This document shows, in pieces, positions 1-58,214 of a stretch of 58,214 nucleotides of DNA (positions are counted from its first letter, which is position 1; each line of letters opens with the position of its first letter). Source of the DNA: Bartonella sp. AU18XJBT (GTDB lineage Bacteria > Pseudomonadota > Alphaproteobacteria > Rhizobiales > Rhizobiaceae); NCBI RefSeq assembly GCF_028618595.1, contig NZ_JAQITE010000012.1:1-58214 (forward strand). The letters run 5' to 3'. Under the pieces are notes generated by a model. It had not been told where the DNA came from. It saw nothing but the letters and a program-made list of their open reading frames with translations, and did not search any database. Made by a program: the position numbers and the translations under genes.

Positions 1-232
1 CTTTCACATAATCTAAAGCTTGCCCTAACAATTCGGGATTGCCTACCAATTTAGCAAAATCGCCCGTGAAGTCCCGTCCAGCAATGGCAATCAGCGAGCG
101 CATGCCCTGTTCTGATTTCGCTAAAACGTCAAAAAAGCGTACCAAGGTACCGGTGGCATCTTTGTCCAGATCTTGCATGAATTTTTCGCGAGAAAGCCCA
201 ATTCCGCACATATAATATGTTTTTTCCCTCAT
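1..232 (-). pseudogene. phage tail tape-measure protein fragment, runs off the window
   Basis: The minus strand is open from an ATG at 232 to the window edge (77 codons). The product contains GLSREKFMQDLDKDATGTLV followed by RFFDVLAK and KLVGNPELL. This spacing of a short helix, a DA(T)G block, an F/L-rich helix and an L-x-G-N-P block is typical of the central part of TP901-type phage tail tape-measure proteins, which set tail length in siphovirus-like virions. Those proteins are usually many hundreds of residues long and this piece does not start like an N-terminus, so I read it as an internal fragment whose 5' side was replaced at about 232-290, where autotransporter sequence of the opposite strand begins. 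It may equally be the 3' part of a larger gene outside the window. The family call is by pattern only. Confidence 0.5.
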
Positions 233-286
233 GTTTTAAAACAAAGAGGAAAAATCCTATTATAACTGACTGCAACTTGCGAAAAA

Positions 287-3200
287 TTGGATGTCTTTCC
301 CTATAACGCAGCAGACGGTGGACATGTTAAGGTCACTGATGTTATTTTAAAAACAAAGGGGACTGGAACAGATGAACCAGCTGAGGGCTCTGGCTATACC
401 GATGGTTTTGGAGCATTTTCTAAAGGCTCTAACAGTGTGATTGAGTTGGAAAACACTACTATTAGCGATACGAAAATCGGGCTTACAGCACAAGATGGTG
501 GCGCAATCAGCATGACTGGGGGGATCATCACAGCTTCCAAGGCTGGTGCTCTCTTCGAGAGCAGTAATAGCGACAAAAACAAACTGGAAAATATAACGAT
601 ATCAAGTGGTAAAGACGGTGCACTATTAATCAGTGGAATAGACGCAGATAAAAGTACTGTCACTTTAAAAAATGTAAAAGTGACTCAAGCACAGCACGCC
701 ATAATTGCGGATCATGATTCCACAATAAAAGTTTCTGGCGGATCATTTGAGGCAGAAGGAGACACAATACAAGCCATCAGTGGCAGCAACATTGTTTTAA
801 CTGATGTTAAACAGATTACATCATCTGATTCCAATGGACTCGCAGCAACATCAAACTCCACAATCGTAATGACAGATGGAACCGTAACTGGGAAAAAAAC
901 AGCATTGGCTGCTGCAGACGGCGGACATATTAAGGTCACAGATGTTGCTCTAAAAACAGTAGGAGTAGATGCGCTCACTGAGGGCGCTGGTATTATATAT
1001 GGATTCGGTGCATTCGCAAATGGCAATAACAGTGTAATTGAATTGCTTGGAAAAACGACCATTAGTGATGGTATAATCGGGCTTGAAGCAAAAGATGGTG
1101 GCGCAATAAGCATGGCTGTGGGAACCATTACAGCTTCCAAAGCGGGTGCTGTTTTCTTTAACAGTAAGAGCGACAAAAACAAGCTGGAAAATGTGACGAT
1201 ATCAAGTGCTAAAGACGATGCGCTACTAATCTATGGAATAGACGCAGACAAAAATAGTACAGTCACTTTAAAAAATGTAACAGTAACGCAAGCAAATAGC
1301 GCCATAGTAGCAGAAAATTCTTCTACAGTAACAGTCTATGGCGGATCATTTGATGCAAAAGATTCGACAATAGTTGCTCTAAACGGCGGCAGTGTCATTT
1401 TAACCGATAATACGCAAATTATGTCATCTGAAGACGACGGACTCTATGCACATGACAATGGCACAATCAGCATGACTGGAGGAACCATTAAAGCCTCCTA
1501 TAATGGAGCTGGCTTCGTGAGCAGTGAGAGCGATAAAAACAAACTGGAAAATGTGACAATATCAAGTGCTAAAGACAATGAGCTACTACAATATGGAATA
1601 AAAGCAGACAAAAGTACCGTTGTTTTAAATAATGTAGAAGTGACTCAGGCAGCCGCCAGTATAGTTGCAAATGATCACTCAACAATAACAGTCTCAGGAG
1701 GATCATTTAGTGGACGTGATGTAGGAGGAAGCGCCGAAGCCAGCAGTACGATTATCTTAAAAAACAATGCTAACATTACATCATCTGATGGCGAAGGACT
1801 CCTTGCAGACGGTTCAGGATCTAAGATCATAATGATGGGAGGATCCGTAGCCGCGAACGAAACAGCGTTATTCGCAATCAACGGAGGGCATATTGATGCC
1901 ACAGATGTTGCTTTAACAACAGAGGGAAAAGGAGGCGGTGCATTTGTAAGTGGCGATGACAGTACAATTCAATTGCATGGTGATACAATAATTAATAATA
2001 CTTTGAGCGGACTCGATGCCGTTAATGGTGGTAAAATCATTAGCGAAAACTTATCGATAATCGGTGGTGAAGCAATTGATCAAGGACCCGACAACGAACG
2101 CACTGGTGTATGGACATCGGACTCTGGTAGTGAAGTTAGGTTAATGGGCAAAACAACCATTCAAAATGTCGATGAAGGTTTTTATGCAGACGGTGGAAGT
2201 AAAATCATTAGCGGAGATTTAATTATAACCGGTGGTGAAAGTAAAACAATGACCGTTGGTGTAAACGTTGCGGAGTCTGATAGTGCAATCGAATTAAATG
2301 GTAAAACAATCATTCAAAATTTTGATGTTGGTCTCACAGCAGGGAATAATAGCACGATTAAGATGACGAATGGTTATATTAGAGCAGCGCAGAATGCAAT
2401 AAAAAATAAAATAAATGCAAAAAAAGTTGCACTATGGGCGGCATTTAACGGACATATTGATGTCCAGAATGCTTCTCTAACAGCAGGAGTTTCTGGTTTG
2501 CAATTTATAGCCCTCTATAATATTAAATCAGATGTACTTCAAAAATATCAAAGCAATGAAATCAATTTGACCAATGCAGATGTTCACGCTGAAAATGGTA
2601 CTGGAATTTTTGTTGGAGGTTTCACTAACACAAACATGGAAGATATTCCAACTTTATCAATCGGTACAGTCAATCTCAAAAATTCAGAAATCCATGCTGA
2701 TGTATTGTTAGGAGATGGTCTTTTCGAAGATCCAAAATCTTGGAAAAACGACAATTATTGGGACAGTAAAGATGTTAAAGCGATCTCCAACGGCACCTTC
2801 ACCTTAAGCGCTGATCAGTCTACTTTAGAAGGCAGAGCAAATATTGCTAAAGACAGAAATGTACACTTTGATCTGAAAAACAAGACAACATGGACACTAA
2901 AGACCAGTACAAAAGAAAAAGATGATGATGGCCAACTGATTGATATTGCTCAAAGATCTCGTTCTGATATTTCCACGCTTAATCTCGACAATAGCTCTAT
3001 TATCTTTAATGGACCAACAGAAGAGCATTATCACACATTACATATAGGTTCTGGTAAACCAGACATGCAAGAAGTCTACAACGCAACGGGAGATGCAAAG
3101 ATTTACTTCAATATTGCTTGGAGTGATGGCGTAGCAAGTGCCGATCAAAAAACCGATAAGCTTCTCATTCATGGTGATGTCTCAGGCTCCACAACAGTTT

Positions 3201-4467
3201 ATATCAAAAGCGATTCAGGGAATAACGATAGTGTAGTAAATGCTGCAGATCCTTCGAATATCGGTGGACTTTCGCTTATTCAAGTCTCTGGAAAAGCAGA
3301 AGAAAACTCTTTCAAATTGGCAAATGGCTATACCACAAGAGATCGTTTACCTTATAAATATACACTGACTGCTTATGGACCAGAGTCAAGCCACGGACAG
3401 GCCGATATTGCACAAAGCCTCTTTGATGAAAGAATGAAAATTTCTGGGATTTCCGCTTACACAAAGAAATTCTTGAAACTAGTTCTGGCTCTGGTCCAAG
3501 TGTGGCTACTCTTGTACCATAAACAGCAAGCTATTTGGTTATGCCAAATGCTCTCTTCTACAGTGGATTAACCGATATAGCTAAGCAAGACGAGTTTTTA
3601 GCTAATATGAGAATATCCGCCATAGGACAAGAACAAGGAATAAAGAATGCATTCTTCTTATACACCTATGGAAATACAGGAACTTTATCTTCTGAACGCG
3701 GACCTATCAAATACGGTTACGGTGCTGATATTCGCTATGCTGCTCTCCAAGCCGGTGTTACATTGGCAGCAATTGAAGGGCAAAATACCACAACACATCT
3801 GGGACTGGGGGGAACCTATGGGCAGCTGTCGTTCACACCAAAGGACATGAAAGATGCAGGGAAGAACACGCTGGATAAATGGGCCATTACAGCCTATGGC
3901 AGTATACAGCATAACAGTGGTTTCTACATCGATGCACTCTTGTCCTACGGTATCCTAAAAGGGCATATCACCAATGCCATCAGAGGAAATACAGCAAAGT
4001 TGAACGATGCCAAAATGTTGAGTATCTCCACCACTATTGGCAAAGAATTTGCAACCGGAATGGAAGGTTTAACCTTCGAACCACAAGCACAAATTGCCTA
4101 TCAACATTTGATGTTTAACACCATTGAAGATGCTGATAATTTTACTGTTGATATGAACAATCCTTCTCAATGGTTAATCCGTGTTGGTGGACGTTTGACC
4201 AAAACCATTTCCACTGAAAACAGCCGTCCTATGTCTTTCTATGGGAAAGTAAACTTAATCAAAACTTTTGGTGATGATGGTACCATTCATATTGGTAGAG
4301 ACTTTGACCTTGATCCTATGGGCCCTGCAATTGAAGGCGGCGTTGGCATCAATGCACAACTATCTCACAATTTCTCCCTTCATGGTGATGTAAGCTATCA
4401 ACAAAAGCTTCAGAAAACGGGTATAAGTGGTGCAAGTTTTTCAGGTGGAATACGCTATCAGTTTTAA
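287..4467 (+). pseudogene. 5'-truncated, frameshifted autotransporter (passenger plus barrel)
   Basis: From 287 the frame encodes about 1,000 residues of repetitive parallel beta-helix passenger rich in G-G-x-I, S-T-I and D-G-G turns, but there is no signal peptide and no good start: the first usable codon is TTG in mid-repeat. Around 3410-3435 the frame changes. The block FWDFRL that precedes the barrel in the two intact neighbours is encoded at about 3441-3460 in the other frame, and in that frame a TAA at 3520-3522 replaces the Gln codon seen in LVPQ of the neighbours. From 3523 to 4467 the barrel domain is intact, with the usual YGYGADIRYAALQAG and FGxxGxxxF-like strands and a terminal Phe. 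At least three lesions (5' loss, frameshift, nonsense) mean no secreted product. It may survive as a recombination donor for the neighbouring copies (inference). Confidence 0.88.
308..1920 (+). repeat. imperfect tandem repeats in the autotransporter passenger
   Basis: Three related units are visible in DNA and protein. The block DGGAISMT.G.I.ASKAGA recurs near 493, 1093 and (as DNGTISMTGGTIKASYNG) 1454, each followed by SDKNKLENVTISS. The block ADGGHxKVTDVxLKT occurs near 308 and 914, with a diverged copy near 1879. Units are about 360-600 bp. These are coils of the beta-helix and are good substrates for slippage or unequal recombination. Confidence 0.8.
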
Positions 4468-4509
4468 ATCAAGGCTGTAAAAATAGCCTATTCATTCTAT
4501 TCGATTTAA

Positions 4510-4538
4510 AAAAGGCAGCACAACGTGCTGCCTTTTTT
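4510..4538 (+). terminator. rho-independent terminator after the first autotransporter
   Basis: Perfect 8-bp stem GGCAGCAC/GTGCTGCC (4514-4521 with 4525-4532), AAC loop, followed by six T. The A-run on the other side makes it potentially bidirectional. Confidence 0.85.
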
Positions 4539-4589
4539 GCTTTATATAAATCCTAATGAGACTTATCCCCCCTCCTTAAGAGAGCCCTT

Positions 4590-5340
4590 GCTTTTTCTAC
4601 TGCCTGTAAAATCAATATCCACGCCAAACGCCGCAACATGTTTGAAACAGAGCTTGAAACGTATCAGTGCTGCATTAGCAGCGACAGCTTTTGTATGACA
4701 GATGGAAGCGAGGGTATTGTATATTTCTTGTTTATGTAATCTATAAAACAGGCCGACAGCCTAATTTAGGGAGAATATAAAGTTTTAAAGATGAAAACCA
4801 GTTTCCATCTTTACCGTCATTTCTTAATTCAGATTTACGACTTTCAAAAGCATCTAAGGCAATGTCTTTTAAGTAATGGAGATTACACATTGCCTCACGT
4901 TTTTGTTTCTCTCATTCTTTAATGGAGTCACGACCATCATGTAAAACAGAACGCCATTGGGTTGCACATTCAACGAGCTTTTTTTAAGAGGTATTTCTTA
5001 AAGCACCCAAATCTATTTCGCAAAGGCGCCTATGAATGCTGTAACAGTAAAGGCATTGAGTACCCCATCTTTACGCTTATGAAGGAGCAAGCCAGCACCA
5101 TCATTATATTTTCCAGCCCCCAATGTGGCAACAGACCTTGGAACTTAAGACGGTTCATAAGAGGCATTTTTAGTCTTTTCTTGTACAGTTTTTATCCACA
5201 CACTCATCCCACTTGTTATGTGCAAATGAGTGGGTTTAGTTGATTCAAGATAAACAGCTTTGAAATGAGAAAATCTTACGGTATTCGAGAATCTTATTCA
5301 ATGTAATAATGATAAATTACCATTATAAATCAATATATTA
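4590..5340 (-). pseudogene. decayed P4-type integrase, N-terminal two-thirds plus leader
   Basis: Read on the minus strand, the leader (around 5330-5170) resembles the 5' segment of the copies at 28.4, 34 and 48.8 kb. It is followed by broken-frame remnants of an integrase N-terminus: a G-L-L-L-x-K-R-K-D-like stretch near 5080, then pieces equivalent to ARELANQW, LDAFESRK and LCFKHAAA down to about 4620. Stops and indels are present in every frame. This is the only copy in which the core-binding region is retained on the minus strand. Confidence 0.6.
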
Positions 5341-5779
5341 AGCAATTTTTATCAAAAAAATATAAGGTATTTTTATCCAGAATATGTCACCAAGTATGCT
5401 ACCTTTTCGCACATGAAATTCATTTTTTCCTGAAGTATTTTCTTTTCCACTTAAATACGCTTTTCATCCTCTTGACATGGATTGCGCAGCTATTCATCAT
5501 CCAATTTGTCTATAAAGCTAAGCAAAGTGTATTTTTAGACAATATAAAGAAAACAACATTGGAAAAGATAATGATAAAAAAAGCTCTCTCTTCATACCTT
5601 TTCTATGTTTATCCTCCTGTTTCTTCAATCCATGAGCTGAACACTACCTATAAGGATTCATTTATATTTCCAGTACCGTTTTTTAGGCAAACCATTTTGA
5701 CAATGCTTATCCATCTTATTTCAGGCAAGATAATGTAATTACTTATTTTTTATGTTGAATCAATTAAAAATTTTCTTGT
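5341..5779. other. intergenic, no convincing gene
   Basis: AT-rich. An open frame at 5472-5738 (88 codons) has no clear ribosome site at its start and a composition unlike protein, so it is not called. Confidence 0.5.
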
Positions 5780-6200
5780 ACGTTACAGTAGAGCTGGCGT
5801 GTGGAGAAAAGTTATATAAGAAAAGCCTAAGAACTTCTATAATGAATTGTATCAAGAACTAAGGACTTGTCATAAACATTGGGAGTTAGCAAAGTGTGTA
5901 ATGGGTTTGCTCTTTTAATAAGCGTAAAGGTATCAGCTTGCTCCTTCGTAAGTGTAAAGATGATGGATCTCAATGGCTTTAGCGTTATAGCTTTTATAAC
6001 CACCGTTGCAAAATGAGCTATGCGTCCTTAAAAAATGGGCTTTTCTACCCTTAAGGAAAAGTCTCTTTAAAGAAAGCCTGTGAATAGCCCCCCTCATCTC
6101 TTCTTATAACAGAGAAAATTTGCTGATCGTTTTGGTGAGTGCATAAAATAATATATCTCACCGCTATAGAGCTTTTATAACGATTGTCCTGAATAAACAA
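5780..6200 (+). pseudogene. decayed integrase N-terminal fragment
   Basis: Plus-strand remnant: the segment corresponding to G-L-L-x-H-K-R-K-D-G-G appears twice in tandem-like form near 5900-5975 (GGGTTTGCTCTTTTAATAAG and GCTTGCTCCTTCGTAAGTG), followed by a stretch matching the R-x-R-E-M-x-L region. The local duplication is peculiar to this copy. No frame stays open. Confidence 0.5.
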
Positions 6201-6346
6201 TTTTAAATATCATACTTCATCGTGTTTTTAGCATAAACTTAACCAAGCTAAGTTTTCTGAAATCCATTTTTCCGACTTTTTATGATCATAAAAAAAGCTT
6301 TTCCTAAGAAAAACTTCAAATCATAGAGAACACCGTAAATATAGTT

Positions 6347-6548
6347 CGTTTTGTTGTTTACAATAAAAACATAATGATATAAAAACTGACCGGGTACTTG
6401 CGCCATCAGGGGAATGAAGTAAGCATCAAAGCATACCAAATACTAAAGGCATATCTATGTGTAAGAAATATATTTATAAGAAAAATTTTTTGTTATGTAC
6501 AATTGCTGGAACTTTCATTTTTTCTCATTTTACTCCAACTTATGCAAA
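6347..6548 (+). repeat. promoter/signal-peptide module, copy 1 (mate at 9528-9729)
   Basis: About 200 bp almost identical to 9528-9729 at a constant offset of 3181. It covers the upstream region (including ACCGGGTACTTGCGCCATCA, present in both), the leader and the first ~30 codons. Divergence begins right after the signal peptide. Confidence 0.92.
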
Positions 6549-8964
6549 TAGACAACCTCCTGAAATTTTGGGAAAGATTGAGTTAAATAAGGGGGAAAAA
6601 AAGACTTTAAATAATGTTCTTGTCCGCGATAAAGGACCTGGAATATTGGCACATGATAAAGCAGCTATCACAATTGTAAAATCAACAATACACACAGAAA
6701 TGTCTGCACTTTCTGTATCGGCAGGTGGACACATTCATGCCAAAGAAATTGAAGCCAATACAGTGTATAAAGGTTTAGAAACGAAGAATGGTATAATCAA
6801 CGTTGAAGATTCAACCATAACCGTCCAACGAGGAGGTGCCGGTGGTATCGTTTTTTATGAAACAAAAGATTATTTGCTAAAAAATGGAGAAAAAGTTGTC
6901 AATAAGGTTGTTCTTAGCAATACAAAACTTCTCGTGAAAAACGGTACCGGTATTCTTGGTCCCTACTGCTCAAGAGCCGTTGCTGAAGTTCAACTTAAAG
7001 ACTCAGAAATTCGATCTGACGTATTATTGAGAAATAAAACGAAACGTAAATATTATGACAACGATACTCTTCCTGTAACTTTAGCATTAACCGCTGATAA
7101 TTCAACAATAGAAGGACGAGCAAGAACTTTAAAAGTCAATACAACGGTTTTGACTCTGAATAACAAAAGCAAATGGCACTTAAAAACCTCTCAAGAGGAA
7201 GTCGATACTGACTTTAGTGTGTTTAACTATGAACTCAGTAATATTAAACAACGAGCCCTTTCTACCGTTTCAGTACTGAATCTTAATAATAGTTCTATCA
7301 TATTTAAGACACCGCAAGGGCAGGAAAAAGATCATTATCATACCTTGTATGTAGGGCGAACAGCTGAAGTTCGTAGATCTGATGGAAGTACAATCCCCAA
7401 TATAGAGAACACTTATAATACAATTTACAATGCCACTGGCAATGCAAAGATTTATTTTAATATTGAATGGAGTGATGGTCTAGCAAAAGAACAGCAAAAA
7501 GCTGACCGTCTTCTTATTCATGGTGATGTATCAGGCAGTACAACAGTCCATATCAAGAACCTTGCGAAAGGTGAGATATTAAAAGCTGAAGATTCTGTTT
7601 CCTCGAATATGCGTGGTCTTTCACTCATTCAAGTTTCTGGAAATGCAAATGAAGATTCCTTCAAACTTGCACATGGCTACACCACAATGGGGGGCTTGCC
7701 CTATAAATATATACTCAAAGCCTATGGTCCAACATCCAACCATGGGAAAGCCGATAGTACACAAAGTCATTTAAGCGGAATATCACAAGAGTCAGGAGAA
7801 AATACCCTCAAAGACTACACAATCTACACGATATCAGGAAAAATGATTGAAGGTGTTTCACCTAAAGAGAAAGATGCGCTCAATACCGGTGCATCATCCC
7901 TTGTAAAAGAAAATAACGGTCAAAAAAACTTAGAAAAAAATCACAATTTCTGGGATTTTCGCTTGCAAAATGTAACGCTCGATGATGAAGGAAAGATCAG
8001 AGCTCTCGTTCCTCAAGTGGCAAGCTATTTGTCCATGCCTAACGCAATATTCTCAGCTGGACTAACTGATGCAAACAATCAAAATACTTTGCTGAACACA
8101 ATACAAGAAACTCGCTTTGAAACAAAAGATCATAAAAACAAAGGGCTCGTCTTCTCGACTTATAGCAATAAGATGACATTATCCTCTCACCGTACACCAT
8201 TACAATATGGCTATGGTGCCGATATTCACTATGCTGCTTTACAAGCAGGCATTACATTAGCAGCTCTAGAAGATCACAACATGACCACCAGTTTTGGTCT
8301 TTTGGGGACATATGGGAAATTAGCTTTCACTCCAAAAGATATGGAAGGTGCTGACAAGAGTACACTCGACAAGTGGTCAATTGCTGCATATAGTGGGCTG
8401 CGCCATAATAATGGTACATATATCCATGCACTTTTCTCCTATGGAATGCTCAAAGGAAATATCACCACAGCTCTCATCAGACAGACTGCAGAATTGAAAA
8501 ACGCTGATACATTCAGTGCATCGGCAACCATTGGACAAAAGTTCAAAACCAGTACGAAAGGATTAGTCTTTGAACCACAAGCACAACTTGTTTATCAACA
8601 TCTCATGCTTGGTACACTCTCAGATGTCGATGGCTTTGACGTGAATATGGGCAATCCTCATCAATGGTTGGTGCGCGTTGGTGGACGTTTAACGAAAACA
8701 ACGCTTTCTAGCCAACAAGACTCTACCCTTTCTTTCTATGGTAAACTAAACGTTGTTAAAGCTTTTTCTAACAATGGCACAATACAGATTGGTGAACCAT
8801 TCCACCTTGATTCTATGGGAGATTCTATTGAAGGTGGACTTGGTGTAAATGCACAATTATCACAAAATATCGCCCTTCATGCTGATGTTAATTATCAACA
8901 TAAGCTTCAAAAAACTGGTATATCTGGAGCAAGCTTTTCAGGCGGAGTAAGCTATCAGTTCTAA
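6457..8964 (+). CDS. autotransporter with beta-helix passenger (type Va secretion)
   Basis: 835 residues. A signal peptide (residues 1-30, KKNFLLCTIAGTFIFSHFTP, cleavage probably after TYA) sends it to the periplasm. The passenger, about 31-490, is a beta-helix with repeated S-T-I/N-S-S-I turns and contains a conserved LIHGDVSGSTTVHIKN block. FWDFRLQN at about 498 opens the linker helix. The C-terminal ~300 residues form the 12-stranded outer-membrane barrel, with YGYGADIHYAALQAG, a DKW-x-x-A-Y strand and a final Phe. The usual autotransporter plan is complete, so this is probably a functional surface protein or adhesin; the passenger activity is not readable. It is expressed from the repeated upstream module and ends at its own terminator. 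It could belong to the inducible Bartonella autotransporter group or be related to the BafA group; the sequence alone does not decide. Confidence 0.9.
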   Translation: MCKKYIYKKNFLLCTIAGTFIFSHFTPTYANRQPPEILGKIELNKGEKKTLNNVLVRDKGPGILAHDKAAITIVKSTIHTEMSALSVSAGGHIHAKEIEANTVYKGLETKNGIINVEDSTITVQRGGAGGIVFYETKDYLLKNGEKVVNKVVLSNTKLLVKNGTGILGPYCSRAVAEVQLKDSEIRSDVLLRNKTKRKYYDNDTLPVTLALTADNSTIEGRARTLKVNTTVLTLNNKSKWHLKTSQEEVDTDFSVFNYELSNIKQRALSTVSVLNLNNSSIIFKTPQGQEKDHYHTLYVGRTAEVRRSDGSTIPNIENTYNTIYNATGNAKIYFNIEWSDGLAKEQQKADRLLIHGDVSGSTTVHIKNLAKGEILKAEDSVSSNMRGLSLIQVSGNANEDSFKLAHGYTTMGGLPYKYILKAYGPTSNHGKADSTQSHLSGISQESGENTLKDYTIYTISGKMIEGVSPKEKDALNTGASSLVKENNGQKNLEKNHNFWDFRLQNVTLDDEGKIRALVPQVASYLSMPNAIFSAGLTDANNQNTLLNTIQETRFETKDHKNKGLVFSTYSNKMTLSSHRTPLQYGYGADIHYAALQAGITLAALEDHNMTTSFGLLGTYGKLAFTPKDMEGADKSTLDKWSIAAYSGLRHNNGTYIHALFSYGMLKGNITTALIRQTAELKNADTFSASATIGQKFKTSTKGLVFEPQAQLVYQHLMLGTLSDVDGFDVNMGNPHQWLVRVGGRLTKTTLSSQQDSTLSFYGKLNVVKAFSNNGTIQIGEPFHLDSMGDSIEGGLGVNAQLSQNIALHADVNYQHKLQKTGISGASFSGGVSYQF

Positions 8965-9004
8965 GAAAAAGCAAAAAATAACTTATAATCTATTCATTTT
9001 TAAT

Positions 9005-9035
9005 AAAAAAAGCAGTACGAATGTACTGCTTTTTT
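9005..9035 (+). terminator. rho-independent terminator
   Basis: Stem AGCAGTAC/GTACTGCT (9011-9018 with 9023-9030), GAAT loop, T-run at 9029-9035, 40 bp after the stop codon. Confidence 0.85.
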
Positions 9036-9527
9036 GCAATCTTTCGGAAAGAACCATTAATAACGGTTCTTTCTACACACTTTTCTTGAGCTAATTAATC
9101 TCACTCAAACCAAATTTAACAAAATCTGTTATCTCTAAAGGGACATTGAATTCTCAAGAGAGCTGCCTTTTTGATTTATAAAAATCGAATAGATTCAATA
9201 AAAATTGTTATATATTGATAAAAAATACAAAATATTTTAGTTTTTTTACATCAAAAAAATTCATAGTGAATAATTCTATATGCAAGAAAACCACCTGAAA
9301 GCTTTTTGCAAGCGCGCAACAAATCTTCTCTAAAAACTTTTAGAGTTTTCATAACAACAGCCTTAAGCAACAAACACCCTTGCAAAATATTTTGGTTTTT
9401 AGCACTTTAAAACAAAAATACTTATCAAGCTAGGTTTTCTGAAATTTATCTTCTCTGCATTGCGCTTTCTATTTTAAAAGTTCTTATAAGACCAATTTTA
9501 AAACGATAAATAACAAAATTTAATATT
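9036..9527. other. intergenic, no gene seen
   Basis: AT-rich spacer. Around 9415-9450 it shares a short block (AGCTAGGTTTTCTGAAAT) with 6245-6265, so the duplication that gave the two autotransporters extends, degraded, upstream of the near-identical module. Confidence 0.6.
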
Positions 9528-9729
9528 CGTTTTGTTATTTACAATAAAAACATAATGATATAGAAACTAACCGGGTACTTGCGCCATCAGGGGAATGAAG
9601 TAAGCATCAAAGCATACCAAATACTAAAGGCATATCTATGTGTAAGAAATATATTTATAAGAAAAATTTTTTGTTATGTACAATTGCTGGAACTTTCATT
9701 TTTTCTCATTTTACTCCAACTTATGCAAA
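9528..9729 (+). repeat. promoter/signal-peptide module, copy 2
   Basis: Mate of 6347-6548. Only a handful of substitutions are visible (for example GTTTAC/ATTTAC and ACTGACC/ACTAACC in the upstream part), and none were noticed from the start codon to the end of the signal peptide. Confidence 0.92.
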
Positions 9730-12082
9730 GACATCGGCTCCCATAATGATTATGGCTCGTGCGGATAAAGCAGGAGAAGAAAAAACCTTTAATAACGTTT
9801 TTATCCGCGGTGCATATACAACAGTAGTTGCTGATGACAAAGCCTTTATCACCATTACAAACTCAACAATGCGTTCAGACTCAAATTTATTTACCGCAAC
9901 AACAGGTGGACGCATTCATGCTAAAAAAACTGTAGGAAAATCAGATTCCCGTGGTTTAGAAATTTCAAACGGCATCATCCATATTGAAGATTCAATCATA
10001 AATGTTTCCGGACATCACAAAAGTCGTGGTATACTTTTTGATTACATCTCGAGTTCCCAAGTAAAAGAGGGCGAAAAAGTTATCAATAAAGCAATTCTTA
10101 CCAACACAAAACTTCTTGTTGAAAATGGTATTGGTATTCTAGGACCAGATTACGCAAAATCTGTTGCTGTGGTAGAACTTAAAAATTCAGAAATTCGTTC
10201 TGATATATTATTAAAAAATAAAATCCCAGAAAACACAAAAGATACCGATCCTCGCACTTTTATATTAAGCGCTGACAATTCGATTATAGAAGGACGAGGA
10301 AAGACTTTCCCTCAAAATACAACGATTTTTACTCTCAACAATAACAGCAAGTGGTATCTAAAGATTAGTCAATTTGAAGTAGACAAAGAATTTGACAGCT
10401 CCAAAGGATACTTGCTCACTGATATTAAACAACGTGCACAATCAATCGTTTCAGTCTTAAACCTTAATAATAGCTCTATCATATTTAACGCACCACATAA
10501 ACTAGCAGACAATCATTATCAAACCTTGCACGTGGGAAAACAACCAACAGCTGAAGTTGCAAAAGCAGAGCAAAACAGGAGTTCTGATGCAACAACAGTT
10601 TACAATGCATTGGGCAACGCGAGGATTTATTTTAATACCGAATGGAGTAATGGCCTTACAAAAGAACAACAAAAAACTGACCGTGTTCTCGTTCATGGTA
10701 ATGTCTCAGGCACCACAACGGTCTATTTCAACAATCTTTCAAATCCTGCAAAACCATTCAATAATGAAGAAGCAGAAGATTTTATTCCTTTGAATACGCG
10801 TGGTCTCTCACTCATTCAAGTTTCTGGGCAAGCCAATGAAGATTCCTTCAAACTTGCCCATGGCTACACCACAATGGAAGGCTTACCTTATAAATACGTA
10901 CTCAATGGCTATGGACCAACATCCAGCCGTGGGAAAGCCAATAAGGCACAAAGTCATTTAAGCGGAATATCACAAGAATCAAAACAGAAAGACGCGCAAA
11001 ATGCTAATATATCATCCCTTGGAAAAGTAAACAACGGACAAGCCCCCTTAGAAGAAAATGGGAATTTCTGGGATTTCCGCTTGCAGAATGCGGCTCTTGA
11101 TGATGAAGGGAAGATCAAAGCTCTTGTTCCTCAAATGGCAAGCTATTTGGTTATGCATAATGCAATATTTTCCTCTGGCTTGGCTGATATAAATAATCAA
11201 AATACACTGTTAGATAATATGCACTCAACAGTTTTTGGATTAGAAGGCCATAAAAAGAAAGGGGGGTTCTTATCAACTTATGGCAACAAGATGACGTTAT
11301 CTTCCAGCCGTAGTCCATTGGAATATGGTTATGGTGCGGATGTTCGTTATGCTGCTATACAAGCAGGCATGACATTAGCAACATTAGAAAATCAAAATAT
11401 GACCGCGAATCTTGGTCTTTTAGGCACATATGGAAAGCTAGCTTTTACACCAAAGGATATGGAAGGTTCTGACAAAAGCATACTGGATAAATGGTCCTTT
11501 ACGGCATATGGGAACCTCCACTATGACAATGGTCTCTATGTTAATGCACTGGTCTCTTACGGCATTTTAAACGGACATATTACAACAGCCCTTATCGGCA
11601 ACACTACAGAGTTAAATAATACGGATACATTAAATATATCAGCTACCGTTGGACAAAAATTAGCAACTGGTGTTGAAGGGGTGTCCTTTGAACCACAAGC
11701 ACAACTTATTTATCAACATATTGCATTTGGCACTCTTTCAGATATCGATGGCTTCCAGGTTAATATAAAGCCCCCTCATCAATGGTTGGTCCGTATTGGA
11801 GGGCGTTTAACGAAAACAATGCTTCCCATTGAAAAAGATCATGTTCTTTCTTTTTATGGTAAATTGAATGTCATCAAAGCTTTTGGTGAGGAGCGCACTC
11901 TCGATGTTATTGAATCTTTCCATCTCGATTCTATGGGCTCTTCACTTGAAGGTGGGCTTGGCATTAACGCGCAGCTTTCTAAAAACATCGCACTTCATGC
12001 TGACGTTAATTACCAACATAAACTTCAAAAAGCTGGTATCTCTGGAATTAATTTTTCCGGTGGAATGCGTTATCGCTTTTAG
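9638..12082 (+). CDS. autotransporter with beta-helix passenger (paralogue of 6457-8964)
   Basis: 814 residues, same architecture as its upstream neighbour: identical signal peptide, beta-helix passenger from about 31 to 470, FWDFRLQNAALDDEGKIKAL linker beginning at about 477, then the barrel ending RYRF. The passenger differs clearly from its neighbour over residues 31-250 while the conserved block LIQVSGQANEDSFKLAHGYT and the barrel stay close. This is the pattern expected if the exposed tip diversifies and the export module is conserved. It has its own promoter module and a hairpin after the stop. No lesions seen. Confidence 0.9.
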   Translation: MCKKYIYKKNFLLCTIAGTFIFSHFTPTYAKTSAPIMIMARADKAGEEKTFNNVFIRGAYTTVVADDKAFITITNSTMRSDSNLFTATTGGRIHAKKTVGKSDSRGLEISNGIIHIEDSIINVSGHHKSRGILFDYISSSQVKEGEKVINKAILTNTKLLVENGIGILGPDYAKSVAVVELKNSEIRSDILLKNKIPENTKDTDPRTFILSADNSIIEGRGKTFPQNTTIFTLNNNSKWYLKISQFEVDKEFDSSKGYLLTDIKQRAQSIVSVLNLNNSSIIFNAPHKLADNHYQTLHVGKQPTAEVAKAEQNRSSDATTVYNALGNARIYFNTEWSNGLTKEQQKTDRVLVHGNVSGTTTVYFNNLSNPAKPFNNEEAEDFIPLNTRGLSLIQVSGQANEDSFKLAHGYTTMEGLPYKYVLNGYGPTSSRGKANKAQSHLSGISQESKQKDAQNANISSLGKVNNGQAPLEENGNFWDFRLQNAALDDEGKIKALVPQMASYLVMHNAIFSSGLADINNQNTLLDNMHSTVFGLEGHKKKGGFLSTYGNKMTLSSSRSPLEYGYGADVRYAAIQAGMTLATLENQNMTANLGLLGTYGKLAFTPKDMEGSDKSILDKWSFTAYGNLHYDNGLYVNALVSYGILNGHITTALIGNTTELNNTDTLNISATVGQKLATGVEGVSFEPQAQLIYQHIAFGTLSDIDGFQVNIKPPHQWLVRIGGRLTKTMLPIEKDHVLSFYGKLNVIKAFGEERTLDVIESFHLDSMGSSLEGGLGINAQLSKNIALHADVNYQHKLQKAGISGINFSGGMRYRF

Positions 12083-12110
12083 AAATCTTAGCTCTCTATT
12101 TTGACACATA

Positions 12111-12140
12111 AGCAGCGCTGAGATGAAAACAGTGCTGCTT
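12111..12140 (+). terminator. probable terminator hairpin
   Basis: AGCAGCGCTG/CAGTGCTGCT with a nine-base loop and one G-T pair. The following T-run is weak (TATATTTTA), so termination may be inefficient. Confidence 0.55.
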
Positions 12141-12226
12141 ATATTTTACCGTATTACAAAAACCATAGTGTGTCAAAAAGTGATTCATTTTTAGCAAAAA
12201 AAGAAAATATCTTAAGGAACATCTCT

Positions 12227-14245
12227 ATGCATAAGAATCTTTTGTTATGTACAGCCGCTTGTGCTTTGTTTTTTTCTTCTTTTAACTTCACATCTACCAG
12301 TACCGCCTCTGGTCTAAGCCCTCAAGCACGCCATAACCTTGGAGAGATTACGAAATTACCTGAACAATATCGCCATGCCATTGATTTAATAAACACACCA
12401 ACACAAGCAGAAAAAAATCTTGAGAAGATAGTCTCTGGCGCCATGATGAGAGATAATTCGCACTTCAACCAAGCACTTCAAAATCATATGGATCGTGTAA
12501 GAGATACGATTAACAGCTCTTTTGCAGGTGCAAATCGTTATGGTTCAGGAGCATATATGAACGTGATGAACCGTGAAATGGATCATATACGTGCCCAAGC
12601 CATGGCTAACAAACGCCAACAAGATATGCAACACATGATGCAAGCCAATGCCTATCTTGACCAATTACGTCAAAACCGATTGACAAAGGCAGAAAATTTA
12701 TTACGCGGCTACGAGAAAGCGGTTTCCGATGCAGCACAGGCGGCAGCAATCCTTGATGCCGATAACCAACGGCGTATTGATGCTGCGCACCAACAATGGG
12801 TGAGGCAAGACAAGCGTAATTGATCTGAACTGCAAAATAAAGCAGAAATATTACATAAAGAAGTACAAGTGGATAGTACCTTACAAGGACAAAACAAAGA
12901 ACTTTCCAATACTTTACGCAAAGCAGTATTAGAGACTTTGAACACCGATGGAATAAGCAACGTGGAGAAAAAAGGAGAGACATCCCCTCCTCTATCTGAA
13001 GAGAATAAACAACCTCTTATTAACTCCAGCACAAAGCAAAGACACACTAGTGATAAATTATCACCTGCTAATGTTGCAACGCAACACAAGAACAATTCAT
13101 CCTCAAGAGCAGATCGTGGAATTATACAATCTAAAATAAATGAAAATTCGCAATCTGATATTGATCCCCAAACAAACACCACTTTCTCAGCCTCGAAAAC
13201 GACTCTTAATACATCCGCAAAAGTTAGGAGAATCGCTACCGCTGATATCGAGAGCACCTCTAAACTTACAGATAATGAAGCAACCGCAACTTCTGCTTCT
13301 TTTGATTTGGCAGAAAAAAGAACAATTCTTAAGCCACAAAAAGAAAGTTCTTTAGTCATGCCTATCGCGATGTTTGCTGTTGGGTTTTCTGATGTCAACA
13401 ATCAAAATATCTTGTTAGACAATATGCAAATAACAATGTTTGAACCAAAAGATCATCCAGAGAGAAGCGTTTTCTTATCCTCTTATGGTAATAAGAGTAC
13501 CTTTTCATCTAAGGTTCAAGCAGATATTCGCTATGCTGCATTGCAAGCAGGGGCAACATTAATAGCGCTAAACAATCAAAATATCAGCAGCAATTTTGGT
13601 CTTTTCGGAACATATGGGAAATTGTCTTTTACTCCTAAAAATAAGAAGAGCTTTCAAAAAAATATGTTTGATAAATGGTCACTCACCGCATATGGAAATA
13701 TTCAGCATGACAGTGGCATCTATGCAAGTGCATTTCTCTCTTATGGAATTTTCAAAGAAAATAACACCACAGTTCTCATCAAACATACCTCAAAAGTGAA
13801 GAATCATAAAACATTAGGATCCGCTGCAACTATTGGTCAAAAACTGTCAACCAGTTTGGAAGGTGTAATCCTAGAACCGCAAGCACAACTTGTTTATCAA
13901 CGTCTCATGCTTAGCTCTTCCTCAGATAGTAGATCTTTTTCAGATGACAATAATTCTAAAATAGACATCAGCAAACCTCATCAATGGTTGCTCCGTATTG
14001 GCGGACGTTTGACGCAAAACAAAGGCCATGCCCTTTCCTTCTACGGCAAACTAAACGCGATCAAAACTTTTAGTAACAACTTTCCTCTTGCAGCTATAGG
14101 CTCTCTAATAGACGGTGGTTTTGGTATTCATGCGCACTTATCGCAAAATATCGAGCTTCATAGTGATCTCAGCTATCAACATAAATTCAAAAAAGCTGGC
14201 ATATCTGCAATAAATATTGCCGCCGGAATGCGCTATCACTTTTAA
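12227..14245 (+). pseudogene. chimeric autotransporter: phage-virion-like passenger plus barrel, interrupted by TGA
   Basis: The start at 12227 is chosen over the upstream in-frame GTG because AAGGA lies 9 bases before it and a signal peptide (NLLLCTAACALFFSSF) begins there. The passenger is not a beta-helix. It is helical and contains DRVRDTINSSFAGANRYGSG followed by AYMNVMNREMDHIRAQAMAN, which closely resembles the R-x-T-x-x-S-T-F-x-x-x-G-R-x-G-S-G-A signature of structural proteins of podovirus-like phages. The frame stops at TGA 12821-12823 after 198 residues, but the same frame stays open from 12824 to 14245, through a Ser/Thr/Asn-rich linker and a complete barrel (VMPIAMFAVGFSDVNNQNIL to RYHF). 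One base change, such as CGA to TGA, explains the break. Whether read-through occurs is unknown; without it only a secreted soluble fragment would be made. The usual FWDFRL linker is absent. Confidence 0.75.
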
Positions 14246-14280
14246 AAATACTTGTATCCCTATCTTGAAATATAAAGCGC

Positions 14281-14326
14281 CCTCATTATGTTCCGTTTTG
14301 TTTCTTTTGTAAGAGACATAGTGAGG
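14281..14326 (+). terminator. possible terminator stem
   Basis: 11-bp stem CCTCATTATGT/ACATAGTGAGG with one G-T pair and a long 24-base loop, and no good T-run. It lies between the chimeric gene and the next autotransporter. Confidence 0.35.
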
Positions 14327-14376
14327 TCATAATTTTATATTCTGTAGAAGAGAGGAAATATTTAGGAATACATCAT

Positions 14377-17300
14377 ATGAAAAAAAATATTTTACTATAC
14401 ACAGTTTCTGGACTTCTGTTTTATTCTACCACCAGCTTATCTTATGGTATTTATAGTAATGATAATTACCTTTATAATTATTATAGTTATAATGGTAATT
14501 ATGGTGATGCGGATGATTATAGTGGTCAGTATGATTATAGTCGTGATAATCCCCCGCCTCCGCCAGCAGGTTATGACCTAACGGGGGTATCTCCAAATCT
14601 TCCTCGTCGTGGAAAGCTAGATCTATCCAAAGTTTCTGATCCATATGGTGGATTGGGAAACTCCTTCAACATACCTCAAAATCCTCCAGCCCCTAACTCT
14701 AAAGTTTCCACTTTCTCTACAACATCTGTCCCCACACAAACAACCACAAGCCCTTCTCCTACAGGGGGTACATCTACAGCATCTAATCCTACAGGGACTA
14801 AACCTCCCCAAACACAAAGTAGAGAAAATTCAAGAAGTGATACAGGCTTTACTGAGGGAACGACGCATTCTTCAACGCGCACCCAACCATCTGAGCAACC
14901 TACTACAAAGCCTAAAACCCCTGCAGGCGCTTCTGAAAGCTCTAGAGAAAAAACGCCATCCCCAACTTTAACAAATGAAGCTGTAACTTCTCCCGCGGAA
15001 CAAAAGCCTGAGCCTAATCGAGAAGGTACACAGAAATCAAAGACTAAAGCGACAGAAAGTGTACAATTTGACCCTACAGCCACACAAAACACGGTTACAC
15101 AATCTCCATCGACAGGAATGATTCCAACGAGAGGAGAGTCTCCAACAATAGAGACAACTTCAACAACAGGAATGGAAGCAAAATCGAGAAGACGTTCAGG
15201 TGTTTCCGAGTCTTCTGCAGACTCTTCCAGCGAAATAACTTCACCGAATTCTGCTGTATCTTCACAGTCAGAAACAACACAACCTGCACCCAATTCACAG
15301 TCAACACCTGCAAACTCTGTCCCTACAAAATCGGAATCTATACAACCAACAACAGAAGTACCACCAAAGCCTAAAGAATCAGAACTGACACAGTCAATAT
15401 CTGTAAGACCAGTAGCTGAAAAACCAGAGCAATCACCGATACCAAAATCTGTACAATCAACGTCTGTGCAATCTGCATCTACACAAGAAGTATCTGAAAA
15501 ATCTAAACCTACAAAACCGGCTTCTGAAAAAACAACAACAAAACTATCGTCAACGCCTAAAGAACCAGAACCGGGGCAGAAAATACTTTTAAGACCAGAA
15601 GCGAATACACAAAAAGTATCTAAAAACTCTGTATCTCAAAAGCCAGAATCTACAAGACCAACAGCAGAGCAATCACCAACGCCTAATGCATCAGAGCCTT
15701 CATCAATATCTGCAAGGCCAGCGGCTGGAAAACCAACATCACAGGGTACATCAGAATCTGTAAAACCAGCGCCCATGCAATCTGCATCTGCACACAAAAT
15801 ATCTGAAAAATCAGAGCTTGCACAACCAACATCCCCCATCAAACAGCCTGAAAATCCTGTGCAAATCAAAGATATCAGTACCCGAGTTGAGGCTCAAAAC
15901 GGTAGAACTGTAACTGTGCATAACCAAAAAATTCAAGACAAATGGAGTGCTATCGATGCAGAGGGGAATAATTCAAAAATCCAAATGAGTGGAGGAACCG
16001 TTGAGGCTGGTTTTATTGCATTGAGTGTCTCAGATGGTGGAGTGATTGATGCCACAGATATTACGGTAACAGCAGAAACAGCTGGTTTGGTCAACATAGA
16101 AGGGACAATCAATCTTAAAGATTCAAGCATCCATGTCACAGGAGAATTTGAAGCGAATGGTATTATTTTCCGCAATAACCCATATCATACCCCTCGAAAA
16201 CGATATCCACGCAGTGCTGAAAGAAATACCAAAGCCGTTCAAGAACAAGATATTGCCGGTAAAGTAAATCTAGAGAATACAAAACTTTTCGTTGAGCAAG
16301 GGATTGGTATCAACCTTTATGGAACAAATACAAACGGTATCGTCAGCCTTAAAAATTCAAAAATTAATGCTGATGTTTTGTTAAAAAATATAAAAAATGA
16401 ACGCGAATCCACAAACACTCTTACACTGATTGCGGATCACTCTTCTTTAGAAGGTCGAGTAAGAACTTCTAAAGATAATAGAACAATTTTTGATCTAAAA
16501 GAAGAGACGAAATGGCTCTTAAAGCCAAATAAAAACGCCATAAATAATGATAATGTCTCAGATGACGATACTGTTTTAGATGACTATGGACAGTTTGGTC
16601 TTGATGAAAAATCATTCTCTAATCTTTCTGTATTGCGCCTTACAAACAGTGCCATTATGTTTGAGAAGCCCGTTGAGGGACATTACCAAACTTTGTTTAT
16701 AGGGACTAATCTTTCGCAAGAAGACGAAACAGTTCACACAGTAGCAGTTTATAGTGCAACAGGTGCTGCAGAAATTTATGTAAACACTCAATGGAACAAA
16801 CATTCTCCTGTTACGGAACAACAAACCGACCGTATTGTGATTAATGGAGATGTCTTAGGGAATACTGTTGTTCACATCAATCTCCAAGAAACAGATAAAA
16901 AAATAACTGATAGCTCTGCTGTTTGGGGAGAACACATGGCGTCACTTCCTTTAGGGACACATGGGGTTTCAATCATTCAAGTTTCCGGACAAGCAAACGA
17001 AAATTCCTTCAGGTTAGCAGGAAACTATATGACAATAGGTGGACAACCTTATAAATATGTACTCACAAGCTATAAACCAGGAACATCTCATGAGAGCCAA
17101 AATCTTTTTGGCAAAAATAATCGTGATTTCTGGGATTTCCGCTTACAGAATGCCTACATTGATAAGGATAAAAAAGTTCGAGCACTTTTACCACAGGTGG
17201 CAAACTATTTAACCCTGCCTAATGCTTTATTTTCTTCTGGATTTGCTGATGTAAATAACCAAAACACGTTGTTAGACGCAATGCAAACAACAGTATTTGG

Positions 17301-18144
17301 CGCAAAAGATAATAAAAAGAATAACTTCTTTTTCTCTTCATACGGCGAGAAAGTCGCCTTATCTTCCAACCGCGGCCCATTGCGTTATGGTTATGATGCT
17401 GATGTAAACTATAGCGCTTTACAATTGGGAACCGTATTAGCCGCCTTTGAAGGCAAAGACATAAGCACACATTTTGGTCTGTTAGGAACCTACGGAAAAC
17501 TTGCCTTTACGCCAAAAGAGATGCAGGATTCTGAAAAGACGACCCTTGATAAATGGTCACTCACCGCTTATAGCGGCATCCAGCATAGCAATGGTCTATA
17601 TGTCAATGCTCTTCTTTCTTACGGAACCTTAAAAGGAAATATTACCACAGCTCTGGTTGGGAATGCCGCAAATTTGGATGGGACTGAAATCCTTAATCTA
17701 TCCGCAACCCTTGGTCAGAAATTAGCAACCGATACAAAAGGATTGGTCTTTGAACCACAAGTGCAATTCATTTATCAAAATCTCATGTTTGATATTTTCT
17801 CAGATACCAATGGCTTAAAAGTAGACATGAGCAATCCGCATCAATGGTTGGTTCGTTTTGGTGGACGTTTAACAAAAACGATAACGGCTGTTGAAAAAAA
17901 CAAGGCTGTTTCCTTCTATAGCAAAATGAATGTTATCAGAACTTTTGGTGATGGTAAAACAATAAAAATTGCTGATACCTTTGATCTTGATCCTACCGGC
18001 TCTTCAATTGAGGGAGGCATGGGTGTGAATGCTTATTTTTCTGAAAATGTCGTGCTAAGCGGTGATATTAGTTACCGGCAAAAACTGCAAAAAGCTGGTG
18101 TATCGGGGACCAATGTATCTGGCGGAATACGGTATCGTTTTTAA
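14377..18144 (+). CDS. large autotransporter with Pro/Ser/Thr-rich stalk
   Basis: 1255 residues. The signal peptide covers 1-24 (NILLYTVSGLLFYSTTSLSYG). A Tyr/Asn/Asp-rich segment follows (about 25-60, with NYYSYNGNYGDADD), then PPPPP and a Pro/Ser/Thr/Lys/Glu-rich low-complexity region to about residue 495, built from loose repeats of the type KPxSEKSxPTQPxS. A beta-helix passenger runs from about 500 to 915, FWDFRLQNAY starts near 918, and the barrel ends RYRF. The Pro-rich region replaces nothing in the paralogues; it is an insertion between signal peptide and beta-helix and would form an extended stalk at the distal end or be removed. The reading frame is intact over 3.7 kb. Its 5' region is unlike the promoter module of the two genes upstream. 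Confidence 0.9.
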   Translation: MKKNILLYTVSGLLFYSTTSLSYGIYSNDNYLYNYYSYNGNYGDADDYSGQYDYSRDNPPPPPAGYDLTGVSPNLPRRGKLDLSKVSDPYGGLGNSFNIPQNPPAPNSKVSTFSTTSVPTQTTTSPSPTGGTSTASNPTGTKPPQTQSRENSRSDTGFTEGTTHSSTRTQPSEQPTTKPKTPAGASESSREKTPSPTLTNEAVTSPAEQKPEPNREGTQKSKTKATESVQFDPTATQNTVTQSPSTGMIPTRGESPTIETTSTTGMEAKSRRRSGVSESSADSSSEITSPNSAVSSQSETTQPAPNSQSTPANSVPTKSESIQPTTEVPPKPKESELTQSISVRPVAEKPEQSPIPKSVQSTSVQSASTQEVSEKSKPTKPASEKTTTKLSSTPKEPEPGQKILLRPEANTQKVSKNSVSQKPESTRPTAEQSPTPNASEPSSISARPAAGKPTSQGTSESVKPAPMQSASAHKISEKSELAQPTSPIKQPENPVQIKDISTRVEAQNGRTVTVHNQKIQDKWSAIDAEGNNSKIQMSGGTVEAGFIALSVSDGGVIDATDITVTAETAGLVNIEGTINLKDSSIHVTGEFEANGIIFRNNPYHTPRKRYPRSAERNTKAVQEQDIAGKVNLENTKLFVEQGIGINLYGTNTNGIVSLKNSKINADVLLKNIKNERESTNTLTLIADHSSLEGRVRTSKDNRTIFDLKEETKWLLKPNKNAINNDNVSDDDTVLDDYGQFGLDEKSFSNLSVLRLTNSAIMFEKPVEGHYQTLFIGTNLSQEDETVHTVAVYSATGAAEIYVNTQWNKHSPVTEQQTDRIVINGDVLGNTVVHINLQETDKKITDSSAVWGEHMASLPLGTHGVSIIQVSGQANENSFRLAGNYMTIGGQPYKYVLTSYKPGTSHESQNLFGKNNRDFWDFRLQNAYIDKDKKVRALLPQVANYLTLPNALFSSGFADVNNQNTLLDAMQTTVFGAKDNKKNNFFFSSYGEKVALSSNRGPLRYGYDADVNYSALQLGTVLAAFEGKDISTHFGLLGTYGKLAFTPKEMQDSEKTTLDKWSLTAYSGIQHSNGLYVNALLSYGTLKGNITTALVGNAANLDGTEILNLSATLGQKLATDTKGLVFEPQVQFIYQNLMFDIFSDTNGLKVDMSNPHQWLVRFGGRLTKTITAVEKNKAVSFYSKMNVIRTFGDGKTIKIADTFDLDPTGSSIEGGMGVNAYFSENVVLSGDISYRQKLQKAGVSGTNVSGGIRYRF
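14554..15860 (+). repeat. low-complexity Pro/Ser/Thr-coding tract
   Basis: About 1.3 kb coding for short degenerate motifs (ESxQPT, KPxEQSP, SVQSAS, ISEKSEL). DNA repeats such as ACAAAATCTGTAC-type units are imperfect, so the tract is old or under amino-acid rather than nucleotide constraint. Confidence 0.75.
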
Positions 18145-18173
18145 AGAAAAAACACTTTTAACTTCAATTAAAT

Positions 18174-18202
18174 AAAAAAGCAGCACGTTGTGCTGCTTTT
18201 TT
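18174..18202 (+). terminator. rho-independent terminator closing the autotransporter array
   Basis: AGCAGCAC/GTGCTGCT (18179-18186 with 18190-18197), GTT loop, T-run after it. The stem core matches the terminator at 4514-4532. Confidence 0.85.
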
Positions 18203-18324
18203 ATTTAATTGTATATTTTTAAAATTCTCAAAAGTCATTACATCATCAAATAACATATTTATTTATAATGATTTTTTATCTATTGAATAAAAACTGAATA
18301 CCATCGCATTCTCTCATTCCCCCT

Positions 18325-18559
18325 CCATGCATAAAGTTTTATGTCTTACTCCACACTTCAAGCGATGATGTTTTTACAGCACAACAGAATAAGCATTCAT
18401 GCGGATTTAAAAAAAAGTCAGCCCCTTCTTCGCTGTAGACGCTCCATTTATTTTAGATGATGTGCATTTAATATACCTGCTATAAAAACTTGGTATCTGT
18501 TATAAATTATTAAAGGCATGTTTTCCCTCTAAAATCTCAATGCTACACCACCTCCCTCA
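18325..18559 (+). repeat. upstream part of a long repeat shared with 33703-33960
   Basis: The segment with AGCGATGATGTTTTTACAGC, then GCATTCATGCGGATTTAA, then ACTTGGTATCTGTTATAAAT is found in the same order at 33703-33960, and in both places runs directly into an integrase relic. The two loci therefore share about 0.8 kb. Confidence 0.85.
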
Positions 18560-19190
18560 TAAGATAACACATTGATCTATAAAGAGTGTTCATTGTTTTG
18601 CTTGTAAAATGAAAATCCAAAATAGCGTAAGATTCTTTCATTTCAGACCTGTTCCATGTTGAATCAACCAAAATCATGTCTCTTGCAAGTTACAAGCGGA
18701 AAGAGCCATTGCGGATAAAAACTATTAAGAAAAGATTAAAAATGCCTCTAATGAGCCGTCTCAAGTGCCAAGGGCTGTAGCAACATTGGGAGCAAACAAA
18801 GAATATGACAATATCAACTGACTCTTTTATTAAGCATAAAGATGGTCGCACCCCATAGATTTTATATTATTTCCATGGGGACTTTATTATTATACCATTC
18901 ACAAATTCCGTTGCATCAGAGATGTCGTTGCTCCCCATAAACACCATCACGAAATAGGCTTGAGAGCCTAGATATTTCTTAAAAACAAGGGCGTGAATTA
19001 GGAATAAAAAATCCATTCTATTTTGAGTAATTTTTCGTGCATGAAGGGCATGCCCCCAGTAAAAAACACAATAAAAAAGCGTGAAGAAAGACCTAATCTT
19101 TCATTATTTAACATGATAGTGCTTTAGATGCTTTTGAAAAACATAAAGCTAAATTAAAGAATGGTGGTATAGAAGGAAGCTGATTTCTAG
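18560..19190 (+). pseudogene. decayed P4-type integrase, N-terminal half
   Basis: Starts with the leader (TGTCTCTTGCAAGTTACAAG) and continues through remnants that can be matched by eye to the copy at 34 kb: EIGLRA-like, REL-like, HEGHAP-like, and AFEKHKAKLKNGG near 19125-19165. A local duplication or insertion near 18850-18930 is unique to this copy. All frames are broken. Confidence 0.65.
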
Positions 19191-19513
19191 CCCCTTTATT
19201 CTTTCCTAATAAGATCGCCTCCCTCAACTAAAAAAGAAGCGCCCTATTAACTCAGTCTGCAAACAATGCTCTGTAAATAGCCCGCCTTCTCTTAGTCCTC
19301 TTCCAGCTAGCTTCCCACAGCATGCGGTTCACATCACCACACCTTAAACGACATTGTTTTAAGAACAGCGTTTTACAGTACAACAGGATAATAATTTAAA
19401 TACCCAAATGCGCTTAAAACATGTCTACTCACTAAACGCACTATTTATCCAAATCAACTGCTCTACCTAATCATTGTCATCACTTAAAACAGCCAATATT
19501 TATCAGATTTGAA
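19191..19513. other. intergenic repeat debris
   Basis: Contains a degenerate block (TCTGCAAACAATGCTCTGTAAA) related to 26870 and 27990, then TTTTACAGTACAACAGGATAA, related to 18375, 22050 and 33760. No gene. Confidence 0.5.
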
Positions 19514-19918
19514 TCATTCCTCTATTTCTTTCGCGCGTCCAGATAATTGCATAGCTCTAGAAAGATCATTAACTGCATTTAAATGTGTTTGAAGTAATTC
19601 ACTATTACGCTGTAATTTTTCTTGTAAATCAGATAGCAAACTTTCAACCTCATGTTCAATATCTTGATTCATGTAGCGCTTCACATCACTCATGGATTTA
19701 TTAAGATCACGCAAACCACGTATTTTACGCAAATTTATTTCTTCGTAATCTGGAATACCACTGCTCTCTAGCATATTGCTTTCATAATCAACAACTTGAG
19801 CTAATCCTTTAACAGCAGCGACAAATTTTGTCATCGCCCAATCACGATCAATAAGGTTGTTATCAAGAACTTTTGCTTTTGCTGCAAAACTATCATCACC
19901 ATATTGCACTACAGACAT
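19514..19918 (-). CDS. hypothetical coiled-coil protein, 134 residues
   Basis: I chose the ATG at 19918, preceded by GAAGGGGAAG seven to eight bases upstream, over the longer frame from 20047, whose extra 43 residues are Cys-rich and unlike the rest. The protein is acidic and strongly helical: heptad-like runs from about residue 60 to the end (LRDLNKSMSDVKRYMNQDIE, VESLLSDLQEKLQRNSELL), with no signal peptide and no membrane segment. I do not recognise the family. Size and heptads would suit a chaperone or phage accessory protein, but nothing supports either. It stands alone between mobile-element relics, and its clean frame in decayed surroundings suggests it is maintained. Confidence 0.7.
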   Translation of the reverse strand: MSVVQYGDDSFAAKAKVLDNNLIDRDWAMTKFVAAVKGLAQVVDYESNMLESSGIPDYEEINLRKIRGLRDLNKSMSDVKRYMNQDIEHEVESLLSDLQEKLQRNSELLQTHLNAVNDLSRAMQLSGRAKEIEE

Positions 19919-20689
19919 TTTTACTTCCCCTTCAACACTATTGTTCAATCTTACTTTCAAATGAGGGAGATTAAACAGGTTCTCTACAATGCTGATACAC
20001 TCAACCAAGCTCGTGGTGCAAACATCGCTCAAACAACAGCACGACACTCCTTCAAAGCGTATACCACTTCAACTTTCAACACATTCTCTCAAATATTTTT
20101 CTTGCTTTGCTCCAAAACCATCATTGCGGCTATACTAATTCACCAAAACGCTATAAACTTAAACCTTACGCAGCAATATCGAAAATTCTACATTTGCTCT
20201 GTCTATTTCGCCTTGCCGATTTGATCTTGTCCTATTTTATCACCAGCACGCCTTCCACAGAAAACAACAACGCTCTCACGAGAACTTTGGCCATAAAAAG
20301 ACCACTTGCTGACAAAAACCCGCAGCATATAAAGACTTAAGCCCATTAAAAATTTCAGCATTTTACCGATAGCAGCATTTTACCCTCCATAATTTATGGC
20401 TTTCTCTGCACCTAAACTTGCATACCTTCTGGCACCCCATAAGATGGCACCCTACAAAATTAGCGTGCACCCATCCAAAAAGGCACACCCTCCCCCATGC
20501 TCTTTCTGCACGCATGCAGTATCTCGCATAAGATACGAAAAGAATGCTCTTTCGAACAGATCAGCCATACAGCAATATTAAAAAAGACATCTTACAATAG
20601 CTAAACAGCCATCGATCTCCCTTTTTTAAATTATCATTCGCTTTTCTTTGCAATGAATGACTATATAAGATTTTTTGAACCTTTTCAAG
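19919..20689. other. intergenic, no gene supported
   Basis: Short open frames (19904-20224, 20396-20581) lack ribosome sites and have biased, Thr/His/Pro-rich translations that look accidental. Confidence 0.5.
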
Positions 20690-21130
20690 AGTTTCTTAGC
20701 CAATCAGTTCGATACGTCTTCAATCGCATATTCACGCGCTTGTTTTAAAGAAACATCTCTTAAGTGTACCCAAGCCTATTTCGCGCGTCCACCCATGAAT
20801 GGTATAATGATAAATCTCCCATGACATGTATAAAATCCTTTGAGCACTTTCCATCTTTACGCGTAATAAAAGAAGCAAGCCAGCACCATCACATATTTTG
20901 CTAGCCCCTCATGTTGCGATATCCTTGGCATTTGAATGCGGTTCAAAAAGCATGCCTTTCTTATACAGTTTCTCTCCACATGGATCCCCCCACTTGTAAG
21001 TGCAAAAGACATGATTTTGATTGATTCAACCTAGAACAAATTTGGAATGGAAAAATGCATCGGTATTCAGGGCTATAATTCAAGTTGAATAACGATAGAT
21101 TATCATTATAAATCAAAATATTATCCAATG
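20690..21130 (-). pseudogene. decayed integrase N-terminal fragment with leader
   Basis: Minus-strand copy. The segment for LKQAREYAIED is readable near 20720-20750, then LRDVSL-like at 20745-20765, and G-L-L-L-L-R-V-K-M-like near 20850-20890. The leader ends near 21100 in the AACGATAGATTATCATTATA block that also ends the 4590-5340 copy. Confidence 0.6.
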
Positions 21131-21399
21131 CATAATGCTTAACGCTCCCCACATTGATATTTTCAGAATTTTCACTGCATCTTCCTATAGATTATTTCAC
21201 TCCATAACACAGTTTGCTCTTAATATCGCAGCTTTACATGTGCTACTAGTATAAAAACAGAGAAAACCAATCATTTTATAATAAAGGTACAATTTTTGTT
21301 ACGAACTTTCCCTCATTTCCAATCTTCTAAATGCGGCTATTCTCTTTCATACTCATCACATTTCAAATCTATTCTATGTGGAATAAATTAAAATCACTT

Positions 21400-21740
21400 T
21401 CTCGCACATCACAAACAACGCCCTGATGTGTTGATAAAATACACTGAAAGAAAAATGCCTCTTATGAACCCTCTCAAATGCTAAGGGCTATAGTAAACAT
21501 TAGAAGAAATCGTACGATGACCGTGACTTGCTCTTTCATAAGTGTAAAGATGGCAGCATTCTATAGATTTTTATATTATTTCACGAAAGCTTTACCGTTA
21601 TATTATTCAAATTTACCTTTATACCATTTACGAGTATCATCATAAACTGTCTGCGTGTGCGTTGAGAGATATTTCTTTAAAACAAGTACATAAATATGCA
21701 ATAAAAATATATTAATATACAACATAAGTATATTTCGTTT
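21400..21740 (+). pseudogene. decayed integrase N-terminal fragment
   Basis: Plus strand, starting 270 bp beyond the minus-strand copy and pointing away from it. CTTGCTCTTTCATAAGTGTA (LLFHKCK) and GTTGAGAGATATTTCTTTAA (LRDISL) are the best-preserved pieces. An internal duplication of TTTATATTATTTCAC-like sequence interrupts it. Confidence 0.55.
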
Positions 21741-22277
21741 GGAACGTTCTATTCTTTTGTGCAAAAACATGTCCCATTAGAGCAGCATTAACCAATCTTG
21801 CTATAAGATGAACGATCAGAAAACATTTTTGTCTTCCTCCGCTCACCTTAAAGAACCAAGATCTTAACTCAATCGGCTCTGTACGCAGTCCGAATTTTTG
21901 TCAAATGATCTTCTCTTGACTTTCCACTCATGTGATTCACTTAAACGAAAACGCAACAAATAAACCTATGAATATTCATCACACACTAAAAAATACTTAA
22001 ACGTTCCAAGAAAACTTATGCCTTATATTACCGCTATAAATGACAGTGTTTTATAGCATCACAGGATAAAAAAGTTTTCTGCAACACAAAACCTACAAAA
22101 CCAATGAATATCCCCTTTAAAACTTTCTTTTTTAGGATTCACAGTGCTCTAATTCCTCAAGCCTTTATAAAAAAGAGCGATTTTAAGCTTGCTGAATGTA
22201 TTGTATCAGCATATATTACAGATTGTAACATATTGTTATTCATAAAATCACCTCAAAAAGAACAGAAAGAGGTTTTT
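21741..22277. other. intergenic repeat debris
   Basis: The stretch around 21940-22080 (AATATTCATCACACACTAAA, then TTTTATAGCATCACAGGATA) has a relative at 42690-42800, where the same blocks occur in the same order. Confidence 0.6.
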
Positions 22278-22376
22278 ATGGCTGATCTCGTAAAAGCCGC
22301 TATGCTTTATTCAACCTTGATTATCACCATCAATGCTTTTGTTGTTATTTTAGTTCTCGTAATAGAAATATACTAA
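22278..22376 (+). CDS. possible 32-residue single-span membrane protein
   Basis: The ATG at 22278 has AAAGAGG seven bases upstream, one of the better ribosome sites in this region. The product begins MADLVKAAMLYSTLIITI and continues as one hydrophobic helix to its acidic end (VIEIY). No family recognised; too short to exclude chance. Confidence 0.4.
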   Translation: MADLVKAAMLYSTLIITINAFVVILVLVIEIY

Positions 22377-22699
22377 GCATACTCTTGTGGCTTTTTGTAA
22401 TCTACGCAAATGAGCATCTTAATTTCACATAAGATCAAAGAAAAATTTTAATTCTACAGATAAATCACACACCCAATTTCAAACATCTCTTGCGACTATT
22501 TGAGTGTTAACTCTGCTTTTTATATGCATTTTGAACCATCAGTGTCCGCCTTTTCACGCTTCCTTCAATCTCAACTTCATTCCCACCTTAAAAACTAAAT
22601 TTTCTACCAAATCCAATCTGTAAATAATTTGTCTCCTTATTGAGTAAGTCCTCTTGCTTCCCCCCTTCAGTGTATATCACAATTTTAAAGGATAATATT

Positions 22700-23000
22700 T
22701 CATGAAGCTTATGATAAATCTATTGAACACCATCTTTACCCTTATGAGAAAATAAACCAGCATCATCACACATTTTTCCAGCCCCAAATGTTATAACAAC
22801 CTTTAGCACTTGAGATCGTTCATAAGAGGCATTTTTACTTCTTTCTTCAACAGTTTTTACCACACGGCTCTCCGTGCTTGTAACGTGCAAGCAGATGGTT
22901 TTAATTGATTCAACCTAGAACAGATTTTGACGAGATCATCGTTCAACAAAAAATAATTAATTTATTTTTATAAATCAAAGTGTTATTAAAAAAACATTCA
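22700..23000 (-). pseudogene. decayed integrase leader and extreme N-terminus
   Basis: Only the 5' part is left: minus-strand LLVYFLIR-like codons near 22760, then the leader with TGTAACGTGCAAGCAG (reverse of the CTTGCACGTTACA block) near 22880. It ends near 22985 in the usual TTTATAAATCAAAGTGTTAT-like edge. Confidence 0.55.
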
Positions 23001-23538
23001 TCACACACTCGAAAACAAAAAGCATCTCATATGCAAAGTTTTACATAAGCTCCACTGCTCAAAATGATAATATTACGGCACAATTAAGATAAAACATAAC
23101 AAGGGAAAATCTTGCAAACTCAGAAAAGAGAGGGGAAAAATGAAAAGGTGTGGAGAGCGCTTACCTCCTCACACATCCAGCAAAACCGTCCTAGCAAAAC
23201 TGCCTCACATCTTAACTAATGCTATAATATTCTCAAATCAAAATCAATTTTTTAAAAATAGTTTGAGAAAAATATTTGAGTATAAAACGATAATAATTCC
23301 ATTTAGAATGTTTTTTTCTTTATTAAAACAGAAAAAAGTAATTTCCAAACAAATATTTCCTCTCAATTTTTCCGAAATTAGCCACAATGCTTAAAGCCGG
23401 TCTTAGTGTGATGAAACATTTATTTATGATAAAGGCAGAAAAACACCCCAAAGGTAGATTTAATCTCATGTTTTAAATACATGCAACCAAAACATTAAAC
23501 AATCAGCGCATAATTTGAAAAATTAGCAATAATACGTA
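23001..23538. other. intergenic, one doubtful reading frame
   Basis: A frame at 23140-23394 has a good ribosome site (GAGAGGGG) but its 84-residue product is Lys/Phe/Ile-rich with no recognisable feature, so I did not call it. Confidence 0.4.
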
Positions 23539-23679
23539 GCAACTCATTCGGATGCAATACTATCACAATTGAAAGCACTTTTTGGCTAGACAAATGACAG
23601 TATAGCATCCGTTTACACAAAGAGTACAGATCGTAAACGGCTAATTCTTGAAGCCATCAAAAGACTCTCTAAAAGTTAG
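23539..23679 (+). pseudogene. C-terminal relic of a second tyrosine recombinase
   Basis: The plus frame reads ATHSDAILSQLKALFG, a TAG at 23587 where Trp would fit, then TNDSIASVYTKSTDRKRL and EAIKRLSKS before a stop. The block V-Y-T-K-x-x-D-R-K-R-L with an upstream G-x-x-x-x-S-I/M is the C-terminal end of many phage-type integrases, with Tyr as the nucleophile. It differs from the P4-type relics elsewhere in this window, so two kinds of integrating element have been here. Confidence 0.5.
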
Positions 23680-23683
23680 AGAG
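23665..23683 (-). terminator. possible terminator of the eexN-like operon
   Basis: Perfect 8-bp stem CTCTCTAA/TTAGAGAG with a 3-base loop, 45 bp after the last stop on the minus strand, followed there by TCTTTT. Confidence 0.4.
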
Positions 23684-23727
23684 ATCCTAAAAAGCGTAAT
23701 AGAATCAATTTATTGAATTGTATGTTT

Positions 23728-23946
23728 TTAATTAATGCCAAACATAAGTTCCATATACGCTTGTCTGGCATGTTGACAATTTTTAGATTTTTCCATAGAG
23801 GATGGATCCAGCTTTTCACATTTTTTTACCCACTCTTCGAGTAATTTTTTATCTTTCTTGAATTCCGCTGCGCTGTAAGTTTTTTCGCAACCAGAAACGC
23901 CAAGTCCAGTACAAACCAGCAATACTGCGATAATAACTTTATTCAT
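23728..23946 (-). CDS. EexN-family lipoprotein (entry-exclusion-like)
   Basis: 72 residues: a lipoprotein signal peptide with lipobox VSGC (Cys20), then CEKTYSAAEFKKDKKLLEEW and a second Cys in the WVKKCEKL segment. The C-E-K-T-Y-S-x-x-E-F-x-K-D-x-x-L-x-x-W core is the hallmark of EexN proteins, which sit in the membrane of conjugation-competent cells and block uptake of the same element. The stop of the upstream paralogue is 3 bases from this ATG, so the two are co-transcribed. No conjugation machinery is in the window, so the present role is open. Paralogue of the next two entries. Confidence 0.8.
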   Translation of the reverse strand: MNKVIIAVLLVCTGLGVSGCEKTYSAAEFKKDKKLLEEWVKKCEKLDPSSMEKSKNCQHARQAYMELMFGIN

Positions 23947-23949
23947 GAT

Positions 23950-24219
23950 TTAATTCCCTTCCTTTTTATCTTCAGTTTTTTTCTCGTCATCATGTACAAA
24001 GCTCGCACCAGGCCAATCTCGGGCATGAACTTCACGATACGCTTTATCTGCGTTTTTACAATTTTGAGAATCTAAATTCCCTGATATCATACATTTCATT
24101 GCCCATTGCTCGAGCAATTTAGGATCTTTCTTAAACTCTGCTACGCTATAGGTTTTTTCGCAACCAGCAAGGATAAGTCCAGTACAAACCAGCAATGCTG
24201 TGATAATGACTTTATTCAT
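23950..24219 (-). CDS. EexN-family lipoprotein, longer paralogue
   Basis: 89 residues, lipobox LAGC (Cys20), core CEKTYSVAEFKKDPKLLEQW, second Cys at KCMIS, a third near NCKNADKAYRE. It differs from its neighbour by a charged C-terminal extension (DDEKKTEDKKEG). Ribosome site GGGGAA lies before the ATG. First gene of the two-gene unit. Confidence 0.8.
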   Translation of the reverse strand: MNKVIITALLVCTGLILAGCEKTYSVAEFKKDPKLLEQWAMKCMISGNLDSQNCKNADKAYREVHARDWPGASFVHDDEKKTEDKKEGN

Positions 24220-24398
24220 AAATAAATTCCCCTTTTTTCAAATTTACAAAGTTTAGGACACAATTTAGGGTCCCATTAAATTTGTACATTCAGTTCATTG
24301 TGTATTTTCAAAAATTTTAACATCGACTTCTGTACGCATTTTTTCCAACCTATGATGATAAATCGCGTACAAAGAAAAACACCGCTATCAATATATTT

Positions 24399-24687
24399 TT
24401 ATGATTTAATCCTGCTTTTTTCAGTTTCATTCCCCTTTTTGCCACTTTCACGAAGTTCCTTTGCAAAATTTCTATAATGCTCTTGAAAAAGTTCCATATC
24501 GGCTTGCATGACATTTTGACAATTCTTGGTTGCAAAAGCAGAGATCCCCATTTTATCGCATTTCTTTCCCCATTCTTGCATCAATTTTTTATCTTTCTTA
24601 AATTCCTCAACACTGTAGTTTTTTTCGTGAACCAACAGTAACAAGCCCCGTGCAAAGCAACAGCACTGTTATAATGATCTTGTTCAT
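24399..24687 (-). pseudogene. frameshifted third eexN copy without its lipobox cysteine
   Basis: From the ATG at 24687 the frame reads MNKIIITVLLLCTGLVTVG, the same signal peptide as the two downstream copies, but then runs into SRKKLQC and a stop. After one extra base near 24628 the EKNYSVEEFKKDKKLMQEW core continues in the next frame to 24399. The lipobox Cys codon is lost at the same place. The rest of the domain is intact, so the break is recent. Confidence 0.75.
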
Positions 24688-24836
24688 GATTTAACCCCTC
24701 TCTTTGTTTTATTTTTATTAACAATATCTTTGAGTTCACATCCCCTCCCATATTGTGACTTTGCATCTAACTTTCCTTTGCAAATACGCACACTTTCAAT
24801 GCAAACAAGTTAAATCATGAGAACTGATTTCATTTA

Positions 24837-25031
24837 TCAGACTTGCATTTGTAACATTATCTGCACAGCGGCTCTTTCTATTTGAAGTATTTGAATTTCA
24901 GCAGTAATTTTGATATCTTGGCATTTTTCAAAAACCACTTCATCATGCGAAGTCGCACAAAATTTTATCAAAAATTCGTAATGCCTATATCCATTGCAAA
25001 TTCCCTGCAAACGAAAGAATACACCTTTTAA
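24837..25031 (-). pseudogene. short open remnant, possibly the 3' end of a VirB5/TrwJ-like gene
   Basis: An open minus-strand stretch of 64 codons without a good start. It reads YEFLIKFCATSHDEVVFEKC followed by DIKITAEIQILQIERAAVQI and a stop. Helical C-termini with a I-Q-x-L-Q-x-E pattern occur in VirB5-type pilus proteins, whose genes often neighbour eex genes in IncW/IncN-like systems. Position just upstream of three eexN copies fits, but the match is weak. Confidence 0.25.
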
Positions 25032-25752
25032 TCAACTGATTGCGCTCTTATCATTTCTTAAACCACCGGAAAAGAAAGAAACCTTTAAGTCCCCCTGCAC
25101 TTTTTAAAAGCCAATAGAAATGCTGAAAAAGCGATCTTATACGTTCCAATTGAAGAAAAAAAGCTGATTTCCTTGCGTACCATTACGACTGGCATTAACT
25201 ATTTAAGACTATAAAATCATGTAAATGTAAGAAATACTGTCTATAATATGCTCAATGACTTCTTTTATTTATTATGAATAACTTATAGCGCGCCAATATC
25301 AGTAAATTTTACTTATTTTTACCCCCCTTTATAAACATGAATACAATTTAATTAAATAAATCGCTGCATAACAGAAAAAAATAGTCAATGCTACTCTTAA
25401 TTCCATTATTTACGCATGTATTAATTAAAATAAACAAAAAATAACCTGACGTTTAAAATCATTATCAAGAAAATTTTTATGGAAGAATAAACTTATCTAT
25501 TCATCTAGCGGATAAGATCACAAGAAGTATGATGATTATCACATTTATAGGAAAAAGTTTGAAACGGAGAATTTTTCGCAAACTCATAGCTCTTTCATGA
25601 AATGATATAGAACCTTATGAAAAACAATTTAAATGAAGCAGACCTCGTGAAAAAAGAAGGGCGCTTGTATTATTAAATTCGTATAAAAACAATCGATATC
25701 ATCTCTAGAAAAAGCACTCAAACCAACAAAAACTTATTATCGTATATCATTT
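25032..25752. other. intergenic, no gene supported
   Basis: AT-rich; only short frames on both strands. A 32-codon minus-strand frame near 25190-25090 is hydrophobic but has no support. Confidence 0.5.
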
Positions 25753-25983
25753 TTACACTTTTCCGTATTTTTGTGAAAGCAATTCGCGCACCTCATCGGC
25801 TATTTTAGTTCCACGACTTGCACAACTTACCTTAATCAATCGATGCAAACTTTCTGGTATATCAATCGTGAGGCGCTTCATACCTCCACTCATGCTCCCT
25901 TTGGGACTTCCTACCCATGCATCCGCCGTTAAAGGAATTGATTTATTCGTTGGTTTCGTGCCGATTTTAATTTTTTTATTCAT
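25753..25983 (-). CDS. ribbon-helix-helix DNA-binding partner of ParA (ParG-like)
   Basis: 76 residues from the ATG at 25983. This shares its A with the TGA of the upstream ATPase gene (TGATG), and AGGAG lies seven bases before it. The N-terminal half is basic and probably disordered (KKIKIGTKPTNKSIPLTADA). The C-terminal half MKRLTIDIPESLHRLIKVSC is the beta strand and first helix of a ribbon-helix-helix fold, followed by R-G-T-K-I-A-D-E-V-R-E-L-L. This is the layout of ParG-type centromere-binding proteins: mobile tail plus dimeric RHH domain. Translational coupling to ParA supports a partition pair. Confidence 0.8.
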   Translation of the reverse strand: MNKKIKIGTKPTNKSIPLTADAWVGSPKGSMSGGMKRLTIDIPESLHRLIKVSCASRGTKIADEVRELLSQKYGKV

Positions 25984-26609
25984 CACGCTAACTCCTTGAT
26001 TTCTGCTGCAATAGCTTCAATCTCTGCTGTTGCTGGTCCTTGCTTATCAACTTCATAAACCGCCTTCCCTTGTGCTGCTGCTTCTGCAAAAATCACGCGC
26101 TGCGCAACGCTAGAAGAAAGAACATGCACGGAGTATATGCCAAGAGCTTCGTTCACATCACGCCCTATCGCTGTATTGACTATTTTACGATTAATAACAA
26201 AAGCAGATTTAAGATCTTCTTTATAAACACGCGCTTCGTCAATCAGCTTTACAATTCCATCGGCTGCCCAAATATCATAGGGACTAGGCAAAACAGGTAT
26301 AAGCACCAAATCCGAAGCCATAAGAGCACTACGAGCAAGATCAGTCACACGCGGAGGACCATCGATAATAATATGATCATAACCATGACCAATCTGTGTA
26401 ATCTCTTTGTGAACCGTTGCACGCGGTAAACCAATAACCGAAAACAAAGGTTCATCTTCACGCGCAGCAGCCCAATCCAATGCGCTACCCTGTGGATCAA
26501 CATCAATAAGCAATACCCGTGCACCAGTACGCGCAAAACTGGCCGCAAGATTAACACTCAACGTAGTTTTTCCTACGCCTCCCTTTTGATTCAAAAGTCC
26601 AATGATCAT
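25983..26609 (-). CDS. parA: ParA-family partition ATPase
   Basis: 208 residues, the short ParA type without an N-terminal HTH. Deviant Walker A KGGVGKTT at residues 9-16, Walker A' region VLLIDVDPQGSALDW, and DHIIIDGPPR for Walker B are all present, as is the PSPYDIWAADGIV block. Such ATPases use a cognate centromere-binding protein, here the downstream RHH gene, to segregate low-copy replicons or integrated elements. Good ribosome site GAAAGGCG. No replication gene is seen nearby, so this is an orphan module, perhaps left from an integrated plasmid or conjugative element along with the eexN genes. Confidence 0.92.
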   Translation of the reverse strand: MIIGLLNQKGGVGKTTLSVNLAASFARTGARVLLIDVDPQGSALDWAAAREDEPLFSVIGLPRATVHKEITQIGHGYDHIIIDGPPRVTDLARSALMASDLVLIPVLPSPYDIWAADGIVKLIDEARVYKEDLKSAFVINRKIVNTAIGRDVNEALGIYSVHVLSSSVAQRVIFAEAAAQGKAVYEVDKQGPATAEIEAIAAEIKELA

Positions 26610-26629
26610 TTATTACGCCTTTCAGCATT

Positions 26630-26643
26630 ATCGTTTTTACGAT
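26630..26643. promoter_or_regulatory. palindrome upstream of parA, candidate operator
   Basis: ATCGT-TTTT-ACGAT inverted repeat 20 bases before the parA start. RHH partners of ParA usually bind repeats in this position and repress the operon; here only one short palindrome is seen. Confidence 0.35.
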
Positions 26644-26869
26644 TATACAGAAAGCAACAAAAGAAGCAAGCATCCAATACGTGCAAAATAATCATTTCTC
26701 CTATTTTTAGGATAAAAACGACAGCCCACAATTTTGTCTTTATAATATTCTTTTAGCACGAGCAAAAACATTATGGAGATGATGTTCTTGAGAATAATAA
26801 AAATAAATTTAAACAAGAGACACCCTCTTCTTCCCCTACCCAAAAACAAAGATTCTTAAATCCATGTCG

Positions 26870-26999
26870 ATCTGTAAACAATGCTCTGAAAATGATCCAG
26901 CTTCTTATCTCGCACCTACCTTTTGAGCTTCTCCCTTCATGCAGTTCACTTAATGCAACTCTACAAATAAGCTCCACTCTGAATATACAACAAACTATG
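26870..26999 (+). repeat. degenerate intergenic repeat preceding an integrase relic
   Basis: GATCTGTAAACAATGCTCTG followed by a CTTCTCCCTTCATGC-like and a CAACTCTACA block. Related, in the same order, to 27990-28110 and 33590-33690. At 26870, 27990 and 33590 it lies just upstream of an integrase leader, so it belongs to the same ancestral element. Confidence 0.6.
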
Positions 27000-27350
27000 A
27001 GAAGCATTCATTGTTTTGCATGTTGAATGAGAGAGCTGAAATCAGGAAGATTCTCTCATTTCATGCCCTCTGTATTAAATCAATCAAAATCATGTCTCTT
27101 GTACGCTACAAGCGGGGATGGTGTATGGATAAAAACTGTACAAGAAAATATAAAATGCTTCTTATGAATTGTCTCAAGAACCAAAGAATGTAGTAACATT
27201 GGAGGTAGACAAATATAACAATGGTGCCTGCTTACTTCTTCATAAGCGTAAAGAAGCTGGTGACCGATGAATTTTATACTCTTATACGCTCAACAGGGTA
27301 AAATGGGCTTAAGAGAAATAAGAATACCTCTAGCAAGCATGTGAACAAGC
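27000..27350 (+). pseudogene. decayed integrase leader and N-terminus
   Basis: The leader TTCATTGTTTTGCATGTTGA ... TCATGTCTCTTGTACGCTAC is well preserved, then CTTACTTCTTCATAAGCGTA (LLLHKRK) at 27226-27250. The rest is deleted or scrambled after about 27330. Confidence 0.65.
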
Positions 27351-27609
27351 AACACTATGGAATGTCTATACTTGGTAAACTCAATAGATTATCCATAAAG
27401 ACCAAACAGCCGTCTTACATAAGATCGAATAACGAACATATGGCAAAGTGAGATATTTTGCATCTTACAGCTCATTTTCTCCAAATAGATCTTCTCGACA
27501 AAAAGAATATTTTTGTTAAGATGACATTGAAAAACTTACCTTCATTATGTTCTTTTATATACCAGACCAGAGGGTATCATGAAGATCGTGCAATTGAGAA
27601 TAAATAAAA

Positions 27610-27939
27610 ATGAATTTACAACAAATTGAACCTGATATTTTTATCAGTGCCCAAATTAGCATAGAAAATATCAAAACATTGGCACAAGCTGGTTTTAAAA
27701 CAGTTATCTGTAACCGCCCCGATCATGAAGAGCTTCATCAACCTGACTTTTCTAGCATTAAAACGGTCGCAAATGAATATGGCATAAAAGCCTATCACAT
27801 TCCCATTTCTCCTCCAACTATAGAACAGTCAGCTGTTGAAGCTATGCAAACAATTTTAAAAACCGCCTCTCTGCCTCTTCTCGCCTATTGCCATCACGGA
27901 GCACGCTCGCTGCATCTTTATCGTTTAGCACGTCTTTAA
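27610..27939 (+). CDS. DUF442/TIGR01244-type phosphatase-like protein
   Basis: 109 residues. NLQQIEPDIFISAQISIENI opens the fold, with FKTVICNRPDHEE as the typical second strand and turn, YHIPISPPTI, and the catalytic-type loop AYCHHGARS near the C-terminus (C-x-x-G-x-R; many relatives have CRTGTRS). Members resemble dual-specificity phosphatases or sulfurtransferase-like domains, and in other alphaproteobacteria are often fused to or next to beta-lactamase-fold hydrolases of sulfide metabolism. Here it stands alone; the function is uncertain. Length is normal. The replacement of Arg-Thr by His-His in the loop is a noteworthy deviation. Confidence 0.8.
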   Translation: MNLQQIEPDIFISAQISIENIKTLAQAGFKTVICNRPDHEELHQPDFSSIKTVANEYGIKAYHIPISPPTIEQSAVEAMQTILKTASLPLLAYCHHGARSLHLYRLARL

Positions 27940-28359
27940 ACACAGGTTTCATATACTTCCTCCTCGCCTTAAAAGATAAAAACTCTTAAATACACATCGA
28001 TCTGTAAAAAATAATCTGTCAATAATCTTTGTCTTGCGCTTTCCACTCAGGCTTCCCACTTCATAAAACTCTACACGCAAGCTTTACTCCTCAATATACA
28101 ACAAACATGCACACCGGAAGCCATAAAAATGCATGAAAATTCATATGATGATCAAGGAAAATTATTTTCACCTCACCTTTTATCACTGCTCCACCTCCTT
28201 TTTCTTAATCCTCTACCAACACGAGCTCATCCGTACGCCACAAACACCTAAAACGACAGTAAAACCACTACCCCCCATATTCCGGATAAAAGGCATGCAG
28301 AGTATTTTATAAAAAAGCCGTAAGCCATCATCTATGGTTAATTATAAGATATTGATTTA

Positions 28360-29520
28360 TAGTAATTAATTATTTTGCACGTTGAATGAGAAACCCTAAT
28401 ACCGTAAGATTCTCCCATTTTTAATCTATTTATAGTGAATCAATCAAAAGCGTGTTTTTTGCATGTCACAAGCAGGAAGAGTTCGTGTGAAGTAAAACGA
28501 GTTAAGAAAAATCTCTCTCATAAACGCTCTCAAATAGCCAAGGCTGTACAACACTGAAGGCTTGTCAATATAACTGATGATACCGGATTGCTCTTTTATT
28601 AGGCATAAAGATGATAGCGCTCAACGGAGCTTGCAAGATACCATTCATGAGTGCCATCATGAAAATGGATATAGGAAGCGTTGAAAGATATTTCTTTAAA
28701 ACAAACGCGTAAATTAGCAAAACAAATATATTCCAGCATTTTATTTTACCTGTGGGGTGTGATTATCCTATTCAAAGAACAACAAAAGCCTGAAACTGTT
28801 ATTTTCATGATTTAAGAGATATTACTCTGGAACCTTTTGAATGTGAAAAAACCGAATTTTAAAAAGACAATCATCTGGACTGATTTCCCCCTTTATAACT
28901 TCATATTTTTCCCCAATAAAGCTGTAAATTGATTTCAGAGATTATCCAAATGAATATAGGCAATATAGGGGGCTCTCCTCATCTGGCATACAAAAGCTGT
29001 AACAGCAGAGAGAGTATTAAAGCGCCTTAATCTTTATCTCAAACATATTGCTCGCGTTGAGGATCGCTAAAGCAAAAGCTTTATGAGAAAAACAATGCCA
29101 TAAAGTTACAAAGAGACCAAACATAGATTGGAAAGATGTTCCAACTTTTATCCAATACTTCTATCAAAGAACAACAAAACATTATTAGCTTTGCGTTTTC
29201 ATATCCTTAAAAACTGCCTGCCCGCTGCATTATAGGTGTTATATTTGTGAAGAAAAAAGGAGATATATGGACAGTTCTTAACTTGAGAATCTGAAAGATT
29301 TACGTGATACAATAACAAAATTGTACTTATCAATCAAAAGCATGAGAAATTTTGAAACAAGTACACCTGCTTTCTCGCAATGATTTCTTTTTATCTGCAA
29401 TCGATCGCAGCCTCCTTAATGTGAAGGACCTCTCACAATATACGAGAAAAACGAGACTGAAAGCATTTTCAAGCAGCTTTATTCTCGTTTACGTTATTGG
29501 TTAGCACAAAACAGCTGTTG
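28360..29520 (+). pseudogene. decayed P4-type integrase retaining N- and C-terminal parts
   Basis: Leader and N-terminus 28370-28740 (LLFY/LGIKM-like, LKISL-like). Then a middle part at 28920-29110 with AVTAERVLKRLNLYLKHIA, and a DWKDVPTF-like stretch near 29124. The catalytic domain is traceable to SRLRYWLAQNSC at 29485-29515. Many stops and at least two deletions. It covers more of the gene than all other copies except the one at 34-35 kb. Confidence 0.65.
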
Positions 29521-29903
29521 ACCACCGCTCTACTTCACAAAACTCAACAAACAAACCTTTTTTAAAAATATTTATCATATGATACAAAATATCACAGGCG
29601 TAAGGTTTTATATAAATTCAATATCATCATAAAAGACGATCCGATATAATAAAACAAATTAGAAAAAAAACCATAAGTTTTTGAAATAAAAAAGTCATCG
29701 ATTAAATTTTATCAAACTATAAGCTTAAAATCGCAAGAAATTTTAAAAACAGTCTTTCTCCCTCTTCACGTCTATTATTGCCAAATAGGCTGGGGCTTAT
29801 TCTTTAATGCATCTTTTATGATGGTTTTTAACGGATCAGAAAGAAACAAGCAGTAAACTTTTGAATGACAACAAAAGCCATAAAATGAATTTTGAAAAAG
29901 ATA
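29521..29903. other. intergenic, no gene seen
   Basis: AT-rich with poly-A/T runs; no repeat or stem stands out. Confidence 0.5.
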
Positions 29904-30065
29904 ATGCCAAAATCAGATCTTCAGATATTCGATTCTCCCTCTCAACAACGGAAAAAACATATATTCCATGATGTTTTGGAATATATCTTTGTGATTATAA
30001 TCACTTTAAGTGCTATTTTTACGGCTCTTCTCTCTCTTTCAGATAAGTTTAGGGCATATTTTTAA
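29904..30065 (+). CDS. possible 53-residue membrane protein, tail-to-tail with ribF
   Basis: ATG 29904 to TAA 30065. The product begins with a soluble part (MPKSDLQIFDSPSQQRKKH), then one hydrophobic helix at about 27-46 (YIFVIIITLSAIFTALLSLS) and a short charged end. Charge distribution is that of a real single-span protein with a cytoplasmic N-terminus. The ribosome site is weak (GAAAAAG). Its last 17 bases overlap the 3' end of ribF on the other strand. No family recognised. Confidence 0.45.
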   Translation: MPKSDLQIFDSPSQQRKKHIFHDVLEYIFVIIITLSAIFTALLSLSDKFRAYF

Positions 30066-31050
30066 AAGTAAGCAGCCTATCCAACTTTGATAATGGTTGT
30101 ACTGTCTTTAAAATTTCTTTTGCCTTTTTTTCATCACGGTGCATTTGCGTAATCAAAGGTTCAAGACCATCAAATTTTTCTTGTCCTCGCAAAAACTGGA
30201 AAAAAGAAACGGTACAGCTTTCCCCATAAAGGTCGTCGTTAAAGTCAAACAAATAGGTTTCCAAAAGTGGCGCACCATCTTTAACAACCGTTGGACGACA
30301 ACCAAAGCTTGCAACACCATCATACAAAACACCGTTCGCACGACGCAAACGTACCGCATAAACACCATGAGCCAAAAGAACTTGGGGAGGCAACATTTGA
30401 TTAGCAGTAGGAAACCCCAAAAGACGTCCAAGTTTTTCCCCTTGAATAATATTGGAGCGTATCCGATAGTGATACCCTAACAAATGGGCTGCTTTGTCCA
30501 CTTCCCCTTGTGAAAGAAATTGCCGAATAAAACTCGAGGAAATGATCAAAGGTTGTGAATCTTGAGGACGAGCAACGCAAGAAACTTGCACAACCTCAAA
30601 TCCATATTTCTTTCCCCTTTGGCAAAGAAGATGTACATTTCCGCTTTTCTGATGACCAAATTGAAAATTTTCCCCTGTCACCACAACTGAAACATCAAAA
30701 ACTTCCTTTAAAATCGATTTGATAAATTCATCCGCTGAAAGAGAGGCAAACTGTGCATCAAAGGGCTGTTCAATCACGCCATTAAAGCCAAGGACTTTAA
30801 AAATTTCAGCTTTTTCAGCTGCCTCTGTCAAACGATAGACAGGAGCTGAACGTTGAAAAAAACTTCTTGGATGAGGTTCAAAGGTTAAAACAACGGCTGG
30901 TTTCTTTTTTATCCGCGCGAAGTCAAGCGTTTTTTGCAACACCACCTGATGTCCGCAATGAACACCATCAAAATTTCCAAGTGCCAACACTGCTCCCCGC
31001 CAAGCCGATGGAAACATATGAGTTCCCTGAAGACGCAAAAAATTAGTCAT
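30049..31050 (-). CDS. ribF: bifunctional riboflavin kinase / FAD synthetase
   Basis: 333 residues from the ATG at 31050, which overlaps the TAA of the upstream gene (TAATG); a GTG at 31065 would add five residues but lies inside that gene. RibF turns riboflavin into FMN and then FAD. The N-terminal nucleotidyltransferase domain has LALGNFDGVHCGHQ (about 22-35) and TFEPHPRSFF. The C-terminal kinase domain has GRLLGFPTAN and a FDGVASFGCRPT-like strand (here YDGVASFGCRPTV), followed by the E-x-Y-L-F-D-F block. Length is normal for the family. Coupled with the HAD phosphatase upstream, as in other Rhizobiales. Confidence 0.96.
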   Translation of the reverse strand: MTNFLRLQGTHMFPSAWRGAVLALGNFDGVHCGHQVVLQKTLDFARIKKKPAVVLTFEPHPRSFFQRSAPVYRLTEAAEKAEIFKVLGFNGVIEQPFDAQFASLSADEFIKSILKEVFDVSVVVTGENFQFGHQKSGNVHLLCQRGKKYGFEVVQVSCVARPQDSQPLIISSSFIRQFLSQGEVDKAAHLLGYHYRIRSNIIQGEKLGRLLGFPTANQMLPPQVLLAHGVYAVRLRRANGVLYDGVASFGCRPTVVKDGAPLLETYLFDFNDDLYGESCTVSFFQFLRGQEKFDGLEPLITQMHRDEKKAKEILKTVQPLSKLDRLLTFKNMP

Positions 31051-31895
31051 TACTGAAGTGCCCACATGATTGCTTGTGGTTTATAACCATAATGTTCAAG
31101 AAAAGAATGCAATTCTTGCTTATCCACCACACCATTTTGCGTATAATCATGATGATGAATCCCCCCCATAATATAAAGGGCATCAAGACCAAAATGAGCC
31201 GCCCCCTTAATATCCGTCAAAAGACCATCACCAATGGCTAAAACTTGACTTTTTTCTACTGTTCCCCGTATTTTTTGAAGTTTTTCAAAGGCACATTCAT
31301 AAATAGGCGCATGAGGTTTTCCAGCAATGCGCACCTCCCCCCCTAATTGTTGATAAAGACGCGCCAATGCACCAGCGCACCAAAATTCTTTATTGCCATA
31401 ATGGACAATCACATCAGGATTAGCACAAATAAAAGGTAAATTCCGCGCCCGCATGCGAAGAAACATTTCCTCATAAGCAGAGGGTTCTTCGTCAAAATCT
31501 TCAAGAAAACCACTACAGACGACAACAGAAGCCTCCCATTCTTCAACAAATTCACACTCTAACCCTTCAAACAGCACCAAATCACGTTGTGAACCAATAA
31601 AAAAAACTTTACGCGGAGCAGTCCGAATGAGATCGCGCGTTACATCCCCTGAAGTGATAATAGCATCATAATAGTCGCTATGAACATTCATGCTTTGTAA
31701 TTGAGCGGCAACATCTTGCCGTAACCGAGGAGAATTGGTTAATAAAATAACACTTTTTCCCATTTGTCGAATTTTATACAATGCTTTCAACGCTGGTTCA
31801 AATGCATGTACACCGTTATGCACAACACCCCACACATCACAAAAAACAGCATCATAATGTGCTATAATAGTCTCAATATGGGTAAGTTCATTCAT
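31050..31895 (-). CDS. TIGR01459-family HAD hydrolase
   Basis: 281 residues from the Met at 31895, which has AGATAGGTG just upstream; a longer start at 31919 adds eight unremarkable residues. HAD motif I is present as FCDVWGVVHNG (the second Asp replaced by Trp, as usual in this class IIA subfamily), motif II as LLTNSPR, and the terminal motif as AIGDGLLTDIKGA. The substrate is unknown; relatives are NagD/PGP-like phosphatases. Translationally coupled to ribF, which suggests a flavin or nucleotide-related phosphatase, though that is only context. Confidence 0.9.
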   Translation of the reverse strand: MNELTHIETIIAHYDAVFCDVWGVVHNGVHAFEPALKALYKIRQMGKSVILLTNSPRLRQDVAAQLQSMNVHSDYYDAIITSGDVTRDLIRTAPRKVFFIGSQRDLVLFEGLECEFVEEWEASVVVCSGFLEDFDEEPSAYEEMFLRMRARNLPFICANPDVIVHYGNKEFWCAGALARLYQQLGGEVRIAGKPHAPIYECAFEKLQKIRGTVEKSQVLAIGDGLLTDIKGAAHFGLDALYIMGGIHHHDYTQNGVVDKQELHSFLEHYGYKPQAIMWALQ

Positions 31896-31919
31896 AGTGC
31901 ACCTATCTTCATTTATCAT

Positions 31920-32219
31920 TTAAGCTGTCTTTTACTTCAAAACTACTTACCGAAAGATAATACTTGTGTCATCTGCTTTCTCAAGCCATATCCCAACTTT
32001 GCATCGCTTATAGCAAGCATACAAAATGATAAAACAAATAAGTTATCATTAAGTGTGCAAAATTCTAAAACGCTTTATATCAAAAGCTTATCATTCCACA
32101 ATGCTCATTTTTCTCATAAAAACTTTAATCCTAACAATAACTGCGTTGATACAGTTTTTTATCTAAAACACGCACATTCTTAACAACGAACAAAAAAAAC
32201 CTTAAAAAACGCTTCCTTA
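31920..32219. other. intergenic, no gene seen
   Basis: A 139-codon open frame antisense to the HAD gene start runs into this region, but its composition shows it is accidental. Confidence 0.5.
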
Positions 32220-32730
32220 AGTATAGAATTATTGATTTATAATAATAATTTATTATTCACACCTAATGAGAAAGCCCAATATATTTTCTCATTTCAGATC
32301 TGTTTATATTGAATCAATCAAAACTATTCGCTTGCACATAACAAGCGAACCTGAGCGTATAGATAAAAATACGTAAAGAGAGAAAAAGTAGCTCTTATGC
32401 TCCCTTTCAAAGGCAAAAACTGTCGTAATATTTTGAACTGACAAAGAGTATGTGCCGTCCACGCATCTTTTTTCAGTAAAGATAGCAATATAGCTTTTAT
32501 CCCCTTCATAGAAACCTTTACGTTATACGCTTTACGAAACGCCATTCGTGAAATGGGCACTAACATTGAGAAATATCTTCTTAAAACAAACATGTGAATA
32601 TAAAACAACCAAATCTATTCTGTTTTGATTTTATTTTGCATGAGGGATCTTTACTCATAAAAACTTTCCCCTATCATCATGATATCTCAGACGCATCTAA
32701 AAAATCACTTTAGTTATTGGTTAAGCACAG
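32220..32730 (+). pseudogene. decayed integrase leader and N-terminus with a C-terminal scrap
   Basis: Leader at 32240-32400, a stretch like AMKLALYEAF-x-K-R-H-S-EMG at 32490-32560 in shifting frames, HYLKTNM at 32575, and then a jump to TTATTGGTTAAGCACAGCAC (equivalent to the YWLAQ segment) at 32716. The middle of the gene is deleted. Confidence 0.55.
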
Positions 32731-32923
32731 CACCATAGGCGGTGCCTTGAGCTTAAAAACAAAAATTTTCCTTCGTAAAATGCATATCTGATGTCATGAG
32801 TTTAGCAACAAGCCTTAAAAAGTTGAAAGGCAAACAACCTCTCATTAAAAAAAATCGATCCTTCTCAAGAAAAACTATTTTTATTGCCAATTTCCTAAAA
32901 TTACTTTATGAGTCAGAAAGTGT

Positions 32924-33120
32924 CTTGGTCGCATACGCACCGACCAATAGGGATTAAAAGCCTGAAAACTCAAACATGAATTGACCCCGCTTTGCGGGTA
33001 TCCCGGAATTCCGGGAGATTTTGCTATGTCCAAGTGCTTCTCAGCACTAAAAGCAAAATGCTGATTTGAGTTCAGTACTTTTAACTCCCGGAATACTCAT
33101 GCGAGGGCGCTCGCAACCGG
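32924..33120 (+). ncRNA. structured RNA leader upstream of Xre regulator (Brt-like), copy 1
   Basis: About 200 bases matching 41628-41828 in architecture. Helices: TTGGTCG/CGACCAA (32925-32931 with 32941-32947), closing helix GGGATTAAAAG/CTTTTAACTCCC (32950-32960 with 33078-33089), ACTCAAA/TTTGAGT (32968-32974 with 33065-33071), CCCGC/GCGGG, the palindrome TCCCGGAATTCCGGGA (33001-33016), ATTTTGCT/AGCAAAAT (33018-33025 with 33052-33059), AGTGC/GCACT, and GCGAG/CTCGC (33101-33114) right before the ribosome site GGTGGGGG. Several helices change on both sides together between the two copies. I recall a Bartonella family of small RNAs named Brt in tandem with Xre-type Trp regulators; this fits it. 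Confidence 0.8.
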
Positions 33121-33130
33121 TGGGGGAAAA

Positions 33131-33484
33131 ATGCAAACTCCAAATCTTAATATTGATCTTTTTGTAGGCAAAAAAATTCGCTTTAGGCGAAAAATGCTAA
33201 AAATGTCTCAAAAAACATTAGGGCATCATTTAGGTGTCACTTTCCAACAAATCCAGAAATATGAAAAAGGCTTAAATCGCGTAAGCGCAGGACGTTTAAA
33301 GGAAATTTCCGATATATTGGATGTCCCACTTGCCTTTTTTTACGCTGATATTATCAAAAAAGAACATACCCCATACCATCATGATGAAATCGCATCCAAC
33401 AAAGAGGAATATTTGCTTTTAAAAAGTTTTAGAATTCTTACACCTGTCAAACAGAAAGCAATTTTAAACTTAATTTGTGATTAG
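33131..33484 (+). CDS. Xre-family helix-turn-helix regulator downstream of the RNA leader
   Basis: 117 residues. Cro/CI-type HTH at about 13-70: VGKKIRFRRKMLKMSQKTLG, HLGVTFQQIQKYEKGLNRVS, RLKEISDILDVPLAFFY. A C-terminal tail (YLLLKSFRILTPVKQKAILN) resembles the PhrR/PraR-type regulators of Rhizobiales. GGTGGGGG serves as ribosome site nine bases before the ATG, at the 3' edge of the structured leader. About 65-70 % identical by eye to the protein at 41839-42219, so the leader and gene move or duplicate together. Probable target: surface-protein or stress genes, as proposed for Bartonella Trp regulators (recollection, not shown here). Confidence 0.9.
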   Translation: MQTPNLNIDLFVGKKIRFRRKMLKMSQKTLGHHLGVTFQQIQKYEKGLNRVSAGRLKEISDILDVPLAFFYADIIKKEHTPYHHDEIASNKEEYLLLKSFRILTPVKQKAILNLICD

Positions 33485-33702
33485 AATTAAAACACTTTAA
33501 AAGCATGGGGTATAAGGTTCTACACGCTTTGTTTTTGGCTTCCTTCCCACACATCAAAAGATATAAATCCCTCTTCAAACTGGTTGATAAACAATTCCAC
33601 TTCCCAAGAACAGCTCATTCTCGGCTTCCCCTTCCATACGGCTCCTTTCACAAAATTATACGAGCAAGTCCTCTCTTGAATATTCACTACACCTCTCATC
33701 AA
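33485..33702 (+). repeat. degenerate intergenic repeat
   Basis: Holds a diverged copy of the block also seen at 26870 and 27990 (CTTCCCCTTCCATACGG, then TTGAATATTCACTACACCT). Confidence 0.5.
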
Positions 33703-33960
33703 AACACCCCATGCATAAAGTTTTTGTGCCTTATATCACCACGCCTCAAGCGATGATGTTTTTACAGCACAACAGAATAAGCATTCATGCGGATTTAAGC
33801 CCCCCTTCTCCACTGTTGACGCTCCATTTATTTTAATGATGAGCATTTAATATACCTACTATAAAGACTTGGTATCTGTTATAAATTCTAAAGGCATGTT
33901 TTTTTCCTCTAAAACCTCAATGCCACACCAACTCCATCATAAGACAACCCATTGATTTAT
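33703..33960 (+). repeat. long repeat shared with 18325-18559
   Basis: Second copy of the segment listed at 18325, with small indels (for example loss of the AAAAAAAAGTCA stretch). Identity continues into the adjacent integrase relic. Confidence 0.85.
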
Positions 33961-35140
33961 AAAGAGTGTTCATTGTTTTACATGTTGAATGAGAACCCAG
34001 AATATCGTAAAATTCTTTCATTTCAGACCTGTTCTAGGTTGAATCAACCAAAACCATGTCTCTTGCAAGTTACAAGCGGAAAGAACCCTTGCGGATAAAA
34101 AACTATTAAGAAAGGATTAAAAATGCTTCTAATGAACCATCTCAAGTGCCAAGGACTGTAATAACACCTACGAGCTAGCAAATATAATGATACTGCCGTC
34201 CTACTCCTTTATGAAGCGTAAAGATAGTGGTGCTCAATGGATTTACCATTATACAATTCACGGACACCATCGTGAAATGGGCTTGGGTGCATTGCGAAAT
34301 GTTTCTTAAAAAAAGCCCGTGAATTAGCAAATCAATGGCGTTCTATTTTGCATGAGGGTCGTGCCCCCATTTAAAGAACGCAACAAACAAAAGCGTTAGG
34401 CAATAAACAATCTCCATTATTTAAAAGATATTACTTTAGATGCTTTTGAAAGTCGTAAAGCTGAACTTAAGAATAATGGTAAATGGTTTCTACCCTTAAA
34501 ACTTCATATTTTCCCCAAATTAGGTTGTTTGCCCGTTTCAGAGATTACGTCAACAAAAGTATATGCAATCCCCTCGCCCTCATCTGGCATACAAAAGCTG
34601 GAACTACTCATAAAGCTCTTTTTTTTCTCAATCTCTAACTCAAAACATGCGGCTGCATAGGATTGGATGTTGATTTACAAGCAACAGAAAAAGCACGCAC
34701 GCTCTTAGGAACATAACGCCATAAAACCACTAATAGACCAGCTATGGATTGGAAAGATGTGCCGGATTTTTATAAAACATTTTGTCAAAAAACAACTATG
34801 ACACATTTGCCTTTGCGTTTGCTTATCCTTACAAGGGTTTGCACACGTCCCTTATGTTATATTCATAAAGATCAAGTTGAGGGTGATATATGGACCATTC
34901 CTGCCGAAAATATGAAAGGAATGCGTGATGCTACAACAGAGTTTCGTGTGCCTTTATCATCTGAAGCATTAAAAGTAATTGAACAAGCCCGTTATCTCTC
35001 CAAAAATGATTTTATCCTTTCTGCAACCAATCGTAGTCACCTTAGTGAGAGTAGTATGCACAACACATGCAACAGACTGGACCCTATCCCCGTAGGTTTC
35101 ACTCTCGTTTACGTGAATTAGCTGGCAGACCGGCGCGCCT
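33960..35140 (+). pseudogene. decayed P4-type integrase, most complete relic
   Basis: This is the reference copy for the others. Leader 33965-34170; N-terminal domain 34190-34480 with FMKRKDSGAQW, YTIHGHHREMGLGAL, LANQWRSILHEG and LDAFESRKAELKNNG; core-binding part 34500-34735. The catalytic domain at 34744-35121 is open for 125 codons: MDWKDVPDFYKTFCQKTTMT, LRLLILTRVCTRPL (the Arg I region, with G changed), WTIPAENMKGMRD, FRVPLSSEALKVIEQA. The HxxR region survives as a frame-shifted IPVGFTLVYVN, so the catalytic His is gone, and everything after it, including the Tyr nucleophile, is missing. Tyrosine recombinases of this type insert genomic islands. Confidence 0.8.
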
Positions 35141-35302
35141 AGTCACTAAAACCATGTCATACGGTAGAAGGCAAAGGAGAACATGCCTATTGCCTACAGA
35201 ACACAGCTTTTTGTCGACTTTTTCGATTGTTCTCATGTTATAAAAAAAGATGCAAAATTTTAGAAAATAGACAAATAACTCCATAATAACATGATCAATA
35301 GG

Positions 35303-35336
35303 TAAAAAACCCACACAAAATGTGTGGGCTTTTTTG
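35303..35336 (-). terminator. terminator of the gcv operon (bidirectional)
   Basis: CCCACACA/TGTGTGGG (35310-35317 with 35321-35328), AAA loop, T-runs on both strands, about 40 bp after the gcvP stop. Confidence 0.85.
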
Positions 35337-35373
35337 TTTATGTAAATAAACAAAGTAAATACATATTTGTTAT

Positions 35374-38178
35374 TTAATAGGTATTTCCCAATGGCGGACA
35401 CGAACAAATGAGCATTCTGTCTCCCGCAACATTATCAATACGTGATACAGGAGGCCAATATTTATTGGCTGGATCAAGAGAGCTGTTGGGAAAAGCAGCT
35501 TCTTGTCGCGAATAGGGTCGTGCCCAAGCATCATCTAAAGTATCTGCCACTGTATGAGGAGCATTCACCAATGGATTATTGTCTTTTGGCCAAACCCCAC
35601 GACCAACTTTCTTTGCTTCTTCAGCAATAGAGAGTAAAGCATCACAGAAACGATCAATTTCTGCTTTTGGTTCTGATTCCGTTGGCTCAATCATCAAAGT
35701 TCCCGGAACAGGGAAAGACATCGTAGGCGCATGGAATCCATAATCAATGAGACGTTTTGCAATATCATCAACACTCACCCCATACTGCTCTTTCAACACA
35801 CGTGTATCCACAATACATTCATGAGCCACACATCCATGCTTGCCCCGATAAAGAATGGAATAGGCGGGTGAAAGACGTGCAGCAATATAATTAGCATTTA
35901 AAATGGCTATTTGTGTTGCATATTTTAAACCATCAGCTCCCATCATTCGAATATACATCCATGTAATCGCAAGAATAGACGCACTTCCATAAGGAGCTGC
36001 CGAAACAGCATGGGTTGTCCCATCCTGTTCATGTCCTGGTAAGAATGGTTTGAGATGCGCTGCAACTCCAATTGGTCCCATACCAGGACCACCACCACCA
36101 TGGGGAATGGCAAATGTTTTATGAAGGTTCATATGACAAACATCAGCGCCAATATCTGCAGGACGAGCAAGCCCCACAAGTGCATTGAGATTAGCGCCAT
36201 CAAAATAAACTTGTCCGCCATTTTCATGAATAATAGAACTAATTTCCTTAATGCTTTCCTCATAAACACCATGTGTTGAAGGATAAGTAATCATGAGAGC
36301 AGCCAATTTATCCTTATGCAATTGCGCTTTCATTTTGAGATCATCTACATCAACATCGCCATCGCTTAAACATTTTACCACAACGACTTCCATACCTGCC
36401 ATATGAGCCGAAGCTGGATTGGTACCATGCGCAGATGCGGGAATAAGACAAACTGTACGTTGATGTTCTCCCCGTGATTGGTAATATCGTCGGATAGCCA
36501 AAAGCCCCGCATATTCACCTTGAGCACCAGAATTTGGCTGAAAAGAAACTTGCGCAAATCCTGTAATTTCGCACAACCACGCATTTAACTGATCGATCAT
36601 CTCCACATAACCCGCTGCATCCTCTTGTGAAACAAAAGGGTGTATATTGGCCATGCTAGCCCAACTCACAGGCATCAATTCAGCCGCCGCATTAAGCTTC
36701 ATTGTACAAGAACCAAGAGGAATCATTGCACGATCCAGCGCCAAATCCTTATCCGCCAAACGACGCAAAAAGCGCATCATATCTGTCTCTGAATGAACCG
36801 CATGAAAAAAGGGCTGGGAAAGAAAAGCAGCATCCCGCATTTTGCCAAAGAGCTGTGGAGAAACCTGATCGCCTAATTGTGCCCCAAAAAGCTGCGCTAA
36901 AGCACAAGCATCTTCTTCTGTAGATAATTCATCAAAATTAATGGCAATGGTGTCATCATCGAGAACACGAATAAGGCGTCCACTCATTTTGGCTTGATGT
37001 GCAATCTCTTTCGCTTTTCCCTTCACAACAATGCTTACACAATCAAAAAAAGATTCTCCTTCACAAAAAACACCTGCAGCCTTTAAACCAGCAACAAAAC
37101 GACATGTTAAATGATGAATTCTCTGTGCAATTGCTTGTAAACCTTTCGGCCCATGCCAAACAGCATAAGCAGTTGCCATATTAGCCAACAACGCCTGAGC
37201 TGTACAAATATTTGACGTCGCTTTATCGCGCCGAATATGTTGTTCTCGTGTTTGCAAAGCTAAACGAAAACCAACACGCCCTCTCGTATCCACGGATTGA
37301 CCAACAATACGCCCTGGAATAAGACGCGTTAACGCATCACTCACAGCAAGGTAACCAGCATGTGGACCACCAAATCCCATCGGAACGCCATAACGCTGCA
37401 TAGAGCCAACAACGATATCTGCCCCCCATTGAGCAGGTGGCTCCTGAAGGGTAAGCGCTAAAGGATCAGCCACAACAATAACTAAAGCTCCTTTTTCCTT
37501 TGCCTCTTTTATGATCTCACTGTAATCATGAAAAGAACCTTTTGTATCTGGCCAAGATAAAACAATTGCCGCTGTATCAGAAGCAATTTCGCCATTTTGG
37601 CTAATCTGAATCCCTTGTGTTTCAGCACGCGTTTGCGCAACACTTAAAGTCTGAGGATGTAAAAGACTCTGAACAGAAATCTTCGTCTTTTTCTCACGGG
37701 AAAAGCGAAAAGCGAGGGCATTGGCTTCAGCTAAAGCAGTTGCTTCATCAAGAAGGGAAGCAGCCGCAACCGGTAAACCTGTTAGTTCACTCACCAATGT
37801 CTGAAAATAAAACAAAAGTTCTAAACGACCCTGGCTAATTTCTGCTTGATAAGGCGTATAAGCAGTATACCAAGCAGGATTTTCAAACAGATTTCGTAAA
37901 ATAACTGGAGGCACATGAGTTCCATGATATCCTTGCCCAATAAAACTTTTGTGCACACAATTACGCTCCATCATCTTGGAGAGTTCTTCCAAGGCTTGTC
38001 CTTCACTAGCAGCCTTTGGCAAATTAAGTGAACGTCCCAAATGGATAGAGTGTGGAACAGCTTGAGAAATGAGTGTATCAACACAATCAAGCTCTAAAAC
38101 ATCAAGCATTTTTTGTGTTTCATCAGGTCGCAGCCCAATATGTCGAGAAGAGAAAGAATGCTCGATCATGATACTCAT
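35374..38178 (-). CDS. gcvP: glycine dehydrogenase (decarboxylating), P protein
   Basis: 934 residues, single-chain type. P protein removes CO2 from glycine and passes the aminomethyl group to lipoyl-H protein. The N-terminal half carries [19 protein letters not shown] and [13 protein letters not shown]. The PLP lysine lies in [16 protein letters not shown] at Lys687, and [16 protein letters not shown] is intact. The C-terminus ([17 protein letters not shown]) is the normal end. The start overlaps the gcvH stop as ATGA. Third gene of gcvT-gcvH-gcvP, hence controlled by the glycine riboswitch. Confidence 0.97.
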
Positions 38179-38543
38179 CCAATCAAAGCCTTATAAGCAT
38201 CTTTATCCAACAACCCTTCCAGTTGTGTCTCATCCTGCAATGTCATTTTCCATAACCAGCCTTCTGTTTCGGCTTTCTGATTTACCAATTCAGGATTATC
38301 AGCCAATGCTTCATTGATTTCGACCACTTCACCATCAAGAGGAGCATAAACATCTGAAGCGGCTTTCACCGATTCCACAACAGCAGCTGCCTCTCCTTTG
38401 GAGAGTTTTGTCCCACTTTGTGGTAAATCAACAAAAACCAAATCTCCTAATTGCTCTTGCGCATAATGCGTAACCCCAACAGTCACCACTTTTCCTTCAA
38501 CGCTAAGCCATTCATGGTCTTGTGTAAAATAAGTTTTAGACAT
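38175..38543 (-). CDS. gcvH: glycine cleavage system H protein
   Basis: 122 residues, the normal length. The lipoylated Lys is Lys60 in [28 protein letters not shown] at the N-terminus and GWLWKM in the C-terminal part are conserved. It carries the aminomethyl intermediate between P and T proteins in the cytoplasm. It starts six bases after the gcvT stop and overlaps gcvP by four bases. Confidence 0.97.
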
Positions 38544-38549
38544 AAAAAA

Positions 38550-39662
38550 TCATCCTTTAAAATAACGTTGTTCAACAAAGGGAAGTGAATGAACTGATAA
38601 TGCAATCTTTTTACCTCGCAGTTCTGTAAAGACTTGTGTCCCTTCAACTTTACAATCAACAGGAACATAACCCATCGCGACAGGACCATCAAAAGAAGGA
38701 CCAAAACCACCTGATGTTACAACTCCAATCTCATTACCTTGATCATCAAGAAGCACCGCACCAGCACGAATAGGTTGGCGCGTTTGCGGTTTTAATCCGA
38801 CACGACAACGAGCAGGTCCTTTTTGCAGCGCTTCAAGAAAAGCCTTCGCGCCATAAAATTGTGCTTTTTCTCGAACACTTTTAGAAACAGCCCATGTTAG
38901 AGCCGCATCAATAGGTGTCGTATCGGGGGTAATATCATTTCCATGCAAACACAACCCTGCTTCTAACCGCAAGCTATCGCGTGCTGCAAGTCCAATCCAC
39001 TCAACACGAGAATCACTCAGCAATTTTTCAGCCAACATATGCGCATGCCCTATAGGCAAAGCAATTTCAAAACCATCCTCTCCCGTATAACCAGAACGCG
39101 TTATAAACCAATCCTGTTGTGGTTCGAATCCTTGCATAAAGAACAATTCATTCCCTGGTAAATCAGCATCAGCAAGAACAGCAGCCGCTTCAGGACCTTG
39201 AAGAGCAAGCAATACCCTTTCAAGAGCAATCACTTGACATTCAAAATCAACCGCACGCTTTTCCAATTCTACAAAATCAGCCTGTGCATTACCGGCATTG
39301 GCGACCAACATAAAACGGCCCTCTTCCAAACGGGTAATGATAAGATCATCAAGAATACCAGCCTGCTCATTAAGCAAGTAATTATACCGTGAGTGCCCAA
39401 TTTTTAAAGCTGCTGCATCAATGGGAAAAGCATAGGATAAAAATTCCACGGCTTGTGCCCCTTCAACAGCAATCAATTTCATATGAGAAATATCAAAAAG
39501 TCCCGCTTGTGCACGCGTATGAAGATGCTCTTTCAAAACGCCAAGAGGATAAGTTAAAGGCATGTTCCACCCCGCAAAAGCACCAAATTTTGCTCCTGCT
39601 TTTTCATGCAAATCGTATAAAGGAAGTGTTTTTAAAAAAGATGTTTCTTGTGCTGTGCCCAT
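38550..39662 (-). CDS. gcvT: glycine cleavage system T protein (aminomethyltransferase)
   Basis: 370 residues. Transfers the methylene unit to tetrahydrofolate and releases ammonia. KFGAFAGWNMPLTYP, AGLFDISHM, SRYNYLLNEQAGILDDLIIT (the folate-binding loop with the functional Asp) and SGYTGEDGFEI are all in place, as is GLAARDSLRLEAGLCLHGND. First gene of the operon, with ribosome site TTGGAG; the riboswitch ends about 50 bases upstream. Confidence 0.97.
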   Translation of the reverse strand: MGTAQETSFLKTLPLYDLHEKAGAKFGAFAGWNMPLTYPLGVLKEHLHTRAQAGLFDISHMKLIAVEGAQAVEFLSYAFPIDAAALKIGHSRYNYLLNEQAGILDDLIITRLEEGRFMLVANAGNAQADFVELEKRAVDFECQVIALERVLLALQGPEAAAVLADADLPGNELFFMQGFEPQQDWFITRSGYTGEDGFEIALPIGHAHMLAEKLLSDSRVEWIGLAARDSLRLEAGLCLHGNDITPDTTPIDAALTWAVSKSVREKAQFYGAKAFLEALQKGPARCRVGLKPQTRQPIRAGAVLLDDQGNEIGVVTSGGFGPSFDGPVAMGYVPVDCKVEGTQVFTELRGKKIALSVHSLPFVEQRYFKG

Positions 39663-39709
39663 AATAACTCCAAAGCTGCGCTAACGCCCACAGAATATGG
39701 CCGTCTCTG

Positions 39710-39895
39710 CACCCCTCTGTCATCAACCTGAGAGACTCGCGAAAAGATTTTTCGCTTACACCTTCGGCGCGGGCTCTCCCGACTTTCCAGATCTGCCTTC
39801 TTCCTTTTACGGTCCCTAAAGCCTGAGAGATTATGGGCTATTTCCCCTTCGGCGGCAATGCGAAAATTCGCAATCTGCACTCTCCCGCAAAAGAA
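39710..39895 (-). promoter_or_regulatory. tandem glycine riboswitch controlling gcvT-gcvH-gcvP
   Basis: Two consecutive aptamers read on the minus strand. Aptamer 1 (about 39890-39800) has GGGAGAG, the GCCGCCGAAGGGG bulge (39856-39844) and CTCTCAGGC (39829-39821). Aptamer 2 (about 39782-39712) has GGGAGAGCCCGCGCCGAAGG (39780-39761) and TCTCTCAGG (39735-39727). The CCGAAGG and CTCTCAGG cores are the class signature. No T-rich terminator lies between aptamer 2 and the gcvT start; GCGTTAGCGC close to the ribosome site suggests control of translation (inference). Confidence 0.95.
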
Positions 39896-39905
39896 TGAAA
39901 GAAAC

Positions 39906-40343
39906 GATAACGCTCTTTCCAGCATATTTGAACCTATAACCTATCTTTATCACACTGTCATTAGTAAAGTGATGAAAATGTTCTCATTTTAAAACTTGCA
40001 TAAGCTGCTTCAAAAGATTTATAATAGCTTCCTTTTGAACCTTACAAAAATTGCAAGGAACACATTTTAGAAAATTTAAGACAAAAATCAAAAGCTATAA
40101 ACAAAAATACCTCTTGAAAATCATGCAAAACGTCACACACTAAAAAAACCGCAAAGCAATATTCTTTCTCGCGCAGTTCAACCTTAAAGATAGGGTTTCA
40201 TATTCTTTTTTAGAATAAGGACTTCAAGTATTTTATAAGTATGATTTTAATGCACAAGAAGTGGGTTTTCTGCTTTCTCAATAGTGTCATAAATTGCGAC
40301 TATTTACAGACTAAAACTACCGAACAAAGGTGACAAAATACTC
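39906..40343. other. divergent intergenic region
   Basis: Holds the promoters of the gcv operon (left) and of the LON-domain gene (right). I see no further gene; no clear operators. Confidence 0.5.
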
Positions 40344-41006
40344 ATGAAAGCTGGTAATATTTCTTACAATTGCGAAAATGATCTTCCAAAGCAAATTGCC
40401 CTTTTTCCTTTAGAAGGTGCACTCTTACTACCCGGTGGTTTTTTATCACTCAACATTTTTGAACCAGAATCACTTGAAATGATTGAAAACGTTATGGTAA
40501 CTGATCGTCTATTGGGCATTATTCAACCACTTTCATCGAATACAGACCGCTTCTCTACACAACTTTATAAAACAGGCTGTATAGGGCGCATTACAAACTA
40601 CAGTGAAACAGGAAATGGACAACTGTTCATTATCTTACAAGGTGTTTGCCGCTTCACCTTAGAACAAGAATTAACAAACACAAAATCCTATCGAACAGCT
40701 CTCATCCAATCAAACATAAAAGACTTGCAAGAATTTGATATTGAAGAAAGCATTAACCGAGAGAACTTACTCGACGTTGTAGAAAAATATCTAACCATAC
40801 ATGAAATGGAATATAATTGGAGCAGTATCATAGAAGCCCCTACACCTATATTAGTTAATGCTTTTTCAGCTCTTATCCCCTTTACACCAGCAGAAAAACA
40901 AGCTCTCCTTGAAGCTCCAGATATCGAAAGCCGTGCCCAAACTCTTCTTGCATTAACAGAACGCTCACTCATGAAGCAAATAGGCACAGATTACCGCTTA
41001 AACTAA
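40344..41006 (+). CDS. LON substrate-binding-domain protein
   Basis: 220 residues with a complete N-terminal domain of Lon protease ([58 protein letters not shown]) but no AAA+ or protease part. Such stand-alone proteins are common in alphaproteobacteria, where they sit beside a Trm112-like gene as here. The molecular role is unknown; substrate or adaptor binding is the usual guess. The stop overlaps the next start (TAATG). Confidence 0.9.
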
Positions 41007-41227
41007 TGAACGGTCCCAACATGAAAAAAATGACCACAGATCCCAAAATGCTCGAATTGCTCGTCTGCCCAATAACGAAAGGCACACTCTCTTACAACCG
41101 AGAAACACAAGAGCTCATTTCTCTCAAAGCCAAACTTGCCTATCCTATTCGTGATGGCGTTCCCATTATGCTTGCCTCAGAAGCGCGCCCTTTGCAAAAC
41201 AATGAAGAAATAACGCATAAAAAATAA
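41006..41227 (+). CDS. Trm112-family small protein
   Basis: 73 residues. [20 protein letters not shown] and [18 protein letters not shown] are the two conserved halves of this family (UPF0434/YcaR type). The family includes activators of methyltransferases; bacterial members lack a proven role. Only one Cys remains of the potential zinc site. An internal ATG at 41021 is an alternative start; the coupled one at 41006 is preferred because of the overlap. Confidence 0.9.
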
Positions 41228-41620
41228 GAAAATTTCGTTCATTTTTTTATAGAAAGCTGTTATCGATCACTGTTCTATAAAAAACTCTCTTTTGCTTATG
41301 CAATCTTTTTAATATTAGTGCTAATCCATCACACACCAGCACCAGCATTCTCTTTACCAACTCCCAATGTTATACTTACTCTAAAAAGTCTTTTGCTTCT
41401 GAATGCGAAAAGAAACTTCCGTTTTTATACAAAATAAATGGATAAAGTCATATAGTTACAATTTTAAATATACCCCATAATGATCACCAAGAAATTGTCC
41501 TAAATTTCATCAAAATAAAGGGATGCATTGCAACAGCTGCATGTAAACTTTGCAAAAAACAACCAAAACAACTGCTGTCACTCTGGTTGACGATTTAAAG
41601 AAATTATCCTATGAATGAAC
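41228..41620. other. intergenic with a faint integrase-leader remnant
   Basis: Between about 41320 and 41440 the minus strand shows a very degraded version of the leader (CACCAGCACCAGCATTCTC, then CAACTCCCAATGTTATA), similar to 5090-5130. It is too decayed to call as its own relic. Confidence 0.4.
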
Positions 41621-41627
41621 TTGTGTT

Positions 41628-41828
41628 TTTGATCGTATACGCGACGATCAAATAGGGCCTGGAAGCCCTAAAACCGAGTATAAAATAAACCCGCTTTTTG
41701 CGGATATCCCGGAATTTCCGGGGGCTCTTGTTATGTCCAAGTGCTCTCAGCACTAAAAGCAAGAGGCTGGCTCGGTTTCAGCACTTCCAGACCCCGGAAT
41801 ACTAATGCGAGGGCGCTCGCAACCGGAG
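41628..41828 (+). ncRNA. structured RNA leader upstream of Xre regulator (Brt-like), copy 2
   Basis: Same helices as copy 1 with compensating changes: TTGATCG/CGATCAA (41629-41635 with 41645-41651), GGGCCTGGAAG/CTTCCAGACCCC (41655-41665 with 41784-41795), AAACCGAG/CTCGGTTT (41671-41678 with 41771-41778), CTCTTG/CAAGAG (41725-41730 with 41760-41765). ATGTCCAAGTGC, CAGCACTAAAAGCAA and ATGCGAGGGCGCTCGCAACC are unchanged; these invariant stretches are probably the functional or exposed parts. Confidence 0.8.
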
Positions 41829-41838
41829 GGGGAGCAAA

Positions 41839-42219
41839 GTGCGAACCAAAAATCTACATTTTTACGACATTTCTTTAGGCAAAAAAATTCGCTTTAGAAG
41901 AAACGTCTTGGGTTTTTCTCAAAAACAATTAGGAAGTCATTTGGGTGTAACATTTCAACAAATTCAAAAATATGAAAAAGGCTTAAATCGCGTAAGTGCA
42001 AGACGTTTACAAGAAATTGCTCATATATTAGATGTTCCCGTTTCCTTCTTTTATGCTGATAACACAAAAAAAGAAGATCCCCTTTATCATTGTGATGACA
42101 GAGTAGAAAGCAAAGCAGAATATTTACTTTTGAAAAGTTTCAGAATGATGACCCGCAAAAAACAAAGAGCTATTTTGCAGTTGATTTCTGATGAAAAAAA
42201 TGACCCCTTATTTTCATAA
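41839..42219 (+). CDS. Xre-family helix-turn-helix regulator, paralogue of 33131-33484
   Basis: 126 residues, GTG start with GGAGGGGG nine bases upstream; no better ATG is available. HTH: GKKIRFRRNVLGFSQKQLGS, LGVTFQQIQKYEKGLNRVSA, RLQEIAHILDVPVSFFYAD. Its C-terminus is nine residues longer than its paralogue (DEKNDPLFS). DNA contact helix residues (FQQIQKYEKG) are identical in both, so both may read the same operator. Confidence 0.9.
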   Translation: MRTKNLHFYDISLGKKIRFRRNVLGFSQKQLGSHLGVTFQQIQKYEKGLNRVSARRLQEIAHILDVPVSFFYADNTKKEDPLYHCDDRVESKAEYLLLKSFRMMTRKKQRAILQLISDEKNDPLFS

Positions 42220-42359
42220 ATTCACTGAAAGGACAATCAACATCCTTAATAATATTGAAAAGAATTGTAACTGTCTCCCCACACCTCATGAGAACGAAAA
42301 TTCTTAAATCTAATCTGGTCTGTAAATAGTGTGAATTATAACGCGTTTAATTTAGCAAT

Positions 42360-42640
42360 AGCGCGTTGATTTATAATGATAATATAACGTTATGTATATT
42401 GAATAAGTATCTCAAATATCGTAAATTTCCTTCATTTCAAACTTGTTCTATATTGAATCAATCAAAATCTCTTGTTTGCACATTACAAGCGGAGTTGGCG
42501 TATGAGTAAAAATGTACAAAAAGGCATACTCTTATTGAATTGTCTCTCATACCAAAAGCTGTATCGACATTGAGTACTGGAAAAATGTATGATGGTGCTA
42601 ACTTGCTCTTTTATTAAACATAAATATGGGGGGGCAACGG
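42360..42640 (+). pseudogene. decayed integrase leader and extreme N-terminus
   Basis: Leader with ATATTGAATCAATCAAAATC and TGCACATTACAAGCGGAG, then CTAACTTGCTCTTTTATTAA (ANLLFY) at 42598-42620. The copy stops there and joins the CACACACTAAAAAACACTTA repeat also found at 21980. Confidence 0.6.
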
Positions 42641-43473
42641 CTTTCCACTCATATATTTTACTTGAAGCCAAAGGCTCACCAAACAAGTCTACGAATATTC
42701 ACACACACTAAAAAACACTTAAATATATCAAGAAAGCTTGAAGATCTTATACCACCATACTTCAAATGAAGATATTTTATAGCATAACAGGATTAAAGTA
42801 AAAAACAGACACGAAAAAACTATATGTATAACTTTCATAATAATTTATTTATATAATGGATACTTAAGTTTATCCTGTTGTACCATAAATTCTATCATTT
42901 AAGGTATGAGGATATGAAGCACGCATACCTCCTTGAAACATTCAAATGTTTTTAGATGCTAAATGTCTTTTTAAATATTTTTAGGCTTTCTTGTTGAGCC
43001 TTAAGTTTCAAGTGAAAAATGGGAAGCCGCTAAAAGTAACCGCTAGAATCTGGCTGTTTACAGACTGTAATAGGAAGCTTCGCTTTTAAAGGCATAGGGA
43101 GAAAATCAAATAATTCAACAATTAACAGATAGAGTATTAAAAGATTCCACCAACGCGATACGTAATACCATCCTTAAAAAATTCAAAAGTGTAAAGGTAA
43201 ACATTGACAGAAGATAAAGAATTCACTTAATTAAAGTGCTCTCTAACGAGCTAATAGTTTAGCGTACAATATTCAATTTTTCAATTCTGAAAGATTAAAA
43301 AAAACGTATCATTTGAAATAAAACAATTTATTGTGCTGACGATGATGATTGGTGTACACAAAATTGAGTTGTTGAAAATCAAAAATATAATTTAATGATG
43401 TTCCTTGACCAACTCACTCTCTCCTGAGTAGCACGAGGAATAAACGTGGAGAGACATGAGGAGTATATAGAAA
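42641..43473. other. intergenic, repeat debris then asd leader
   Basis: 42690-42800 is a relative of 21940-22080. From 42800 to 43470 I see no gene; short inverted repeats only. The asd ribosome site GAGGAG is at 43459-43464. Confidence 0.5.
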
Positions 43474-44505
43474 ATGAGTTTTAAAGTTGCAATTGTCGGC
43501 GCAACCGGAAATGTTGGTCGTGAGATGCTTACAATTTTAGAAGAACGTGGTTTTCCTGCGCATGAAATTGCCCCTCTAGCATCACGACGCTCATTAGGAC
43601 AAGAAGTTTCTTATGGAGATAAAACTTTAAAAGTAAAAGCACTGGATACTTACGATTTTTCTGACACAGATTTTTGTCTTATGTCTGCGGGAGGAAGCAT
43701 TTCCAAAGAATATGCTCCTAAAATCGCTGCTGCCGGCTGTGTCGTCATCGATAATTCCTCCACATGGCGCTATGATTCCAATGTTCCGTTGATCGTCCCT
43801 GAAGTCAATGCCGAAGCTATAAATGCCTTTTCTAAACGTAATATTATAGCAAATCCTAATTGTTCAACAATTCAACTGGTCTTAGCTTTAAAACCACTCC
43901 ATGATGCTGCAATCATTAAACGTGTTGTTGTCTCTACATATCAATCGGTTTCTGGAGCTGGTAAAGAAGGAATGGACGAACTTTTCGAACAATCACGTGC
44001 AGTTTTTGTTGCTGACCCAATTATATCAAAAAAATTCACTAAACGCATTGCCTTTAATGTCATTCCTCATATCGATGTTTTCATGGAAGATGGTTATACA
44101 AAAGAAGAATGGAAAATGACTGCTGAGACGAAGAAAATTCTCGATCCGAAGATTAAGTTAACGGCCACTGCTGTTCGGGTCCCTGTCTTTATCGGTCATG
44201 CCGAAGCCGTCCATGTTGAATTTGAAAAACCACTAAGCGTATCTGAAGCACAAGCGCTTCTCCGCGATGCTCCCGGTTGTCAGCTTATCGATAAACACGA
44301 AGATGGTGGCTATGCCACACCTTATGAATGTACAGGAGAAGATGACACCTTTATTAGCCGCATTCGTGAAGATATCACCGTTGAAAATGGTTTAGCTTTC
44401 TGGATTGTCGCCGATAATTTAAGAAAAGGAGCAGCATTGAATGCCGTTCAAATTGCTGAATTGCTCATTTCTCGTAATTTGATAAAGCCTAAGTCCGTAA
44501 ATTAA
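43474..44505 (+). CDS. asd: aspartate-semialdehyde dehydrogenase
   Basis: 343 residues. Makes aspartate semialdehyde from aspartyl phosphate, the branch point to lysine, diaminopimelate (cell wall), threonine and methionine. NADP site VAIVGATGNVGREML (5-19), SAGGSISKEYAP, and catalytic Cys130 in NPNCSTIQ. Substrate Arg region FISRIREDITVENG and the C-terminal WIVADNLRKGAALNAVQIAE are intact. Monocistronic here, followed by a hairpin. Confidence 0.97.
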   Translation: MSFKVAIVGATGNVGREMLTILEERGFPAHEIAPLASRRSLGQEVSYGDKTLKVKALDTYDFSDTDFCLMSAGGSISKEYAPKIAAAGCVVIDNSSTWRYDSNVPLIVPEVNAEAINAFSKRNIIANPNCSTIQLVLALKPLHDAAIIKRVVVSTYQSVSGAGKEGMDELFEQSRAVFVADPIISKKFTKRIAFNVIPHIDVFMEDGYTKEEWKMTAETKKILDPKIKLTATAVRVPVFIGHAEAVHVEFEKPLSVSEAQALLRDAPGCQLIDKHEDGGYATPYECTGEDDTFISRIREDITVENGLAFWIVADNLRKGAALNAVQIAELLISRNLIKPKSVN

Positions 44506-44560
44506 TGCCCTGTCCGAAAGGGAAGAGCCCTAGCCGGTCTGTCAAAAGTCCGGTTTCTCT

Positions 44561-44585
44561 TCAGCAGGATCTTCTCTCCTGCTGA
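44561..44585 (+). terminator. hairpin downstream of asd
   Basis: TCAGCAGG/CCTGCTGA with a nine-base loop, no T-run after it. May stabilise the 3' end rather than terminate. Confidence 0.4.
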
Positions 44586-44787
44586 GGATTCATATCGCCA
44601 TTCTAAAGGACTGTGATTCGGGATATTAACAATTTTACTCTGAATATCCATGAATACCTTGCCGCCTTAAGTTAATCATCGCCACCTTAATGCCATTTTA
44701 TGGTAGAATAGGATTAGCAGCATAAGCATTTTTTGCTTCACGCTGCTGATCCTTTTTGTTATTCCGGTTGTGAAATTAACTTTACCT

Positions 44788-45435
44788 TTATCGAGCAGGA
44801 TAGGTCACAACACGGTAACGCGTTTCATTACGTTCAAAATTTTTGTAATTGACATTATCAGGAAACAAGGGGTTATAAGCATTCACGCGCTTTACAGAGA
44901 CTTCTTGTGCTTTTGGCGACGGATTTAAAATTGTTCGTTCATCCCTTTTCTTGACACCTGTAGAATCGATAATCACATCTGTTCTGTATAGTTTTTGCAT
45001 ATTGTTCCGTGTTTTTTGAATCGCCGGAAGAACTTTAAAATCAGAAACAACCTGTTTTACTTTTTCTTTTTTTACTTTTGACGATTTTATCATAGCATTT
45101 GGCTTTACTGGCATCTTTGTAAAAGCAACGGTAGGAACATTGTTGACATTGACATAACGTGCAGATGCCCAACCAACCTTTCCGTGATAACCAAGAGAAC
45201 ACCAAGTTTTATTGGACAGACAGCCATAAATTTGCACTTTTGCTCCCATTGGAACCATTGTGATCACTTTATAAACTGTTGCAGGACCTGTGCGTAAAGA
45301 TACCTGACCTGATGCAACACGAGCAACTGTTCCAGCAATGGTTCCAGCTTCCGCGTGAGAAGCAGTCACAGCCACCCCCGACGCTCCCAAAGCCCATAAA
45401 ATCATTGTTGTTGATAAAAATTTCTTTCTTAACAT
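44788..45435 (-). CDS. exported SH3-domain (SH3b) protein
   Basis: 215 residues from the ATG at 45435, with GAGAGGAAG just upstream; the longer frame to 45510 would put 25 residues ahead of the signal peptide. Signal peptide KKFLSTTMILWALGASGVAV, cleavage probably after SHAEA. The SH3b domain spans about 35-95: VARVASGQVSLRTGPATVYK, KVQIYGCLSNKTWCSLGYHG, KVGWASARYV. The remainder is basic and low in structure. SH3b domains in periplasmic proteins often bind peptidoglycan or peptides. The two Cys of the domain could form a disulfide. Confidence 0.88.
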   Translation of the reverse strand: MLRKKFLSTTMILWALGASGVAVTASHAEAGTIAGTVARVASGQVSLRTGPATVYKVITMVPMGAKVQIYGCLSNKTWCSLGYHGKVGWASARYVNVNNVPTVAFTKMPVKPNAMIKSSKVKKEKVKQVVSDFKVLPAIQKTRNNMQKLYRTDVIIDSTGVKKRDERTILNPSPKAQEVSVKRVNAYNPLFPDNVNYKNFERNETRYRVVTYPAR

Positions 45436-45523
45436 TATTTTTCTTCCTCTCTCAAAACATGTGAAAGGCAAAATTTTGCCTTTGCAAAAATTTGCCGCGT
45501 TTAAATCCAATGATCAGCAACCT

Positions 45524-45720
45524 TTATTTCCCGCGCAAAAGCCCCCGCAACATTGCAACAAAATCTCTCTTTATTCCCCCCTCTACACGAACACGGACTT
45601 TTGATTTTGGTTGCGCAGTATGTTCTTCATGAATTTACGCCTAAAGCATCATCTGATTGTTTGGTTCTTCAACCAATCGTCCTTTAAAGAAGTTTTTAAA
45701 GTGTTATTGGTTCCCTCAAC
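45524..45720 (-). pseudogene. unidentified 3'-end remnant of a coding region
   Basis: The minus strand encodes EEHTAQPKSKVRVRVEGGIK and RDFVAMLRGLLRGK before a TAA at 45524. The codons have a coding look, but stops appear upstream (near 45635) and a shift of frame is needed to continue into DDALGVN. Perhaps the end of a gene lost by deletion. No family recognised. Confidence 0.25.
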
Positions 45721-45938
45721 AAATGATTGCAATAAAAGAATTGATTGCCTGAATTTCAGAGAATGAATGATGATACGCCCCCAAAATACTAAAAATAAAA
45801 GGAAAAATAATACTCTTTTAAAAATAAAAGTGATTGAATATTCTCTAAAGCTTGTATAACTTTAAATCTTCCTAAAAAAATACAGAGTATATTGAAACTT
45901 CCCTCAAAAAATCTCTTGGAAAAGAAAGTTAAAAGCAC

Positions 45939-46757
45939 ATGACATTAAAAATTTTTTCTCGCAGTCAGATTATAGGATTATTCCTCTCTCTCTTTGCACT
46001 TTTTTTATCTACTGCTTGCGTCATGGCTACAGACAAATCAAAAATCAAACTTGGTATTATGGAAGGGCGGGATGCGATTATTTGGAAAACTGCTGCTGAA
46101 CAGGCTAAAAAATCCGGTTTAGATATTGAACTCGTTTATTTTTCTGATTACGCTTTGCCTAATGACGCTGTTAACGCAGGAGAGATCGATGCGAATGCTT
46201 TTCAGCACGCTCCTTATCTTAATGAACAAATGAAACAACGTGGCTATAAACTTTCAATTGTCGGCTATACATTTATTGCTCCAATCGGTGTTTATTCGCA
46301 CAAAATCAAAGACTTAAAAGATCTACGTGATGGTGCACATGTTGGTATTCCGAACGACCCATCTAATGGTGGAAGAGCCTTACTTCTTCTCAATTCTTTA
46401 GGTCTCATTAAGTTAAAAGATCCTCATAATATTCTTGCATCTCCACTTGATATTATCGAAAATCCTAAAAACCTGCAAATTCGTGAGCTCGATGCTGGTA
46501 TGTTAGGGCGAGCTATTGACGATTTTGATCTTGCAATTATAAACACAAACTGGGCTATTGTTTCCGGATTAAACTTCGAAAAAGATGTCGTCGCATGGGA
46601 GAGTGCAAAAAATAATCCTTATGATAATATCATCGTTGTACGCACGAGCGAAAAAGATGAGCCATGGGTTAAAAAATTAGTTGCCGCTTACAACAACGAT
46701 CTCATCCGTGCAAAAATAAAAGAGATTTTTGGCAAAACCGCCCAAACTTCTTGGTAA
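45939..46757 (+). CDS. metQ: methionine ABC transporter substrate-binding protein
   Basis: 272 residues, NlpA/MetQ family. Signal sequence 1-30 with STAC before the mature part (a weak lipobox), then IKLGIMEGRDAIIWKTAAEQ. DAVNAGEIDANAFQHAPYLN is the methionine-site signature, and VGIPNDPSNGGRALLLL is conserved too. Captures D/L-methionine in the periplasm and delivers it to MetNI. First gene of metQ-metN-metI; the order Q-N-I is unusual compared with metNIQ of enterics but common in some Rhizobiales (recollection). No SAM riboswitch visible upstream. Confidence 0.93.
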   Translation: MTLKIFSRSQIIGLFLSLFALFLSTACVMATDKSKIKLGIMEGRDAIIWKTAAEQAKKSGLDIELVYFSDYALPNDAVNAGEIDANAFQHAPYLNEQMKQRGYKLSIVGYTFIAPIGVYSHKIKDLKDLRDGAHVGIPNDPSNGGRALLLLNSLGLIKLKDPHNILASPLDIIENPKNLQIRELDAGMLGRAIDDFDLAIINTNWAIVSGLNFEKDVVAWESAKNNPYDNIIVVRTSEKDEPWVKKLVAAYNNDLIRAKIKEIFGKTAQTSW

Positions 46758-46784
46758 TTGTGCCAAATATCCGAGTAATTGTGA

Positions 46785-47819
46785 ATGGAAAAACCTACTC
46801 TTATCTCCTTAAAAAACATCAGCCGTTGTTTTAACAAAACGGCTGGTGTTCCGGTAATTAATAATCTCTCTTTAAATATCCATGCTGGTGAAATCCTTGG
46901 GATTATTGGGCGCAGTGGAGCAGGAAAATCAACACTTATCCGCTGTTTAAATGGGTTAGAGAAGATTGATGCAGGGTCAATTTTTTTTGAAGGTATTGAT
47001 ATTTCAAATCTATCAGAGATAGAGTGGGCGCCTTACCGTCAACGAATTGGGATGATTTTTCAACATTTCAACCTTCTCTCATCGCAAAATATTCTTGATA
47101 ACATTGCATTGCCGCTTAAATTAAGTGGTGTAAGTAAAAAACAACGCCACAAACGTGCCCTTGAACTGATTGAATTGGTTGGGTTATATGGAAAAGAATA
47201 TTGTTATCCGGCACAATTGTCAGGGGGGCAAAAACAACGCGTTGGCATTGCTCGTGCGCTCGCTGCTAATCCTAAAATATTGTTATCAGATGAAGCCACC
47301 TCTGCTCTTGACCCTGAAACAACACAATCTATTCTAGAGCTCCTTGCTGATATTAATAAACACCTCAATCTCACGATTGTGCTCATCACCCATGAAATGG
47401 AAGTTGTGCGCACCATAGCGCATCGCGTTGTTGTTCTTAATCAGGGGAACATCGTAGAAGAAGGACGTGTGAAAGACATCTTTACATCACCGCAAGACGA
47501 TACAACCATAGCCATGCTCAAGCTTGTCACCCCGCAACTTCCTGAAAAATTTGCGAAAAATCTCAAACCAATCGGGCGAGAAGCTGTTATTGAAATGAAT
47601 ATTGCCGGCGAAATCGCCCAACAACCTTTTCTCCATCTTTTGGAAGATGAAAGCGGTTTAAGAGCACGTATTCTTCATGGTGGCATTGATACAGTCCAAG
47701 GCGAAACCATCGGGCGCCTCTTCCTTGCTCTTCCTGCTCAAGATAAAGAAGCTTTAAAAAAAGCCGTTCAATGGTTAACAGAAAAAGGACGATATTGCGA
47801 GGTGTTAGGTTATGTTTAA
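46785..47819 (+). CDS. metN: methionine ABC transporter ATP-binding protein
   Basis: 344 residues. Walker A GRSGAGKST at 42-50, Q-loop at IFQHFNLLSS, signature LSGGQKQR at 145-152, Walker B ILLSDEAT at 165-172, and the H-loop at LITHEMEVV. The last ~90 residues form the NIL domain (RARILHGGIDTVQGETIGRL), which senses methionine and inhibits transport when bound. ATG lies 27 bases after the metQ stop and the 3' end overlaps metI by eight bases. Confidence 0.97.
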   Translation: MEKPTLISLKNISRCFNKTAGVPVINNLSLNIHAGEILGIIGRSGAGKSTLIRCLNGLEKIDAGSIFFEGIDISNLSEIEWAPYRQRIGMIFQHFNLLSSQNILDNIALPLKLSGVSKKQRHKRALELIELVGLYGKEYCYPAQLSGGQKQRVGIARALAANPKILLSDEATSALDPETTQSILELLADINKHLNLTIVLITHEMEVVRTIAHRVVVLNQGNIVEEGRVKDIFTSPQDDTTIAMLKLVTPQLPEKFAKNLKPIGREAVIEMNIAGEIAQQPFLHLLEDESGLRARILHGGIDTVQGETIGRLFLALPAQDKEALKKAVQWLTEKGRYCEVLGYV

Positions 47820-48471
47820 TGTTTTGTCTCATGAACTTCCCCAAGCTGTTATTGATACAATATTGATGACACTTAGTGCTTCTTTTATGGCATTTATTAT
47901 AGGACTTCCACTTGGTCTTCTTCTTCATACAACAGCACGTGGAGGAATTTTTGCTTCATCTCTTATCAATCGCCCTTTAAGCATCATCATTGACAGTATT
48001 CGTGCCATTCCCTTTATTATTCTTGCATTTTATCTTCTTCCCGTTACGCGTATCGTTGTAGGAAGAGGGATAGGAATGCCTGCTGTAATTTTTATACTGA
48101 CCATTTCAGCTATCCCTTTTTATGCACGCATGGCGGAACTCTCTTTTAAAACCGTTGAAAACGGTCTCATTGAAGCGATCCGCTCTATGGGCGCAAGCCG
48201 TCTTCAAATTATCAGACATGTTCTTATTCCTGAAGCTCTCCCTAGCCTGATTACAGGTTTTACAGTCATGATCATTTCTCTCATAGGAGCCACCTCACTT
48301 GCTGGATATCTTGGTGGAGGCGGTTTAGGGGATATGGCAATCCGCTATGGCTATCAACGCTATAATACCTTCATCATGACCATTGTCATCATTCTTTTGA
48401 TCATGCTCAATATTATAACCCAATGGACTTCTGATAAAATCGTACAAAAACTTGATAAAACAAAACATTAA
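47812..48471 (+). CDS. metI: methionine ABC transporter permease
   Basis: 219 residues with about five membrane helices. The EAA-like coupling loop is EAIRSMGASRLQIIRHVLIPEALPS (split here: EAIRSMGASRLQIIRHV, then LIPEALPS), which docks onto MetN. The end GYQRYNTFIMTIVIILLIML and the charged tail (DKIVQKLDKTKH) are intact. Part of its 3' end occurs a second time, decayed, at 49283-49427. Confidence 0.96.
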   Translation: MFNVLSHELPQAVIDTILMTLSASFMAFIIGLPLGLLLHTTARGGIFASSLINRPLSIIIDSIRAIPFIILAFYLLPVTRIVVGRGIGMPAVIFILTISAIPFYARMAELSFKTVENGLIEAIRSMGASRLQIIRHVLIPEALPSLITGFTVMIISLIGATSLAGYLGGGGLGDMAIRYGYQRYNTFIMTIVIILLIMLNIITQWTSDKIVQKLDKTKH

Positions 48472-48489
48472 AAGACTTAGAATTTCACA

Positions 48490-48720
48490 TACCAGTACCA
48501 TCATCCTCTTTGCCACTTTCCAAGTGCAACACCCCTTGCCTATCGAAAACGCTCATAAGAGATTAGGAACTTTTTTCTTAAACAGTTTTTATCTCTCCCC
48601 ATCCGTTTGTAACATGAAAGAAAATAGTTTTAACGGATTGAATATAAAAGGGAATGAAATAAGAGATCTCACAGTATGTGAGACTCTCACTTAACATAAA
48701 AATGATAAATTATCATGTCA
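48490..48720 (-). pseudogene. decayed integrase leader, minus strand
   Basis: Begins 20 bases after the metI stop. ACCAGTACCATCATCCTC, then TTCTTAAACAGTTTTTATCT, then GTTTGTAACATG mirror the minus-strand copies at 5090-5220 and 22750-22900. No integrase codons beyond the first few dozen remain. Confidence 0.6.
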
Positions 48721-48759
48721 AATTAAGACATTGTTCACGACCTTTCCCAACCTTAGATA

Positions 48760-49280
48760 ACATATTGAATTTATAATGATAATATGGCGTTATTCATATT
48801 GAATGAGAACTCTGAATCCCGTAAAGTCCTCTCATTCCCAATTTGTTCCATATCGAATTAATCAAAATCTCTCGCTTGCATGTTACAAGCGGGAAGAGCC
48901 GTATGAGTAAAAACGATATAAACAAAACAAACAAGCAAGCAAGGAAGCATGCCCTCTTATGAATTATCTCAAGCGCCAAGACCTGTCATAATATTAGGGG
49001 CTAGCATATAATATGATGGTGCCGGCTTTCTTCTTCACAAGCATAAAGATGGGGGTGCTCAATGGCTTTATCGTTATACTATTCACAGGCGCCATTGCGA
49101 AGTGGGTGTGACGAGCGTTGAGAGATGTTTCTTTAAAATAAGCCCGTGAATTGGCAACGCAAGTATATTCCATTTGAAGTATTCTGTTTTATGTAAGGAC
49201 TGTGATCCCATTAAAGAATGCTATAAACAAAAGCGTGAAGCAATGCACTATCTTCACCAAGAAACTCCTTTTCAAAATGA
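48760..49280 (+). pseudogene. decayed integrase, leader and N-terminal domain, plus strand
   Basis: Leader 48790-48990 is among the best preserved (TTGCATGTTACAAGCGGGAA). The N-terminal domain at 49013-49265 shows DGAGFLLHKHKDGGAQW, YTIHRRHCEVGVTS-like, REMFL and FKECYKQKREAMHYL in three frames. It lies between the metI gene and the metI 3'-end duplicate. Confidence 0.7.
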
Positions 49281-49282
49281 TC

Positions 49283-49427
49283 TAGGAAAGATAGCAATCC
49301 GCTATGACTATCAACGCTATGATAACTCCACCATATCTATCATCCTATAGATTATTCTCAATATTATCATTGAAGAAACTTCTCATAGAATTGTACAAAA
49401 ACTTTATAAAATAAAGCACTCAAACTA
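49283..49427 (+). pseudogene. decayed duplicate of the metI 3' end
   Basis: About 145 bp that align with 48327-48474: GCAATCCGCTATGACTATCA against GCAATCCGCTATGGCTATCA, then CTCAATATTAT and ATTGTACAAAAACTTTATAA against ATCGTACAAAAACTTGATAA. It contains an in-frame TAG and has no start. It either marks the far end of an inserted element or is what is left of a segmental duplication. Confidence 0.85.
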
Positions 49428-49429
49428 AT

Positions 49430-49909
49430 CTAGATATTGGAAGATTTTTCTCCCATCACTGCCACAATAAGCCATTGAGCTGTAAGAGCTGGTTTTTTTA
49501 ACTGTTCAATTTCCACCGTAACCCCATAATGGAAAACCACTCGACCAGAAGGGCGAATTTCTGCATCATCTAACACAAAGCGCGCACGTACCCGTACTCC
49601 TGTTTTCACAGGACTCATGAAGCGTACTTTATCGAAACCATAATTAATCCCCATTGTGCTCCCCTCCAACTCTGGAAGTGCCTCATAAGCGAGCGTAGAC
49701 AAAAGCGATAATGTTAAAAACCCATGAGCAATTGTGCCCCCAAAAGGTGTCTTTTTAGCCTTTTCCTCATCAACGTGTATCCATTGATGATCATCTGTAG
49801 CGCATGCAAACTGATTAATCATATCCTGTGTAACAAGACGCCACCCCGATAATCCCACTTCTTTCCCAATAAAACTGGTGACATCTTGTATTGCTATTTT
49901 TTGCTGCAT
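49430..49909 (-). CDS. MaoC/NodN-like hot-dog-fold dehydratase
   Basis: 159 residues. The hydratase signature is clear: ACATDDHQWIHVDEEKAKKT followed by PFGGTIAHGFLTLSLLSTLA (Asp and His of the active site). NYGFDKVRFMSPVKTGVRV is the C-terminal hot-dog strand pair. Closest in style to NodN-type MaoC proteins, which hydrate enoyl-CoA or related thioesters; the substrate is not determinable. It ends three bases from the metI duplicate on the other strand. Confidence 0.92.
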   Translation of the reverse strand: MQQKIAIQDVTSFIGKEVGLSGWRLVTQDMINQFACATDDHQWIHVDEEKAKKTPFGGTIAHGFLTLSLLSTLAYEALPELEGSTMGINYGFDKVRFMSPVKTGVRVRARFVLDDAEIRPSGRVVFHYGVTVEIEQLKKPALTAQWLIVAVMGEKSSNI

Positions 49910-50072
49910 AACGCTATTCCTATTTTATTTGATAAAAGCAACCACCCCTCTTGCTTTTATAAAATCCATTGATTAGAGCATCAAGAATAAAAGATTAATT
50001 GTCTTAAAAACAAATGCACCTTATGAATGAGAAAAGTTCTTTAGCAGAATAGTTTTCAAATGGGAAAAAAGA

Positions 50073-51407
50073 ATGGCAAGCAATGTGAACCTAACAGGTT
50101 TAGCGCATGATTTAAAACAACGTGCAGAAAAGCATCCCCCCATCCGTATTGGATTGATTGGTTGCGGTGAAATGGGCACAGATTTATTATCAAGTATTGC
50201 GCATATGGATGGTATAACAGTCGCTGCAGTAGCCACTAGGACGCCGTCACGTATTTTTGATGCCGCTACAATAGCCTATGGCGAGGATGGACATGCCTGT
50301 GAAGTTGAAAACACTTATGCTCTCACGCAAAGCATTGAAAAAAATTTGATTGCAGCAACAGATGATATTAACCTAGTTTTGCGTCATGAACAAATTGATA
50401 TTATCGTTGATGCAACAGGCTATCCCGAAGCAGGAGCAGAAATTGGTATCAAAGCGCTTGAGAATAACAAACATCTTGTCATGATGAATGTTGAAGCAGA
50501 TGTTACAATTGGCGCTTATCTCAAACATGAAGCAGAAAAACGAGGACTCATTTATACACTTGGTGCTGGAGATGAACCAACTTCTTGTATGGAACTCATA
50601 GAATTTGTTTCAGCCCTTGGGCATAAGATTGTTGCAGCGGGTAAAGGAAAAAATAATCCTCTGCTCTTTGATGCTACACCTGATGCTTACGAAGAAGAAG
50701 CATTCCGGCGTAATATGAATGTGCGCATGTTGGTTGAATTTATTGATGGTTCCAAAACGATGGTTGAAATGGCCGCTATTGCCAACGCCACTGGACTTCT
50801 CCCCGATTGCCCAGGAATGCATGGACCACAAGCGACGTTGAAAGATTTAAACAAAGTGCTTATCCCAAAACAAGATGGAGGCATTTTACAGCAATATGGT
50901 GTTGTAGATTATTCAACAGGTCAAGGTGTTTCCCCAGGTGTCTTTGTCATTGCAGAAATAGCACACCCACGTTTACGCGAACGTATGGAAGATTTAAAAA
51001 TTGGTCAGGGTCCTTATTTTACCTTTCACCGCCCCTATCATTTAACAGCAATGGAAGTTCCCCTCACCTGCGCACGCGTTATGCTTTATGGCAAAAAAGA
51101 TATGGCTCCTCTTAGCCATCCCGTAGTAGAAGTCTGTGCTGTTGCTAAAAAAGATTTACATCCAGGTGATCAGCTAGATTTTATCGGTCTTTATACTTAT
51201 CGGGCTTGGATAATGAACATCGCAGAAGCACGCGCTCACCACGCCATTCCTTGTGGTCTTTTAGAAAAAGCAACAGTAACAGCTGAAATTAAAAAAAACG
51301 AACTCATTACACTACATAATACTGCTATTCGTGAAGATCAATGGATTGCGCGTCTTCGTGCTAAACAAGACCTTTTACTTCATGGCCCTTCTTCCGCTAA
51401 ACTATAA
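50073..51407 (+). CDS. COG4091-type NAD(P)-binding protein with C-terminal SAF domain
   Basis: 444 residues. Rossmann N-terminus IRIGLIGCGEMGTDLLSSIA, VAAVATRTPSR, DIIVDATGYPEAGAEI and NNKHLVMMNVEADVTIG place it among homoserine-dehydrogenase-like oxidoreductases. The C-terminus from about 345 has the SAF-type block VCAVAKKDLHPGDQLDFIGL. The whole resembles COG4091 (predicted homoserine dehydrogenase with SAF domain), whose members probably act on sugar acids or branched carbohydrates rather than homoserine. No pathway partners adjoin it. Frame and length look complete. Confidence 0.85.
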   Translation: MASNVNLTGLAHDLKQRAEKHPPIRIGLIGCGEMGTDLLSSIAHMDGITVAAVATRTPSRIFDAATIAYGEDGHACEVENTYALTQSIEKNLIAATDDINLVLRHEQIDIIVDATGYPEAGAEIGIKALENNKHLVMMNVEADVTIGAYLKHEAEKRGLIYTLGAGDEPTSCMELIEFVSALGHKIVAAGKGKNNPLLFDATPDAYEEEAFRRNMNVRMLVEFIDGSKTMVEMAAIANATGLLPDCPGMHGPQATLKDLNKVLIPKQDGGILQQYGVVDYSTGQGVSPGVFVIAEIAHPRLRERMEDLKIGQGPYFTFHRPYHLTAMEVPLTCARVMLYGKKDMAPLSHPVVEVCAVAKKDLHPGDQLDFIGLYTYRAWIMNIAEARAHHAIPCGLLEKATVTAEIKKNELITLHNTAIREDQWIARLRAKQDLLLHGPSSAKL

Positions 51408-51468
51408 ACACTCCTTACTTACCTCACTTAACAATACCTTTCTTGGCACGGCAAAACACCCCAGAATG

Positions 51469-51491
51469 CACTTGTATCGCAAATACAAGTG
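51469..51491 (+). terminator. probable terminator
   Basis: Perfect stem CACTTGTAT/ATACAAGTG (51469-51477 with 51483-51491), loop CGCAA, followed by TTTATGTTTT; 60 bp after the preceding stop. Confidence 0.65.
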
Positions 51492-51589
51492 TTTATGTTT
51501 TAATAAAGGCATTTTTAACGATGCATATCACCACTTCCCTCTCACAATATGGTGCGTAAATACTACAATATAAACCACCCCATGATATA

Positions 51590-51840
51590 GTATAAGATTC
51601 ATTATGTATCACTATCTTGACTCTATAAAGATACAAACCGGCATCATCATTTATTTGCCAATATTACGAGAGCCCTTGAGCCTTAGAGATGATTCATGAG
51701 AAGAATTTTTACTCTTTTTTTAATAATTTTATCAATACACGAACGCAACTTGTGATACGTAAAAAATACTTTTAATGGATTTAACATAAACAAATTTGAA
51801 AATAATAATTTATCATTTTCTTATTGCATGAGACCCATGA
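51590..51840 (-). pseudogene. decayed integrase leader, minus strand
   Basis: ACCGGCATCATCATTTATTT, CATGAGAAGAATTTTTACTC and GCAACTTGTGATACG follow the order of the minus-strand copy at 5090-5220. Very AT-shifted, suggesting it is one of the older insertions. Confidence 0.5.
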
Positions 51841-52203
51841 ACACAGGAATATTTTTGATATTATCCTCTTATAAAATATAAAAAAATTTTAAAAAGGATA
51901 AAATATGCCTTTAATGAATAATCTTCATATGAGAGAAGGTAGACAACATTAAAAAGCCGATAAAGATAGTAAGTATACTAGCCTTATTACTAGATAATAA
52001 CCATAAAATGTTAAAAAAGGTTACACTACTTTGTAAAAAACATAAACATATAATCTTAAAATTTAATAATGCTAATAAAAGAGACATTTAGTATTAAGAA
52101 TAGCGATTTTATCATCAAATACACTATAAATGATTTCAAGTATTTATTTTTTCAATATAATGAAATGAACAAAAAATCATCAACTTTGTTGATGAGCTTT
52201 CTA
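51841..52203. other. intergenic, no gene seen
   Basis: AT-rich; a 65-codon plus-strand frame at 52069-52266 is not supported. Confidence 0.5.
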
Positions 52204-52443
52204 CTAAAGTGTAGTGAATATTCCCCAAAGAGATACAACAGCATCGAATACATCCCCAACACATAAAGAAGCAAGAAGTGATAAAATAACTATTCCCCCC
52301 CAAAAGGCTGCACCTGAAAAGGCAGCTGTTTTTTCAACTTTCCCCAAAGCAATGCCATCTTGTTCCTCAACACCTTGAATGACCGCTCTATCCACAGCTT
52401 TAATAGCTACATTTTTTTCTAGTGTAGAAATAGTAACTGCCAC
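52204..52443 (-). CDS. hypothetical small membrane protein, 79 residues
   Basis: GTG start at 52443 with AAGGGAGA directly before it (spacing tight). The soluble N-terminal half (AVTISTLEKNVAIKAVDRAV) is followed by AFWGGIVILSLLASLCVGDV and a second hydrophobic patch up to the end, so one or two membrane helices. No family recognised. The Ala/Val/Gly-rich composition is that of a real protein and contrasts with the surroundings. Confidence 0.5.
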   Translation of the reverse strand: MAVTISTLEKNVAIKAVDRAVIQGVEEQDGIALGKVEKTAAFSGAAFWGGIVILSLLASLCVGDVFDAVVSLWGIFTTL

Positions 52444-53739
52444 TCTCCCTTGAAATTCATTTTTTAAAAAACTTGCATTTCCCTCTATAGTTTGTATAAA
52501 AATAAAGAATAAATAGTGTAAACGTAAATGAACATATACGATTTTTAAATATTTTAAACATAGCTTTCTTTGCTCCTCTTTTCTTCACTGAAAAAAATGA
52601 AAGAATATTCACATATATAAAAAACAAAACTTATATTTTATCATTTATATAACTACACATAATAAAATATTATCTGTAATTATATATTATATATAACACA
52701 TTATGTATTACATGTAAAGACAGAAAAACAAAAAGTTATAACAAAAAAATATTGTTCTTATAATATTATAACAGTAATATTTTGTTATTTTTATTTATAA
52801 ACTTCAAAAGAATAAAAAATAAATTCATTTAAAAATTTATATAATATAACTTTTATAAATAATTTAAAATGTAATTAAATTTTAAAGAACTATAACATTA
52901 AAAACTATAACCATAATGATACTTATTCTCTATTAATAAATATAAAATGAAATAGTACTTAATTATTTTTTATTATATTTCTCATCAATAAACTTAAAAA
53001 TAAAATTGATAGCGAATAAAGCATCGATCTAAAACAAATCTATTCTAATAAATAAACCTTAAAATAGTGTATTATTTCTCTATAAAACAGTTATAAAATG
53101 TAAAAATCAATCAAGATCTCTATTTTCAAATAGAAAATACGTTAATAAAATGATTCTCAACTTTTACTGGTATATAAAAAAATAGCGCATAGCATCTTCA
53201 AAAAAATAATTCAGCCCCTTTATCTCATACAGCATAAAAAAACTCAAAATATTGACTTTAAAATCTAACAAAACAAACGCATAAAATAAGTAAATCTATC
53301 ATATTTACAAAAAAAAATTATAAGTAACACTAGAACACCAACAAATTACCTAAAGTTAAATAAAAAGAGAGTCATGGAAATAATATAATCGCCTAAAATA
53401 CTGAAAAACAATTTTATTTCTTAATTTTCATAAAAGTTATTTCATATTTTTCGTCAATATTGTATATTACAGCCATATTTCTATTTTGAGTAATTATATT
53501 TACTCTGTATTAGTAACAAATAATTATCTTTGAAATAATTTTTTGGCAGTATTCACATAACTGTCTACAATTTGTGCAAAATAAATAATTGATCAAATGC
53601 TTGAAAGAAAAGTGATAGAGAAACTTACTAAAAAATTGCATTTTTTAAATATCAACTTAAGTAAGCGCATTAAAAAAATAATGCCATGAAAACTGATATT
53701 GAATGATAAATTTATCAACCAATCATTTTAATAGAAGGA
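52444..53739. other. extremely AT-rich gene desert
   Basis: From about 52580 to 53690 runs of A and T dominate (visibly well above the rest of the window). I find no open frame of note, no tandem repeat of fixed period and no stem with loop that recurs. It may be silenced or decayed DNA. Confidence 0.7.
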
Positions 53740-54170
53740 TACCGATCTACAATAATAATTTATTTTTTTGCATGTTGAATGAGAGAGCTGACTATTATAA
53801 GGTTTTCTTAATTTTAACTCTGTTTATATTGAATCAATCAAAATTCTTCGCTGGCAAATCACAAATGAAATCGATGTATGTGTAAACACACCTGAAGGAA
53901 GGAAAATATCACTTATGAGATATTTTAACTATCAAGCACTGTTAACCAATATTGAAAATTGGCAAAGTGAATGGTGGAGCCCATTTTTACTTTAAAAATG
54001 TAAGGATAGTGAAGTACAATAGATTTTATATTATGAGGCTTTACCATTATACCACTCACAAACGCCCCGTAAAATGGGATTGGGTGCGTTGCGAGATGTT
54101 TCTTTAAAACAAGCGTGTCAATGTGCAACACAATGGCGTGCTGTTTATCATGTATCCAACGGTATTTCTT
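53740..54170 (+). pseudogene. decayed integrase leader and N-terminus
   Basis: Leader from TTTTTTTGCATGTTGAATGA; then at 54040-54150 a readable stretch YHSQTPRKMGLGALRDVSLK followed by QACQCATQWRAVYHV. This is one of the cleanest N-terminal segments although the part before it is scrambled. Confidence 0.7.
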
Positions 54171-54787
54171 CTTGAATCATTTTCTAAACTCATCGAGCTC
54201 TCTGAGATCGCAAGTTCATCTTACGTAAATTCTTCTCTTTATATTCATTTTTTCTCATGAACACTAAAGTCTGTTAAGAAACTATCCAAAATAAAATCAA
54301 TCAACAAACATTTCTATTCTTTTGTAATATACAGATACTTGAATTAAGATTTTAGAGATCCTGATTGAAAACAAAGTCTTTACTATTTCAATAATAGAAA
54401 TAGTTTTGTTATCTTTGCTCCATAGTAAAAAGAAGAAGATGCAACTTACAGAAAAAATTGTGTTTTCAATAAACAATGAAAAATTATTTTTCATTGCATG
54501 CTGTGAAATATTTAATCTGTATGAATATTTACTTATTAAAATTGGAATACACATCAGAAAGACTTACAAACGATAGCTATCCTGAGAAAGCTTGCCTCAT
54601 TTTACAGAAAAAATTGAGTTGGCTTTGCTCAATAAAAGCTTCACTATTTTAACACAGCTCTCATTTTTATAGCATCCATATGTGATGTAAAAAGATGCCT
54701 ATTTGCGTTTCTCTTATAGATAGATTAAATAGCGACAACACCTTTGAGTACTTTGTCTGTGTTAACTTCTCTTTTGGACAATAATTT
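54171..54787. other. intergenic, no gene supported
   Basis: An 85-codon minus-strand frame at 54297-54554 is Ile/Ser/Phe-rich and has no ribosome site; not called. Promoter of the creatininase operon probably lies in the last 100 bp. Confidence 0.5.
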
Positions 54788-55531
54788 ATGGTATCTAACA
54801 CGCCTTTTCTCGCTCTTTTACCTTTGGGCGCACACGAATATCACGGAGAGCACCTTCCCTTCGAAACCGACTGGATTATTGCTGAAGCTTTTGCAAAAGC
54901 ACTTACCTTACAAACAAAAGAGCAGTTTCATATTGCACTTTTACCAGTTGAAAAGATTGGCTATTCAATAGAACATATGGATGTTACAGGCACACAAACC
55001 CTTACCTTTTCCGACGCTATCGAGCGATGGATAACGATTGGTGAAAACTGTTATCACAAAGGGATCAACCGTCTTCTTCTTCTCAATGCTCACGGAGGCA
55101 ATTCACCTTTAATGAATATTGTTATCACCGAATTACGAAGGCGCCTTTCCATGCTCGCTGTAGCAACAAGCTGGAGCCGTTTTGGTTTGCCACAAGGTCT
55201 CATGGAGCCGTCTCAGCAACATCTTGATATCCATGGAGGTTTTATCGAAACCTCTCTTATGCTCTATTTAGCACCAGAAAAAGTCCATATGGAAAAGGCA
55301 ACAAATTTTCATAATAAACAGGCGGATATGATTGCCAATTATCGGTATTTACGCGCTTATGGTCCTCATGCCTTTGGCTGGACAATGCGAGATCTAAATA
55401 CGCAAGGTGCGGCAGGAAACGCAAGCAAAGCAACACCACAAGCCGGTGAAGCAATCTTTTCTCATGTTCTGTCTCAGATTCGTGATTTACTTGATGATAT
55501 CAATCGATTTAACATAAACACATGGCAATAA
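54788..55531 (+). CDS. creatininase-family amidohydrolase
   Basis: 247 residues. Metal ligands in LPLGAHEYHGEHLPFETDW (Glu17, His19, Asp28) and the LLLLNAHGGNSPLMNIV and LDIHGGFIETSLMLYL blocks match the creatininase/MftE/ArfB family, zinc or iron enzymes that open cyclic amides or remove formyl groups. The N-terminus is short but complete, since the first strand and metal site are present. First gene of an operon with the GTPase (21 bases apart). In Rhizobiales this trio is usually conserved; the substrate is unknown. Confidence 0.88.
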   Translation: MVSNTPFLALLPLGAHEYHGEHLPFETDWIIAEAFAKALTLQTKEQFHIALLPVEKIGYSIEHMDVTGTQTLTFSDAIERWITIGENCYHKGINRLLLLNAHGGNSPLMNIVITELRRRLSMLAVATSWSRFGLPQGLMEPSQQHLDIHGGFIETSLMLYLAPEKVHMEKATNFHNKQADMIANYRYLRAYGPHAFGWTMRDLNTQGAAGNASKATPQAGEAIFSHVLSQIRDLLDDINRFNINTWQ

Positions 55532-55552
55532 AGAACAATAAAAGGTCTCTCC

Positions 55553-56581
55553 ATGGAAACGACACAACCAAAAAAACTTCCCGTTACGGTTCTCACAGGC
55601 TATCTTGGTGCAGGAAAAACTACCCTTCTCAACCGCATTCTCAGTGAAAATCATGGCAAACGTTATGCCGTCATTGTCAATGAATTTGGTGAAATTGGTA
55701 TTGATAATGACCTGATCATTGAATCAGATGAAGAAATTTATGAAATGAATAATGGCTGTGTTTGTTGCACCGTGCGTGGTGATCTCATTCGCATTCTGGA
55801 AAGTTTGATGCAACGTTCTCATCGATTTGATGCGATCATTATAGAAACGACAGGGCTTGCAGATCCCGTTCCCGTAGCACAGACCTTTTTCATGGATGAT
55901 ACGGTTCATGAAAAAACAGCTCTCGACAGTGTCATAGCGGTCGTTGATGCAAAGCATTTGCCCTCTCAACTGAAAAAAAGCCGTGAAGTTGAAGAGCAAA
56001 TTGCCTTCTCTGACATCATTCTTTTAAACAAAATTGATCTTGTCAGCGAAGAAGAACGTGCACACACGCAATCGCTCATTCTTGCAATTAATCCTCGCGC
56101 TATACTCTATACAACACAGCGCGCCAATATCCCTCTTGAGACACTCCTCAATCGTGGTTTCTTTGATCTCCAACGGACTCTCGATCATGAACCTCATTTT
56201 CTCAATCACAAACATACACACCAACATGCCCCCCATGTGTGCGGTCCCGATTGCCATCATGACCATCATCATGCATCCCCCATTCATGATATTACCATCA
56301 CTTCTGTAAGTTTAAAAACAGGTGCTCTGCAACCAGAAAAGTTTTTCCCTTGGATCCAACAGATTACGCAGCAACAAGGGCCTGATATCTTGCGTCTCAA
56401 AGGCATTATCGCCTTTCAAAGAGATGATGATCGTTACGTCATTCAAGGGATACACATGCTTCTTGAGGGACAACATCAACGCCCATGGCGTGAAGATGAA
56501 AAACGAGAAAGTCGCCTTGTTTTTATAGGACGCTCTCTTGATGCTGAAAAATTAAAAACAGGTTTTGAAAATTGCGCATAA
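55553..56581 (+). CDS. CobW/COG0523 metal-chaperone GTPase
   Basis: 342 residues. P-loop GYLGAGKT at 16-23, metal-binding CxCC (Cys69, Cys71, Cys72), Walker [12 protein letters not shown], and guanine-specificity NKID. A His-rich stretch at about 217-240 ([20 protein letters not shown]) precedes the C-terminal CobW domain, which ends with [13 protein letters not shown]0523 GTPases deliver zinc, cobalt or nickel; the His stretch and lack of cobalamin genes nearby argue for zinc. Eleven bases separate it from the WD40 gene. Confidence 0.93.
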
Positions 56582-56591
56582 GTGAGGGATA

Positions 56592-57563
56592 ATGCCAAAC
56601 ATTACCCATTATGATCTCAAAAGTTATTGCCTTTCCTGCGGTTTTATAGGCAATAAACCAGCTTTTGTTTCCGTAGAAGGTTTCATTGTTTTTTTTAATC
56701 CAACCCCACAAGTCTTTGAAGTTCACAAAGGAATAATTTCAAGTCATTTTTCCCATGACAATACCGCGATCATCACAGGTGGAGAAGATGGAAAAGTCTG
56801 TCAAACAACCGCAGCGGGACATACAGAAGTGCTAAACCAAAAAGAACGCAAATGGATAAACAACGTTGCTTTTGGTCCACAAAAAGCTTTTGCTTTTTCC
56901 TCCTCACGTTTCGCATTTGTGCATGTTGGAAAAGAACGACAAGAGCTCACACATGAACGCAGTGTAGAAGGACTCGCTTTTGCCCCAAAAGGTTTACGAC
57001 TTGCTGTTGCCCATTACAATGGTGTTACCCTTCATTGGTTATCAACGCAAATATCTCCTACCACATTGGTCTGGAAAGGAGCGCACTTTGGTGTCACCTT
57101 TTCACCAGACAACCGCTATGTCATTTCCACGATGCAAGAAAACGCCTTACACGGCTGGCGTCTCACTGATAATCAGCATCTCCGCATGAGTGGCTACCCA
57201 AGCAAAGTCAAAAACTGGTCTTGGAGTGCAAAAGGAAAATGGCTAGCAACATCAGGTGCCTCTGCCGCAATTGTTTGGCCCTTTCATACAAAAGATGGCC
57301 CCATGGGAAAAACACCATTAGAACTGGGCACACGAGCAAATGCACTTGTTAGCACCGTTTCATGCCACCCAAGTAAAGAAATTGTAGCAATAGGCTTCAA
57401 CGATGGAATGATTTTAGCGGCATATTTTCACGATGGAAAAGAAGTCCTTCTAAAAGGTTATGGGAAAAGTGCTATCTCAGCACTCAACTGGGATCAAGCA
57501 GGGAAAAACCTCACCTTTGGTAGCGAAAATGGTGAATGTGGTATAATCAATATCACTGATTAA
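56592..57563 (+). CDS. WD40-repeat beta-propeller protein
   Basis: 323 residues, no signal peptide. Weak repeats end in typical strand pairs: AIITGGEDGKVCQTT, GLAFAPKGLRLAVAHYNGVT, GVTFSPDNRYVISTMQENAL, SWSAKGKWLATSGASAAIVW, and ALNWDQAGKNLTFGSENGEC. About seven blades fit the length. Presumably a scaffold. It follows the CobW gene closely, a pairing that recurs in Rhizobiales, so a partner role for the GTPase is likely but unproven. Confidence 0.9.
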   Translation: MPNITHYDLKSYCLSCGFIGNKPAFVSVEGFIVFFNPTPQVFEVHKGIISSHFSHDNTAIITGGEDGKVCQTTAAGHTEVLNQKERKWINNVAFGPQKAFAFSSSRFAFVHVGKERQELTHERSVEGLAFAPKGLRLAVAHYNGVTLHWLSTQISPTTLVWKGAHFGVTFSPDNRYVISTMQENALHGWRLTDNQHLRMSGYPSKVKNWSWSAKGKWLATSGASAAIVWPFHTKDGPMGKTPLELGTRANALVSTVSCHPSKEIVAIGFNDGMILAAYFHDGKEVLLKGYGKSAISALNWDQAGKNLTFGSENGECGIINITD

Positions 57564-58058
57564 ACTAAGCACCACCAAGCACAACCATCGCTGATAAAAT
57601 GCCTATACAATCCTCCAGAAATCCTAATTCCCCTTGCATCTTTAGAGCTCTCAGAAATCCTACCTCTCTAGTCTCCCCCCAAAGTCTCCTAAAATCTTCA
57701 TAATCATTAAATCTTTCCTCCCCCCTTCAGAAAAAATACCTTAACATGTTTTTTGACCTTTTAACATTGCTACCCCTATACAAGATAAAAACATCACCCC
57801 CAAAACCACCTCCCATCTCCCTATAAACACCTATATAGGCTACATACTTCCACAAAAACATTTTTCTTAAAAATTCGGAAAAAATAGCTAATATCATCAT
57901 TGAAACAACTATTTATTCCTACGATCATAAGAATGGAATACAACACTATTTTCCTAAATATTTTTTTTTGATTTCCCCCTCTAAAAAGCAAAGTTGCCTA
58001 CTAACAGCCTTCTACACTTCAGTTTCTTGCCTAGAAAATTCCATCTAATAATCATTTC
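57564..58058. other. intergenic, pyrimidine-rich, no gene seen
   Basis: Long C/T-rich stretches on the plus strand (57590-57800). No hairpin terminator follows the WD40 gene clearly. Confidence 0.5.
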
Positions 58059-58214
58059 ATGAAGCTTCTATCACCTCCCTCTGTTCCGGTATCTCCTTCA
58101 TCTACGGATTCTGTTTCTCCTCCTTCTGCACCTGTTGAACCAAAGCCTTCTACATCTTCTGACTCTTTAGATTCTTCGTCTCATCTTCCTATATCGCTTG
58201 ATGTTCAGTCGAAT
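58059..58214 (+). CDS. possible Pro/Ser-rich protein, 5' end only
   Basis: Open from an ATG at 58059 to the window edge (52 codons): MKLLSPPSVPVSPSSTDS followed by PP, PSTSSDSLDSS and SHLPISLD. No signal peptide and no good ribosome site. It could be the start of a low-complexity surface protein, like the tract in 14377-18144, or a chance frame in C/T-rich DNA. Confidence 0.3.
   Translation, partial: MKLLSPPSVPVSPSSTDSVSPPSAPVEPKPSTSSDSLDSSSHLPISLDVQSN

What the first reader, a model, noticed from the sequence alone, without database searches (positions are those of the whole stretch)
12227..14245. Autotransporter whose passenger looks like a phage virion protein
The barrel (about 13360-14245) is a clear paralogue of the neighbouring autotransporters, but the first ~170 mature residues are helical and carry DRVRDTINSSFAGANRYGSG and a following REM-x-x-I-R-A-x-A-M-A-N helix. 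That combination is typical of structural proteins of podovirus-like phages and foreign to autotransporter passengers. A phage tail fragment sits at the other end of the same array. The simplest reading is capture of a phage gene segment between a signal peptide and an export barrel, that is, surface display of a phage-derived domain. I know of no described case.
Basis: partly seen in the sequence, partly recalled or inferred. Interest (0 to 1): 0.75.

Follow-up and report, generated by a model that had tools for sequence, protein, structure and literature searches.

The report
Autotransporter wearing a phage ejection-protein piece
A family of Bartonella outer-membrane proteins carries, where an adhesin domain is expected, a piece of a short-tailed phage's DNA-ejection protein, and its most variable segment has been exchanged repeatedly with the matching gene of prophages, which suggests (but does not prove) a displayed anti-phage decoy that is updated from the phages themselves.

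Summary
Residues ~28-195 of the window's ORF (12227-12823) match PHROG 4287 "DNA ejection protein" and three phage-type genes of the same genome: two prophage clusters and the gene-transfer-agent locus. Intact one-frame orthologues (signal peptide, phage piece, linker, barrel) exist in many Bartonella; the window's copy is cut by an in-frame TGA. The barrels form one clade, but a ~52-aa cassette inside the phage piece does not follow them: it comes in discrete alleles shared with one prophage lineage. Two autotransporters differ almost only in the cassette (28.8% identical, against 98.8% and 99.6% on the two sides), and one of these cassettes is 94.8% identical to a prophage protein. One B. 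vinsonii protein carries four cassettes in tandem. In the mirrored prophage lineage the cassette is more variable than its flanks; in two sister lineages, BaGTA included, it is more conserved than they are. Capture and repeated exchange are shown. Function is inferred: most likely allele-matched interference with DNA ejection (superinfection exclusion). Antigenic variation, relic and receptor are rivals. No functional data.

The parts
12227..12310 (+). signal peptide of the autotransporter, end set by eye
   Evidence: hydrophobic stretch (measured on three orthologues); residues 4-18 nearly invariant among 32 aligned orthologues; no signal-peptide predictor was run
12308..12820 (+). passenger: homologue of the phage ejection protein, without the phage N-terminus (about 53 residues) and C-terminal part
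   Evidence: PHROG 4287 4.9e-11; 46, 37 and 32% identity to own-genome phage-type genes; alignments
12479..12634 (+). hypervariable cassette (residues 85-136), A-like: 62% to phage allele A, 82% in its first half
12821..12823 (+). in-frame TGA that ends ORF1; the frame goes on open to 14245
   Evidence: one search reports 1 TGA inside the match to an intact orthologue
12824..13345 (+). linker in the same frame
   Evidence: homologous to linkers of intact orthologues
13346..14245 (+). autotransporter beta-barrel with stop
   Evidence: Pfam PF03797 1.1e-13; one clade with 19 other phage-passenger barrels, SH-aLRT 100
9638..12082 (+). upstream neighbour autotransporter
   Evidence: no phage family
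14377..18144 (+). downstream neighbour autotransporter
   Evidence: no phage family

Best explanation
It is a type Va autotransporter whose passenger is a piece of the ejection-module protein of Bartonella podovirus-like prophages (PHROG 4287). SHOWN by sequence: the phage origin; one barrel lineage; intact orthologues; repeated replacement of a ~52-aa cassette by prophage alleles; tandem multi-cassette forms; a cassette that is variable in the prophage lineage that the autotransporters mirror and conserved in two sister lineages. INFERRED: the barrel displays the piece at the cell surface; when a short-tailed phage docks and releases its ejection proteins into the envelope, the displayed piece binds the incoming protein or its partners through the cassette and spoils assembly of the ejection channel. 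Because contact depends on the allele, phages escape by changing cassette, and cells follow by recombining the new cassette out of a phage genome, or by stacking several. The window's own copy is interrupted and probably inactive.
For: Origin. Intact orthologues. Cassettes are not one clade: p-AU 1.6e-57, 24 AT against 46 phage units, while 20 barrels are one clade. Recent swap: P0136 against P0121 98.8 / 28.8 / 99.6% and cassette 94.8% to a prophage protein; the C cassettes lie inside the phage C clade. Tandem cassettes: four units in the B. vinsonii protein, the first 90% to phage allele D. Specificity-like pattern in the phage: cassette dN/dS 0.11 within alleles (120 pairs), 0.57 between (345 pairs); in prophage-2 and BaGTA the same segment is 91.8 and 87.8% identical, more than either flank. 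Precedents: SieA blocks P22 injection and is escaped by changes in the ejection proteins gp16 and gp20 (PMC10883804, abstract and passages); the surface protein CwpV, five types, stops phage after adsorption (PMC4737114, abstract and outline).
Against: No functional, expression or surface-exposure data. The autotransporter's allele neither matches nor avoids that of the resident prophage: 3 of 14 match, 4.4 expected (allele classes set by me). 11 of 50 protein clusters have no cassette left; the window copy has a stop; in G069 (the four-cassette form), G049 and G040 the conserved start is out of frame. No convincing PADLOC match. No sequence link of the phage protein to P22 gp7 or T7 gp14, and the SieA paper states that there is no evidence of gp7 being involved in exclusion and that gp7 varies little, unlike the protein here. 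The C-terminal end of the prophage protein, absent from the autotransporter, varies as much as the cassette (46-48% in its last windows). Many cassettes are far from any phage allele seen (16 of 66 units under 45%).
Confidence: 0.42

Rival explanations
1. Antigenic variation: the passenger is a surface antigen or adhesin of the blood stage, and prophages serve as a library of variable segments that recombination moves into the expressed gene.
For: Cassette layout with conserved flanks is like that of other cassette-switching antigens (Msp2 of Anaplasma, abstract starts in the listing). Bartonella is described as having frequent intragenomic recombination of virulence genes and repeat-based contingency loci (PMC11466379, passages). 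Autotransporter islands of B. grahamii lie in the zone that is amplified and packaged into gene-transfer-agent particles (PMC2697382, passages). A T-run lies in the signal-peptide stretch of the window gene and of G040.
Against: It does not explain why the donor phage's own protein falls into discrete alleles while sister lineages keep the segment conserved, nor why several phage-like cassettes are stacked in one protein.
Confidence: 0.25
2. No adaptive role: a chance fusion that keeps recombining with related prophage DNA because the sequences are alike, and is now decaying.
For: Stop, out-of-frame starts and cassette losses in a part of the copies; dN/dS near or above 1 in 2 of 13 N-flank, 2 of 13 linker and 2 of 12 cassette comparisons, the rest lower.
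Against: N flank 0.17-0.78 in 11 of 13 pairs, C flank 0.21-0.34 in 6 of the 7 pairs measured; open frames persist in many species; the variability is confined to the mirrored prophage lineage.
Confidence: 0.18
3. Receptor or docking site: phage or gene-transfer-agent particles use the displayed homologue to dock or to start ejection, and phages take up the cassette that matches the host.
For: It would also give shared alleles, and selection against a receptor would explain cassette losses and broken copies.
Against: Stacking several alleles would open the host to more phages; the best resolved recent cases nest inside phage clades, so they moved from phage to host.
Confidence: 0.1

Closest known systems
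Type Va (classical) autotransporters, including the neighbouring Bartonella array genes
   Same: signal peptide, linker, C-terminal barrel family PF03797, tandem array
   Different: helical passenger from a phage protein; the intact neighbours have an AC_1 autochaperone domain, which is absent here; cassette exchanged with prophages
PHROG 4287 DNA ejection protein of podovirus-like prophages and BaGTA (Bartonella, Rhizobium phage RHph_Y1_10)
   Same: homologous over about 170 residues, shared cassette alleles
   Different: phage N-terminus (about 53 residues) and C-terminal hydrophobic or S74 part are missing; carries an export signal and a barrel
P22 gp7 / T7 gp14 ejection proteins
   Same: the donor gene stands at the same place: before two larger genes, after a ~140-150-aa gene
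   Different: no sequence homology detected; no clear transmembrane helices
SieA of P22 and CwpV of Clostridioides difficile
   Same: envelope proteins that stop phage after adsorption; CwpV is a surface protein with five types
   Different: neither is made of the phage's own ejection protein; function is unproven here
Cassette-switching surface antigens (for example Anaplasma Msp2)
   Same: variable segment between conserved flanks, replaced by recombination
   Different: the donors are virion-type genes of prophages, not silent copies of the antigen gene

Membership tests
Type Va autotransporter | C-terminal autotransporter barrel | tested here: met
   PF03797 1.1e-13, TIGR01414 2.9e-21
Type Va autotransporter | N-terminal signal peptide on the same polypeptide as the barrel | tested here: met
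   met in intact orthologues, signal peptide judged by eye and hydropathy; the window copy is parted by a TGA
Type Va autotransporter | passenger exposed at the cell surface | not testable with these tools
   needs fractionation or labelling
Phage DNA ejection protein PHROG 4287 | significant profile match | tested here: met
   window 4.9e-11; P0121 8.6e-15, P0136 4.8e-8, P0142 1e-7; prophage protein 6.4e-36
Phage DNA ejection protein PHROG 4287 | donor genes lie in a podovirus-type structural module beside injection genes | tested here: met
Phage DNA ejection protein PHROG 4287 | packaged in the virion and ejected into the cell | not testable with these tools
   family name only; no protein data for this family were seen
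P22 gp7 / T7 gp14 ejection proteins | gene order before gp20/gp15 and gp16 | tested here: met
   P22 gp16 and the third gene of RHph_Y1_10 share phrog_770
P22 gp7 / T7 gp14 ejection proteins | sequence homology | tested here: not met
   hhalign probability 0.2 and 0.1 against single sequences
P22 gp7 / T7 gp14 ejection proteins | several transmembrane helices | tested here: inconclusive
   best 19-residue hydropathy 0.47-1.40 in 10 phage proteins; structure model of low confidence
Known anti-phage systems (PADLOC) | match to a described defence protein | tested here: not met
   best 0.0057 (PglZ) on the window ORF1; none for P0121, P0136, P0003
Superinfection exclusion | blocks infection by related phage | not testable with these tools
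   no assay
Cassette antigenic variation | variable cassette with conserved flanks replaced by recombination | tested here: met
Cassette antigenic variation | change during infection and immune selection | not testable with these tools
   no time series

The most novel reading that the evidence does not exclude
Bartonella keeps a protein-level record of phages on its surface: an autotransporter displays allele-specific pieces of the ejection protein of its podoviruses, updates them by recombining the cassette out of phage genomes, stacks several in tandem, and thereby blocks DNA ejection by phages with the matching allele, which in turn diversify that segment.
Probability: 0.35. Interest if true: 0.95.

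Novelty: new variant of a known kind. Interest (0 to 1): 0.82.

Why it matters
A host surface protein that is repeatedly rebuilt from a virion-type gene would be a new way in which phage genes are put to use, and possibly a kind of envelope immunity with a built-in source of updates. It also makes an open question testable: what the small ejection protein of short-tailed phages touches in the envelope, since selection seems to have marked a 52-residue segment. For Bartonella it links prophages, the gene transfer agent and the autotransporter islands.

Tried and rejected
Two separate genes: rejected, orthologues are one frame. Chance likeness of helices: rejected by E-values and alignments. Assembly artefact of a fusion: rejected, passenger and barrel are in one open frame in 18 other species genomes and in 50 protein clusters. 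Ordinary divergence of the cassette: rejected by P0136/P0121 and by C alleles scattered over the barrel tree. Link to P22 gp7 or T7 gp14 by profile: nothing. Solved structures by sequence: only weak hits to helical proteins, best E 0.088. Structure: AlphaFold2 of the prophage protein is mostly helical but weak (pLDDT 57.8, pTM 0.39); PDB no match under 0.001; BFVD 11 matches under 0.001, all to proteins of uncultured Caudovirales or without a name, TM-score to the query 0.28-0.45, of little weight. Allele matching between autotransporter and resident prophage: no association. Other genera of the family: of 60 genomes drawn from it none has a fusion; three have phage-type hits and one a weak barrel hit. 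Other passengers of the array: no phage family in the four ORFs tested.

Full report
WHAT IS THERE. The window is contig C24 of a 2.39-Mb assembly in 161 contigs; its relatives by name are Bartonella. At 12227 starts an ORF with a signal peptide and a helical-looking region that ends at a TGA at 12821-12823; the same frame is then open from 12824 to 14245 and encodes a linker and an autotransporter barrel. The gene stands between two autotransporters (9638-12082 and 14377-18144) in which no phage family was found.

THE PASSENGER IS PHAGE-DERIVED. Residues 28-194 match PHROG 4287 "DNA ejection protein" at 4.9e-11, and tblastn finds Rhizobium phage RHph_Y1_10 at 4e-13, in the gene just upstream of two annotated as putative injection proteins. 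The same genome holds three homologues. C105 (46%, 1.3e-44) and C75 (37%) lie in podovirus-like structural clusters. C81 (32%) lies in a cluster whose gene sizes and order agree roughly with the published BaGTA table (PMC3610622, passages), so it is taken to be the gene-transfer-agent locus (inference). In the C105 prophage the order is 485, 141, 294 (our homologue), 505 and 729 residues, then a lysozyme-like gene ("lysozyme-like" by eye). P22 has genes 14, 7, 20, 16 and T7 genes 13, 14, 15, 16 in the same order of roles, and P22 gp16 and the third gene of RHph_Y1_10 share phrog_770. By place the homologue is therefore the gp7/gp14-like first ejection protein; by sequence no link to gp7 or gp14 was found. 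The phage family is broad: 118 proteins (one of them the window's ORF1), the named ones mostly Bartonella, a few of other Rhizobiales; and 132 IMG/VR contigs matched by one pattern, of which 80 were kept.

IT IS A CONSERVED GENE FAMILY. Of 71 genomes (one per species of the collection) 19 have both the phage-type passenger and the barrel in the stretches fetched; G009 and G049 have the passenger piece in a broken frame. The listings are cut at low scores, so more may exist. Eighteen of the 19, the window excepted, are open from stop to stop over 578-868 residues (G018 longer, with masked bases). In G069 and G040, and in G049, the conserved start lies out of frame with the rest. The protein search gave 50 clusters; all 46 that carry a name are Bartonella, among them B. 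tribocorum, B. grahamii, B. rattimassiliensis, B. queenslandensis, B. fuyuanensis and B. massiliensis. The autotransporter keeps phage residues of about 45-230 and lacks the phage N-terminus and its C-terminal part. In 13 pairs, dN/dS of the barrel is 0.19-0.33, of the N flank 0.17-0.78 in 11 and about 1 in 2, of the C flank 0.21-0.34 in 6 of 7 measured, and of the cassette 0.32-1.22 in the 12 measured (simple pairwise counts).

ONE BARREL, MANY CASSETTES. Twenty barrels of these proteins (19 genomes of the collection and B. gabonensis) form one clade against 44 other barrels of the same arrays (SH-aLRT 100, quick tree). In the same tree the downstream neighbour's barrel falls in one clade in all 13 loci where it was in the set, the upstream neighbour's in one clade in 14 of 17. 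Within the passenger a segment of about 52 residues comes in discrete types, and the same types (A to E, named by me) occur in one lineage of prophage proteins. A tree of 24 autotransporter and 46 phage cassettes needs at least four changes of label on starred branches and rejects one autotransporter clade (p-AU 1.6e-57, difference in log-likelihood 145; only 69 columns, several long branches).

RECENT EXCHANGE. P0136 (Bartonella sp. AA97HXZ) and P0121 are 98.8% identical over the 84 residues before the cassette, 28.8% over the 52 of the cassette, and 99.6% over 513 aligned residues after it, apart from a 7-residue indel. The P0136 cassette is 94.8% identical over 58 residues to the prophage protein of L079. 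In a tree of 17 cassettes from autotransporters with near-identical backbones the five C cassettes lie inside the phage C clade (100/100), and one clade for all 17 is rejected (p-AU 0.007); in the barrel tree of 16 the five are scattered (4 changes, shuffled mean 4.5), and P0128 (A) and P0136 (C) have the same barrel. Since these cases nest within phage alleles, they moved from phage to autotransporter; the reverse elsewhere is not excluded. Eleven of the 50 clusters have no cassette left. Of 66 autotransporter units (49 distinct), 2 have a phage match of 85% or more, 8 of 70-85%, 16 of 60-70%, 24 of 45-60% and 16 less: many exchanges are old or their donors unsampled.

TANDEM CASSETTES. The protein of G069 (100% identical over 361 residues to P0169 of B. 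vinsonii) has four units: the first is 90% identical to phage allele D (best other autotransporter 54%), the second is nearest to B, the third to E, the fourth to A or E. MM73XJBT (P0142) has an A-like and a B-like unit; G027, G018, G051 and G011 have two units each, some far from any phage allele seen. The G069 copy has its conserved start out of frame, and P0169 is annotated without it, so it may be silent.

THE PHAGE SIDE. In 31 distinct proteins of the mirrored lineage the cassette is 53.9% identical on average (flanks 68.9 and 81.4). In the second prophage lineage (19 distinct) it is 91.8% (flanks 86.2, 88.5), and in BaGTA (21) 87.8% (flanks 70.4, 78.9) (for each of these two lineages 20 stretches were chosen from the listings, plus the own-genome copy; the N flank was measured from residue 50). 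In the mirrored lineage the C-terminal end, which the autotransporter lacks, is variable too (46-48%). Cassette dN/dS is 0.11 within alleles (120 pairs) and 0.57 between (345 pairs), and 0.07 and 0.09 in the other two lineages (210 pairs each); the N flank also rises between alleles, from 0.18 to 0.32. Classes conserved inside and divergent between are what one expects of a specificity determinant.

HOW IT MOST LIKELY WORKS. Ejection proteins of short-tailed phages leave the virion and build a channel through the envelope; T7 gp14, the smallest, goes to the outer membrane (PMC8954989, passages). SieA of P22 blocks DNA injection and is escaped by changes in gp16 and gp20, but that paper sees no role of gp7 (PMC10883804, abstract and passages). 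CwpV shows that a variable surface protein can stop phage after adsorption (PMC4737114, abstract and outline). A displayed piece of the phage's own ejection protein, of matching allele, is well placed to disturb channel assembly. I put this at 0.42. Antigenic variation (0.25), a neutral relic (0.18) and a receptor (0.10) remain. Against the decoy stand the lack of functional data, the frequent loss of cassette or frame, and no relation between an autotransporter's allele and that of the resident prophage (3 of 14 match, 4.4 expected).

LITERATURE. Searches: Bartonella with autotransporter and phage, Bartonella with gene transfer agent or podovirus, autotransporter with superinfection exclusion, ejection proteins, autotransporter with ejection protein (no paper), Bartonella autotransporter with prophage and antigenic variation, superinfection exclusion with ejection or decoy, passenger domain with phage-derived (three papers; the passage in PMC2275737 concerns holins; the other two seen as listing only), Bartonella with prophage and podovirus, prophage with surface protein and gene conversion. 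None of the listings, abstract starts and passages seen describes this fusion; most papers were not opened. PMC2697382 reports islands with autotransporters and phage genes in B. grahamii and the amplification of that zone into gene-transfer-agent particles (passages), which offers a route for exchange; PMC6899734 (passages) and PMC11466379 (passages) give background. Subscription papers and preprints were not searchable.

STRUCTURE. The only model obtained (prophage protein) is mostly helical with pLDDT 57.8 and pTM 0.39; its better matches were phage proteins of low TM-score. Nothing is built on it.

Noticed in passing
window 287-4467: Another autotransporter of the array looks broken: a beta-helix passenger ORF (287-3571) is followed, overlapping in another frame, by its barrel (3535-4467); one search reports one TAA inside the barrel match.
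   Followed up: no
   Followed up: partly
window 25753-26609: ParA-like partition ATPase (matches positions 226-471 of 500 of phrog_164) next to a weak Arc-like repressor match: possible plasmid or phage remnant.
   Followed up: no
P0157-P0163, P0165-P0168: Loss of the whole cassette in frame; the five examples aligned share nearly the same junction.
   Followed up: partly
P0143-P0148, P0150: A further cassette type with only weak likeness to known phage alleles (35-40%), perhaps from an unsampled phage allele.
   Followed up: no
L008 3779-4918: The BaGTA-type gene is a homologue of the passenger and carries a C-terminal S74 chaperone domain; its cassette is more conserved than its flanks.
   Followed up: partly
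L006 3112-3537 and relatives: A gene of about 141-160 residues stands just before the ejection-type gene in the three own-genome clusters, at the place of T7 gene 13 / P22 gene 14.
   Followed up: no
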